NCBI RefSeq assembly: GCF_000165425.1
Contig: NW_001798955.1
Location: 434,001-498,000 of the forward strand
Length of the DNA stretch: 64,000 nucleotides
Source: Paramecium tetraurelia
Lineage: Eukaryota; Ciliophora; Oligohymenophorea; Peniculida; Parameciidae
Direction: 5' to 3'
A program made the translations under genes and the position numbers. Shown piece after piece: positions 1 through 64,000 of this stretch; position 1 is the first letter of the stretch, and every line of letters starts with the position of its first letter. The notes below the pieces were generated by a model, which was not told the DNA's origin, did no database searches, and saw only the letters and a program-made list of their open reading frames with translations.

Positions 1-96
1 AGACCATTGTCAAAACCAAATGATTTTCATCTAATTTAACTTATTTTTTTTAGTGCTTTGCAAATTTCTTATTAATAATTAATTATATAATAATAT

Positions 97-2495
97 ATGG
101 TTAAAATCGTATAAGCAACCAAATTGCTTAAATCAAGGCGTCTAACTAGGTTAAAACTGAGTAAACTATCATTGTAATCTAAACAAATTGTACCTAATAA
201 AAAAGAATAAGAAACCAAATAGGTTCAAATTATAAATGAGGATTAATTTATTACGCATATAGAACCAATTAAATAGTTATTGCCTTTCTATCAAGGGGGT
301 AAAATACAAATAACAAATAATGTGATATATACATGTTTCAATTTTTGTGTGCAATATCTTGATAAGAAAATTCAACATAATCAAGAAGAAATAGCAAATT
401 TTTGTGTGAGCAATCTAAATGATTATATCGCAACATTTACAAAGAATTATATGCTCAGATATGTTAGATTGAATGATCATATCACCTAATTTACAATTAA
501 GACAGATCCTCTATTTGCCATTGATATGTAATTTAGTCCAGAAGATGTCTACTTGGCTTTAGGTGGTACAAATTGCATGGTCAAAATTATAAATGTTAAA
601 AAGAACCAACAAAGTACTGAATTCAGAGTCAGTGGAAGTGTTCTCAAATTATAATGGATTCCTATTATGAGGAAATTACAAGTGGCAATTGCCACAGATG
701 ACAGACGCATCTCATTATTTGATTTAGTAGCAAACAGAATACTGTGCGGTTTCGTTGACTTTAATAGTAGGATAACCCATATTTAGTTTAGTCAGCATAT
801 GTTGGTGTCAAGTTGCAATAAATACATTAAATTTTGGGACACAAGCGTATAAAAATTGACTGAAACCATAGAGTTTGATATTGAAATTGAGACATTCATT
901 TATTTCAAAAATACCCTTATCATAGGTACAGAATCTGGAGATTTACATATTAAATAGCAAAACAAAAAAATTGCTATAGATTCATAATTTAATGGCTAAT
1001 AAATATTGAAATTTATTAACTGCAATGAGAAATTGTATATCATAACAAGTGAATTGCATATTTATATTACTGAATTAGTATCTGGACAAATACAATAGTA
1101 AAAATTATTATTAGGATATAATGATGAAATACTAGATGTAAAGTTTATTCAAAATAACCAATTGCTTTTGGCTACAAATTCCCCATTTATGAAGTAAGAT
1201 TAAATATCAATCTTTTAGGATATTAAATTTAGATAGCATGGAGGTCATTGCATGGAAGGCTCATTACAGTGTGATCATGTGTTGTGAATTTATTGATGAT
1301 CTAATAGTAACAGCATCCAAAGATAATTGCGTCATTATATTCAAGTATAAGGGATTCAAACAACCTATAGAGTTACACAAATATAGTGGTCATTCTGATG
1401 ATGTAATTTCAATAGATGTCAATTCCAAATATATTGCATCTGTTTCAAAAGACAAATCACTTAAGTTATGGGATTTAAAGAATTATCAATCTGAATAATC
1501 TATAAAAACTGTTGTTGCTCATGAGAAAGAGATGAATTGTGTTCGATTCTCACCAAATAATAAACTTATTGCCACATCTTCCTAAGATAGACTTATTAAA
1601 TTATGGGATGAAAATTTAATGAATAAGATGACACTTAAAGGTCACAAAAGAGGAGTCTGGGATATATAGTTTTCTCCAATTGAAAAAATATTGGCTTCTG
1701 CAAGTGGAGACAATACTATTAAGCTCTGGAATCTTAGTGATGGCTCTATCATTAAATCCTTCTAAGGAGTGGCTCCTCAACTAAAAGTGTAATGGCTTGC
1801 CAGAGGATCTGAACTAATAAGTACTGATTCTATTGGTAATATTAAATTATGGAATGTCAAAAAATAAACTTGTATTAATACTTTCTCACAACATACTGGT
1901 AAAATTTATGCCTTGGATATAAAGAGAGATAATCAAGATATTTATATAGTGACTGGAGCAAATGATTCCAATCTAATTCTATGGAAAGATAAGACAGAGT
2001 AAGTGACTTAGCAATAATAACTACAATAACATGAAACTAAAATAAAGTTACAAACATTCCAAGATTTTATGAGAGATAAACTATATTTAGATGCAGCATT
2101 TATTGCATTTTAAAATAATTATATAAAGCATTTTATTTAGGCTGTTACTTAAATTTATAAGTAAATATTATATTTATTTAAGGCAAGTTGATTATGACAA
2201 TGTTGTATCTATGTTATCTTAAAAAATGGTGAAAGAAGATTTATTAAAATTTTTATAATTGTTGATAACACTAAATTAAAGCAAGAAAACTTATTAGGCA
2301 GCCTAACATTTATTCTATTATTCAATAAAATTAATAAATGTAAATGAATTTAAAGATGAAAAAAGAGAGTTAGTGAAAAAATTGCTGTAATAATTGAAAT
2401 ATTTGACATCCAAATGTTTTGATCGATTGGAAAGTAATTATTCTTCATAGTTTCTAATTAAATTTATGATTGATAAGTCTAAAATTGTTGTTTGA
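97..2495 (+). CDS. UTP13: WD40 protein of the UTP13/TBL3 family (U3 snoRNP, ribosome biogenesis)
   Basis: About 783 residues in three exons, with introns at 1194-1218 (25 nt) and 2161-2182 (22 nt); TAA/TAG read as Gln and TGA at 2493 is the stop. Two series of WD40 blades are visible, with blade ends such as IKFWD, LKLWD, IKLWD and IKLWN, and GHxxxV spacing (GHSDDVISI, GHKRGVWDI). After the propellers comes a helical tail of about 140 residues (from roughly residue 640, rich in Asp, Lys and Leu). That architecture and length match UTP13/TBL3, which in yeast and man assembles into the small-subunit processome and acts in 18S rRNA processing in the nucleolus. The start is the first ATG in an open frame. 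Removing the first intron restores the WD frame exactly. Confidence in the family is good; a different tandem-propeller protein is the main alternative. Confidence 0.82.
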
Positions 2496-2900
2496 TTATT
2501 TATGTTTATTATAAAGTATTATTTTCAAATTTCTTTAATTCCTTTATAATAAGAAGCTACATATGAGTTAGAAAATGGTTAATACTGATTCTTTCATTTT
2601 CTCCAATTCTTGAAAAAGAATAAATAAATAATATAAGATTCTTGAACACGTAGTTCATAACATAAACATCTAAACGACTTTAAATTATATATTTATCAAT
2701 AATTTTAATAACTTTAAAGAGAGTTCTTATTATGTAAGCCCGTTTGGTCTTCTATCTAATTCCAACTTTCTTTTAGAGTCAAACTGTTACCTTAAGACTA
2801 GATATTTCCTGAATTATTCGATCAGGTTTCTTTTGAATATTTTGGATTTAATAAATCTATTTTAAATTTAAAGCAAGGTCTAGAATAAATAGTTGAATTA
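2496..2900. other. Intergenic gap with possible missed 5' exon
   Basis: About 400 bp, A+T-rich. The frame of the next gene stays open upstream from 2646 with protein-like content between 2740 and 2900 but without an ATG, so an unplaced 5' exon or a wrong start downstream is possible. Nothing else is recognised. Confidence 0.4.
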
Positions 2901-3857
2901 ATGGATTTTGGATTTGAGTAATCCACAATGTTATCTATATCATTATTTGGTGATTCTTAATTCTGGTTAAAATATCAATTTGAAAACTTGTCAATCTCAT
3001 GTTTAGAGATATTATAAGTTTAATTCTTTTTATTTCATAATATGAATGAATTTATTTGCATTCAAAGTTTAGATAAAATAATTCACCAAAGATAACCAAA
3101 AATATAGAATTCGTATACACCTAAAAGTTTACTAACTCCAAACACTTCTTCAAAATAAAAATTAAGAGGACTAAGTCCAACAAATAAACTACACTCCACA
3201 GATAAATACTATTTATTTAAAAACGGCACTAAATGCTATTAAAATGAGATTAAAAGGGATGTATAATAGAAGAAAATGAATCCACTAACATCAAAGTAAT
3301 AGATCAATAGAACTGAGATTGTAAAAGAAGATAATACATTCAGTGATAGATTACTGATAACCAGTTTTGAAAATTTTGTTAATGAAACTGATCAAAAATT
3401 ATAAAAATTATGTCATTGGATGAGTAAATCACCTCACACTATTTAAAATCCACAACCTATATTAGTTGGAAACGAAGAACAAGTAGAAAGTTATGAATAG
3501 AAAATCATTAAAACTAAAAAAATTTTATAAGAAAAGAGATAATAACTAAAATTTGCTAAGTAGTAATATGAATCTAATAAAAAATTATTGGAACAATTAA
3601 AATATGAGTTAGATCAACTTAATGAAGATTAGAAAATTCTTGAAATCAGTACTAATAATAGATCTTTAAAAGATGAAATAGTTTATAATAGACAGAGTAT
3701 CATCAAACACAAATAAATACTTTAAAAGGTAAATGAGTTCATCACTAAAGAGCTGAAGGAATAATTATTGAGTTAGGATTGCTAATTTGGAGAGTATGTT
3801 AATAAATTCAACAACATTTATATGTAAATGCAAATAACATTAGATAAATAAATCTGA
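2901..3857 (+). CDS. Uncharacterised coiled-coil protein
   Basis: One open frame of 318 residues ending at TGA 3855-3857. I do not recognise the family. The first 120 residues are mixed; from about residue 150 the protein is rich in Lys, Glu, Gln and Leu with heptad-like spacing (for example KLLEQLKYELDQLNEDQ), so a coiled coil is likely. The ATG at 2901 is the first in frame, but the open frame continues upstream without a start codon, so the true N terminus may lie in an earlier exon. Gln is encoded mostly by TAA/TAG, as in the neighbours. It lies 52 bp before another coiled-coil gene on the same strand. Confidence 0.6.
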
Positions 3858-3909
3858 ATATATATTTTACAATTTACTATATTTATAAATAATAAGTATA
3901 AATTTTGAT

Positions 3910-4723
3910 ATGAATTGTAAGGGTTTAGAACATGATTAAAAGTCTGAAAAAGGCACAATAACTTACGATAATTATAAGGATAGACAATTTATTATTTAAA
4001 CTTGGAAAAATCAGATCCTATAAAAATCCAAAGTTAGTTCTCCATAAAGTAACTTATAAACTCCAAGTAAAGAAACAAAAAAATAAATACTTCTTGGTCA
4101 TAAGAAATCAATGAACCTTACATCTGAACGTTCTACTCAAATGTCAACTGAAAAAGACTTATTTAATGACAAATTCATCGTTGAACATCAAGAAAGAATG
4201 AATATTTTACAAAAGTTATAGGATATTCGACTGTAAAACGTCATGATGAAATCTAAAACTAAATCTTCAAATGACCTCTATAAAGAATTCTAATATGAAT
4301 AATATAAAAAGGTTGATACTCAAAAAGTCATCTTGAATGATAAATTAAAACTGTATTCATATTATTTATATGTAAAGATGCCAAAAAGAAATTGATCAAC
4401 AAAAATAGAAAATATTGAAGGATGAGATCAACTTAAAGGAGAGGGAAAAGGAATTGGAGATCTTGAAGGAACAATTATAATTCGTTAAAGATTCGGTATA
4501 ATAAATAAAAAATTAAAATATAAAACAAACCAGAGAAACAACTTGTAAATTGTAAATAAATCAGATCAAAGAAAAATAGTTACTAACTTAGTTTATCTAA
4601 TATATTGAATCTCTATAAGATCAATATAGCAATCACCTATTGTTATTTAAAGATTACTTATTTTAATTACGACTAAACATTGATTCCATTAGAATGGATT
4701 AAGAATTTGATAAAAATTAATGA
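3910..4723 (+). CDS. Uncharacterised coiled-coil protein
   Basis: About 262 residues in two exons; a 25-nt intron at 4353-4377 (ending AAG) removes a premature TGA and restores the frame. The first half is basic and Ser/Thr/Lys-rich, the second half is a clear coiled coil (ILKDEINLKEREKELEILKE and following). The start is the first ATG after the previous gene's stop at 3857. I considered joining this to the preceding gene through a 20-nt intron at 3824-3843, but the phase does not fit, so two genes are called. No domain is recognised; centrosomal or axonemal scaffolds often look like this, but that is only a guess. Confidence 0.6.
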
Positions 4724-5063
4724 TCTAATATTATTCCACTAAAATCAATATTAAATATATCTCAAATAATTATAATTACTCTATTGTATTATAATTCCAT
4801 TTTATAATAACTTTTATTAATCAAATGATTGATTTCTCATCATAATCTTTTTTTAATTTAAAGAAAAGTTCGATTTTATTTCATTTAAATGATTGTTTTA
4901 CTTCAAATTTCTTATTATTTAATTGATTTCTTACTTCCTGAACACTTGAAAACTTGTTCAGGGTGTTACACATTTTTAAAGAGATTATTCTGAATTTTAT
5001 TAAACAATTTTCTTTCGCTTCAATCGTATTGTAATTATATAACATTCCAAACATGATAAGTAT
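4724..5063. other. Intergenic gap
   Basis: About 340 bp of A+T-rich sequence after the TGA at 4723 and before the small minus-strand frame. I see no gene, RNA or repeat in it. Confidence 0.5.
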
Positions 5064-5369
5064 TCATGGCACTTCTACAATGAATTGACCAACCAAATGA
5101 ACCAATTCCAACGGCGTAATTTTTAAAATTGAATTTAATATATCTCTTACATATTTATCGTTTTAGGACCTTAATATTATACTTTACCATATTATAAATT
5201 TCTAACATTTTAGATATAAATCCTGATGATCATATTTTAATAATTGATTATATAAATTTTAAATAGAATTTATTATTATTGATTATACAAGATCTTATGA
5301 AAGACTATTTTTTAACTTTATTTAAGCAGTTTTGTCTAAATACTTTTGAATCTCTAAATATTCATTCAT
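5064..5369 (-). CDS. Small hypothetical protein (101 aa)
   Basis: Intron-free frame from an ATG at 5369 to TGA at 5064-5066, read with TAA/TAG as Gln. The product is leucine- and isoleucine-rich and looks mostly helical (for example SQDLVQSIIINSIQNLYNQL), with no signal peptide and no recognised domain. It sits alone between two plus-strand genes. With only one stop codon, chance frames of 100 codons are not rare in DNA this A+T-rich, so this is a plausible rather than a secure gene. A different start or a spliced extension cannot be excluded. Confidence 0.4.
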
Positions 5370-5601
5370 CGCACATTGTACCCCCCTATTTGTGTATCAT
5401 AAGCAACACAGAAAATATCATATTATAATTAGAGAGTTTAGGGTAAATTATTAGTTGTTTTTAAAATTGAACAAGATTGAATATAGATCATTCTAGTTTT
5501 ATTACTGTTGTTGTTGTTGTAAAATAATCGCTATAATAAATAAAAATTTAATTAAAAATAAAAATGTTGAAAGAACAAAAGGGATTAAATTAGCATAATC
5601 A

Positions 5602-5971
5602 ATGAATAGAGTAATTTTGATAATCAAATAATTAGATTGGTTAAATTTAGTGTTAATAATTTATAGATACTGATTAATTAAACAGTAATCAATAGAGATT
5701 AACTACCTAAAAATCAAAAGGATTACTATAAGTTTTTGATTGATTAATAAAAAAGTATGAAAATGAGAAAGAGACTAATTTAATTTAGGCAGCTATCAAT
5801 ATTCAATAAATATTAGATTATAATACAGAGGTTTTTTTGAAGTTAAAGCTATAAGTTACATTGGCAATGTTATTAAGGGGAAAATTAGATTTAGAGGAAG
5901 GAACAGAATAATTATTTAAGAAATCTGATGGTATTATATTTGCATAAGATTGCTTTGTTGTTTAAATATGA
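5602..5971 (+). CDS. Small helical hypothetical protein
   Basis: About 106 residues. A typical 25-nt intron at 5611-5635 (GTA...TAG) follows the first three codons. A second, less typical 24-nt intron at 5732-5755 (GTT...AAG) is needed to remove an in-frame TGA. The second half is confidently coding-like: a long helix with ETNLIQAAINIQQILDYNTE and a Leu/Lys-rich continuation, ending TGA at 5969. Size and heptads resemble small subunits of trafficking or cytoskeletal complexes, but I do not recognise a family. The next gene starts only 27 bp downstream. The unusual second intron is the main uncertainty. Confidence 0.5.
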
Positions 5972-5998
5972 ATATTAAATTATATTAATATTTTTATT

Positions 5999-7728
5999 AT
6001 GAAAGTTATTATTACTCTTAATTCTGAACAGCATGAAATTGAATTGTAGGATCCAACAATTGAAGCTTTAATTCTTGTTATCTAAGATCAATTTAATGTA
6101 ACTCTTTTTAATTATCAAATAGATAGCTTTCAATTTTGAATTACTTACAACTGACAATTAGACATTGACTGAACTATAAGAAGGAATGCAAATAATAGTA
6201 GAAAAAGTCAAAAATGACAAGGCCAATTTACAAAAATTTAAATCCTTCTTTTCAATAGCAGGATCAATTATTAAATCAAAAACAATTAGTCACGGTTTCT
6301 CTATATCAACATTCAATTAAGTACAGAGATAGAAATCATTGGATTAAAAATCAGAATAAAGAATTTAGACTCCAGAACAATAAGCTTAACAAATAAATAC
6401 AAATATTTAATCCATTAATGAATAAAATATTTAAAAATGCGAATTATCAGGGATCCTATAATAAGATTCAGCCATGATTTTGGATGAAAAATAATCTGAT
6501 AGATTATTGTTGAATGAATTACAGGAGTAAGCAGAATAAAATCAAAAATTACATAATTCTCAAGAATAAAAGAAGAGACCAAAAAATCATTCCATTAAAT
6601 AATAGTCATAAACAACCAAAGAATAAGCTTTTGCTTATGCAGAAGAATTAGCAAGTATCCCCAGACCTAATAAGAGATAACTAATTTTATAGAGAATGGA
6701 AGAGGACAAAGCAGAAAAAGAAAGAATTGCAAAATAATAATAAGAGGCAAATAGAATAATCAAGTAGATTTAAGAAAAAATGAAACAGAAGGAGTTATTA
6801 CTTAAATAGAAAGAAGAAGCTTTATAGGTCACTGAATTAGAAAAGCGAAAAGTATTTATTTATACTATTAAGGCTGTTCTAGCTTAAAAAAGAGAGTTGA
6901 GTTAACCAATCAAATTAAGTGAATTGACAGAACATTAAAAGAAATATGAGGAGGAGAGGAAGATTAAAGAATTTGAAAGGGAACATCATAAGTAAGAAAT
7001 AGAAACTGAAATTAAATAAAAATCCTTCAAATTTCCAAAAAGCCAAGCCCAAATAAGAGTTGAAGAAGAATAAAAGATGTAAAAATTGATACGGGAATAA
7101 GAAATGGAATAAAAGAAGTTAGCCAGATTGAAATAATTAAAGTATGCTGATGTTGCACAAGAGATATATTTTAAAGAGCATCCTGTAAAGCCTAAATAAT
7201 CTCCTCCTCCAAAAGAAGATTAATCTAAACAAATCAAGGAAATTCAAGTCACTGAACAGAACCTAAGGAAAATTAAGAAATTTGTTCCTCAATAAAGACA
7301 TTTTAGTCATGATTCTAAAGATTCAATTACTGATCTAAGTAACCATTAAGAAAATAGACCACCAAAACCATAAATCAAAAAGTAATAAAAGGTCCTAGAA
7401 AAAGCAGAAAAGCCTTCAGAACTTCCACCTAAACCTAAAACAACTGATTATCTCTAATAATTAAGACAGTAAAGAAAAGTATAAGTAAACATGGAAGATC
7501 AATGGGAAAAGTAATTCTATATATTATAAAAGAATAATTGAAAACAAAGGGTTAGAAAATGAATAAAAAGTTTAAAATGTTTTGAATAATGTTTAGAGAT
7601 TAGAGTAAAAGGCAAAAGAAAGAGAAAAATTGGCTTTAATTAATCGAGATTTAGAAGCAGAAGAAGAAGCAAATAATTTATATATTGCCAGCATAAGAGC
7701 TAAATTAGCAATTCTGGAGAAAAATTGA
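5999..7728 (+). CDS. Lys/Glu-rich coiled-coil protein with possible ubiquitin-like N terminus
   Basis: About 553 residues in four exons, with introns at 6098-6122 (25 nt), 6852-6872 (21 nt) and 7511-7532 (22 nt). The first 60 residues (MKVIITLNSEQHEIELQDP and onward) have the alternating beta pattern and length of a ubiquitin-like or PB1-like fold; that is an inference from pattern only. The rest is a highly charged single-helix/coiled-coil region rich in KE and Q, interrupted by a Pro-rich segment (SPPPKED), and ends in the compact helix ASIRAKLAILEK. Such layouts are common among ciliary and centrosomal proteins. All three introns carry or are followed by frame changes that make sense only when removed. 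Confidence 0.65.
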
Positions 7729-7765
7729 TTTTTTCACTATATTATAAATTTTGTTTTTAACCAAA

Positions 7766-8893
7766 ATGATGAGTGAATTAATTCTAAAAAGAGAAACCTT
7801 CTGTCTTCAATTGAAACGAACTGAGAAAGAAAGAATATTCAAGAGTAAGAGACAAAAAATCTATCCAAAGGAACAATTGCTGGAACTCATAAAATCCAAA
7901 GATTAAGATTCAATAATTAAGTTAGTAAATGTCAGTGAAGGATCTAGCAAATAAATTAATGAACTACTTGAAATGGGTGGAATTGAATATTTTTCAGATT
8001 TGCTTAATTCTTCTGAAAAAGAATTAGCAATAATTGGTTTATCTAATTTATATTCATAAAATTCTGTGTAAGCTTCAATGAAAGATTTAATACTTTTTGA
8101 AACTATAGTAAATGAAGTGCATTTATATCAAAATATCGAGCAATTAGTCTAAAGACTTAGATTCCTCAATATAATAGCATTATATTGCACTGATTTATCG
8201 CGTTTAGAAGAAGAATAAAGAATAAAAGATAAATTATATTAAGTATTTTCTTATTACTAAAATAAATATCCACAAATTTTCAAAATTTAGGAGGAGTGTT
8301 TCAAAGGATTTTTATCATTAGCGTCTGTATAATTTGTTTAAAATGAAATTATACAATTATGTTGTGATAATTTTAATAAAGGTATTGATTAAATTATTAT
8401 TCAATTGCTTTACTACACTATTGATGATAATGTAGAGTTCATTGCTATTTTGAATCGAAGCACATTCATTTAATAATGTCCTCATCATTTAAAAATAATT
8501 GATCGATAGAAGTATATCTTAAGTATTCTTTATTATTACTCTTAATATTATGTTGAAAGAATAATTAGCAATAATGAATTGGTTGAGCAAATTTAAGTCA
8601 TACAGAATTCTAATAGGCATTAAAGATTGATTCTTCTATTGCATTATTAGATGTTATTGAAATGTCCGAGGGCTTTGTTTATGAAAATTTTGAAAGAATT
8701 TGATGTGATCAACAATTTGAAGTTTCTTTTAGAAACATTTAAATACGCGGAGTAAATTTTATTAGTGATTGCTCTTTTGAAATAAACAAAACAAAACCTA
8801 ATTGAAGAATTAATGCCTTATTTGGAAAACTTATTTTTAAAATAAGAAGTAAATGAGAGAATTGCTCAAAAATTATAATTAATCTTAGGGTGA
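7766..8893 (+). CDS. Armadillo-like protein, divergent importin-alpha-like
   Basis: Intron-free, 375 residues. It begins with two consecutive ATGs, only 38 bp after the previous stop. The first 40 residues are very basic (LKRTEKERIFKSKRQK), in the position and style of an importin-beta-binding segment. The remainder is a run of helix pairs with armadillo-like hydrophobic spacing (SSSKQINELLEMGGIEYFSD resembles the start of an ARM repeat, and LLNSSEKELAIIGLSNLY the next). At 375 residues it is shorter than importin alpha (about 520) and the classic WxxxN NLS-binding asparagine/tryptophan ladder is not evident. It may therefore be a divergent adaptor or another ARM-repeat protein. Confidence 0.55.
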
Positions 8894-8970
8894 TTATTCT
8901 TTTCTTGCTATTCAATTACTTTTCTAGATTAATTTCTAAGTGTATATTTTATTTTCATTATTAAAATACC

Positions 8971-9535
8971 TCATTATTTTGGTAATTAATCAAAATCAAG
9001 ATCAAAGCTGATTGGTTTAGCTTCTGGATTATATTCATATTAATTGATTTCTTCTTATTCATTCTTGATTAGTTAATTAATAAAATTACATCTTGTTTGA
9101 TGTCCTGTGCATTCTCTTATTTAGCTACTAATTTATTTTGCTTAATTCTTAATTTGTTTTCTTTCCTTCTCTATTGATATTACGCACTTAGAATCTTTGT
9201 CCAATATTCCTCAGCTCCTTTTCTGATTCTTTTTTCAATCTCAACTCTTGGGACACCTTGCATTCCAAAAATCTTATTCTTTATATCACTCCTGTCTCCA
9301 GCAGCATTTGGTATTCTAATATTTTAAACATAAGCTACTTCGTTAAAACTTCATGATGAGCAGATTCAACGTGATTTTTCAAAGAATCACAAGATGAAAA
9401 CTTCTTAAAACACCTTTAACAAGTAAAGTGCTTAGCCTTTTAGTGCTGATGTAGATAAACTTCATTTTTGAATGTTTTATCACAGTAAAAACAAAATGGC
9501 TTTAAATATGATAAATCCCTATTTTTTCTTCCCAT
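8971..9535 (-). CDS. BuGZ/ZNF207-like C2H2 zinc-finger protein
   Basis: 171 residues in three exons; introns at 9316-9338 (23 nt) and 9064-9089 (26 nt). The N terminus carries the two diagnostic C2H2 fingers of the BuGZ/ZNF207 family: MGRKNRD..LKPFCFYCDK, then HQHQKAKHFTCQRCFKKF, then LKNHVESAHHE. After the first intron comes IPNAAGDRSDIKNKIFGMQG, matching the family's VPNA..GR.DI...IYGMEGIP segment. In animals BuGZ binds the checkpoint kinase Bub3 through a GLEBS motif, and microtubules, and aids spindle assembly. The ciliate protein stops soon after the helical region and I see no GLEBS motif, so only the zinc-finger/helical module is conserved. A role in RNA processing, known for relatives, is an alternative. 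Confidence 0.8.
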
Positions 9536-9651
9536 TTCGAATAAATATATTAATTATAGTTTTTTTAAATTAATATTCCAAACATGTTCAAATATTTAGG
9601 AATATGCCATCATAAATTAGTAATATTGATTTAATTGAAAAAAACAATATA

Positions 9652-10321
9652 ATGAACTTCTATGCAAGATTATTATATTTTATTTTAATTTTGACATCTT
9701 AATATTTAGAGAAAGAGCAGAACAGTATATTCTAAGATTATTGTAAAATGTAAGATAGCTATATAATTATCATAATTTATAATTCTAATTGTGATTACTT
9801 ATTGATAGCCTTCTAATTGAAAGGTTAAATTAGGTCAAAAAATAAACCTTAACAAAAAGCTGAAAATCCTCAACCAGATTGTTACGAATACATAAATTAA
9901 CTCAATCCAAGTGATATTTACAAATCAAATATTTTAAGGATAGCAATCAGTTATAGAGAAAGATGATTAACTTATTAATTGTTGAGACTATGAAAAACAT
10001 TGAAAATAAGAATAATTAAGGCTAATAATTGTTAAGATCATGATTTTAAAGACTGAAATTGAAAATATAAAAAGAAAGGAGCAAAAAATTTGACATGAAT
10101 TTAAATAAAAAGAATTTAATGTGAACGATTACAAAAATAATTACGATGGCCTTCAATTAATTAATCTTAAATCAAACTACACTATTAATATATTGGATTG
10201 TTAAGCTTAAACGGAGAGAAACACAATCAATTGGCAAATTACTCTATCTTTCTCATCCCAATAAGGAATAGGTGACATATAATTATTTAAGCAAATTAAT
10301 GCTTTAAATTTGGGCATATGA
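9652..10321 (+). pseudogene. Decayed or mis-spliced gene for a secreted/membrane protein
   Basis: The frame opening at 9652 encodes a clear signal peptide (MNFYARLLYFILILTSQYLE) and runs to TGA at 9964-9966. Protein-like sequence continues in other frames to 10321, including the segment NLKSNYTINILDCQAQTERN and a TGA inside an otherwise continuous frame at about 10092. No typical 20-31 nt GTA...AG intron joins these parts. The simplest reading is a once-functional secreted-protein gene carrying a frame change and an in-frame stop. A functional gene with atypical splicing, or a short 104-residue secreted protein followed by unrelated sequence, cannot be excluded. No domain is recognised. Confidence 0.35.
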
Positions 10322-10370
10322 ATGTATAGTAATTGAAAAAATTTTGATAATTAATAAATCAATTAGAAAA

Positions 10371-11313
10371 ATGGATTACAATGATTAAAGCGTTGGGGTA
10401 TGCTATTGTTGCATGTTCTTTACTTACAAACATTATATTTATTTAATGATGACTACCAATGCCATTTAAGGGTTAGTTTTAATAGCAATAGGGATTTTTG
10501 GACTTTTAGAATAATTTGAATTACTTGTATTTTAGAGACCAATAGCCTTGAGTCTATTAAGTTTAGGTATTGAAAATATTATATAGAGTTAGGTAGTTTG
10601 GTTGTATTTGGACTTATATTATAATTCATATTCTTTATCAGGCATTCAGTATATTATATTGGGAAAATAATGGTAATAGTAAATGTTTTGACCTCTTTAT
10701 TTGATTTAAGTTCAGGAATAATATTGCTTTTGTCTTGTTTCATAGAATTAACTTTCATAGAATTCAATGAAACACAGCAATCTTTTAGCTCGACAAAAAG
10801 AACAATTTTGTTATTAATCTCTATAATTATAATTGTTATATCTTTATATGGATTCTGGATGACATATCTTCAATACTAAACAATTGAGCCATTATAGGAG
10901 CAACTGGAAAAAGAAACCAGAGTTGTGCCAGTAATATCATTACGCCAAGCTGTGGCTAAGAAATTCTCAAAGAATTTCATTGGGGATCTTACTCCTAATA
11001 ATGGGAAAATGAATCGACAAACCAGAGGAGATTCATCATCAGAATAGTCTTAACCATTTTAAAGAATATAAGTATAAGATAGTAATATAATTTAAAGTCA
11101 AAACAATAAAATTAAGAAGAATTAAACGAGCCTTCTTCAAATCAACGAAGTGAGAAACTCATTAAAGTACCTGAAAATATGACACCATACAATGATTATT
11201 ACACTACTTCAAACAACACTATAAGACTTCCTTAATAAACAGATGATATACAGACATTAAGAAAATCAAGGACTCCAAAATCTAATTATGGTAAATAATA
11301 ATAACAAGGTTGA
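10371..11313 (+). CDS. Multi-pass membrane protein with Ser/Gln-rich cytosolic tail
   Basis: About 300 residues. Intron 1 at 10567-10586 (20 nt) is well supported by the frame. A second intron ends at 11116 and starts either at 11097 (20 nt, GTC) or 11082 (35 nt, GTA); both keep the frame. Four hydrophobic helices are visible (around GLVLIAIGIFGLLEQFELL, LVVFGLILQFIFFI, DLSSGIILLLSCFIEL and ILLLISIIIIVISLYGFW), followed by a polar, low-complexity tail. The layout resembles tetraspan families (tetraspanin, MARVEL, MS4A), but no family signature such as CCG is present. The gene may extend past 11313 through an unusually long intron; I left the stop at the first TGA. Confidence 0.6.
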
Positions 11314-12520
11314 TTCATAAATCTCATTTTTTATTATTTAATTTTGTCATAGTTGAATCAAGATGTTTCTGCTCTGAATGGTCACAATCATTTAGATAAT
11401 TCATGATGATAATTAATTACTATAAACTGTCTTATATGATTTATGTTATAGATCATCTAATTTTTTGCTAAATCTTTAAAAAGTTAGAGGATATATTCTA
11501 GAAAATATGAAACACACTTATCAGTTGATAACCCTACAATTTGACAAAATGGTAATCGATAAAATAGGTTATTTTATAACTTAATTCATAAGTTGTTCAA
11601 TGGATTCACTGACTTTCGAATGGTCCTTATTTTATTTATTATGAAAGGAATGGGATTCAGCACTCTTTCACTACCTTCTAATTAAATTGATAAATGAAAA
11701 TTCATGAATTTAATCAGTTTTGTTCTAATTTAAAATATTCAAGCCATCTGCAAATCCTATTGTTTTTTAAGTAGCTGTAAGAAACAAATGAAAAATGATA
11801 ATTATGGAATTAGATTTCATATGATCATTTAGAAAAACTACAAAATTTTAATTTTTAGTTTGTGTTAAAACAAAGAAAATTAAAAAAATCATCTTTATAA
11901 CTAATATAACAAGACATCTTATTTTCAACTTTGTTTATGTAGATTTATAAGCATAGTTGTGTTTAATTTGAGCACAGCGTTATAAGATTTAGATTAATGG
12001 CAATGTTAAGAATGCCTTCAAATTGGATTTTGCTCAGTTTTTAATACCAAGGCTATCAAACAATCTTTCATTTATTGATATTCTCAATTAAATCTAAATT
12101 ACAGAATCTAGATTACGAAATATTAACTTCTCTTAATAAATTTATTTCTAAATCAAGGAATTATAAAGTATATCAATATTAATATAAGATAAAACATAAC
12201 AAAACAAAACAAAAAGCTATAATTTTTAATTTATATCAACATGCTGAATGTCCATATTTGAAGTAAGAATACTGCAATTTTGGTTAGTGTGCTTGCCATC
12301 TCTCTTCAATAACATAACATTAATACAAAGTAAAAACATTACTATAAAATTGATTATCCAAATGCAATAAATACTTCATAACCAAGGACTCATATAAAAT
12401 GAAAAGTCTACAACTTCCACAATCTATAATTATGGAATCTTATTTCATTTCCATTCTAGTATTTTTAAATGTAATCTAATATCAATCAAACAAAAAACAA
12501 TAATTAATTCAAAACCCTTA
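11314..12520. other. Poorly coding region
   Basis: About 1.2 kb between a plus-strand membrane-protein gene and the 3' end of a minus-strand gene. Several frames on both strands are open for 60-140 codons, as expected with a single stop codon, but none has convincing support. The best candidate, at 11937-12353, is listed separately. Confidence 0.4.
11937..12353 (+). CDS. Doubtful hypothetical ORF with Cys/His cluster
   Basis: An uninterrupted frame of 138 residues from an ATG to TGA 12351. Near its end it has HAECPYLKQEYCNFGQCACH, which recalls a CCCH zinc finger, but the Cys spacing (7, 4, 2) does not fit the usual 7-9/4-6/3 pattern. An alternative frame over 11990-12250 also reads like protein, so the true coding frame here, if any, is uncertain. 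Listed for completeness at low confidence. Confidence 0.2.
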
Positions 12521-13129
12521 TCATTTCATTTATTGTAATAGATCTCTTTCCAATCTATCAAATCCAAAACTTAATTTTTGATTCTCTTTTAATAATAACT
12601 CTTAAACTTGCATTGAAACCTTAGCTATAATTTCTTTTTATTTCTCTCTAAATAGACTTGCGCTTTTATTATTTTATTAAGCTTTTAGATCATCATTCTC
12701 TATACTGTTTTTTTCTTTCTTGTCTTAATTTTGTTTTTTGTATCCATGTTTCAATCTAAAATTCAATCTTAAATATGGAATATCCATGCGTTCCTCCTCC
12801 AAAGGTTCTATTTGAATTTTATACTATTTCTTGTGTCCTTAATTAATGTAAGGTTTAGAGATATTCTTTGTCGCCTTAGTTCCAATTTAGATATCTGGTA
12901 GGTTTCTTGAGTTGTTCTAGGAACGATGAAGCTTTTATAAGGCCATTCCATCTCCTAGTTTTAATAAACTACTTCGATTAGAATTATTATTCTTTGAACT
13001 TAGAATGGTTGGAACAAAATAATTTTAATGATTTATTTTCTCTAATGGTGTTTGTTTAAGAGATCTAAGTGAATAAAGTTAATTTAAGTGTAATTCTTTA
13101 GAGTAATTATCAAGCATAGGTTATTTCAT
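12521..13129 (-). CDS. Hypothetical basic protein with C-terminal coiled coil
   Basis: Intron-free frame of 202 residues from ATG at 13129 to TGA at 12521. The first 100 residues are Asn/Ser/Lys-rich and probably disordered; the final 60 (REKQKEIIAKVSMQVQELLL and on) form a likely coiled coil. Gln is encoded mostly by TAA/TAG, as in true genes nearby. No recognised domain. It is head-to-head with the next gene, 148 bp away, and the two could share a promoter region. Function unknown. Confidence 0.6.
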
Positions 13130-13277
13130 AATTGTTTAAATCTATAATAATAATTTATTAATGAAATACCACTATTTCAATCACAACATTAATTATAAGT
13201 TTATACTTTTATTATGCTAATCAAAAATGAAATAAAGATTAATTATTAAATAGATATAATTTTTACTATATTATATT

Positions 13278-13694
13278 ATGATTCCATAAGATAGTACTCA
13301 TACTCTTAATTTATTAAAAACTATTTGTTAGAAAGCAATGTATGACTTATAAGGTAAGAATAAAAAAGTCGGAGTAAGTTTGCCAAAAATTAAATAAGTA
13401 AAAATATTAAATCAACATCAAACCCAAATGGGTGTGAATTACAAACAAGAAAATTAATAATTTAAAAGAAAATTAGGTTAATTTAAATTGGTTTAGCAAA
13501 ATCTAAGGCCTAAAAGGCTGTCATCAATAAAATTGGATAGTAATTAGAGCAACTCCTCATAAATTGAAGGGAATGAAAGTTTGAAAATAATTAGTTACAT
13601 TTCTAATAGTAATGAGATAGATAGAATGTTTGAAATATACTCTAGCTCTAGGATTAAGAATAGGAAATTTAGGTTTAATTCACTACAATTTTGA
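13278..13694 (+). CDS. Small basic hypothetical protein
   Basis: Intron-free frame of 138 residues from ATG 13278 to TGA 13692. It is rich in Lys, Gln, Asn and Ser and strongly basic; no signal peptide, membrane segment or known domain. Its 3' end converges on the minus-strand gene that stops at 13742, leaving 47 bp between them. The neighbouring small Lys/Gln/Ser-rich genes (12521-13129 and 13742-14353) are of similar type, which suggests a cluster of ciliate-specific, probably disordered proteins. Confidence 0.55.
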
Positions 13695-13741
13695 AGAAAA
13701 TGCATGTATAGATATTAAAATAATGAGAAGTATAAACAAAT

Positions 13742-14353
13742 TCATTCATTTTCAAGTTTTATATCATCTAAATCTAAATCATGTTTTAATTTATCGAATA
13801 ATTTACAGAGTTTCTCGTCTCTGGATGAATTAACATGTTCAATAAGCGATTAAATATTTTTAACTAATTTTTATTGTTTGTCTCTTACACTTTGAATAGT
13901 AAAATGATTCGAAATTTTATAAATTTATGTACCTTCACTTATGTCTGTTTTGTATCTTTTAGTTGAAGGTAGAATTTTACTAGATAAAATAGGAGGATAT
14001 TTTTATGGAGCTTTGATGCTTAAATGAGGTATTTAGATTGGATTCTAATTTTCAATCATATCAAGATGTATTTTATATTTCTCAATTCTTGGATTTACAC
14101 AAACAGACATATTCTTTTTCTTTACATCTGGAAATTATTTGACATCTGGAGAAGGATCATTGATAACCTGAGAAACTCTTCTGAATTAATGAAGACATGA
14201 TTTGTCTGAAAAGCTATGTTTGTTTGAGATTTTTTTAGAAGCATATTTCTGCAGGCGTTATTCTGATGAACTAATTTCTTTGAGTGCACTTTGGCATTAA
14301 CTTTCTAATAGATTGATGGGTCTGGTCTAAATTTTTGGAAATAAAAAATTCAT
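13742..14353 (-). CDS. Hypothetical Ser/Lys-rich protein
   Basis: Intron-free frame of 203 residues. The ATG at 14353 is the most upstream in-frame start and gives an N terminus (MNFLFPKIQTRPINLLES) consistent with a cytosolic protein; an internal ATG at about residue 100 is less likely. The middle is Ser/Pro-rich, the C terminus helical and charged (DEKLCKLFDKLKHDLDLDD). No family recognised. Its start is 84 bp from the divergent coiled-coil gene at 14437. Confidence 0.6.
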
Positions 14354-14436
14354 TATTATTTATATAGATTTTGTACTCATTTGATGGTATTTTAGTTTTA
14401 AAAATAATAATATTAATTTCATTCAGCTTTTAAAAA

Positions 14437-15216
14437 ATGGATAACCTTTACAACGATAATTCAGAAGAAGAATATACAAGTGATGATTCGAAAATTAAAA
14501 AAAAGTAATTAGAAGTGGAGGCTGAGCTTCAGAAATTGTAGTAGATGGAACAGGAATCTTAGGAGGAGATAAATAATTTGGAAGATCAGATTAAGCAGAA
14601 TGAAAACAAGAAGCTTGAAGTCACAAGAAAACTTAAAGAAAGTGTAGAAACTATGAGTTAATAAAAATAAGAAATACTAATATTGGATGCCAAAATTGCA
14701 TTTATTAAAAGGAGATTAAATAATGACCCTACGATATAGGAGTAATAAGACACTTAGGAATAAATAATATAAGACTCTGTATATTTAACAACTCTGCTGC
14801 AAGAGAAGGAAAGACGCATAAGGACTCTTAAAGAGAAAATTTAAAATATACGTCCATGTGTTCAAGAGGAAAAGTAGTTGCAATAACTCCAGATAGACTT
14901 AGTGTTAAAGAAGGCTTAGTTGCAGGAGATTAAAAATTAATAGCAAGTTGGGAATCTGAATTAGTCTTACAAAAATATTCAGGCCAAGCTTAGTGAACTC
15001 AAATTGATGTAAGAAAAAAGAGAAGATATTAAATAAGAAATTTAGAGATTCAATTCTAGGATCAGAGGGGAATAAGATCAAAAGTATATGCTATTCAATC
15101 AATTGTAAATAGTGAGAAATATATATCAAAGTTATGAGAATAGAGTTGAACAATAAAAAACTATGATTAGCAATCTTTAGGAAGAGAATAGCAATGATAC
15201 AATTAATCAATTTTGA
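14437..15216 (+). CDS. Long coiled-coil protein
   Basis: Intron-free, 259 residues, almost wholly coiled coil: from about residue 15 to the end the sequence is an unbroken series of Gln/Glu/Lys/Leu heptads (KKQLEVEAELQKLQQMEQES and on). A short acidic head (MDNLYNDNSEEEYTSDDSK) precedes it. Such proteins in ciliates are commonly basal-body or axonemal linkers, but nothing here identifies which. Many of the Gln codons are TAA/TAG, so the gene is invisible under the standard code. It ends 85 bp before the next gene on the same strand. Confidence 0.7.
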
Positions 15217-15301
15217 GTTATCAATAAAGTTATCAACGATATAATATAAAAGCGCCAATAATTTTGAAAATTTAAAATTCAATATTATATATTTAACAAT
15301 T

Positions 15302-17818
15302 ATGTAGAAGAAAAGGTTGTCATCAATAGATAGAAACTTTATGTCATCTCTTCGGAAGTATGAAGAGCATCCTTCACAGAAGTAAATGAATGCTTAAAAA
15401 AAAGAAACACATTTATAAGAGCAATAATTATTGATTCAAGATATTCAAGCTAACATTTAGGATTTAGAAAATGGAAATTACATGAAATGTTTTACAAGTA
15501 TAAATCTAATGTTTACTGATCCAAATTATTCACTTCGGAAACACATCACATTTTAATTGTTTGTGCCTGAAGAAAAAGATTTCGTTGGCTTTACAATATT
15601 GAACAAAAAAGAAATTTGGATTTTACTATTGCTCTATTTTGATATAGTGAATTAGGATAAGAATTAATATGCAAGATATCTTTGGCAAAGCATAGTTAAA
15701 AAAATGACTGAATATTTAAATTATGAACTAAGAGAAGAGGTTATAAATAAAGTCAAACTATATAGACAAAAGTCTAAAATAACAAATAATCAAAATAAAT
15801 AAAATAATTAGCATACCAGTCAATATTATTTTGTAGAGGAACGTGATGAGTAGAGTAAAGAAGGCAGAGAGATCAATAATAGTTACAAAGAAATTTGTTT
15901 TGATAAATCCTATATGGCTACATTATCAGACAATTCAATTATTGAAAGAAGTTAAGTTTTAGAACAGAACATGATGATCATTCAGGATCAAATTGAATCA
16001 GCCACAAATGAGGATGTATCTATTTAAGCTCCAACTAATAGTTCAATTGATTTGAATAATGATTTTGTAGAATTAACTTATCATAATTCTAATCTGAATG
16101 ATTTTTAAATACCTGATATCTCATTCTAATAGCAATCCTAAACTGAAGATCTAATCAAGAATTCTATTTTTATGGATTAAGCTAGTAACCAAGTTGAAAT
16201 CTCTTTAATTGCTCAAATGGAATAATTGGGCTTTTAAGATAACTTATAATCTGAACAATTAAATAATGCACTCTTTGTCGATTTAGAAGAAGACATTCAT
16301 GAAAGTTACTAAAATTTGGGGTTGGATTAAATTAGTTAGACTTCTCTTGAAAATATCAAAATTCAAGAGGCATCCATATTTTAACCTAATTTTATTGAAG
16401 AAAACAGATAAACAGAGTAACCTAAGGATAATAAAATTAACAATTTAAAGGATAAACCAATATATATTTTAGATTTTGACAAAATCAGTTTTGATTCATT
16501 TTCAAATACTGATTAATTTTGTAAGAAATCTCATTAAATGGGAGAGACTCCTCATTTCTCTATGAATCAATAGAGTATAAATTAATGGACGAAAGAAGAA
16601 TAAAAGGATTAAATCTAATAAGAGGAAGAGAAACTAAATTAAGATATTGATTTCAAAGATTATGAGGAATAATTAGCACATGTTCAGGCTCAATAGATTT
16701 TGAAGGAGGATTTAGAATAATTAGAAAATGATTCAGATGAAGTTAATGATTAAGTTGAAACTAAGTAATAATAATATGATGAGAAAAATAGTTCGTCTAA
16801 AATCGAATTAAACGATATTATAAATGTTGAGTATAAATTATCATCAAGTATAATTAATTCAAAACAGAAAACCATTGATGATTATTTTAAACCCAAAAAT
16901 AAGATTTCATCCATTTAATCCAAAAATTGTCATTAATTAGTTGAAGAAGAACCTATTAAAAAAGATGAATTTGATTATTCTTCGTAAAATGAAAGAAGGA
17001 GAAAAAGTAGGATAAGCAAAATAATGTAAAAATCAAATGTAAATTCTCAACTTGATTATGCATTTGAATGTGATTTATCTTCCTAATAACCTTCGAATTA
17101 ATAATACATAGAATAATCACACTATCTTGAATCTTAACAAATATCAAATAATAAGAAGAGACGTTCTTCTCTTGTTGTTGATAAAAGGTATGATCAAAAC
17201 TTTATGGATAAACATGGATCAGGATATAGATTTGAAATTTAAAAGGCACCTCAAAGGTTAAAAGAGAAATATTAAGTTGAAGAAATACTTGTTCCCAAAA
17301 GATCCAGCAAAAGAATTCATTATCCAGAAAGAAGCGATTTAGAAATATCTAAAATGATTATTGCTAATAACGAAATCTTGAATTATTTCACTCCTGCAGA
17401 TCGATAATCTTAATAAATCTCAGAAGAAATTAATAATAGAGTTCATCCTTTAACATATTTTCACTCATTCAATAAAAATGATAAAAATCAAATAATCGTT
17501 GTAAGTTATTGAACTATTTGCTTTTAGTTATCAAACAATTAAGAACAATTTATTAATGATATTGTGGAGATCGAGATTTGTTTGGCAAACATTAACGATA
17601 ATGAAAGTCACCATATTGTTAAGGTAATTTATTTTGTTAATTAGATTGTAAGTGGATAATTAAATGGTTAAATAGCAATTGCACAAATAAAAAAACAAAG
17701 CTCTGAATAAATCATATTTGAAGACTACAATTTTTACAATAAATACATTCACTTTTAATGTCAACAATCATAAGCTATTTACTTACCATTAGGCAGTTAC
17801 TTAATTAATTAATGTTGA
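15302..17818 (+). CDS. Nuclear protein with PIP box and CENP-C-like C-terminal features
   Basis: About 822 residues. A 27-nt intron at 17501-17527 hides an in-frame TGA; a second probable intron lies at 17624-17644 (21 nt, no effect on frame). Residues 60-180 form a mixed alpha/beta, apparently folded, region; the centre is long, acidic and disordered. At residues 522-529 there is QKTIDDYF, a perfect match to the PCNA-interacting PIP box (Qxx[ILM]xx[FY][FY]), followed by basic residues. At 663-675 is LVPKRSSKRIHYP, similar to the CENP-C motif (RRSxRxxxxP), and the last 100 residues end in AIYLPLGSYLIN, recalling the cupin fold that follows this motif in CENP-C/Mif2. The kinetochore assignment is an inference; the PIP box is direct. 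Confidence 0.6.
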
Positions 17819-18065
17819 TTATATTATTAATTCTAATTAGTATCATTTCTAGACACTATTAAATTATAAATTAAATATCTTAAATTTAATTAAATTTCCA
17901 AATTACATGCTCAAATTATAGTTTGTTAATATAGACATCTAATTCCAAACTCTAATTGAAATCTAAAACTAAAGTGAAATTTTCAAATAACAAATTTAAT
18001 ATTATAAAATAATATATTAAATTCTTTCTTTAGAAGATGGTTAGATTTATTAAATTAAAATTTAA

Positions 18066-21000
18066 ATGGACAGCTTTTATATCTATATGATTTTGCTCCT
18101 TGTGGTAACTTCTAATTTGTAACTACAATTTACAGATCTACTTTAAGAAAATATTATCTTATTATTTAGATACCTCAACATCAGCCTAAAACTTGACTTG
18201 CCAAAGTCTTACAAAAGTTTATCGATCTCCAACAACTGGGACCCCAAGGGTTATGGAATTCAAAATAAATACTGCTTATGGTTATAATAAACTACTTTAT
18301 ACACTCGATTTACATGTTGAAAAGAGTTTTAATTCAAAATTAAGCTTTATTGAAAGTGGCAAGATTATACAGGAATATGAGGGTACTTCATACTCCTTTT
18401 TCTCTGGAAATTTGTGTTCTTTTGCAAGTTTGAAAACATTTATTCATTTTACATCGACTACATAAATGAATGAATAATAAGCAACTTTATTAATTAAGAT
18501 AGATAGTGCAACTACATTTTGGATTAAAAATTTAAAGATTTATGCAGAGAGATGTTCATAACATTGTAAAATATGCTCTGATTCTTCATCTTGCTTAGAG
18601 TGCTTGCCTGATTTTGAATTAAATTCCATTCGATAATGTATATGTAAGGAATAATTCCTAACATATTTCCAAGGATAATGCATAACTTAATGTCCTGTAA
18701 ATTATATTTTTGATGGCTTTACATGTATATAATACGCTCAATTAATAAATTTATTGTATGATGACACGGCATCTAAATTCACATTGCAACCTGATTACAA
18801 TACAACTCAAAGAGTATGCTAAACTACTTTAGGTGGCAAATTTGTGGCAGGCCTATTTATTTAGAATGAAGCTATTGAATATAAGATTAATTAACCAGTA
18901 GGAACTGCAACCAACATATTATTGGAAGCTGAAATTTATGTTTTAAATTATATAACTAATATGCAGCAACGATTATCTATTAAGTTGAATAATAATGTGA
19001 TAGGACACTACTTAATTATAGAGAATGGCAATTTTATGAATATATAAATTGTAGGAGCAGCAAAACAACATTCATGTAGTATAATTGGATTTACGTCTTG
19101 TATAAAGTTTATTGTATTATTAAACGTTGAAAATATCTCTGATCTGTCCCTTATATCCATATCGATTAATTTACCATTGGAAATAAAGGACATCAGTTGG
19201 GCATTATCCTATATTAAAGTCAATGCAATCACACCTCTTCCAATTATTTGCCCTTTGAAAAACTATAAGAATGAATGTGTTGATAAATGTCCAATACATA
19301 CAAGAACTTCAGGAAATGAGTGCATAAGTATTCTTAATGATTACAAATTTGCCAAAATCTTAAGAATTGAATTCACGGATAGATTTGCCATAAAATAAAA
19401 CTTAGATTTTGATGATCCCTGTGATTAGATAACTTATTTTTATCATGCTTGCTACTTTTATTAAAATCAGTATATTTTAGGAGGTGAGGCCATCTGGCAA
19501 AGTAAGTAATTGAGAATAGTCAATACTATGATTTAAGCACATTATAAAATTAAACTATTTTTTAAGGCTATTTTGATAGATCCTATTAACAGTGATTAAA
19601 CTATAATTGTAAGTGTAGATAATCAAAAATATACTCTCAACATGAATTCACCAAATTCCTATTGCTTCAGTAGTGTAGCTACACCAGGTTGCATAATTCA
19701 AGAAGATCTTGGTTAAACTAATCCTGATTATTTAATTAACTTTGAACAAGAATTTGATCATTCAGCTTCACAACTTGAAATTTTTCTATACTGTAATACA
19801 AAATCACCTAGTATCACATATTGTGGTCTATATGATTTAGTAATTCTGTTAGCAAATTGTCCTCCTAATTGTAAGCTTTGTTCATCAGATTCAATTTGTT
19901 TATAGCCGGAATCAAATATTCAAGTATTTTATGATTGTCCTAGTGAAGGTTATTTCTACTCTGAGGGATCTTGCAAAACGTGTTAGAAATTTTGTAAAAC
20001 CTGTAATAGTTAAACTAATTGTGTTGCTTGTCAGGATAACTATTTCTAATATGGAAATATTTGCATCTGTAAAATGAATTCTAAATAGGCTGAAATTACA
20101 GATTGTATGAGTGATAATTGCCATCCTTCATGTTCGATATGCCAAAATCAAATCAATTTGAATACTGTTAGCCCATATATCAAATTAAACTAACTTTGTG
20201 CTTATTGTGATCATAATGAACATAAAGTCTTGAATATTAATGTCTGTGAATGTTTCTAAGGATATTATATGGATAGATCATTTATACCAAGTATTTGTTA
20301 AAGATGTAAAGAAACATGCAAAACATGTTCAGATGAAAATACTTGTATAACTTGCTTTCCCGATTAAAATAGACTTTATTACAATTATAATTGTCAATGC
20401 ATAGATGGTTATTTTGAAACTGGATTTAATCCTATTTGTATAAAATGTACAACTCTTTGTAAATCCTGTCTATATAAAGAAGACCGCTGTATTAAATGCT
20501 ATACTGAATAATATAGGATATTATCTAAGGAAAATACTTGTGTGTGTCAAAATGGATATTACGATAATAAGGCAGATGTTTGTTTAAGTAATTAATATTA
20601 TTTACCTAGAATGCAGCAATAATTGTAATAGTTGTTCAGATTATTCTATTTGCACATCATGCGATGAGCTTCAATTTAGAGTATTGAACTCACAAATCAA
20701 ATAATGCGTGTGTTAAGAAGGCTATTATGATAACAATGACTTAACCTGTTTACCATGTTACTATACATGTAGTCGATGCAATAATTCAAATTTAATCTCA
20801 TAATGCACTCTTTGTCCAAAAACTAGGTAGAAATCTGCAAACAATCTTGATTTTTTTGAGTGTAAATGTAGAAAAGGATATTTTGATAATGGTTATCTAG
20901 AATGTTTATCTTGTCATCATGTAATCAATCCCCCTAATATACACTAATGCTATTCCTTTTGCGGAGATCAGATTGTCCAATGGAATGAAGAATGCGATGA

Positions 21001-23155
21001 TGGTAACTAAGTTTCAAGAGATGGTTGCGATTAATGTTTCATTTAAAATAACAACTGCATTGATAACATCTGTTTAAAATGTTAATACAATTAATGTCTT
21101 TAATGTATAGATGGATATTATATAAATCATGATTTTGCATGTATTTAATGTTCTGAAGAATGTCAAACATGTGAATCATAATAAAATAATTGTATAAAAT
21201 GCAGATTTTCCAATTCTAATACTGAAGAATGTTTAACTTGTTCTTAAGAACATGGATTTACCAATATTGATAATTAGTGTCTTAGCATATGTGGAGATGG
21301 TATTCGAACATTCTAGGAATTCTGTGATGATGGGAATTTGTTGAATGGAGATGGTTGCAATTAGTTTTGTAATATAGAGGATGGATATGTTTGTGAAGTA
21401 GAATGCTTAAAGATCAACTATATTGAGATTTTACTTTAAGAAGATAGATTAGACAATATTTATGATTCAAAAAGAACGATCAAATTGAAATTCAATCAAG
21501 AAATCAAAATTTCCACTAATAGTTCAATAACGAGTTTTGTTCAAATTACTTCAAATACTCCTCATCTTATATTAACCAACATAAGTATTACTGACAATTC
21601 AGAATTTGAAAATGGATATTATAATATTGCTTTAGATTTGGATTTAGAATTAGATTCATCAGCAATTTCTCCATCAATTAATGTTATTATTTAAAACCAT
21701 ACTTTGATAACTAATCAACAGAATTAATCATTTAAAACAAATAGGGCATCTATAGAATTAATAGATTTTATTAAATAGGATCAAATTGTAATTTAAAATA
21801 CCAAAAATCTAACTCAAATGAGCTCTTATTTCCTTTACATTTTACTAGGATTAGCAATATTAGCTATGATTTTTGGAGGCTTAGATATCTTTTGGAATCT
21901 TTTGGATACTTTATAACTTATTTGTTATCTCAAGTATTTTAATATTACTTACCCATTCAACCTTTAGTATTATTTTACTATTTTTGGATTTGCTGAATTT
22001 GATTTTATTAAGACTTATTTTGATTTTGAGTACTTGATTACTAAATATGTGGATACTCCAGAAAGTGATCACAAATTTTATTAAGAAGGATACTCTACAG
22101 TCTTTCTTTTAAATATCATCTCTGTCATTATTGTCTTTATTACAACAACTACTACGTTTATTATCATCAAAATTGTGTTATATTTTCTACATAAAGCTAC
22201 AAAAGACTTTTGCGAAGACATTATAATGATGGAAACTAAGTAAATTAGTATATTTACATTTCTATTTTACAAATTAACCAATAGTTGTTAAAAATACTTC
22301 TTGAAAATTATTTGTGAATTTAAAAGTGCTCTCATTAGGACTTTTATGGCTTCAGCCTATGATTTAAATTTAGCTATTTTTTTGTAATTTAAGGATCTAA
22401 ATTTTTAAAATCATATTCTTAAACTAAGTAGCATTAGTGCTCTAATTACATTTTTCTTAGAAATATATTTTATCTATTTATGTTTTTAATTGATGAATAA
22501 GGATCTGGCAACATTAAAATTAAAAGAAACCTAATAAAATTATGGATCACTTTTTGAAGGATTAAAATTAGTTTAAAATCATTTCCACCATTACTTCAAC
22601 TTATTCGTTGTTATAAAGAAAGCAACCTTTATGGCAATTCTAGTTTTTCTATATGATACTCCCTGTTTACAAATTAGTCTGGTTTCTATTTTAAACTTAT
22701 CATAAGCATTATTGTTTTTGTATAACAAACCCTTAGAAGATCAAAATGAACTTATCAAATAAATTATTTGTGAACTAATCTTATGGATGTCAGTAATGTT
22801 AATTTTGGTATATGGATTTAATGAGTAGACTAATATTTTGGATTCTCATCAAATCTCAAATATTGGTTGGATGATAATCGGATTTTTGTCCTTAATACTA
22901 TTTCTATAACTAATCATTGATTGTAAGTAACATTTTTAATTCCTTGATTAAAAATATTAATTATTCAAAAGGTTAAGAGTCTGGTATAATTATTATTTTT
23001 AGAATAATAATAATCAATCTTCTTTGAATACAGAACATAGTCAATTTTCCATAGTATTTAATTAAAGAGCAAGACAGCAGACAAGTGCAGCAAAAATCCA
23101 AACTTAATCTAATTAAGTAATCTAAAGAAGAATTATCTCTTTTAAATTAAGTTGA
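18066..23155 (+). CDS. Giant cysteine-rich multi-pass membrane protein (furin/DUF4215-type repeats)
   Basis: About 1,678 residues in three exons; introns at 18105-18135 (31 nt) and 20588-20609 (22 nt). The first exon encodes a signal peptide (MDSFYIYMILLLV). An extracellular part of about 1,150 residues carries many CxxC...C furin-like/GFR-type repeats (CKTCxxxxxCxxCxxxxY) and DUF4215-type units, for example CGDGIRTFQEFCDDGN followed by NGDGCNQFC near residue 1055. After a Ser/Thr/Asn-rich stalk, eight or so hydrophobic helices follow (from about residue 1240), then a short polar tail. This architecture is a large, expanded family in Paramecium and Tetrahymena of unknown ligand, often likened to surface receptors or adhesion GPCR-like proteins. 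Intron removal is clearly supported by frame. Confidence 0.78.
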
Positions 23156-23363
23156 TTTAAGATTTCACATAAACTGATTAATTGTTTATTATTACATTAT
23201 AATTAATGATTCTGTTATGCTGAGTTTTACAAGATCTATAAAAGGAAATTAAAATTATTTTATGGAAGTAGTTTAATTATCATAAAAGAATGACTCAAAT
23301 GAGTTAATATATTTAATATAAATAGTTTAAAACTAGCAGGTGACAAAAATTATAAAATCAATA
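23156..23363. other. Intergenic
   Basis: A+T-rich, about 200 bp between the receptor gene's stop and the decayed-looking minus-strand stretch. Nothing recognised. Confidence 0.4.
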
Positions 23364-24330
23364 TCATGATGTTAATTTAATAAATGTAGGTAAACGTCTC
23401 CATTTTGTTTCCGTACAAGTTAAATTCTCATCTAAAATAAATTTGAAGTGAGGAAAATAAGAAGTCTCGGGAATTCTATGATAATAAAGACACTCGTACA
23501 ATTCAATAGCATTAAATTCTTCTTCTAAATTTTTGTTAATGAACAAATTTTATGGATTAAGTAAATCAACGACTTCAGTATAACTAATATTTTGAGGACG
23601 ATTAGTCTTTTTAGATGTAGCATTGCTTTTCTTTTTTTTTCTAGTTTGCCCTTCTAAAGAATCATTAGTTGACAAAGATCTCAAAGAGTCATTCATGAAA
23701 TTAGCAGTTAGATATATAATAAAAAAATTAATCAAATTAAAAGTCTCAACGATAATATTGTTTACTATTATATCAGTTTATTAAAGTTGTAAATCAACAT
23801 CTCATTCATCTCGTAAAAAAGAAACTCTTTAGATGACACAGTAACAGAATTCTGTTTCTTTTTCAAATTCGAAGTTCTTTTTGAAAAATTCTTTACTTCA
23901 TATAAGTAATACAAACTTTTACTTAAGATAAGTATCATTTTAATTATAATACTACTTTTATATAAAAACAATCTGATTTCATTTATTCTAATTACCAATA
24001 TACTTAAAAAATTCAATTTTTCAGAACACTCTAGTATTAAATAAGGAAATTGCCATTGAGGATTCAATAATTTAAGAACTTTATGTAAAACAAATTTTAA
24101 AATGCTAAGCTCATTAATTTAACGTTTATGATGAATTAATATTATTTTAATCTTTAAATATTATCTAATTATAAATTTTAAATCTCCTTTTAGATCATGA
24201 ATAGTAAAATCTTTTTGAGTTCCCTTCTAATCACAATAGATTTGAATCAATTATACATTTAGAGACTTATTTTTAAAATAACTTCATTTAAGAAAAAAAT
24301 ATTAATTACTAATTAATGTAAATGGTAGGT
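23364..24330 (-). pseudogene. Unrecognised decayed-looking coding region with unusual codon use
   Basis: Three successive minus-strand frames (24067-23768 and its upstream extension to about 24280, 23735-23550, 23546-23364) read like protein but are offset and lack a convincing start. The distal part contains SYTEVVDLLNP and YECLYYHRIPETSYFPHF, segments with real-protein character. Glutamine is encoded mainly by CAA/CAG here, with few TAA/TAG, unlike the genes on either side. No 20-31 nt intron reconciles the frames. I do not recognise the family. It may be an inactivated gene of foreign or mobile origin, or a host gene with sequence errors; the codon bias is the only hint of a different source. 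Confidence 0.35.
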
Positions 24331-24440
24331 AATTCAATAATAACATTCTTTCTAATTGCAGACTACTCATGAATCATAAGAATATGAATTTTAACAATCA
24401 AATACTTAAAAATTAATTTTTTATTTAAATTAAATTCAAA

Positions 24441-27400
24441 ATGTATATTGATGAATTGCCGGTTGGATAATAAAAGCAAAATTTCATGGTCGAGGAGTTT
24501 CCTCCTGGTAATTTAGATTTAATAAATTAGATTTCGATCCTTAATAATTTGATAAAGTTGATTTACCATTAAAACAAAGAATAAAGTCAAAGGTTTGGAA
24601 AGTTAGACTTCAAGGTTATGAGGAATTAGCAAATGAGTAAGAAATTGAGTATGAGTGCATTTTGTAAATAATACAAGACATACATGTTTAATGTCAAGAA
24701 AAAGCACTCTAGATTGCACTAAAATACTTTGAATAAAACCATTCACTAGAGTCTTCGCAATAGAAGGAGATAATAAAAGTGTTGATAGAAAAAGTGCTAA
24801 TATAATAAAAATTAAAACAAAATGGATGCTAATTGGCCATAATACTCTTTCCATTTTGTAAATAGGCAATTTTTGAAATTATCATTGGAGAATTGTCTCA
24901 TAAAAATCCTAAGATAGTCTAAGCATCCATCAGCTTACTATTAGAGTTACTTCAATAATATGGTGTAAGAAAATTGGATAATTTAAAACCTTTTTTCCCC
25001 ATCCTATCAAAATTAACAGAAGCATAGCAAACTACAATAAAGGCTGATGCAATATCATTTTACAAAGAAGCAACGAAATGGTTTGGCAAAAATATTGAAG
25101 CATTTTTTGGTGGATTGAATGAAAAACTGTAATAAGACCTAAAGAAAATTACAGAAACCATAACAGAAGTTCAAAGAGCTCCAAATCAAGATGGAGATTT
25201 TGAAACTGGAAATCAATAATTGTATGATTTGGCAGAAGCAGTCGATGTATTTCCTAAATTTACAGATTCTTGGTGTGAAAAGGTCTTCCAACTTGAAAAA
25301 TGGTAAGAAAAAAAAGAACAATTAGAAAATTTATAAAAAGCGTGTTCAGTTGCCAAAATGGTACCATCTCCAAATGTTTATTCAGTTGTGTAACTACTAA
25401 AGAAATTAATAAATGAGTAAAACATAGCCATATGTACGATGAGTATAAAAATTGCTGGACTTCTAGCAAATGGATTAAGAAAAAATTTTTATTAATATGT
25501 TAAAATATTAATACAACCATTGTTCGCTAGACTCAAGGATAAAAAATAGAACATTGTTGATGATACAATAACATCATTAAAGAAGTTCATTTACTGTTGC
25601 ACTCTTGATGAACTATTTGAAGAAGTTAAGGCATTATTAGATGATAAATCATCCAGTCCAAAAATTAATGTGTTCATACTTATAGAGTTTTTCTTAGATG
25701 AATGCCAAAAAGAAAGGTTGCTTAAACTTTAATGCATAAAGTAGTTGGTTCCTATTTGTAAGAAATTAACTGATGATGGAAATGCAGAAGTAAGAACAAA
25801 AGCCATTATGTTATTAGCTAAAATATCAGTTTAAATGTACAGCGGTTCAATGGCTGTGGATCTAAAAGGTGATAAATTTACAAAGTATCAAGCTCAGGTT
25901 AATATTTATCTTGATGGTATAAAAGCTTTATAAGGCAATAATACAGCTAATTTCATACCTTAGAAATAAAATTTGCAGTAAAATAAGGAAAATATTCAGA
26001 ATTAAGCAGTTGCTAATCCGAAACCAGAAACAAATGCAAATAAACAAAAATCAATCACTTAATCTTAAATTAACCAAGAATGCCAAGAAATTAAATATTA
26101 ATCTACTATGACTCCTAATTAAGTTGAGGCATTTCTCAGATAATATAAAACTAAAAATAAGGATTAAAGTGATCTTGGCAATATTTTACTTGCCGTCACT
26201 CAATAATCTAAGCAAATTTTAACTTTCACTATGGACTATATAGTGGATAAGATAGGAGACTAAAAATAACTTTGCTATTAGTTATTTGAAAAATGTATGT
26301 AATCATATAAGCCGAATCATATAACTCAATTAATTACAAGCTTCAAGAATGCTCCTACTTAAGCATAATTAATTGAAGTCTTAACTTTATTACTAAAATA
26401 CATTCCTTTAAGTGACAAAACTATTGATTAGCAGTTAATTTCTGATTTTTTAAAAGGATTCTAGCATTAATCTAATTCAAGGGCAAAATAACTAGTAACT
26501 GATTGCTAGAGTGCATTAAAATAATTATTTGAAATAAAAAAAGCTCCGTCAGAATAAAAACTAATTCCATTTTCATTAACATCATTTAGCGATCCATAAA
26601 TTGATAAATTGAAAGAATAATTGAAAGTGCCTTAAATACCTTAACATTTGTATGATAAACTGTTTAGTTACAATCCATAATCAAATTTAGCTGGTGCATC
26701 TTATATTAGATAAAAAATTGCTTAGCCAGGAGAATTTACAGAAATCTTTTTTAAATGGGGCTATTTAATTTCTTGGTTTAAGGAAAGTATACCCTTACAG
26801 ACAGAAATCATCATGTTATTTTAATTCCTGACTTAGTAACGTAAACTCAATTAATTAGAATAATAAATTGTATTATCTTATATTAAAATGATGATACTCT
26901 TATATATAAGAGATGGAATGCCAAGATTGGCATAAAGAACCCTGCCATTACTTATGAATTTATTAGCTGATTGCAATTAATAAAATGTATAAATAAATTA
27001 ATTAAGCAAATTCGATGAATATGATGATATTTCTAATGCTTAAGCTAATTAAATTGCTTAATAAATGTAAGAAAGCATCTCTGAGTGGAATAATAATTCT
27101 CAACTCTAATAAAAGTCAATATTAGTTAATTTAATGTCACTAATTAATAAAGAGGATATTCCAAAAGAAAGGACTCTAGAATAAAAGAGAAACTCAATGA
27201 GAGTAGAAGCAATGATAGCATCAACTGTTGATTTTAAAAATAAATAAGAATAAATTTAAAGTTCTTAAAAACTTGCTCAAGAATAAATATCTGATAAAAT
27301 GAATACCTTACAAAATCAATCATAAAAAAAGCTCCTATAACAAAAAAATTTTAACCTGCCAATAACTCAAAGCATGAACAGTGGGAATAAAAATATGAGT

Positions 27401-28423
27401 TCAAGTTGCTCCTAAATTCAAAATGTAAAAGAAAAGGAATCTGATGTTTTTGTGAGAAGCTTTTAATAAATGTATTGCAAGTTTAGAGAAACAAATTGTA
27501 TTGAAAATTCTTAAAGTTTCGCTGAACAAATCATTTATCTATTAAGCAATCTATCAAATGATGAATGCTACGATAAGATGAATGAATTCTTGGAAAAATT
27601 AATACATGTCTTATCATCAAGTCAGTTTTACAAAAGCATCTCGTATAATTAATTTTATATTATCTTTGATTCACTAATTTTTAAGATGGTTGAATAGTCA
27701 ACAAAGAATAATGTCAAAGATGGAGCATAAAAAAGTTGTTATAATTTAATCAATTCAAATTTAATTAAAATCTTAAATAATCAGGATTTATCTAATTTAT
27801 ATTTAGCATTCTTGGATATTTTAATTAATGTAAAAGAATCTGATAGATAAACTAAGTAATTTTATGCATTAGTCACTAAGTGTTTAAGTAAATCGGCAGA
27901 TTAATTAAAAGGCTAGTTTTAATGGTCATAGGTTTAAGCAATTCTAGAAAAAATTAGTCAATATTTAAATAAATGTCAAAAGCCTTAATTGGAATACACT
28001 TAATATCATAATTGCTTATTGAATGCTCTCAAGACCACAGTTATATTTTTCTTTAATTACAATGACGGTATTAAAGTGTATTAATATATTATGCAAAACA
28101 CAAATGAAAATTCCATTTTAAGATAATGGATATTGGATGTGCAAGAAAAAAACAATACTAATCTAATAGTTGATTTAGCCAAGTACAGAAGATCAAGAGA
28201 CACGCATTTTAGTTAAATAGTTGAATTACTAAAAATAGATTTTGATAAAACTGTTGAGTAATTTGTATCCATAGTGAGAAGATAAACTATCAATTGGAAA
28301 CCTTTAGTAGAATTTCTAAATCCAGATCAAATAAAATTTATCGAGCAAAGATTAGGATCAACATCCCATATGAATTTATTGGAGAAAAAAGTTGGCGAAT
28401 TAGAAAAGATGTTAAACTAATGA
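24441..28423 (+). CDS. TOG-domain microtubule polymerase, XMAP215/CKAP5/MOR1 family
   Basis: About 1,319 residues. One 23-nt intron at 24508-24530 follows a short first exon. The protein starts like a TOG array: PLKQRIKSKVWKVRLQGYEE is the conserved first HEAT helix, with the key tryptophan (VWKVR) that contacts tubulin. Further HEAT pairs run to about residue 500, including IQAPNVYSVV-like and GLRKNFYQYVKILIQPLFAR segments typical of TOG2; a Gln/Asn-rich linker follows, then another HEAT block (residues 550-900) and a helical C terminus ending in a short coiled coil. XMAP215 proteins add tubulin dimers at plus ends. Length is below the animal proteins (about 2,000) and closer to yeast Stu2/Alp14. 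Gln-rich stretches use TAA/TAG heavily. Family call is strong. Confidence 0.85.
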
Positions 28424-28632
28424 AAAATATATATTAAAGCTTTTTTTAAACTATTATTAAAAAAATAATTGTTTTTTTATTCAGGAATAATAGAATTACA
28501 ACAAATAATTAAGAATATACTTTGTTGAACACATAAAACATGCTATAAACGATAATTCTAAAGATTTTTTGTTATTTTTTAATATAATTAAAGGTTTTAG
28601 TCAATAAATCTTATTTATATTTTATTATTATT
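28424..28632. other. Convergent intergenic gap
   Basis: About 210 bp with T-rich and A-rich runs between two genes that end facing each other. No RNA or repeat recognised. Confidence 0.4.
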
Positions 28633-30251
28633 TCACATTTTTTGAGGATTTTTGGCCAAAATATTTGCTATTTCTTATTGTAATTCTTGTTCACTAATAA
28701 ATTGTTTCTTAATCATCTATTATTTATTTGCTCTCATAATAAGACAATAATAAAATTTGAGAAATGCTAAAGAATAATTACCTTTTTCATCAAATTGAAA
28801 ACACTCCATCAATTTTATTGAATTATTTTAAATTTTTTCTTGGCTGAATACTTGAATTGAATCCAGGCTTTATCTAAATAAATTTTCTGTGTATTTACTA
28901 TATAATAAGGAATTTTCAGATCTAGATATATTTTATTAAATTACAATTATGTTTTTAAATAGTTTTGCGGATCGTTGATGTCATCTATTTGGATTTATTT
29001 AATTTATGGTTATTGTAGGATTGGAGTAGATTATTAAAAACCGACTGACTTAGTATTATCTGAACTAGTACTATTCGGTATGTAGGAGGCAAATCGAGGA
29101 GCCCCATTAGGTTTGGGTCCTTCTTAATTCATAGTAAAATTAGGTTAAAATTATGTAGCATTCGGAGAAGGATTTGTACTTCTCAAACTTTAATTTTGAA
29201 ATGTTGTAGGACCAACCTGCTTTGGAGTAAATTTAACACCAGCATTTAAGTCTGGATTTAAGGTTTTTCTAAATTGATCGAATTTTTTTGGCTCCTATGT
29301 TTACATGCAAATTAATTTGTTTGAATAAATTTCATGAAATTTAATTCTTGTCATAGGATTGTATACAATCATTCCTTGAATCAACTCCTAAAGATCGCTG
29401 TTGATGTTTTTAGATTTGTCTTATATTTTGAAAGAAGTATTTTTTAAGTTATTTATAAATACTTTTATTGAATCCCCATACTTTGTTTCAAATGGAGGCT
29501 AACCAAAAAGAAGTTGATAAAGCATAATTCCAATCTAGAATTAATAAATTTGATACTGAATAAACATCAACTTGGCTTTTTCCATTGGGTATCTTTTTTA
29601 ATTACAATATTGCCTAATCTAAAGTTTCATCATTTATAAAAGTATTAAGTTCTGGAGCCGCGTATACTGGAGTTCCCACTTTTGTCATTGTGATATCATT
29701 ATTTTTACAAACCTTACCAATTCCAAAGTCGGCTAGTTTATAAATAGGTTTTCCCTAAAAATCATTAGATATTAAGATATTTTCAGGTTTGATATCGCGA
29801 TGAAGTATTGCTTTTTCGTATAAGGGTTTATATCCGTTCAACAATTACTTTAATATGTTTATAACTTCATCAGAAGTGAAGCTTCCTTTTTTAGCCAATT
29901 CATCTTTTAGATTAGTAAGACATTTTTCCATTACAATTATTAAAATTTCTTGATTTTCAAAAGTTTAATACTAGCAATAATACACTTTAACAAGATTTTG
30001 ATTATTTGGGTATGCTTGGCGTAAAGTATTTATAATATCAGTTTCTCTGCTCATATAATTAGAATCAGAGCCTTAAGATCTTATAATCTTAATATGTAAG
30101 ATATAATTACTTTAGCACATAATATGTCTTTCGCATTAACTTTTGTGCAATCATAAACGGCACCATAAGCTCCCTTACCGATTTATTTTGATTCATGAAT
30201 GATAAATTCTCCATTGGTATATGTGTCTCCTTGCTTAAAAAACTTAGACAT
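28633..30251 (-). CDS. Ser/Thr protein kinase, ULK/CDPK-like core with helical C-terminal domain
   Basis: 516 residues in four exons; introns at 30088-30110, 29535-29556 and 28922-28944 (22-23 nt). The N-terminal 300 residues are a complete kinase: Gly-rich loop GKGAYGAVYD (25-34), catalytic Lys47, Glu62, HRDIKPEN (143-150), DFG (167-169) and APE (191-193), so it should be active. A linker rich in Pro, Asn and Gln follows, then about 100 residues of helix pairs (QSLDSIQVFSQEKIQNNSIK and KFYYCLIMRANKQQMIKKQF), which look like an MIT-type or ULK EAT-like bundle. The pairing of kinase, linker and helical tail recalls ATG1/ULK autophagy kinases, but Paramecium has many unrelated kinases of this size, so the subfamily is inferred only. 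Confidence 0.78.
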
Positions 30252-30324
30252 TAAAAAAATGTTAATAGAAATATAGAAATTGTTTTTTATATTGTTATAT
30301 ATGAGATTAGAGATTGTAATTCTA

Positions 30325-30870
30325 TCAATTATCATCATTAATTAATTATAACCAGCCGCAAATGAATTATTCTGTATTTTCTGTTTTTTTTTAAGTCTCC
30401 TCAATATATTTTTTGTGTCTTCTTAATTTTTGATGCTAAAATAAATTAGACATATTTTCTAATGTCAAAAGACTCTCATTTTTTCTATTTGTTAGTCCTG
30501 ATCCATTAGTTTAATTATTTTATCTCATTTTTTTGATATCATTTATAGTTACTTTTTTAACTTATAAGGACAATCTGATTTCTAATTCCGACAATTGTGA
30601 AATTCTAGTTTTTAACTTCTATTTAGGTTTTATATTATCCAAATAAGGATGCTTTAGTTGAGAGAATTCATATTATAAGGAGTCATATTGATATGAATGC
30701 GATTTATTTCTTTTATATTAATTAATAGGAGGCAATAAATCAATATTTTTCTTCCCAATATATTTGTTAAAATCGTTAAAAATTTAATTTAAGGGATTTT
30801 AATCTTAGTATTTCTACTATTGAATTGTCTATTTGTTTCTTTTGTATAGATACCTGCTCGTCACACTCAT
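30325..30870 (-). CDS. Hypothetical Lys/Gln-rich protein
   Basis: Intron-free, 181 residues from ATG 30870 to TGA 30325. Basic, rich in Lys, Gln, Asn and Tyr, with one probable helix (QLSELEIRLSLQVKKV). No signal peptide or known domain. It lies 73 bp upstream of the kinase gene on the same strand and 136 bp from the tRNA gene on the other side. Use of TAA/TAG for most Gln codons supports it as a real gene. Confidence 0.55.
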
Positions 30871-31006
30871 AATAAGTTAATTTATTTGTAATCTGTAAAT
30901 TTGTATTAATTTAAAGTTATATAAATGAGAATAATTTTGTATAAGAAAACAATGGTAAAATATATGCAGATCTATATAAGTAGAGTGTTGGGATAAAAGT
31001 CGTTAA

Positions 31007-31078
31007 GGGAGTATAGCTCAGTAGCAGAGCAGCAGACTGCAGATCTGTAGGTCTCAGGTGCGAACCCTGATGCTCCCT
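31007..31078 (+). tRNA. tRNA-Cys (GCA anticodon)
   Basis: A 72-nt cloverleaf. The acceptor stem pairs GGGAGTA with TGCTCCC (one G-T pair), the D arm is AGCTCAGTAGCAGAGC, the anticodon arm GCAGA/TCTGT encloses loop CTGCAGA with anticodon GCA, and the T arm TCAGG/CCTGA holds loop TGCGAAC. No intron, and no encoded CCA. GCA reads the Cys codons TGC and TGT; TGA remains a stop in this code. Internal A and B boxes (TAGCTCAGTAGC, GGTGCGAACCC) fit Pol III transcription. Confidence 0.95.
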
Positions 31079-31080
31079 TC

Positions 31081-31088
31081 TTTTTTTT
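31081..31088 (+). terminator. Pol III oligo-T terminator of tRNA-Cys
   Basis: A run of eight T residues beginning three bases after the tRNA 3' end, the standard RNA polymerase III stop signal. Confidence 0.8.
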
Positions 31089-31181
31089 ATTTTAAATAAA
31101 ATAGTTCTTAATTATTAATTAATATTAAATTAAAATTAAAATTTCGCAAACTATTTAATGTACTAATTTTTTTATAGAATA

Positions 31182-33082
31182 TCACAGTTAAAAGTGATCC
31201 TATACTTTGATGCTTTCATCTGTAATTTTGTCTTCTTCTTGTAGGATTTCCTTGAGTGCATCATTGTGTATTGATAAGACTGCCCTTCCAGACTCATCGG
31301 TATTTTTCTTGAAAGCCTCATCCCATTCCAAAGCCTGAAAGATATATTGTTAATAGATACTTTTTCGGTAGAGCAAGCTATAGACTTGCCATATGGTACT
31401 GTCAAGGCAGAACTATCACTAGGAAAGGCAGAAGAATAAACTTATCTGAACCAATATTATTCCTTATCTCTAGGGGTTGATACGGGATAAGTGGTTGAGG
31501 CTTGAGCGAATTCTTAATCTGAGACTAATTGATTAGCCCTTTCGATAAGTCCATCTCTCCAACTGTAACCAACTCCATCACTGAATTGTTCCTTTTATCT
31601 CCATAATATTTCTTATGGAACAAACGGATTTTCTAGATCTTCAAAGGCTTTTCTTAATATATATTTCTCAATTTATGGTTGGAAGGCATTGATCATTTTG
31701 TATTTTGGATCAATAGACATAACATATTCAATCCAAGCCTTGTTCATAAATGGTGGTCTAGTTTCAATACCCCATGCTAAACAGGCTTTGTTAGCTCTTA
31801 AGAGATCATATTTATGTAAATCATTAAGTTTTCTAATTAATTCTTAATGGAATTCAACTCTGTTTGGAGCTTTGTGGAAATATAAATAACCTCCAAATAA
31901 TTCATCACTTCCTTCTCCAGTTAAACATATTTTAATTCCCAATGCTTTAATTCTTCTACACATCATATACATAGGTGTTGATGCTCGAATAGTAGTGTTA
32001 TTAAATGTCTCTGTGTGGTAGATGACTTCTGGTATATAATCTAAACCCTCCTCAACTGTATAGGTGAATGAATGATGTTCAAATCCATGATATTCAGCTA
32101 CTTTCCTTGCAAAATGTAAGTCTGGGGATCCTTCCAAACCAATACAAAAAGAATGAACCTTTCTCATTCCTCTCTTGCTCAAATCAATCTCACCATTTTT
32201 AATCAACTTTGCAACAATACCAGCAACAATTGATGAATCAACTCTAAAATCATAATCTAAGATATCATTACCCTCCTGATATAAATAGACCAAATGGTGC
32301 ATCTCCTTTAACTTCTCTTCTTACAACATCAATAAATCTATCTCTCATTTCCTAAAAATTGATTTCTCCTGTTGGAATATGATCAAAATTATGCCAAAGT
32401 GGGTTGTACCATTTCTTAATTTCATTAGTTTGATCAATATAATGACCTATTTGTTTAATAATAATAAATTCTAACCTGGAGGGAATTATTTAACTTCAAC
32501 CACTTAATCATGAATTCCCTTTAATTCTGATGATAAAAACAAGGCTCCGTCTTTGTTGTATCCATAATACAAAGGAATAATTCCAATATGATCTCTTCCT
32601 GCATAATAAGTCTGGTTGTTCATATCCAAGACAATTGTAGCATGCATTCCATCCATGTGATTCCAAAAATCATTTGGACCATACTTTTATTATAACCTAA
32701 CCTTATACTTCTTTATAGAGCATTCCCACGATCTCGGAATCAGAATTGCTGCTAAATTTGTATTTTTTTTCGAATTCTGGCTTGATTGACCAATAATTGT
32801 AGAGCTCTCCATTTTACATGTAGTAGACATTTTAATCATCAACTAATTAGAATGGTTGTCTTCCTCTATCACTTAAATCTACGATGTTCAATCTTTCATG
32901 AGCTAGGATATGATAAGTATCTGGGCCTGCTTTCTTACCAAATAACAAACAAAATTTACCAATATTATGATACGAGATCTATCAGGACCTCTATGTCTTT
33001 GTCTCTTTGATAAATTGTAAGCGAGAGTTCGAACTTCAATATAAGTTCCTTTAATGTTGAAAATTGCCAAAATTCCACACAT
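31182..33082 (-). CDS. ASNS: Asparagine synthetase (glutamine-hydrolysing)
   Basis: 588 residues in six exons, with introns at 32934-32959, 32684-32708, 32447-32475, 32244-32271 and 31335-31360. The protein starts MCGILAIF, giving the Cys2 nucleophile of the Ntn glutaminase domain; RHRGPDRS, AHERLNIVD and YNGELYN-type (MQNGELYNYW) follow. The synthetase half has the PPi loop ISGGVDSSIVAG (created exactly by removing the 28-nt intron), CIGLEGSPDLHFARKVAEYHG and LTGEGSDELFGGYLYFH. It transfers amide nitrogen from glutamine to aspartate with ATP, in the cytosol. Length matches eukaryotic ASNS (about 560-590). Every intron removal restores a conserved block, so the structure is secure. Confidence 0.95.
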
Positions 33083-33694
33083 ATTTAAATTGGAATAACA
33101 CAAACGTGTAAATAATTGTTATAAACCTTGTAAATGCGTATCAATTAATATGAAATATAATTATTAATATTCAATGTGGCCAATAAAGTTATTAAGTATT
33201 ATTTTGTTTTACTTATAAATCATAATTGATATCATCAAATAATATATTCTTGAATTCAATAAAATATTGCATCCTTTGCCAAACTTCTTATTAATATTTC
33301 TATATATAATTTTTCAAATTTTATAAAAGAATTATATGTTATATGTGAAATTTTTCCTAATTTTCTTCTATTTCTATCACCTTATTCGTTTAAATCTTCT
33401 AAGTTAAAGTAAATTAAAAGGTTAGCATTGCATATAATTCAGCAAAAATAAGTCTAAGCAACAAAAAAAATATAAAATTTAATAAAATCTTTAAACCTCT
33501 AGAAATGCAAAGGATTAACTATATTATAGAAAAATAAATAAATTTATAATACCTCAAATACATCATAATGCGTTATAAAGTGATCTTGTTATTATAAATA
33601 TTTATAATATAAATTTTATATCATAATACTAATTATTATAAAATTAACAATTATTATTTATTATTTTTTATTATAATGGTTAAAAAAATACTAC
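33083..33694. other. Long A+T-rich intergenic region
   Basis: About 600 bp upstream of asparagine synthetase, above 80% A+T, with long A/T runs. No gene is supported. It probably holds the ASNS promoter, but no specific site can be named. Confidence 0.5.
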
Positions 33695-34333
33695 TCATCT
33701 TAATTTAGAAATTTACAATTGTTAAAAGTCATCCACTTGAAAATATCTAATTAATTTTAAATCTTAGTTTTATATACGCTATTTGGGGCATTTAAAAGTA
33801 ACTTTACAAAATTCAAGATACACACATTTTATTTTAACCTTTTCTTTTATTCCAAATATTCTAGAGTTAGAATACATTCTTATTTTAATTTCCACTTTCT
33901 ACTTAAATAACTACATTGTTAAAATCCTTTTAATTACCATTTTTGTAACTAAAATTGAATAAAGTTATATTTTAATCTTGAGTGATTTGACTATATTTTA
34001 TAGATACTTTTTATTGATTTCCTCATCTGAATTGATTAAATATTTTTATTGATCATATTCTCATCATCATATTTCTGAGTCTAATTCTTTAGGTTAAGTT
34101 TTATTTTGAACTTCCAATTTAATCAAGGATATTATCTTAGTGAGGCACCCTAAAAATAAAATTTTTGGTATATTTGCTATGTCTCCTTTTTTATTGAGTA
34201 AAAATATAAAAATTAAAGGTTGTTTTTGATTTATATGAAAAACTTCCATATGGATATTATTCAATAAGTTTTTTAATGAAAAATAATTTTTAATTAAATT
34301 TAGAATGACTTAATAATGATGTATTTTACTCAT
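33695..34333 (-). pseudogene. Reading frame split by three tandem in-frame TGA codons
   Basis: From ATG at 34333 a frame encodes 88 residues (MSKIHHYQVILNLIKNYF and on, with a hydrophobic stretch PLIFIFLL) and stops at TGATGATGA (34061-34069 on the plus strand). The same frame then continues 121 codons to TGA at 33695, with sequence at least as protein-like (INSDEEINKKYLQNIVKSLK, later DLKLIRYFQVDDFQQ). No canonical short intron spans the triple stop. It may be an 88-residue gene followed by a relic, a gene inactivated by a trinucleotide change, or, least likely, a read-through gene. An alternative frame downstream of the stops is also open to 33439, so the coding claim after the stops is weak. 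Confidence 0.35.
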
Positions 34334-34777
34334 AATATCTAAAATTGAAAATACAATTATTCAGCTAAGTTTAGTGTACAACAATAAAGTTAATTAATAA
34401 GGTCCCTAAAATAGAAATTTTTGATAGTTAGATTTCTACTCTATATTAATTTTTCAAATAAAACTTAAAATTAATATTTAATAATAAAATTTAAAATTTT
34501 ATCTATCTCAAATATCATAAAACTAATTAGGAGTTAAATTGAAATACAAATGAGTGAAAATTTATAGACAAAATTAGCAATTAAATTTATTTTAATTCTA
34601 TATATTATAATTATTTTAATTTAAAAATGAAATCATATTATATCTTATTAATCAGATATTTCTTTCTAAAATCAATTTTAATATGAATCAAACCATAATT
34701 TAACATATTTCAAATAAATTTAATGGTAATTTTGAAATTTATATTAATGTTTTATATTATACAATTAAGAATAATAA
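34334..34777. other. A+T-rich intergenic region
   Basis: About 440 bp between the SP-RING gene's stop and the frame above. No supported gene or repeat. Confidence 0.45.
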
Positions 34778-37655
34778 TCAATCAATTAGAATAGCATTTG
34801 ATTCATTTCCACCTTTAGTTTACATTTTATTTTAAGACATAATTTGATCATCGTTGTCGAATTAATGAGAACTTCTTTCAAAATTAGTATACCCTTGTGA
34901 AATTAGATCATTATAACCGTTAATTTAATTATTTTAAATTATTGCATAAAAAGGATCCTTAGAATCTAAAGTACCCTTAATACTTTAAAATATTTCTTTA
35001 CATTTTAATCAACAGTAATTTAATCAACTTTAATATTAAGTTATTAAATTTTCTTAATAATTCCCCATTAATAATGATCAATCCTCAAGCTAATAGAATT
35101 TTTTTTACAAATTGGACAAATCCATTTCATGTGTTCTGCATGAATCATCATTTCCAAATAACTATTTAAGCTAAAACACTGTTGATGTTGACAAAATTCT
35201 CCTCTAATTTATTATTTAGTTTGTACCTTGCAGGTATTTTAATTAAATCAAAAGAGTATTAGCAAACAAGACTCACTTTGGATTTATCTACCTTGATTTC
35301 GTGTTTTTAAACATCGGTTTTAATTTGAGACAAAATACTTTGATTAACTATTGATTGAATTATTTGTTCTAATCTCTAATTTTAAACCACAAACAATCCA
35401 AATATATATATTTAATTTGGAATCTCTTACCTCATTTTAGAATCTGGAATAGTTTCAACACAAGTGAAAGTGTATTTTCTTTGTATTTCATAGATATTTT
35501 TAAATTCATCAAGATTAATTAAAATGCAATGATCCTTTCGCTTTCTTAAGCATGACTTTTCAATAAGAGGTTTGAATTCCTTAATGGTAACTCCATTAAT
35601 AAGAAGAGTACAACTATTAGGAAATGTGAAATCAGTTAATCCATTTTTATTCATCATAACACATCTAATTTCAAGTAATAATTCAGGATTTCGAAATAAC
35701 TCTTATGCAATTGTGAAATCAAGATGTATCCTACTTTTAGATCTTTATTAATATTGATATTCTAGAAATCCTAAAGTTTAAACAATCTTTTTGAATGGAT
35801 TTAATTTCTCAAGTAAACAAGATGAGCAAATATTAGCCTCATTTTCAATTTCTATCAATTTTACTTTCCCATCAATTTATTTACAATAATTGCATTAATT
35901 CCAATTTGTTGATATTTTAAGATATTAATGAGCTTATTAACTAATGTTATTATTACCAGTATCATTGGACTCTATTTTAGGTTTTTTCTCTCTCAATCTT
36001 TCCAAATTTACACCATCCTCAACACTAAAGATTAAAGATTATGGGGGATTATTGGTTTAATTAATCTGCTAGTTTTACTTTTCAGCAAATTTCATTTACC
36101 CTTAAAGTTATCTTTAATTTATCTATTATTGATTAAGTTTGTTCAAATATGAATTTTTCTGTCTGAGAAATTTATTACTCTTTTCTAAATTAATATTTGA
36201 TTAATCATTTTAGTTGAATTATTAATTTTATAAAATAACATTAGATGGCTCTTTAGGAATTGCAAGTACGGGATTCGAAATTGCCGCTAAATTAGGATTT
36301 TAAATATCATTTTATGAATTTATTTATTGCAATATGCTATTGCTTGTATTGGATAGAGAATTAATTAAATTATTTCTTTCTTAATTTTAAAAATAATTGT
36401 TGGAATTCTATTAGGGAGGTTAAGATTAGATGATTGTGTATTATTTTTCTAGTAATTATTTTTGCTTTAGAATTTCAAATTGAATTTTATCATCAGTTAA
36501 GGATTATTCTTGATTCTACAATATAGAACTTTAGGGTTGATTGATCTATTGTTCAACTTACATTCCTTAGATGATATCTTAATCCTTATATTGATTGAAT
36601 GTTTTTTGTCTTGTATTGTTTTTTTTTTGTTAAATTTTATTACTTTTAACATGGATTAGCTCATCCATTTGATACTTTCCTTGTAATTTTTGTTAATCCT
36701 AAATATTTTTTTATTTTTGTGATTCAGAATCTGAGATTTAGATCACAATTTCTCCTTCCTCAGGAGATGAATCTATAATAGCTCTTGATGGTTTTTTTTG
36801 AATTTGTATTTATCTATTTTTTCTAAAATATTATTCAATAGTTTTGTTGTCCACAAAGGCTCTATTATTTTCTCTTTCTTCTTTATTTTAATCAACATTT
36901 AATTACTTTTTATTTCTGATAAAGTCATTTAATGTCTATATTGGATTAGATTAGACTTAATTTTTAGAGTCTTTTAGGCTCTATTTCTTATTTTTTGAGG
37001 TTGGTTCCAAGTCATGATCCTTAACTTGTCTTTAGAATATGGATTCTATTAATCCTTATTCTTTAGAAGTGATTTTTTAAGTTTTTTCTTTGCATATAAT
37101 TTAATCTTGATGACTATCAATAAGGGGATCAAAGCTATACTGAGATAATTTTGGCCCTTGAGATATCATTTAATGAAGGTTCGCTGAACTGTGAGTACAT
37201 ATATTTTCTTCAATCTCTAATAAATCAGATGGGTTTGACTACTTCAATTTTACTTTTTTTTTATTCCTAATCATGTCTAATTAATCCTATTTTTGCTTAT
37301 TTGACTCTTAATTTGATTTTGTTAAACTCTTACTTTATAATGGTTAATTGTTTTGATTAGAATAATTTTCATTTATTTTCTTGGAATCACTTCTTTTTAT
37401 TGAGGACTATTCTAAAATATTAGTAATCTCATTTTCTGCTTCAAGATAATTTATAAAGAACTAAGCAAACTTCTTCTAAAAATCCTAATCTTTTATATTA
37501 CTGAAATTTTGTATTTAGAGTTATTGGCATATGTTTATCAATTGCCAATCTTAATACTATGAATAATTAATTGAACGTGTTACTTGATAAATAGGACAAC
37601 TTGGATCCTTGAGCAAATCAATCATAACATTTTCTAATAGTTTTTTATGCTCCAT
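34778..37655 (-). CDS. SP-RING (Siz/PIAS) SUMO E3 ligase-like protein
   Basis: About 942 residues; introns at 35204-35226 (23 nt) and 34976-35001 (26 nt). The first 570 residues are polar, Gln/Asn/Lys/Ser-rich and probably disordered. A PINIT-like folded region follows (around HLDFTIAQELFRNPELLLEI and LLINGVTIKEF). Then comes the SP-RING: KVSLVCQYSFDLIKIPAR, EFCQHQQCFSLNSYLEM and MKWICPICKK, giving the conserved CxH...CxxL...WxCPxC zinc site; the last part is completed only after removing the first intron. PIAS/Siz proteins promote SUMO transfer from Ubc9 in the nucleus. No N-terminal SAP domain is obvious. In Paramecium SUMO is implicated in programmed DNA elimination, so a role there is conceivable but is inference. 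Confidence 0.82.
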
Positions 37656-37899
37656 AAATTTTATAATTAATAAAAACTTGATTTAAATACATACAAAATA
37701 TGTAATCAATTATATCAAATATCATTTCAAAAATTAGTAATAAATGAATTTTTAAGAATTATTTATATCCTTCCAATTTTTAATATCTTCTAATCACTAA
37801 AAATGAGTTTTCATTTTGGACTTCCAAAAATAAATAATAAAAATTCAACAGAATTAATGCAATTAAAAACATTAGAATTTATTTTACCTTATCATATAA

Positions 37900-39202
37900 A
37901 TGATTTTTATATTAAATCTGCTATCTACATTGGCTTATGCCCAACGAGTTGCTATAGTCGGATGTGGCATTGGAGGAGCAACATTGTCTTAATTGATACC
38001 AAGTGCTGTTGTATACGAATCATATTATTAATGTGGAGGAAGAATTAATCATGTTTTGATACCTGGGTTGAGTGCCCTTGAATTTGGGGCTACATTCTTT
38101 ATTAAAGAAAATGAATATGTTCTGAAATAAATCGAATAAAGAAATTTAGAATATTACAAGAGAGATCTAGGTAAACTAGCAATTGTAAAAAACAAATAAT
38201 TTGTCTTGCAAAAGGCTGATTCAGATATCATTAACATTCTAAAGATGGTTTATAATTATGGACTCTCGCCTAAAAGAATGAAAGATATTACAGACTAAGT
38301 TTTAGTTAATTTTAAGTCAATCTACACGTTTTTAGAAAGTGGTTAACATTATAACAATCTTAATGAGTTCTTATAGATCATTAAATTGAATGATATTAAA
38401 ATGAACTTTACAGAATATTTGAATGAAAATGGAATTGATCAATAATTTTAAGAAGAATTTGTAGATGCAATTTTATTAGCAATTTACAACTAAAAGGATG
38501 TTAATACTATTGCAGGGTTGATCACTATGGTTGCTGCCTTTAATGATGCATATTCAATCAAAGGAGGAAATAGATAATTAATAGATGAAGAGAAAATAAA
38601 TGTTATACATTCAAAAGTTGACATGATACATCGCTTGTAGAATGGAAAGTATAAAATATTTAATGATGAGTATGATTATGTGGTTGTAGCTACTTTAGTC
38701 AACTTAGACATATCATTTGATAACATTAGAGAAATGAATAATTTTCAATATGTAAAATATTAGAGCACCTATGTCTATGTTGTTGCAGGTAAGATTTCTC
38801 AAAAATATCTTGGCGTTAATCCAGAAGATCTTAATACAATCATTATTCTTGATGATGCTAATCTCACTGAACTCAAATAAGAGTGTGTAAAATGTTTCTA
38901 AGGTTGGAATGTCTATAAGGTACAAGGAAGATCAGAATTATAGTTAGACCAGATCTTTGAAACCCATTAAATAGTATATAAAAAAGTATGGGATGCAGCA
39001 TATCCATAATTTAGTTAAAATTTATTGAAAACAGAATTTGAATATGAAAAGGTATCTATTTTTATTTTAATGTAAGAATTTCTTCTACTTAAATTCAATT
39101 GAAGGGTTAGCCTCATGCATGGAACTTATAATGATTCAAGCCAAAAACATAGCCAATATTATCAAAGAGAGACATAATTTATTAATGCATGAAGATTTAT
39201 GA
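37900..39202 (+). CDS. Prenylcysteine oxidase-like flavoprotein
   Basis: 425 residues, with one 25-nt intron at 39052-39076. The protein opens with a signal peptide (MIFILNLLSTLAYAQ) followed at once by the FAD-binding dinucleotide motif VAIVGCGIGGATLS (GxGxxG) and the acidic end VVYESYYQCGGRI. Later it has YSIKGGNRQLID, like the GGNxxL block of PCYOX1, and the C-terminal EGLASCMELIMIQAKNIA. Prenylcysteine oxidases are lysosomal/secretory thioether oxidases that break down farnesyl- or geranylgeranyl-cysteine from degraded prenylated proteins. An upstream overlapping frame starting at 37803 is a shadow. Confidence in the FAD amine-oxidase-like fold is high and in the PCYOX assignment good. 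Confidence 0.8.
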
Positions 39203-39271
39203 TATATTTAAATTATAATTTAAAAACATAAGATAGTCAAAAAAATTATGCTCTTCAGTTTTTCTCTAAAT

Positions 39272-40607
39272 TCAAAATATTGAACAAGATCTAGAACAAC
39301 AAGAAAGTGAGGAAGGTATTTCCTTCTCTCCTTCTAAAATTGTCTATTTTTATGAATAAGTAGTAGTTTTTGTGGTTTCACCATATTTTTTCGTTATTTA
39401 TTTTTTTCCTTTTCTCTTTTCCATATCTCCACTTTCCATCTCAATCAAATCATCTTCATCATCATCAATTTATATAAATTATTGATCTTATTTCTTTGTA
39501 GTAGAGCTTTGGTAAGACTTTGATTTCTCCTCAAAATCCTCCTATTGATGTTGTTGTTATTAAAAACTGTTCTAATATTATTGTTGTTCTCCTTATTGAG
39601 ATTCTATTTAATCTTCGAAAACTTCTACTTATTGATTCAACAAAGGATTCCCATTTTCTTCCAACACTGTAATTTTCATAAAGCTTGGCTTTTTGTTGAT
39701 TGAACTACCCATTGAATTTATTGATAAGTGAGAGTTCTTCTTCAATAATTTACTTGTTCCAGTATGCGTCTCTCTTTTTAAGATCGGCCTAGAATAAATT
39801 TATAATTTAACCAAAATAACTCTATATTATTTAAATCACCCCCATATTTGATTTCTAACTATTCTTTTGGAATATACTGTAATATTTATTAATATTCTGT
39901 AATAATTTTTATTTTAACCTATAGATCTTTGATTTTTTCTAAAATTCTAATCAACAAAATAAATACCAGTGAATTGTTTGACTATGTCATCTATATCGTC
40001 TGGTCCATTAACTATTAAAATTTTATTTAAGTTCCCATAAAAATGCAATTACAAATACAATAAATCATCTAATTCCAGTACAGGCAAATCAATATCTAAA
40101 TCCAAGATGACTGTCCAATTTTCAACATAATAATCAATTAACAACTATCTTTTAACTGTTTCCAAAAAGTAAGCAATTATTTTTATATCGCAATATTATC
40201 TGATTACAATAACAGGGCGATATTAATTGTCAAAACCGCAAACATATAGATGTCCTTTTCTTAATTAATTAACATTGTCTTGTTTGGAGTATTCCTATAG
40301 AAAATTTAAATGAGATTAGCAATTCTAAAGCACTATTAGTATAAAAATAACATACAATAATTGCTTTTTCAATATTATATTAGGCTGCCATTAACATTTT
40401 CAATAGTATACTTCTTTTTAATTTAATCTGTAAACCATTTTCCTTCATTTTCGTTTTAATCTCTTCAATTAATTATTTCTCATAATCATCATAATCAACA
40501 TTTTCAAATATGTTCCTTTATATAGATGGTCCATTTCCGCTTTTTATGTAAAATTCTTAAATAGCAATTTCTTATACCACTATGTAAGATGGATGTAATT
40601 CCTTCAT
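39272..40607 (-). CDS. SEC14 (CRAL-TRIO) lipid-binding protein with CaaX tail
   Basis: 419 residues; introns at 40325-40355 (31 nt), 39897-39918 (22 nt) and 39789-39811 (23 nt). A helical CRAL-TRIO N part (KRSILLKMLMAAQYNIEKAI) leads into the lipid-binding core: GHLYVCGFDNQYRPVIVI, WTVILDLDIDL, NLNKILIVNG, and PKEQLEIKYGGDL, the classic end of SEC14 domains. The tail is Gln/Ser-rich and acidic and ends CCSRSCSIF, so the last four residues CSIF form a CaaX box with two nearby cysteines suited to palmitoylation: a membrane anchor. The ATG at 40607 is used because an in-frame TGA lies just upstream; see the finding on the preceding open frame. All intron removals restore the SEC14 pattern. Confidence 0.82.
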
Positions 40608-40965
40608 AAATCATTAATATTAATATTTTAAATATTGTGTAATTCCATTAATTATAAAAATATTTCTTAAGAGATTTAGCTTTCCATAATGGAAGAGATC
40701 ATATTTGTTAGCTAATCCCATACTTTAAAATTTAATTGTTTTAATAAAACTATTGTAAAATGCAAAAAATTATATATAATCATTAAACTTTTAGTTAATC
40801 TGTCCTTCAATCTTTTATATTGGAGTGATTTCTCTTAATAAAATCTGTTCTCAAATCTAAACTACTATCTGATTTTTTCAAGTCTCAAAATCTGAACGAA
40901 ACACAAGATGTTAGCCCTGATTGATTAATCAAATAAATTTAAATCTTTTTATTAAAAAATTTATT
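40608..40965. other. Divergent promoter region with in-frame upstream ORF
   Basis: About 360 bp between the divergent SEC14-like and eS30 genes. On the minus strand, ATG at 40721 starts 37 codons (MGLANKYDLFHYGKLNLL and on) ending in TGA directly upstream of and in frame with the SEC14-like start. No GT occurs in it, so it cannot be spliced out. Confidence 0.45.
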
Positions 40966-41263
40966 ATGGGAAAACTTCACGGAACCTTAGCCAAAGCAGG
41001 TAAAGTTAGAAAGCAAACTCCAAAGATTGAAAAATAAGTCAGAAGACACAAAATCCCAAAAGGAAGAGCCTACAAAAGAATCTGCTTCAATAGAAGGTCT
41101 TCACTCTTTATATTCTTTTAGATTCGGATCAGCAGCAGCCTCAACAGGACCATAATAAAAGAGAAAAGGACCAAATTGGCATGCAGGAAGAAAGGACTTA
41201 ATTGAAGAGGAAAGAAAGAAGTAAGTCGAATAAAGAAGACAAAGAAAGAATGTACCAAAATGA
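40966..41263 (+). CDS. RPS30: Ribosomal protein eS30
   Basis: 90 residues in two exons, with a 25-nt intron at 41097-41121 (GTC...TAG). The start MGKLHGTLAKAGKVRKQTPK and then KIPKGRAYKRICFNRRF are unmistakable eS30 (FAU) sequence. Unlike yeast and animal eS30 (about 60 residues), the protein continues for about 45 more residues (from GSAAASTGPQ to RRQRKNVPK), rich in Lys, Arg and Gln. There is no ubiquitin-like FUBI fusion. It is a structural component of the 40S subunit near the decoding site. The extension could be lineage-specific; a different 3' splice choice is the alternative. Confidence 0.9.
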
Positions 41264-41450
41264 TTAATAACATACAGTAGATTATTTACATACAATAAAA
41301 CAATTAAAATTAGCAATCCCTAAGTGATGTAGTAATCTATTGTCTAATCCAGTTTTCTATTGTTCTAAGCTGTCTAAATTTTAATTTATTTTGCTACCAA
41401 TCACTAAATATTAATTATTTAAACGATGTGAGAAAATAAGAATAAAATCA

Positions 41451-41978
41451 TCATTTAGAACTATCTTAACTATTCCTCCTCCAACTTCTCAACGTATCTA
41501 AATTTAATCCTATATTTAAATTTTTTCTTTGAGGCGTAGCTCTTTATGAAAAGATTATCACCTTCTTTGGATAATTATTAAATTATGCATAACGATAATT
41601 TTAAGGGGATTAATAATATTGCTGCTCATTTTGAAGTTCCTCTCTTTGCACTGTGATTGACTTAGCATACCTTCTCGATACATTTTAATTGAAATCAAAG
41701 TTTATAGACTTTTACTCAGTCTTTAAATGACTAATTTGATATTTAATCTCCTTCAATTTGTTTTGCTTATAAAACGGTTATCTATTTGAAGATTAGAACC
41801 TTGTTTCATTAAATACTGCTTAAATTTGTGTCTCTCCAAGAGACTTCTAAGCCTGCTATTTTGCTTTCTTCACTATAGAAGATATTTTCTAATATAAAAT
41901 GGAAGGTTAATTCTATTCTAAACTTTTTTTTTGCTTCAACTGATATAAAAGCTGCATTCTACAATAATTTTCGCACAT
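41451..41978 (-). CDS. Hypothetical Gln/Arg/Lys-rich protein
   Basis: Intron-free, 175 residues from ATG 41978 to TGA 41451. Basic and Gln-rich, with one probable helix near the centre (NKLKEIKYQISHLKTEQK). The C terminus is Arg/Asn/Ser-rich. No known domain or targeting signal. TAA/TAG supply most Gln codons. It is convergent with the eS30 gene, 187 bp away. Confidence 0.55.
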
Positions 41979-42415
41979 AACTTCAAATAATTAATATTCA
42001 CTTAAAAAATTATTAATCTGTAATAATCATATTATTAAATTAAATGCCATTTAAAATTCTATACAACAATATAATATCTAAAAGTCATAACAAAACTTCT
42101 TTATATTATCTAGAACAATTGTAATTTTCGATAACAACTTCTTCGAACGATGTGAAATTTCATTTAATAACATTGTTTAATACTGTAATTTAAAGATCTA
42201 ACCAACATATTTCTATTCTTCAGAAGAGAATGAATGTAATTTAGAGAGACAAATAAAGATGGGGAATGATTTTAAATTATTTTAATAACAATTGGATGAT
42301 GATCGAATTAAGTTGCTTAATTATTCTTTAGGAAATATTATAATTAATTTCATACTTAAGTGAGAATTATATCTTAATTGTTATAAATAGTAGTTAGTTA
42401 AAATTCATAAGGTGA

Positions 42416-42921
42416 TCAAAAATCATTTCCTTGTTTCATAAGCTCTGAAAGTTCTTTTAGTTGTCCAAACATCTGAACATTGGCTTATAAATTTTTGAGG
42501 GCTTTTTCTAAACTGTCATTATTGTTTTCTAGTATGGTCTTGAATAATTATTGAATCCTTTACATTTTTATTTTTTAAGAATTGAACAGACATTTCCCCT
42601 TCTTTATAGACTCTCTTTATTAGCTATCGTAAATCGTGGATCTAAAATTGAAGAATATAATACTTCATTAATCAACTCTTATTGCTTATTTTCTAAATGA
42701 TTTACTTACGATTACAGAACTTGATTCTCATTTCTCAATTTCTAGTTCTCTTATTGTATTGCCTAGGCTTTCTGTTAAAGTTGTTATGGGATTTGATTTA
42801 ATGCTTAAAGCAAATATGATGATGATTGAGACTAAAGTTTCCTTATGAGATTAATTACATTTATAAGTTAGAGATCAGATTACTAATTGGGTGAAGGATT
42901 ACATGATTAAAATGCCAACAT
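42416..42921 (-). CDS. Small coiled-coil protein
   Basis: 152 residues in three exons; introns at 42642-42663 (22 nt) and 42539-42563 (25 nt), both required for the frame. A Ser/Asn/Gln-rich head leads into a continuous coiled coil from about residue 40 (QKAQAIQQENQKLRNENQVL) to the end (LEKALKNLQANVQMFGQLKE). Family unknown. Its size and composition would suit a component of a larger fibrous or ciliary assembly, but nothing identifies one. Confidence 0.6.
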
Positions 42922-43050
42922 ATCAAGAGTTAGATTATATTTTATTAATAATTTGTGAATTATGCTTTTATTTATTTATAAAGGGTTTCTTATACGCAAC
43001 TTTTATTCATTAAATTAATTAAATGATACGCTTTTGAACTTAATCATCTC

Positions 43051-43245
43051 ATGTTAAATAATAATTAAGAGATTACAGAATTCAGAATGTTGATTTTTAC
43101 CTTCGAATCATCCACCTTGATTGTTCTGAATTGGATAGTACATTTTGAATTAACAAAAAATATTCAGATTAAATATGTTAATATAAAATTCATTGAAGTC
43201 GGTCTTTATTTCAAAGATTACCCAAATAAAGATCCAATGAATTGA
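43051..43245 (+). CDS. Possible very small protein (64 aa)
   Basis: A short open frame with ATG at 43051 and TGA at 43243, encoding segments such as KNIQIKYVNIKFIEVGLYFK with an alternating beta-like pattern. It lies in the gap between two minus-strand genes and ends 38 bp before the convergent gene's stop. Chance frames of this length are common here; listed only as a candidate. Confidence 0.22.
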
Positions 43246-43282
43246 TAATTTATACAATATAAAGTTAATTATAATACTGAGA

Positions 43283-43698
43283 TCAACATGGATTGGTATT
43301 GGTCACTAATAATGTAAATCCTTTTTTAGTGGAAACAAATTTTGTATTCTGATTGGTTTTACTGTATCTAAAACTATTGAATGAAGTTTTTCGAGGTACA
43401 AATTAGGGAAGAGCATTTGTCAGACGCTCAACAGATCTTGTGGTCTTAGTATTCGAACCAGATCTAGGTCTATATTACCATATGAATTACCTCATAGAGT
43501 TGGGCTCCGCTGGGTATTAAAACAATGTTGATATGTTTGGATAGTAGGCTGATTAGTAGAGCGTCATTGCTTCATCGTTTATTTCTTCTGAGAATTCCTA
43601 GCAATATAAAAAACAAAAAATACTGTTAAGATCTTATTATTCCTTTGAATGGAGACAACTTACTCTTTTTATTTCTTTTTGGTACTGCAGCAGAACAT
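43283..43698 (-). CDS. Small Ser/Thr/Arg-rich protein with N-terminal cysteine pair
   Basis: 129 residues; an intron at 43598-43623 (26 nt) is needed for the frame, and an optional 21-nt in-frame intron may lie before it. It starts MFCCSTKKK, a Cys pair next to a basic patch that could be lipidated. The rest is polar (RPRSGSNTKTTRSVERLTNA) and probably disordered. No known family. The reading is well supported by continuous coding character over the last 100 residues; the start is less certain because other frames upstream are also open. Confidence 0.5.
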
Positions 43699-44312
43699 TA
43701 ATCAGTGTCTCTTTGAAATATATTAATATTATCAATAAATAATCACTATTTTATTAATAAGAACTACTGTACTTATTTCTGGATGGTGACAGTTTTGGAT
43801 TAAATAATAGTCATTCATAATTTAAAAGACATGAATTGAACTTTCAGTTTATCTATTCACTAGTTGATCAAAGTGTATTTTAAAAAATAAATACGTCTAA
43901 CAAATATTAGTAATAAACATGATCCTTGATTATGTAAGAATTGGTGTAATTCCCATTACTTTAATCCATAAACAAAAATTATTTATGAAGGGAATTTCTA
44001 TATGATAATCATGCAAAATAAATCCAATTATAAATAAATTAGCATTTGGAATTTAGAATTAATTTTGAAATCTCAATTTCAAATGCACTATTTTAATTCT
44101 AAATTACTTAATTATTTATTTGTTATTTTTACAATATTCAATTCTTTTTGAAGTTAAGTGAATGTGAATCTAATCAAAACTGTTTTGTAATATTCATAAA
44201 TTTTAAATCTTTAAGTCTAATGAAAATCAATAGTAAAATTATAAATATTGATGGTCATATTTATATTGAAATAAGAAATAAAGTCTTTAACTTATATAAT
44301 AAATAAAATTAG
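43699..44312. other. Intergenic region
   Basis: About 610 bp of A+T-rich sequence between two minus-strand genes. A 34-codon minus frame near 43970 (MDQSNGNYTNSYII) is too short to call. No repeat or RNA gene recognised. Confidence 0.4.
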
Positions 44313-45381
44313 TCAGCATGTTTATCTTTGAATAAATTGATAATTTATTTAAGACCATAAATTATAGTGAATAAAACAAATAGTAGTACCTCCTCTTTTG
44401 TTTTGACTATCTTATCTATTAATATCAGACATGCAGACATACGGGGTATTTGAATTTAAAGAAATTCCAAATTTTGAATGATCTTTTGTGTATGAAAATT
44501 TATATCCCTGATTATTAAATCAAAATTTACATTTTATAGTCTAGCTAAACTGCTGAGTATTTAGTGAGACGAAGTACAATCAGGAGGCTACAATCCTCCA
44601 CTTCCCCAGGTTTAAACTACTAATCCTACTTTCAACTTAGGTGCAACAACAGCAGAGTAAAAATCCACTAAATTGTTTTAGTTAGTTGAGATCACTTACA
44701 ATGATAAGCCTTATCTTGTCGACACTGTAAGGGAACCACTACTTAATGATGATTTTCTAGTTGTATCTTTTAAACTATATAAATTTGGGTATTTAGTTTT
44801 AAAGTCAGATGGGGAATTTGCCCTAACTGTGATCACTTCGGCTATTATTAGTTACTAAGCGATTCTTTCTATTTCAGAAGTGCTCACGCTGAAACACATG
44901 AAATGTTGGGCATTAGTAAAAGAATTTGTTGGCATCCCTAATATTATCTCACTAGATATTTTTGAATTATATTTTACTCATAATTGGAATCCATAATTGG
45001 GAATTTGGGAGTTGAGTGATTGATTATGAAGGCTTAGCCATTTAAAGAAGCACTCAAGACTCCTTTAGAATGTGCCATATCTGGATAATAATCCTTATCA
45101 AATGGCTAATCATTCCAAATGACATTCATAGTAGTTGTATCCTTAAAGAGAACTTACTACATAGTTATTTAGAGTGGAGAGCTAGCATCATTTAATTTGT
45201 CGTATTGATATTTTAACTCTGCACACTAAGTCGTAGAGTCACAATAATAATATTCCATTCCTGTATATTAATTGACTGAGTCTTTGGGCAATTTGAAGAT
45301 CAACCAATAGTCTACCACTTATCCGTACTGATTCAAACAATTGCTGGCTGTAGCAATGGATAGATAGAACAATAAGAACAT
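44313..45381 (-). CDS. DNASE2: Acid deoxyribonuclease II
   Basis: 339 residues in three exons; introns at 44952-44977 (26 nt) and 44508-44530 (23 nt). A signal peptide (MFLLFYLSIATAS) precedes NCLNQYGQVVDYWLIFKLPK, the DNase II start. Both catalytic histidine motifs are present: INHSTPKFP (HxK, as HSVPKFP in animals) and YTKDHSKFGIS (HxK, DHSKW in animals). Conserved YNDQ-type (IWNDQPF), SKGVL, QTWGSGG, and CMSDINRQDSQNKRGG blocks complete it. DNase II is a lysosomal endonuclease that cuts DNA at acid pH without metal; in a phagotroph it fits digestion of food-vacuole or autophagic DNA. Length equals the family norm. It should be active. Confidence 0.93.
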
Positions 45382-45636
45382 GTTATTATTTATAATATCT
45401 TTCTTTGTTGCCTTTTTATGAATTTAATATAATGATGTCATGAAGCGTAATATATTTAATAAATAATTAGTAATATTAAAATCAAGTATTTTAACCATCT
45501 AAGAATGTGATTAATTCACCATCCTCAATAAGATAATAATATTTTTATTATTTGCTTAAAATATGGAATTCTTCCTATTAATACAATAAAATAAGGAAAT
45601 ATAATTTATTTTTATTGTTTCATTAAAGTTGTTGGA

Positions 45637-46645
45637 ATGAAATAAGGTAAATTTATTTGCTAAATAAGAGTAATTAACTTAGACTTTTTACAGTAAAATA
45701 CCCAATTCCCCTGCATATACAATGGGATCTAGAATAAAAGTTATGCCAAATTTAGATACTCCAGGTCCTGGAAAATACCATCCTATAATTCCGTTTAGAT
45801 CAAGCCCAAAAGCAGTGATGTCAGGCTCAAAAGACTCCTTCTATAAAATAGCCGATTCTCCAGGACCTGGAAGATATAATCAATTATCTTATACCACTCA
45901 TGGATTTAAGTTTCCACAAGAAAAGCGAATAATATTAAATTTCAAAGACTCCCCAAGCCCAGCCAAACACAATCAAGAGGCCAAGCTTTTTGCTCCTGCT
46001 TGTTACATTCCAAAAGTAGAAAGAAAATAAAAAATAAACTATCATGTAACTGGACCTGGAAGTTACAATATCCCTTCGCTTTTACGTTCAGATATAGGTT
46101 TCAAAATACCAAAAGGTTAACGGAAAAATAAAAAAGAAATTTTTCCTGGTCCTGGCGAATACAGTTTTTAGGAAAGCAAAACTAAAGGTATTAAAATTGG
46201 AACCAGTCCAAGAATGGAAAAATCTATGCTCTTAGGACCGGGACCATAAGATTATTCTCCTAGAATTGCAACTGACACTTCACCAAGAGCTGTTTTTGGT
46301 ACGGCATCAAGGGGAAACAGCAAAAAGGAGAAATCTCCTGGCCCAGCTGATTATGAACTACCTCAAAGCAGAAGTGTGAGCGTAAGAATTATAAATATAT
46401 AAGTTTTCATTTCCTAAATAAATTGTGCATTAACACTCAAAACCTTCTACTCCTCTAAGTTATATCAATGATTACACTAGTCTTAGAAAGACCTCTGTTT
46501 CTTTTGGGAAGGCGTAGAAAAGAATTCCAAAAAAAGCTGAAATCATTCCTGTATGAAAAATCAAGTATTTTAGGGTCCTGGATAATATGATATAGAAAGC
46601 TTCTTCAGAAGGAGAATTAAAACAAGAGATGGATCAAATTTTTGA
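45637..46645 (+). CDS. SHIPPO/STPGR-repeat axonemal protein (ODF3-like)
   Basis: 313 residues in four exons; introns at 45647-45668 (22 nt), 46382-46403 (22 nt) and 46551-46573 (23 nt). The protein is a chain of sperm-tail PG-rich repeats: TPGPGKYHP, SPGPGRYNQ, SPSPAKHNQ, GPGSYNIP, FPGPGEYSF, LGPGPQDYSP, SPGPADYELP and IPGPGQYDIE, each followed by a phased xxxF.....PR segment. This family (ODF3/CIMAP, STPG) coats flagellar doublet microtubules, where related repeat proteins are microtubule inner or outer proteins. The first intron follows four codons and joins the start to SPAYTMGSRIKV, typical of the family's N terminus. A role in the ciliary axoneme is likely. Confidence 0.85.
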
Positions 46646-46760
46646 ATTTTACTACCTTTAACTAAGTTTGTTATATTTTCCAAGATTATTTCTCATATAA
46701 TTTATTGGGGAGAATGTAAAATTAATATTTATAATGTACATATATCTCACTACGATTCCC

Positions 46761-46980
46761 TCAGTTATACTTAATAATTCTTAATGAATAAATACTTTGT
46801 GGAAGCCAATCAATTCATAGTTTTCTCTGAAACATCTTCTGCAAACATTCATACCATATTTTCTGATCAAACCTTGTCTAGCAGCGCAAACTCTGCATTC
46901 TTTATTTATATTATTTATAGATAACCTCTTGAATCTTTTCCGTAGGTTCTTGGATGAGTTCTGAATAAATGGTTTGGCAT
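46761..46980 (-). CDS. RPS29: Ribosomal protein uS14 (S29)
   Basis: 55 residues in three exons, with introns at 46900-46925 and 46770-46795 (26 nt each). It reads [19 protein letters not shown], then [20 protein letters not shown], then [16 protein letters not shown], matching eukaryotic uS14 with all four zinc-binding cysteines (CxxC...CxxC). It sits in the head of the 40S subunit. The second intron is located only two codons before the stop. Two introns in a 56-codon gene is intron-dense but each is needed for the frame. Confidence 0.95.
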
Positions 46981-47328
46981 TCTTTCGATATTTTATTTTT
47001 AATTTTAAATATTTATTAAAATCTTCTGAATGAATACAACTATCTAACTAAAGCTTATGTAATAGCAAATAAAATAATCACTCTTTTTCAAAGAAAGCCC
47101 ATTGATTTATATACCATTCAATTAGAATCCAATTAATATATTCAAAGTTCATTTACTTTTAGGTATAATCTTGTCTTCCTCTATACTCATATATTTTATG
47201 ATCACCTATATTTTGAATGAATATACCACCATTATGAAATTTATTCTCCAATTATTTTAGATTAGAATATAGACTAATTATAATATTTAAATAGCATCCA
47301 AATCACAAAAAAATAATAATTTTCAAAA
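46981..47328. other. Region with weak minus-strand coding signal
   Basis: From 47078 to about 47419 a minus-strand frame encodes a stretch resembling the end of a thioredoxin-type domain (GGIFIQNIGDHKIYEYRGRQ) but has TGA codons in frame at 47303-47305 and 47351-47353 and no start nearby. It is either a relic or a chance frame opposite the candidate gene at 47329. No stable call is possible. Confidence 0.25.
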
Positions 47329-47868
47329 ATGGTTTCCCATTATATTTATCTCAAATTTCTGTATTGTCTGAGTTAAATTAATAGAAAGGATTTAACATCT
47401 ACTTAATCTTATAAAACATTAAATTCTAATCTTAAGATTTAATAGATATTTAGATAGTGTGCTTTAAAACCTATTAATTTTGTGATAGAATGGAAGTAAA
47501 TTGAGGCATTGCTATTCGAAAATAAACATATCAATATTGTTATCATGATAATTAGAATGTTCTGAATATGTTATCAGAATAGTATGACAATAAGCTCTAG
47601 ATGATCAAACTAACTTATATAATGTTTTCCTGCTTAAAATATGATTGACTATTATTTTTCATTTTAGATAGGTTTAAATTAAAAAATGAAAGAAGCTTTT
47701 GAAAAAAATAAGTTTTCACATATAGATATAATCTTTAGTTGGTTAGAAAAATAATTTAATAATGGTATGCTTAATAAAATGTTCATTTTTAGAATTATAC
47801 TGGGTATACTACTAATATTAACCTGGTTAGTTTAAAAATTGGGATATATATCAATCAAAATCAATTGA
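47329..47868 (+). CDS. Doubtful multi-exon hypothetical gene
   Basis: The frame from ATG 47329 encodes about 78 residues (with QQIFRQCALKPINFVIEWKQ) before a TGA. Further plus-strand frames with similar character run to 47868, including MKEAFEKNKFSHIDIIFSWL and a hydrophobic helix (IILGILLILTWLV) from ATG 47686. A short intron (17 nt at about 47543) and another longer one would be needed to join them, and neither is typical. It may be one small membrane-protein gene or two short ones. Low confidence. Confidence 0.28.
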
Positions 47869-47879
47869 AACTTATAAAA

Positions 47880-49438
47880 TCAATTTCTAAATTATTTTGT
47901 TTATTTTATTGTTTAATCAAATTTTTCTAAGGCAATTTTACTTTTTAGTATAGCATCTTCAACCTTGTTTTCCAGAATACTCCTATTACTCATTAATGAC
48001 AACTATGAGAAATAGGAAGTATCATAAAGTTAATGATGACTTTAAGGTTTTTCAGGTTTTTACGGTTTTGGAATATTATTTTTAAGTTGCTACTAGGGTT
48101 ATTAATTTAATTTCAGTGGGTTGGCTAATAAACTTGTTGGTTTTGGAGCTTGAGAAAATTGATTTTTTGTCGATAATGATATTTTGGAGGTATTTTTTGA
48201 TTCTGGAGAATGATTAGGAGTACCAATTTACAAATAAATATTCTAGGTATCTTATTGTTATTTATTTTATGAAAAGCTTGGTTTATTTCTATATTTATTG
48301 ATTGGATGTATATCTGGTTTGAGCGAGTTTTATGATTCAGAAATATTAAATTTGTTATCCAAAGATATTTTGCTGGTTTCATTTTGTTACAATTGAAAGT
48401 TAGATTAATTAGAAATTCTCGAGAGTTAACAATCTTCATTTACATTCTTAGCAATATTGTTATCAGATAACAGTGATCTAGAACTATATTACTACCTTAT
48501 TCTAGATATTTATTGTATGCTTTAGTCCATTTAGTTTAATGGTTTGATTTCTAATAGATTCTCATTACATTCATGATAGGATACTACTTAGAGAAGTTCA
48601 TTGAATGATCCTCTGTCTTGAGGGAATCTTTTCAGCATTTTTAATAGGATATTTTTAAATTATTAACTATAATTTAATTCCTCTATTCGTTGTTTCATCT
48701 CATATTCACTGTACTAGAATTATAATGTGAAATATTACATTGAGAGTGTCATAACTAAACAATGAATTAGTATCGGCTAGAGTAGCAGCCCATAATGCTG
48801 TTAATCCCAATTAAAATATTTCACATTTCTCAAAATCTAAGTTTAATACTTGTTCTTTGGATTTTAGGCATTCCAATTCCTCAGGGGAGATGTGCATATC
48901 TTCTGTGATCTAATTCAATAATTGCATGTATTGACTATTTGAAATATCATAATAAGATTGAAATTTGATGGCTCCTTAATTAGAAAGGAGAATGTTTTTT
49001 AAGTCCATTGGATATATTTAAAATGATTTAAAATACATTAATGCCTTTAAACACATGGATAGCAAACCCCATAATTATTTCTCCTCAAAATATTATTATT
49101 TGTTTGCTCTATTTTTTATGTTCGATCTTAACTCGTTACTTACATATTCTTAAATAAGTTGTAATTTTGTAAAGGATGAACAAATATTCTAAAGTATTAT
49201 ATCAAGTGCTTACTTTACATATATCAGCCTTATAGTAATGGACTTTTAATATGTTTGGATGATCTAGATTTTTAACAGGATTGTTGATCTAAATGAAATT
49301 CTTTTCAATTATGCAAATTGTTTCTCCAGTCTCATTCTTTTAATATAACTTAATGTTTCCAAATCTGGGATCTATTATCTAATTTATATATTAATATTGC
49401 TATAAATTAAATCCAGGTGTAGAACTACTTTGCCCCAT
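47880..49438 (-). CDS. N-myristoyl-type pseudokinase
   Basis: 502 residues in three exons; introns at 49189-49213 and 48714-48738 (25 nt each). It begins MGQSSS, a good N-myristoylation signal. Residues 15-300 follow the protein-kinase fold: a degenerate Gly loop region (IIDPRFGNIKLY), ICIIEK in the position of the catalytic Lys strand, NLDHPNILKVHYY (the conserved alphaC-beta4 block), YPMDLKNILL in place of HRDLKPENILL, and no DFG (IKFQSYYDIS). The HRD His/Arg, the loop Lys-Pro and the DFG metal-binding Asp are missing, so catalysis is unlikely. The C-terminal 200 residues are Ser/Gln/Asn-rich. A membrane-bound scaffold or allosteric regulator is the usual role for such proteins; that is inference. 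Confidence 0.72.
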
Positions 49439-49475
49439 TTTATAATTTCTATTTATTAATATAATTATTAATTAC

Positions 49476-50867
49476 ATGAGTATTCGTTCGACAACCCCAA
49501 ATAAAATGACTGGAATTACAGAATTGGATGAATGTAAGATCTCTCAATTCAAAAGACCATAATCATCAATGAAGTTTTCACTCTAAAAAATTCAACAAAT
49601 TGGCTAATCACTCAACAATATATTATCTAAAAAGAAACCTAAGAATGACAAAAATATTTTTCAATGTTTCCATGATAGATTCAATCAAAACATGAAAGAT
49701 ATAAACACATCAGCATTTTATGAACCTATAAATTAAGAAAAATAAACAATTTCTAAACGAAAGTAAAATAATACAATCTACCCCACTAATTACAGTCATT
49801 TAGGAGGAACAGAAACAGAAAGATCTCATATAAATATCAAATATTAAAGAGAATCCTATAAGTATTTGCATAGAAATCGATAAAACAACAATAAAATTAA
49901 TGAATAAAAGATTAATGATGGCCTTAATAATTAATCTTTAATATGGCCTAATGATAATAACAATAACAATAACAATCAATGCTCTTTAGATTATAGCAAG
50001 TCTGAAAACATTACAACAAGAAACAATCGAATTCGTTAATCTAGCTAATCAACAATCTAAAATCTTGATCATTTTATTTTATAATCTATAGCCGTTCATA
50101 TTCAAAATGATCCTAACTAAACCGATCTCATCATTTGCTGTAAAAATTACAAATTATACTCACTAAACTTATACTCTAAGGTGGTTACATGTATAGGATA
50201 ACATTACAGGCCAATTAAATAAATGACTAAAATTATCATTTAAGCCAATAATAAAACATTCTACACTAGTAGTAGCGATGGCTAGATTATCCAATGGGTA
50301 TCAGATTCTATGCATGGTCGTTTTAAATACTAATAATCCATTAGAATAGAGGAACCTCCTATCTAATTACATTTAGACTAATAAGGATCATTATACATTT
50401 TGACTGCCAATTTCTTAACTTATCAAAGCTTTAAAATTTCCTTAAGCGGAAATGTAAAATGCTTGAGTGTGACTCCCAAAAAAATCATTATTGCCATAGA
50501 TAATTAAATACACTAAATTATTGATGATACCACTAATATTCAAATAATATAACTTGATAAACATATCAAAACCATCTTTTATGAAGATCAATAATTATAT
50601 ATACTCACTACTCAAAGATCATTAATTGTTTACGATGATTAAAAAAATAATTTAATTTTTAATTCAGAAATTGAATTGGATGCCGACTGGATCTATGCCA
50701 TGCCTAAAAATTAGATTATCATTCTAAAAGACTTAAACATCACTATTTAATCATTTCAAAAAACTCGGAAGATTTAATTAACTGATAAAATTACTTGTTT
50801 ACTACCCTTATCTTAATAGATATTAATAGGAGATTCAAATAAAACCATTAAAATTATTAAACTTTGA
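49476..50867 (+). CDS. Probable beta-propeller (WD40-like) protein
   Basis: Intron-free, 463 residues, starting 37 bp from the divergent pseudokinase gene. The first 200 residues are basic, Asn/Ser-rich and disordered, with an (AAC-AAT)n Asn tract near residue 160. From about residue 210 there is a repeating four-strand pattern with WD-like units (TFYTSSSDGQIIQWVSDS, SKVVTCIGQH, ILLIGDSNKTIKIIKL), about seven in number, ending at the C terminus. WD dipeptides are mostly degenerate (QWVSD). It is therefore a divergent WD40 propeller, likely a protein-interaction scaffold. No closer family is recognised. Confidence 0.65.
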
Positions 50868-50920
50868 ATATAATATTTACTAAACTGATATAATTTAATT
50901 CAACACATATATCTGCTTAA

Positions 50921-53900
50921 TCAATATTTTTTTGTATTAGATAAAAGCTATTCTTCCATAGCCTTCTCCCCTTCCTTTATTTGATCAATCCTTTCTTTAA
51001 TTATTTATCTAATTTTATAAATAAATTGATAAACATTATCTTAAACCTATATCTCAGACTATATAAAGTTTATCAATTTTTCTTGTTCAAAATCCGTTCT
51101 CTCACATGAAATATAGTTTTTAAATTCATTCGTTACTTTATGTTAATCAATATCTAATTATCTTAAATTTGGAATTATTTTCTTAGAAATACTTAGCTTC
51201 TTCATTTTATCATAAATTATCTATTGTGAATTTACAATATCTAGGTCTAATTAAAGAGATTTTTATCTTAATATTTCATACTCCTAAAATAGTAATTTCA
51301 ACACATAACTAATTTCTTACTTTATTTTAGCCTCAGCTTCAACTTATTATTGTTATTTAATCTGAATATCCTATTACTATTCTTCTTTCTATAAGATTTC
51401 CTAAAATTTGTTTTTCATCAAGGTGGCCAATTAAGGGTCTTTCATGTTTGATATATTTGTATATCTGTTATTTTTGTAATCATCAAAAAAATCTATAAGA
51501 TTATTCCAATCAAAATCCTCTTTTCCATCTAAATCTTAGATATCTGGAATTTCATCAAGAGTCTGACGAATACTAAAAATTCTAGCTTATTATTCTCTTA
51601 TTTGATTATCCTTTTATAACAGAACTTCATGTTTAGATTACAATATTTTTTATAATTCTTTAATTGTTTCCTCATCTTATTTTTCAGCTTTTTCCTTCTC
51701 TTATTAGATTTAGATTTTAATGTCTTTATCCTTACCTTTACCATGACTTTCTTATTATTTTTTATGAAAACAATTCTCTTTTCTTTTTCTATCTTACTCC
51801 ATTTCCAAAATGACGTTTTATTTAGATTTAAAATCATCCTAAGCTCCAAAAGAATAGGCATTTTTTGAATGCTTAGCACTGCCTCCTGGTTTTGGTGTAG
51901 GATTCTAAGATCGCGTACAGTTATCTGGAGTCATTGATTCCTATTTTTCTTATATTACATTATTAATCTAAATTTGAGGCCTTTTCTACTTCTATCTGAC
52001 TAAGAGGTTATTTTAATCCCTTTCTTAAGCTACCAATTAGTTTATCATACTGTCATCTGTTCTTCCTGTGTCTAATTAATCTTCCCTGTAATTTTTATTT
52101 AATCCTTATAAATTCAATTACATTGCAGGACGAATGTTATTGGGTTCTTAATGCTATTCTTCCTTTTATATTTTTTGTTGAGAATCTGTAAATTGATCTA
52201 TTTCTTTCTCTAATTCTTAAGTTCGATAGCTTGGGATATCATTGCAATTAAAATCCACTTCGGATTCATTCTAATGACTAGCATCCACGTTCTCTTGAGT
52301 ATTTTTTGGTATAGATTTCTAAGATTTTTGTGATTTAACTGAGTGCTTTTGAGAATCGGTATCCTTAATTTGATTTTCTTCCTAATGAATATGTTTTTAT
52401 GAATCATCATCCTTGAATTCATTTTTATCCTAATCATTAAGATTTTCATCGTCATGTTATTAATTTTCATCATTATTATTACATTTACTGTCCTAATAAT
52501 TGATTTCATCGTAATCTTAGAATTGTTCTTTTTTCTCAAAATTATCTTCTTCTTTTAATTAAATAACTTCTTTTTCATCTTAATGGTCTTCTTGTTGTTA
52601 TTATTGAACTTCTTATACTTCTAATTGTACTTGATCTTACTCTTAATGATTTTCATCTTCTCTTTAATAATTTTCGACTTAATCTTAATAATCTAAATCT
52701 TACTCCTAATGATCTACATCTTAATCTTAAAGACTTTTATCTTGTGCTTAATGATCTAAATCTTTCTTCAAATTATCTTCTTCTTGTTCTTAATGAATTT
52801 AATCATTTTCTTAATGATCTAGATCATATTCTTAATGGCCTTATTCTTAATGATTTTTGTCTTGATTTTCTTCTTGCTCTTAATTTTCTTCTTGCTCTTA
52901 ATGGTCATTGTCTTATTATAAAGGAGTTTCATCTTGCTCTTAATGGTCATTGTCTTATTATAAAGGAGTTTCAACTTGCTCTTAATGTTCATTGTCTTAT
53001 TACTAAGGAGTTTCATCTTGCTCTTAATGATCTTCGTCTTATTCTTAATGATCTCTATCTTACTCTTAATGAATTTATTCTTATTCTTAATGATCCCCAT
53101 CTTACTCTTAAAGACTTTCTTCCTATTATTAATGATTTCCATCTTCCTATTATTAATGATTTCCATCTTACTCTTATTGATTTTCAATTTATTCTTTATG
53201 ATCTTCATCTTACTCTTAATACTCTTCATTTTACTCCTGGTGATCTCCATCTTACTTCTAATGATTTTCTCCTTGCTATTTCTGATCTTCATTTGGCTTT
53301 TAATGATCTTAATCTTACTTTTAATGATCTAAATCTTGCTGTTAATCATCTTCATCTTGTTTTTAATGATCGTCATCTTGCTTTTAATGATTATCATCTT
53401 ACTCTTAATGATCTTCAATTTGCTCTTAATGAACTTCATCTTGATTTTAATGATCTTCAATTTGCTCTTAATGATCTTCATCTTACTCCTCATGATCTTA
53501 GTATTAGTCTTACTCTTAATGACTTTCGTCTTACTATTACACTTACTCTTTATGATTTTAATCTTGCACATCAATATTTTCAACTTATTCAGAAGGATTT
53601 TCATCTTGTTCTTAATTTTCATTTTAATGTTAACTAATTTTATCCTAAACCTTAATGTTTTCCTCAGAATTCTACTCATTATTAGCATCTTTAGGTAGTT
53701 CTTTTTCTTAATCATTTTGTTATATTGAATTAATCTATTGTTATTCTTAATTTTCGATAGAGTCTATTTAATCTTATTTAAATTGATTCTCCTAATCATC
53801 AATTTTGAACAATTATTTTTCATCATTTAGATTATTAAATTTCGATTATTCAACGCCTAAATCTATTTTAGAAATCTCATAACTTTATTCGAAAAATATT

Positions 53901-56900
53901 GTATTTTATTAATTGGCTTAATAAACACTTCCTAAATCATCAAATTTTAATTCTTAAACAACTGCATTATTTGTATCCTAAATGATGTAATTTTAGAACT
54001 CTATTTTTTGAGTTTCATCTTATCCTTATGAGTTATTTTCATTCTCTTGATATGGTTCCTCATCAAAATTATTCGATTCTTTGATTTCCTTTTAATTTAA
54101 ATCTTTTGTATTTTCATCATCATTTATAGTTTCTGGTTAATTTTGAGAAATTTAATTAACAACCTCATCAAGATTATTTTGATTTTAATTGTCTTTGTCC
54201 TCAATAATTTATTCTTCCTATGGTTCTACAAGAGGATTGGATTCAATATTTTCTTATTCTTGAAATTCAAATTAATCCTCAATATGTGCTTAAACTATGG
54301 TTTACAATACATTTGAAGGATCATTAACTTATATTTATTGTGATGTATCTTTTGATGTTTCATTATTTTATATATTATCTGAATTTTGATTTTCCTCATT
54401 ATTTTGCTGTTCATTTGTAATCTAATCTATTTGATCTCCTTCAAATGAATTTTTATCGAGGTTTTCATCATCATTTTGAATCTCATTTACTGTTGGTTCA
54501 ACTTAGACTGGTTATTGTTATTACTATCTATCTTCTTATTTGATTAATTCTTATTATGTCTCCTATTCAACATCTATAATTTCTTCTAATAGGTTTTCAT
54601 CCTCATCTTTATTTATATTTTAATCATTTTGATTTGAAATTCCTTATTATTACTCAATATTATGCTAAATTTCTTAAGATAAACCAACTCCAATATTGTC
54701 TTACTCTTATCCTCTTACATCTGATTCGATCTGTTCTTCTTAGTTCTGCACTTCTTCTTATTATTCTTTTCTTCCTTCCTTCATTTACAATTATTCTGTT
54801 TCGAAATTTTCTTAAATCTCTTTATTTTGATCTTCATCTCCTTATTTACTAATCTATGAACTGTCCTTTACTATATTTTGTTCTTCAGCCAACTCTTTAT
54901 CTGACTATAATAAATTATCTTCAAGTTGATTAGAAATACCTTGATTTTCTTCATTATTTTCTTCATTCTTTTCTGTTATATCCTCCTGTATCTATTTTTT
55001 CTCATTAATATTCTCTTAAGTATCATTCTAATTAGTTTCATCATTAGCTTAATTGACAACATCCTCTATAATATCTTAATTATCTTTCTAATTTTAAATA
55101 TTGAGAGTTTCATCATTTAGAATTTGATCCTTACTTAAATCTTAAACCTCTTCCTAGGATTTGTTTTATGTATCATTTACATCGCTGTGAGTTTATATTA
55201 TTTCAGTATTTTAATCATCTCTTGGTTAGGGTTAATCAATAGGGTTTTCTTCAATAATTTCTGAACTATTTTTAATTTATTTAAAGGTATCCTGGTCCTC
55301 TTCCTCCTTTTTAATAATTTGATCTGTCTATTATGGTTATTCTTCCTATATTTGTTCAACTGTTAATAATGATGGATCATCCCCTTGATTATTATTTTCT
55401 TATTTTTAAATTTCTTCTTAATTCTAGTTTTCCAAATCTTTTTCTTTCAAAGGAGAACTTTATACTTAACTTTCATTTTGATCCTACATCAGCATTGAGT
55501 TCTAAGACTAATCTAATATTTAAATATTTTAAACTAGTTCACCAGTTTCTTCAATTTCTAATTTTTATTCATTGATATCTTCAACTTTTTTATTATTTTC
55601 TAATATTCTTTCTGGATTTTCATTTTACTCACAAGTTCCATCCTACTATTATTATTCAACTTCAGTTGGATTTTATTTAATTTAATTGGATTATGTTTCA
55701 ACCTAATTATTTATATCCTAATTATCCTATTCTAAGTTGGAGTTATCTTAAACCATATCTTATTATTCATCCATAACTTATTATTCATCATCCTATTGAT
55801 TAAGGATTTGTTCAGTAACTTAAATATTTTATTCATCTAATATTTATTGTTTATTATTGCTATTATCTTAATTAATATCTTCTATATTATTTTATATTGT
55901 TTCATTTTGTATTTCTTAATCTACCTCTTATTCTATATTCTAATTATCATTTAAAATCATGTCTTCTTAATTCTAGGTATTTTCCTTTTCTACTACCTCT
56001 ACAATATTATTGAGATTTTCGTCATCATTATTGATACTGGGATTTTCTTATTGAGTTTCAACATCTTATTTTATTTCTTCTTATTGAGTTTACTCTTAAT
56101 TGTCTTGTATTAAATCCTCCTTTTCTTGTTCCTTGTTTTAAAAATCTTGATTCAATTAAAGATGAAATTTATTTTTGGTTTATTTTTCATTATCTTATAA
56201 AATCTAATTAGCTGAATCATCATTTTCATTTTATTGATTGTTACTTTAATTCTCTTCAAATCCATCCTCTTAATTTGTTGGAATTATATTATCTGGACTT
56301 GCTTCTTCATCACTATCTTCCATATTCTTTTTCACAAATTCTGACTCCAAATCACCAAGACCATAGTCTTCCTCTTCTTCTTGATTATTTTCACCTGGCT
56401 AAGAAATTTATATTTAGTAAGGTTCTTTAGTATTTAACTCTTCCTATTTATTTTCCTAATTTAGATCCTAATGTCTAGCTGATTAACTTCCTTTTTATTG
56501 ATCTTCTTGAACTTCAATTTCTATAAATTTGGTACTTGAAATATCCTAAGATTGTTTTTTTTAAAAATTGACATTGTTTTTTTGAATAGGATCCTCTGTT
56601 CTATGTGTTAGAACAGGTTCACTGGTTTCCCCATCAGGAATATCATTCAATATTTAGCTCAGGGCATCATTACTCTGAATATCTTCTTAGATTGTATTCA
56701 ATCTATCTCCTATTGCATCTGGAATTTATTTTAAATCTCCAACTTCAAGTGGTCCTTTGTTGAATTATTAATTAAATTAATCTTCTGATATAATTTAAAT
56801 TTAAGGTAGAGGTTTTAATTTTTAATTTTCAGAATCCAAATTTTAGCCTGTTTCAATATTATCTGTTTAATTGATATCGCCTTCGATTGATAACGTATCA

Positions 56901-57826
56901 TCAGCATTTTAATCAAGTTATGGATCCTCATTGTTTATCTATTGATCATTTGCTTACATAATTTGCTACTTTTCAGGTTCATCGTAATTTCCTTATTAAT
57001 CATAATTTTCATAGTAATGTTACTCATCTGAGGCATTACTAGTGTGGTCCATTTAATCAAATTAATTTGACTCTGACCTGCCTTCATTTACTGTTTCTTC
57101 ATAATTTTATGTATCAAGTTAATCATTTTCATAATCTTAATGATCTTCAAGATCTTAGGGTACTTGATTCTAATGTATCGCATCTATTTACTCTTGATTA
57201 TTAATTATTACTTATTACTAAGTGTCTTCTTACTGCACTTTAGGTTGTTGTTATGAAATCTATTTTTATTTTGTGGGTTATGCATCTTTATTTTAAGGAG
57301 ATGGTTTACGGCTTGAAGAGTTGCTATTTGCTGTCTTATTTAATTTGTTCATAACACTTGGACGATGTCCTTATAAAAGATTCTCCTTCTTTTAATCTGG
57401 TTTTTATTTTTATGTCCCATGTTTTAAATATTATGGTTAATTACTGATAAGAGTTTATTTTTACTTAAACTCACTTGAATTTTTTGGTCTCCCATCATCT
57501 ATTTTAGAAGTTATCTACTTTGAGGATACCTTTTGCTTAATAGTTAGTTAGCCCTTAACAATTATTTATTCCACTACTTTTGCTGGCGATGATTCTTTAC
57601 TCGCAATTTTCTTTGTAGATAAATCTGGAATATTTGAAGATGAAGATGTTCTACTCCCCTACCTTGACTTTTATAAAGGTTTTTAAAGAGTGGTATTTGA
57701 TCCCTTATTAATGTTGTTAGACGAATTTTCCCGACTTAATTTAGGAGGATTTTAGGATTCATTAGAAGGCTATGTAATTTTTTATTGCGATGCTGATTTT
57801 GAACTTTTAGAAGGAGGCTTTAACAT
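50921..57826 (-). CDS. Giant acidic, glutamine-rich repeat protein
   Basis: A single uninterrupted frame of 2,301 residues when TAA/TAG are Gln; there is no intron. It begins MLKPPSKSSKSASQ. The first 250 residues are Ser/Lys/Pro-rich and basic; residues 250-2,000 are extremely rich in Glu, Asp, Gln and Asn, with few hydrophobics. Residues about 1,420-1,730 are a tandem heptad array (see repeat feature). The last 300 residues change to a normal mixed composition with a long coiled coil (KIKQEISYVLKLLFQEYEIL and on). Overall it resembles disordered acidic scaffold or Ca-buffering proteins, or a giant basal-body linker; no domain is recognised. Under the standard code it is shattered into dozens of pieces. 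Confidence 0.75.
52630..53570 (-). repeat. 21-bp tandem repeat encoding (HQEQDED)n heptads
   Basis: About 40 imperfect 21-bp units inside the giant acidic gene. The consensus peptide is HQEQDED, with variants HQKQDGD, HQEQIED, PLQQDND and YQEQDED. Most Gln codons are TAA/TAG and His is CAT, so the plus strand reads as repeats of ATCTTACTCTTAATGATCTTC. Units 53000-53200 (three copies with PLQQDND) are longer-period duplicates, showing recent expansion. Confidence 0.88.
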
Positions 57827-57871
57827 TTTTATAAATTTTATAAAATTTAATATATTTATAATGTAAATTCT

Positions 57872-59294
57872 TCAATAAAACCTTTAGGATGTATATCCTT
57901 AATTCATCAACTAAGTATTATTAAAATTCGGATAAGCGGATTAAATTTAAAGTGTTTAAGGATAGCCTTAATATTTGTTAGGCTAAACTAATTAAGTTTG
58001 TTTGAACGGTTATTATTGACCATAAATTTATTACGGGTAGCCGCTGTAAAGTAATGGGTTTTAGATTTACTACTGTGGAACCTGTTAGAGAGGCTAATTT
58101 TATACTTATGGATAGCCATAAGACTGCTCCAATCCTGGATGTTGTTAAATAATTGAGGACTAATATTAATCCTTTACTTCAATGTTGCCCTAAACTTTAG
58201 AACTTTAATATAAATTTGTTTGAGGAACTTGAGAATTCTGAGATTTTACCGTTAAGACTTTGCTCTGAATAATGTCAGGGGATGCAAGCTTATGAATTTC
58301 AAGAAACTCTGGCAAATCTTAATGAACTACATTTACAATCTCTGCAATTTGTGAACTAAGTTATGAGCTAATAGTTGATTTGATAAATAAATTACGATTT
58401 AAAAGAATTAAAAGATATCAATGATGAAGTATCTTTAAATCTGGTCTAAAATTATTAGGCTGCTTAAAGATATAAATTATTATCTTGTTAAGTTGTAGAT
58501 AGTAGGTATGGCAGTAGAGAATACATGCAATCTGGTTATTTTAATTTATCTAGGAAATTGTGATGAGAATCCAATCTTGCTTATAAAGTTGATATAAAGG
58601 CCTTTCCATCACGATTGAAGTTATCGTAGTTCTTTCTCTATTTGTTCTCCAATTCAATTTCTAATGCATTGAAATACTGCTCTACTATATTTATTATTCT
58701 TTTTTTAACTTCCTTTAAGTTATATACAGTTTCTTAAGTAGATGAATATGCTTGAGATATAGATTTTTAAATATCTGATTTTGCATCTGCCAATTAATTT
58801 GCTTAATATTTTCTATCGAATATACCTTGTTAACAGACATCTTGGTGAACAGCAGTCAATATATTCTCCAAACATTCAAGTCTAGGGTATGACTTAAATT
58901 CTGAGTGTTCATACACGTGTTCTTTCACGCATTCTGGACATAATGGCAATAGACATTCCTTGCATTTACAAAAATTTGTTAGTGTCTATCCTTAATGATT
59001 AAAACAAATAATCTAGTCTCTATTATATAATGTACTTTTGGCATATTTTATGCTGTAAAAACAAAAGGAGTTGTTCTATTATTACACCGTTATTCATCCC
59101 ATGAGGATTCAGAATTGTATTATTGAACTTGAGGTCTAAAAGACGATTGCTATTAATTCTATTATTTATCAAGTTATTTTTCCTTCCCATATAATTTATG
59201 ATACATATTAAAATTTTGAGGACTCCATGAATTCAGGATTCAGATCTTGTTAATTTAAGTAATTGTTCTTCTTACCCAAAGATGTTTCTGACAT
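57872..59294 (-). CDS. B-box-type zinc-finger protein with Gln/Pro/Tyr-rich tail
   Basis: 449 residues in four exons; introns at 59183-59204 (22 nt), 59013-59035 (23 nt) and 58368-58395 (28 nt). After a Gln-rich head comes a B-box-like zinc site: ICFNHQGQTLTNFCKCKECL, LPLCPECVKEHVYEH, with Cys/His spacing like TRIM B-boxes. A long coiled coil follows (DAKSDIQKSISQAYSSTQET to LENKQRKNYDNFNRD), as in RBCC/TRIM proteins. The last 130 residues are Gln/Pro/Tyr/Gly-rich with repeated YPQ and GYPQ units (SYGYPQVQNQPLQQVP), a prion-like tail. No RING is seen, so ubiquitin-ligase activity is not supported. The stop lies only 46 bp from the start of the giant gene. Confidence 0.75.
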
Positions 59295-59602
59295 GACAGT
59301 TAAAAATAATTATAATGTTTTCAAAATATAAATTAATTACTATCAATAAACATATTAAGGTGTATGTATCAGTTTGAGAATAATCAAATATTTGAATAAT
59401 AATACTTTAAATTAACTTACTTAAGGATATATATCAAAATATATATACAATATTTCTAATTAATAATAAATAATTATATCTATTTTAATTGATATCAAAA
59501 GCATTTCTACTAGAAAATAATTTTAATACAGCTAGATGCTATATTATTAATGATGTGGATTATAAATTTGTATTTAGAAACTAAAATGTATGAAATAATT
59601 CA
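59295..59602. other. Intergenic region
   Basis: About 310 bp of A+T-rich sequence upstream of the B-box gene and beyond the helicase stop. Nothing recognised. Confidence 0.5.
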
Positions 59603-62600
59603 TCATAAAATCGTAAACTATAACTCCTCAAATGCTTTCTTATGGCTTTCTTATTTAATATGTTGATTGTAAGCTTATTCATTACCTTCAAAATATCCCT
59701 TTTCATCATATCTTTATTCTACATAGCAACATTTGCATGTAAACTTCAAATTCTACAATTTTCGCTATTAAACAGCCTAAAAATTAATATAAATTGAATA
59801 CCAAATTTTCTTTCTTTTTAATCTCATCAATAGTTAACTTTCGAAATATAAATTTCTCCTCTTCCATACTTGTATAAACTAATTTCAATTTTTAATCGAT
59901 TATGTAAAATTTCTAAATATCTCCTATTTGCACTATTTCTTTAAATTGCTTAATCTTAGGATAGAAGCCAACAATGTGTTTACCAGAATTACAGGTTATG
60001 AACACATAATTGATTGGTTCAAAAATTAGTTTGAGTTTTTCAAAGATGCTCTAAATTCTTTGATCTGACAGAAACTCCTTAATTTAATCCACCTTCATTG
60101 AGATATTGAAATAATCACCAAAAGAACTTACATCCAAAATCATGACCATCCTCTTAGCCCAGTCCAAGGAATCATTATCTAATTATCGTCTAATATCTGG
60201 ATCTTCTGATATATATGATAGTCCATTTGTTCTACCAACAGTCATATAATCATTGCATTCCAAACAACAAATCTGAGTGGTGTTACCCATTCTTAAAAAG
60301 AAATTCTACTTCTTTATTGTATTGACTATGTTTTATTTCCAAGTCTGGTATAATTATTGAATTTGAACATATATTTTAATTCCCTCATTATCAAATTGCT
60401 TAGGTACTTCAGAATCATAATCTGTTCTTATGATTTAGATGGGATTCATATAATCTAAACTATCAGCCTTCTGTTCTTCCAATTCAAAGTGTTAGATTCT
60501 CTTTCTTTTCTACTTATTTTCACTTGATTCTTAAAATGATAGGATTTCATCTTTCAATTCAATATCAAATAATTATTTCCATCTTTCTTCTGAAGTATAT
60601 AATATTTTCTATCTCACCTTATCCAACTATCTTATCTTTTACCAAATTCCGCTATCTGTATAACTCTATTCTAAAATCTATAATTTTATTTATTGTCTTA
60701 TTGAATTAATGGTTTACAAATCATCCTCTGTAATAAAATAATCAAATTAGTAGTCTCTGTCATCAACCTTTGCCTTTATAAAGTGTGTCTTAGTGTTATT
60801 ATGAAAGAGTTTCACCTGTACTCCAAATAGCATAGCCAATATTTATGACCATAACAAATACTTATTTTAATCTATCGAAATCACTTGTCTTGTGGAATTT
60901 CTTTTATTTGAATCCTTCTCTTGAACTTCATAAGCTACTAAGACTTTATTTTAGTCCAATGAGATAAAATTTATGCTGTCAGGATCACAATTAATTTCTT
61001 TATGCAAATGAATCAATCTACAATAACATCCGTAGAATATCAAAGATTAAGTTGTTTCTATGAAATTAATGATATCAACTTAATTGCTTGTTGTGAAAGT
61101 TTCCCAAGGGATCTTTTAAGGCTATTTTCTACTTTATTATCTTTTCATTAATTCACATTCATGCATAAGTCTTTTTAATACATATTTCAGTTTAGTCAAG
61201 TCCACCTCTTTGAATTCTATTATTATTGTATTATTTAATAGAACAACACTTTAAACCCAACTCTTAGTAAATTTTGATTTTGCCTTTATTTCTGTTAGCA
61301 ATTACAAATCCGATCTGAAATGAAATCTGGGTAATCCCTATCTACCCTAAGCCTATTCATCATGATATGCCAATATGTCTTTCAATTGGTCATCTAACCT
61401 TTTTTAATTTCTATCTAATTAATGGAAATCACAAAATTATTCCATTATCATAGCAATCTTCTCCTTTATCATCTCTTTATTCTAAATATTTACTCCATCA
61501 AATTTAATATTATCACTCTCTAACATTATTGTACGGGTGTAATCAAATCCTTAATCTTTCAAATACTTTATTTTTTTATCAAATCTCTCATCTTTTGATA
61601 ATCTTAATGTATTTTATTTAAAAGCAGCACAAAAGGCACTCTTAACTTTAAGTTAGTTTTCTGGATTATTCAAATCGAGAGGCTCATTCTTAAATTACTG
61701 ATCTAATCTCATGAATAATTCATATTTCACATTTAATATTTCTCTCATGTTCTTTGGATCAATAGATCTCTAATCACAATATAATTTTTCTAAAGGTCCT
61801 ATATTTTTATTTGTAAATCTCTTTAATTCCCTCTTTAAATCATGTTGAGTGATTGTTGATTTAAGAATATTAAAAAACTTAATTTCCCATTCCTAATAAA
61901 CTCTTAATTGTATAAGTAGATCATCCTCATTGCCTTTGTCATAGAGATATAAGGAATTGAAGAACAACTTTTAAGATCTCATAAAATGATGTAAAAAGTA
62001 ATTCTTCCTTTAACTCAATATGGCTGCTATGGTGACTCCTTCATATGCACATCCAATTATGTTACAATACATAATGAATCTTGTTAAGAAGATATCAATG
62101 GGCATATCACCCATCATTTATCCCAACCTAGTTATATGGATGGTTGAATCTTGAGAGTTTGGATAAGAGAGAGCCCCTAACATTTAGAGATTGGAGATGG
62201 CATTCTCAATTTATTTAGTGCTTGGAGGGTCAATAGCAGTTTTAAGAGTGCGACTGGGATCATTGAAAACCTACTTTAAATCAACAATTGTATTAAGTTC
62301 TAATTTCTCAGTTTTATTTTCATTTTCCATGGATAGTTGATATAATTTCTTCAGTCTCAATATAATAATTTCTAAGGGACATCTCAACATCTCACAAACA
62401 GAATATTGTGTCATTTTATTTTTAAATATGGTTTAAGGTATCAAACGAAAACAAGTTCCAGGGAATAAACGTCCAGTCCTTCCCTTTCTTTGATCAGCAG
62501 ATGCTTTAGAACAGTATTACAATGCTAACTTTTCTGTTAGATTCTTAGGATTGTATATAATTTCTTTGGTTAAACAGAAATCAATAACAAATCTACAATC

Positions 62601-64000
62601 CGGAACAGTAATACTACTTTCAGCCACATTTGTGCTTAATATTAATCTTCTTTTTCTCTTGTGAGTCTCATCAAACTCTTTAGGGATAGTGACAGTGCTA
62701 TGTAGTATGATAATGATGAATCTCTCTTCCCCAAATTTTTGATAGATCTCTTCTCTAATATCCATGATTTCTTAATATCCAGGAAGGAAAATCAAGATAG
62801 CCCCAGCTCCTTACATGCCTATAGTATCTTTAATTTTATTGGAGTCTAAGAATTCTAGTATTTATAACATGGCTTAGACACTATCCTATTGAACCTTAGG
62901 AGTATCTTAAAAGTATAATGAGGTTTGAAATCTTAAAGGTTGATGGAGTTCTAATTTCGCAGTGTCAGCATCATTGAAATATGAATGTATTTCTTCCATA
63001 TAATAAGTTTCAATAGGGTATTTCTAAGACATAGGGACTTTAATAATAGGTGCAGCTTGGTCTTCATCTCCATCCAAGAAATGCTATCCTAATTCTCTTA
63101 ATTCATTCTACTTCTACTCTAATTCTCTCTATTCTTAGGTTAATTGAACTTATCTCTCGATTTCTTTCCATGGTTGACCCCATTGCGTGGAAATGTCATG
63201 ATCTTCTTCCCCTTCAAATTTGATGGATATTTCTACATCATTTTCTTATGTCATATCTGTAAACTTGTACTTTCTATCTACTCTTTGTATATATGTTAGA
63301 TCATCAACCAAATTAAGTGATTTTTTGGAAAAATAGTTAGCAAATTTATCACTGCAGATAGTTGCAGACATCAAAATCAATTTAGTTTCTGGAAAATGCT
63401 TCAATAGATTTTTGATTATGATTAGACAAAAGTCTATGTCAATGTCTCTTTCATGGACTTCATCCATTATAATGTGAGTATAATCTTTCAAGACTTGTTC
63501 TCTGTCATGCACTAATTTTTATAGAAATATTCCTGTGGTTACAAATTAGATTTAGGTTTGTCTAGAACTTATTTGTGAATCCATCCCAACCTAATAGCCA
63601 ACAAGAGTGCCTAATTAACAATCTAACTCCTATGCCACTCTTTTGGCCAATGATTTAGCAGCCAATCTTCTTGGTTGAGTACATAGAATATTCACTGTTT
63701 TTGGTGTTTCGAATTCTGTGTTTGTATGATGCCTCAAAATCATCTGTGGCACTTAGGTTGATTTACCACAACCTGTCCCTCCTGTAATCACAATGACTTA
63801 ATTATTCTGCATTTCTTCCAGAATTTTGTTACTCACATTATATATAGGCAACGCTTTTCGTTCTCTTTCTGTCAGTGGTTTTATAACTCTTTTCCTCAGA
63901 TGAGTCGATTATGATATCTAGGCCTCTTGTTGTTATTATAATGGAATATAATCGCCAAGATTATCATCTTAAGTTCTCACCTTTTTCCTTACTATATCCT
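59603..64000 (-). CDS. DEVH RNA helicase, TDRD9/Spindle-E-like (5' end beyond window)
   Basis: At least 1,457 residues; the start lies past 64000. One 25-nt intron is at 59777-59801. SF2 motifs in order: I GGTGCGKSTQVPQ (near 63765), Ia TQPRRLAAKSLAKRVA, II IIMDEVHERD, III LILMSATICSDKFANYF, then IFLPGYQEI, LHSTVTIP, V ILSTNVAESSITVPD, and VI DQRKGRTGRLFPG. DEVHERD, STNVAESS, CLTKEI and LHSTVT all follow TDRD9/Spn-E more closely than splicing DEAH helicases. HA2 and OB-type regions follow, then about 500 residues including CCLECNDYM and a C-terminal Cys/His finger (FTCKCCYV....YNQHIKQESHKK). In animals TDRD9/Spn-E acts in piRNA silencing with a Tudor domain; a Tudor domain is not obvious here. 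The function in this ciliate is inferred. Confidence 0.82.

What the first reader, a model, noticed from the sequence alone, without database searches (positions are those of the whole stretch)
59603..64000. TDRD9/Spindle-E-like helicase in a ciliate, with a different C terminus
Motif II is DEVH and the blocks around motifs III-VI match TDRD9/Spn-E better than splicing or HrpA-type helicases. In animals this family works with PIWI proteins. Ciliates use PIWI-bound scan RNAs to direct DNA elimination but helicases in that pathway are only partly known. The C terminus here lacks an obvious Tudor domain and instead ends in a Cys/His finger, so it may show an older or alternative architecture.
Basis: partly seen in the sequence, partly recalled or inferred. 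Interest (0 to 1): 0.72.

Follow-up and report, generated by a model that had tools for sequence, protein, structure and literature searches.

The report
Ciliate Spindle-E-type helicase without Tudor (EMA1a)
This is the already studied Paramecium gene EMA1a, a helicase that helps small RNAs decide which DNA is thrown away, and its sequence places it with the animal transposon-silencing helicase Spindle-E/TDRD9, sharing that protein's terminal zinc finger but lacking its Tudor domain.

Summary
In detail: a DEVH-box helicase of 1472 aa on the minus strand, window 64046 (46 nt past the end) to 59603, with one 25-nt intron, a terminal C2H2 finger and no detectable Tudor. The gene is not unknown. 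Against its single close copy, nt 163-1176 are 88.1% identical, with 193 nt in long perfect runs: the figures published for Paramecium tetraurelia EMA1a/EMA1b. EMA1 is reported to peak early in autogamy and to be needed for scnRNA selection, Ptiwi09 chromatin binding and DNA elimination. The family guess holds: the core groups with Spindle-E at 100/98, and groupings with DHX29, YTHDC2, DHX36 or DHX9 are rejected. The 'different C terminus' is half right: Tudor is missing, but the finger matches that of insect Spindle-E in place, H-x5-H spacing and 12-residue tail. Further C-terminal similarity is weak and some tests failed. Best reading: a Tudor-less sister of Spn-E/TDRD9 in the ciliate PIWI pathway, a link found in no paper searched.

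The parts
59603..64000 (-). EMA1a coding sequence as far as it lies in the window (start ATG at 64046, outside; 1472 aa in all)
63237..63839 (-). RecA1 helicase lobe, aa 70-270 (motif I GGTGCGKS aa 89, DEVH aa 195-198 at 63453-63464, MSAT aa 226)
62805..63236 (-). insert of about 144 aa between the two RecA lobes (aa 271-414), kept in both duplicates
61827..62804 (-). RecA2, winged helix and HA2 region, aa 415-740 (VIDFCLTK, compare Spn-E VVDFCLMK; QRKGRTGR aa 519)
61494..61826 (-). proposed first half of the OB-fold (OB'), aa 741-851, with GFDYTRTIML resembling Spn-E GFDPRNTVYL
   Evidence: weak but colinear HMM match
61047..61493 (-). about 150 aa between the proposed OB halves (aa 852-1000), where animals have RRM plus eTudor; no Tudor here, RRM not shown
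60687..61046 (-). proposed second half of the OB-fold (OB''), aa 1001-1120, similar to post-Tudor Spn-E
59802..60341 (-). conserved stretch of unknown fold before the finger, aa 1236-1415, 175 of 180 residues identical in the duplicate
59777..59801 (-). 25-nt intron
59642..59737 (-). C-terminal C2H2 zinc finger, aa 1429-1460, 12 residues before the C terminus

Best explanation
The gene is Paramecium tetraurelia EMA1a. It encodes an ATP-dependent DExH helicase that descends from the same ancestor as animal Spindle-E/TDRD9, keeps the C-terminal C2H2 finger of that family and has no Tudor domain. Reported for Paramecium Ema1 or its Tetrahymena counterpart: it associates with the PIWI protein carrying scnRNAs, is needed for PIWI binding to chromatin, for scnRNA selection and for DNA elimination. 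Inferred: it uses ATP to remodel the PIWI-scnRNA particle so that the guide pairs with nascent transcripts. Without Tudor it must reach PIWI by another surface; the finger or the stretch before it are the obvious candidates.
For: Identity: nt 163-1176 against the only close copy are 88.1% identical (893 of 1014) and identical runs of 23 nt or more sum to 193 nt, as published for EMA1a/b. No other DEAH helicase on this contig appeared (capped candidate lists). Family: a tree of 19 rows with references taken from or verified against tool output joins EMA1 with Spindle-E 9nhs at 100/98; 23 rows with recalled references, 100/98; 18 rows with seven paralogs dropped and recalled DHX57 and DHX30 added, 100/99. 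AU tests reject EMA1 with DHX29 (p 0.007), YTHDC2 (1.7e-6), DHX36 (3.7e-7), DHX9 (0.012) or all four (0.004). C terminus: an HMM of three animal sequences with Tudor left out ranks EMA1b first and EMA1a second or third (by setting) of 3002, 3000 of them shuffles; in the same setting the recalled DHX9 OB-fold scores -1.0 bits against 17.6 and 11.2. Finger: same terminal place, H-x5-H and 12-residue tail as in Spindle-E; 0 of 13 other DEAH loci fetched from the genome show one near a stop within 1.5 kb of the core. Function: Paramecium; Tetrahymena; early peak in autogamy.
Against: By raw PDB score DHX29 ties with Spindle-E. In the reciprocal search the best single pieces in the genome are paralogs on C45 (221 bits) and C163 (210 bits); EMA1a leads only when its three pieces are summed (137.7+79.9+36.7). 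The EMA1 branch is long (1.2-1.8 changes per column). With the post-Tudor part alone EMA1b ranked first but EMA1a only fifth of 1861 reported, behind shuffles. hhalign of two-row profiles did not beat column shuffles, an averaged-profile alignment gave only p 0.019 and 0.0022, and recalled TDRD9 alone was not above chance (149 of 1000 shuffles as high). The RRM insert is not supported by sequence (rank 963 and 1101 of 2002). Diagnostic columns: 5 of 23 shared, against 0-3 in paralogs. The finger loop differs (x21 against x12).
Confidence: 0.85

Rival explanations
1. EMA1 is an RHA-type helicase (DHX29/DHX36/YTHDC2/DHX9 kind) that was independently recruited to a PIWI pathway; its place next to Spn-E comes from long-branch attraction, and the finger is convergent.
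For: DHX29 ties with Spindle-E by PDB bit score; the EMA1 branch is long; the finger loop is longer (x21 against x12); C-terminal similarity is weak.
Against: A site-heterogeneous model gives 100/98, 100/98 and 100/99 in three data sets, one without long end branches flagged. AU tests reject the four single groupings and the joint one. The C-terminal match is absent from the recalled DHX9 OB-fold. The finger sits at the same end with the same tail length.
Confidence: 0.1
2. EMA1 lost a Tudor domain that the common ancestor with animals already had, rather than animals having gained it.
For: EMA1 also has about 150 aa between its proposed OB halves, about where animals carry RRM plus eTudor, so the site may have been open to change in both lines.
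Against: No Tudor remnant seen: no Pfam hit at E up to 10, and EMA1a 700-960 and 900-1250 align with the Tudor part of Spn-E no better than shuffles (p 0.53 and 0.76).
Confidence: 0.3
3. The finger is mis-annotation: the true protein stops at 59706 in the unspliced frame.
For: The unspliced frame is open to 59706.
Against: The 25-nt GTA...TAG intron is conserved (1 difference in 25) and 15 of 19 differences in exon 2 lie at third positions of the spliced frame.
Confidence: 0.03

Closest known systems
Paramecium tetraurelia EMA1a (PTET.51.1.G0010313 = PTMB.220 = GSPATT00000299001) and its duplicate EMA1b
   Same: It is this gene: sequence fingerprint 88% and 193 nt, RNA helicase, one close copy in the genome
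   Different: Nothing found; the passages seen call it an RNA helicase or putative RNA helicase and name no subfamily
Tetrahymena Ema1p (TTHERM_00088150)
   Same: Reported as the orthologue, needed for scnRNA selection and PIWI-chromatin contact
   Different: Sequence not available here, so domain layout not compared
Spindle-E (Drosophila; PDB 9nhs_G)
   Same: Helicase core clade, weak match of both OB-fold halves, terminal C2H2 finger with H-x5-H and 12-residue tail, PIWI partner
   Different: Spindle-E has a Tudor domain, a shorter finger loop (x12) and, by my estimate of the OB end, about 70 instead of about 300 residues before the finger; it acts in nuage in ping-pong
Vertebrate TDRD9
   Same: Helicase core clade (sequence recalled)
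   Different: Has Tudor; reported to lack the finger
DHX29, DHX36, DHX9, YTHDC2
   Same: RHA-type DExH cores; DHX29 ties by bit score
   Different: Grouping with EMA1 rejected; no match to the C-terminal family profile for the recalled DHX9 OB-fold, others not tried

Membership tests
EMA1 (Paramecium) | 88% identity and 193 nt of perfect identity between EMA1a and EMA1b over nt 163-1176 | tested here: met
   893 of 1014 identical, identical runs of 23 nt or more (39+35+33+32+31+23) sum to 193; 11 other offsets along the gene give 218 or more (published values)
[quoted passage not shown]
   published for this gene
Spindle-E/TDRD9 helicases | Helicase core in the Spn-E/TDRD9 clade | tested here: met
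   100/98, 100/98, 100/99 in three trees; alternatives rejected
Spindle-E/TDRD9 helicases | Tudor (eTudor) domain | tested here: not met
   no Pfam hit at E up to 10; positive control Spindle-E 1.6e-8
Spindle-E/TDRD9 helicases | C-terminal C2H2 finger (in metazoan Spn-E, lost in mouse TDRD9 per PMC12690538) | tested here: met
   loop longer (x21 against x12), so shared descent of the finger is likely, not shown
Spindle-E/TDRD9 helicases | OB-fold split by an insert (RRM and eTudor in animals) | tested here: inconclusive
   both OB halves match weakly in order with about 150 aa between; RRM itself not supported; no usable model
Spindle-E/TDRD9 helicases | Acts with PIWI proteins | not testable with these tools
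   published for EMA1
DHX36/YTHDC2/DHX29/DHX9 (RHA group) | Core grouping with these proteins | tested here: not met
   AU p 0.012 to 3.7e-7
Splicing/HrpA-type DEAH | Core grouping with DHX15-type proteins and Paramecium DEAH paralogs | tested here: not met
   13 paralogs and DHX15 lie on the other side of a 100/99 branch; HrpA itself was not put in a tree

The most novel reading that the evidence does not exclude
A PIWI-bound Spindle-E-type helicase with a terminal C2H2 finger already existed in the common ancestor of ciliates and animals. Ciliate genome scanning and animal piRNA ping-pong are two uses of the same inherited PIWI-helicase module, the Tudor domain being an animal addition. The finger is then part of the ancestral RNA- or PIWI-handling core of the machine.
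Probability: 0.45. Interest if true: 0.75.

Novelty: new variant of a known kind. Interest (0 to 1): 0.5.

Why it matters
In the passages I saw, EMA1 is handled as an RNA helicase with no named animal counterpart. If it is the Tudor-less sister of Spindle-E/TDRD9, two fields that study PIWI-partner helicases separately can trade results. One has finger mutants that impair AGO3 localisation in flies; the other has EMA1 loss that detaches Ptiwi09 from chromatin in Paramecium. It would also date the helicase-PIWI partnership far back and show that Tudor is not needed for it.

Tried and rejected
AlphaFold2 with the two available sequences gave useless models for the C-terminal part from aa 690 (725 aa, finger exon left out; mean pLDDT 32.5) and for about aa 1229-1415 (40.9), so no fold search was run. 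A profile of the two duplicates' C-terminal part found nothing in PDB (best E 2.9). The finger alone found no zinc finger in PDB by sequence. Pfam scores the finger only weakly (zf-C2H2_2 E 0.0074, below its cut-off). hhalign of two-row profiles was not above shuffles. The averaged-profile alignment was weak; in it one comparison of EMA1a 1100-1472 with the Tudor part of Spn-E reached p 0.019, which I take as chance among 12 comparisons. The post-Tudor HMM put EMA1a only fifth. The RRM profile failed. Aronica et al. 2008 on Tetrahymena Ema1p is not held, so whether it already names Spn-E could not be checked. Further in-frame introns were considered; no GTA...TAG candidate of 18-35 nt in exon 1 had a length divisible by three.
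Full report
What is there. Read in the ciliate code it is open on the minus strand from the window's end to 59706. The flanking DNA of the same contig (C2, 981,684 bases, of a 69-Mb genome) shows the first in-frame ATG at window position 64046. A 25-nt intron, GTATTCAATTTATATTAATTTTTAG in the transcript sense (59801-59777), is conserved in the duplicate gene. In the last exon the two duplicates differ at 2, 2 and 15 sites in codon positions 1, 2 and 3, so the finger frame is under protein-level selection. No GTA...TAG candidate of 18-35 nt in exon 1 had a length divisible by three.

Which gene it is. The genome search found one close copy, on C211; the other matches are pieces of DEAH helicases at 30-44% identity. 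The copies are identical at 1371 of 1472 residues. The Gtsf1 paper (PMC11724296, passages seen) states that the RNAi segment nt 163-1176 of EMA1a (PTET.51.1.G0010313, PTMB.220) is 88% identical to EMA1b with 193 nt of perfect identity. Counting from the first ATG of the window gene, I find 893 of 1014 identical (88.1%) and identical runs of 23 nt or more that sum to exactly 193; the next longest run is 19 nt. Windows of equal length at 11 other offsets along the gene give 218 or more. PTMB.220 is GSPATT00000299001 (PMC3091696, passages). That its numbers place it near the middle of the largest chromosome, as the window gene lies on C2, is my inference. I take the identification as settled.

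What is known of it. In PMC3091696 the gene has an early expression peak in autogamy and is called the orthologue of Tetrahymena EMA1. [quoted passage not shown] In Tetrahymena Ema1 is described as promoting the scnRNA-nascent transcript interaction, needed for target-directed scnRNA degradation and for H3K27me3 in the parental macronucleus (PMC10830130 and PMC5666084, passages). The original Tetrahymena paper is not held.

Family. By PDB sequence search, Spindle-E (9nhs_G) and DHX29 tie at 254.7 bits, ahead of DHX36, DHX9, splicing DEAH proteins and HrpA. A reciprocal search with the Spindle-E core finds, as best single pieces, other paralogs (C45, 221 bits; C163, 210 bits); EMA1a comes first only when its three pieces (137.7, 79.9, 36.7 bits), split by the insert between the lobes, are added. 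Trees decide it. With references copied from or verified against tool output (19 rows: EMA1a/b, Spindle-E, DHX9, DHX29, DHX36, 13 Paramecium DEAH paralogs) EMA1 and Spindle-E form one group at 100/98. With human TDRD9, fly Spindle-E, YTHDC2 and DHX15 added from memory (23 rows) the support is 100/98. With recalled DHX57 and DHX30 added and seven paralogs dropped (18 rows) it is 100/99. Forcing EMA1 together with DHX29, YTHDC2, DHX36, DHX9 or all four is rejected (AU p 0.007, 1.7e-6, 3.7e-7, 0.012, 0.004). Of 24 columns identical in three family rows and absent from five others, EMA1 has a letter at 23 and shares 5, paralogs 0 to 3: the same direction, but modest.

C terminus. Probes with recalled TDRD9 and fly Spindle-E letters pulled out the real C-terminal letters of Spindle-E 9nhs (residues 686-1369 and 1140-1437). 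Two studies describe the finger. PMC4232550 (passages) thought it unique to Drosophila; PMC12690538 (passages) finds it universal in metazoans and lost in mouse TDRD9, places RRM and eTudor inside the OB-fold, and shows that a finger mutant impairs ping-pong and AGO3 localisation. The 9nhs protein ends SCKLC...H-x5-H with 12 residues after the last His (6 seen, 6 from its length); the fly protein likewise (recalled letters; the paper's H1422 falls on that His); EMA1 ends FTCKCC...H-x5-H with 12 residues after the last His. The loop is 21 instead of 12 residues. None of 13 other DEAH loci fetched from this genome has such a finger near a stop within 1.5 kb of its core (any frame, introns ignored).

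Tudor. Pfam's Tudor model hits the Spindle-E C-terminal part at 1.6e-8 and nothing in EMA1 (E up to 1; up to 10). Pfam finds no OB, RRM or finger in Spindle-E either (E up to 1), so silence on those is no evidence. A profile of the three animal proteins with Tudor left out matches EMA1 in two colinear blocks (aa 763-851 and 1016-1091), EMA1b first and EMA1a second or third of 3002, 3000 being shuffles (12.9 and 7.1 bits by default, 17.6 and 11.2 without composition correction); in the latter setting the recalled DHX9 OB-fold scores -1.0 bits. A plain alignment of aa 900-1250 with post-Tudor Spindle-E scored 58, above all 1000 shuffles (highest 56). Against this, the post-Tudor HMM alone put EMA1b first but EMA1a fifth of 1861 reported, hhalign of two-row profiles was not above column shuffles, averaged-profile alignment gave p 0.019 and 0.0022, TDRD9 alone was not above chance, and the RRM itself finds no support. 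Between the OB-fold and the finger EMA1 has about 300 residues, against about 70 in Spindle-E by my estimate; aa 1236-1415 are 175 of 180 identical in the duplicate, with no Pfam match above cut-off and no usable model.

How it most likely works. Reported: PIWI association and the need for Ema1 in PIWI-chromatin contact. Reported for Spn-E in silkworm (PMC11094040, passages): ATPase activity but no release of Ago3 cleavage products in vitro, the authors speculating that ATPase activity regulates the dissociation of protein assemblies. Inference: EMA1 is the ciliate member of a PIWI-particle remodeller family; ATP turnover lets the loaded PIWI engage nascent transcripts, after which PRC2 recruitment or scnRNA decay follow. 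Tudor-mediated docking is not available to it, so contact must run through other parts.

Membership. EMA1 belongs to the Spn-E/TDRD9 clade by the core and, likely, by the finger. It is not a Tudor-domain protein, so I do not file it as a TDRD9 in the strict sense. In print: no paper in the searched library joins Ema1 of ciliates with Spindle-E (0 papers) or TDRD9 (one paper, unrelated by title, not opened). Of 20 listed of 31 papers, and of 15 listed of 15, none shows Ema1 together with TDRD9 or Spn-E; (TDRD9, ciliate, helicase) listed 5 papers, none on ciliate helicases by title. Papers outside that library were not seen.

Judgement. The gene and its role are known, which lowers the interest; the family link, the shared finger and the missing Tudor appear unreported in what I could search and are testable at once in Paramecium.

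Noticed in passing
window 58299-59093, minus strand: Ciliate-code ORF next to EMA1a with a weak B-box-like zinc finger (Pfam zf-B_box E 0.014, below cut-off).
   Followed up: partly
window 50921-57871, minus strand: One open frame of 2316 aa very rich in Q, E, N and D with repeated H-Q-E-Q-D-like stretches, 339 codons read otherwise than by table 11; looks like a large low-complexity protein.
   Followed up: no
window 62805-63236 (EMA1a aa 271-414): Insert of about 144 aa between the two RecA lobes, less conserved than the lobes between the duplicates (128 of 144 identical); it splits database matches and so hides EMA1 in the reciprocal search.
   Followed up: partly
window 59802-60341 (EMA1a aa 1236-1415): Stretch with a CCLEC motif, almost unchanged between the duplicates (175 of 180), no Pfam family above cut-off and no usable model.
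   Followed up: partly
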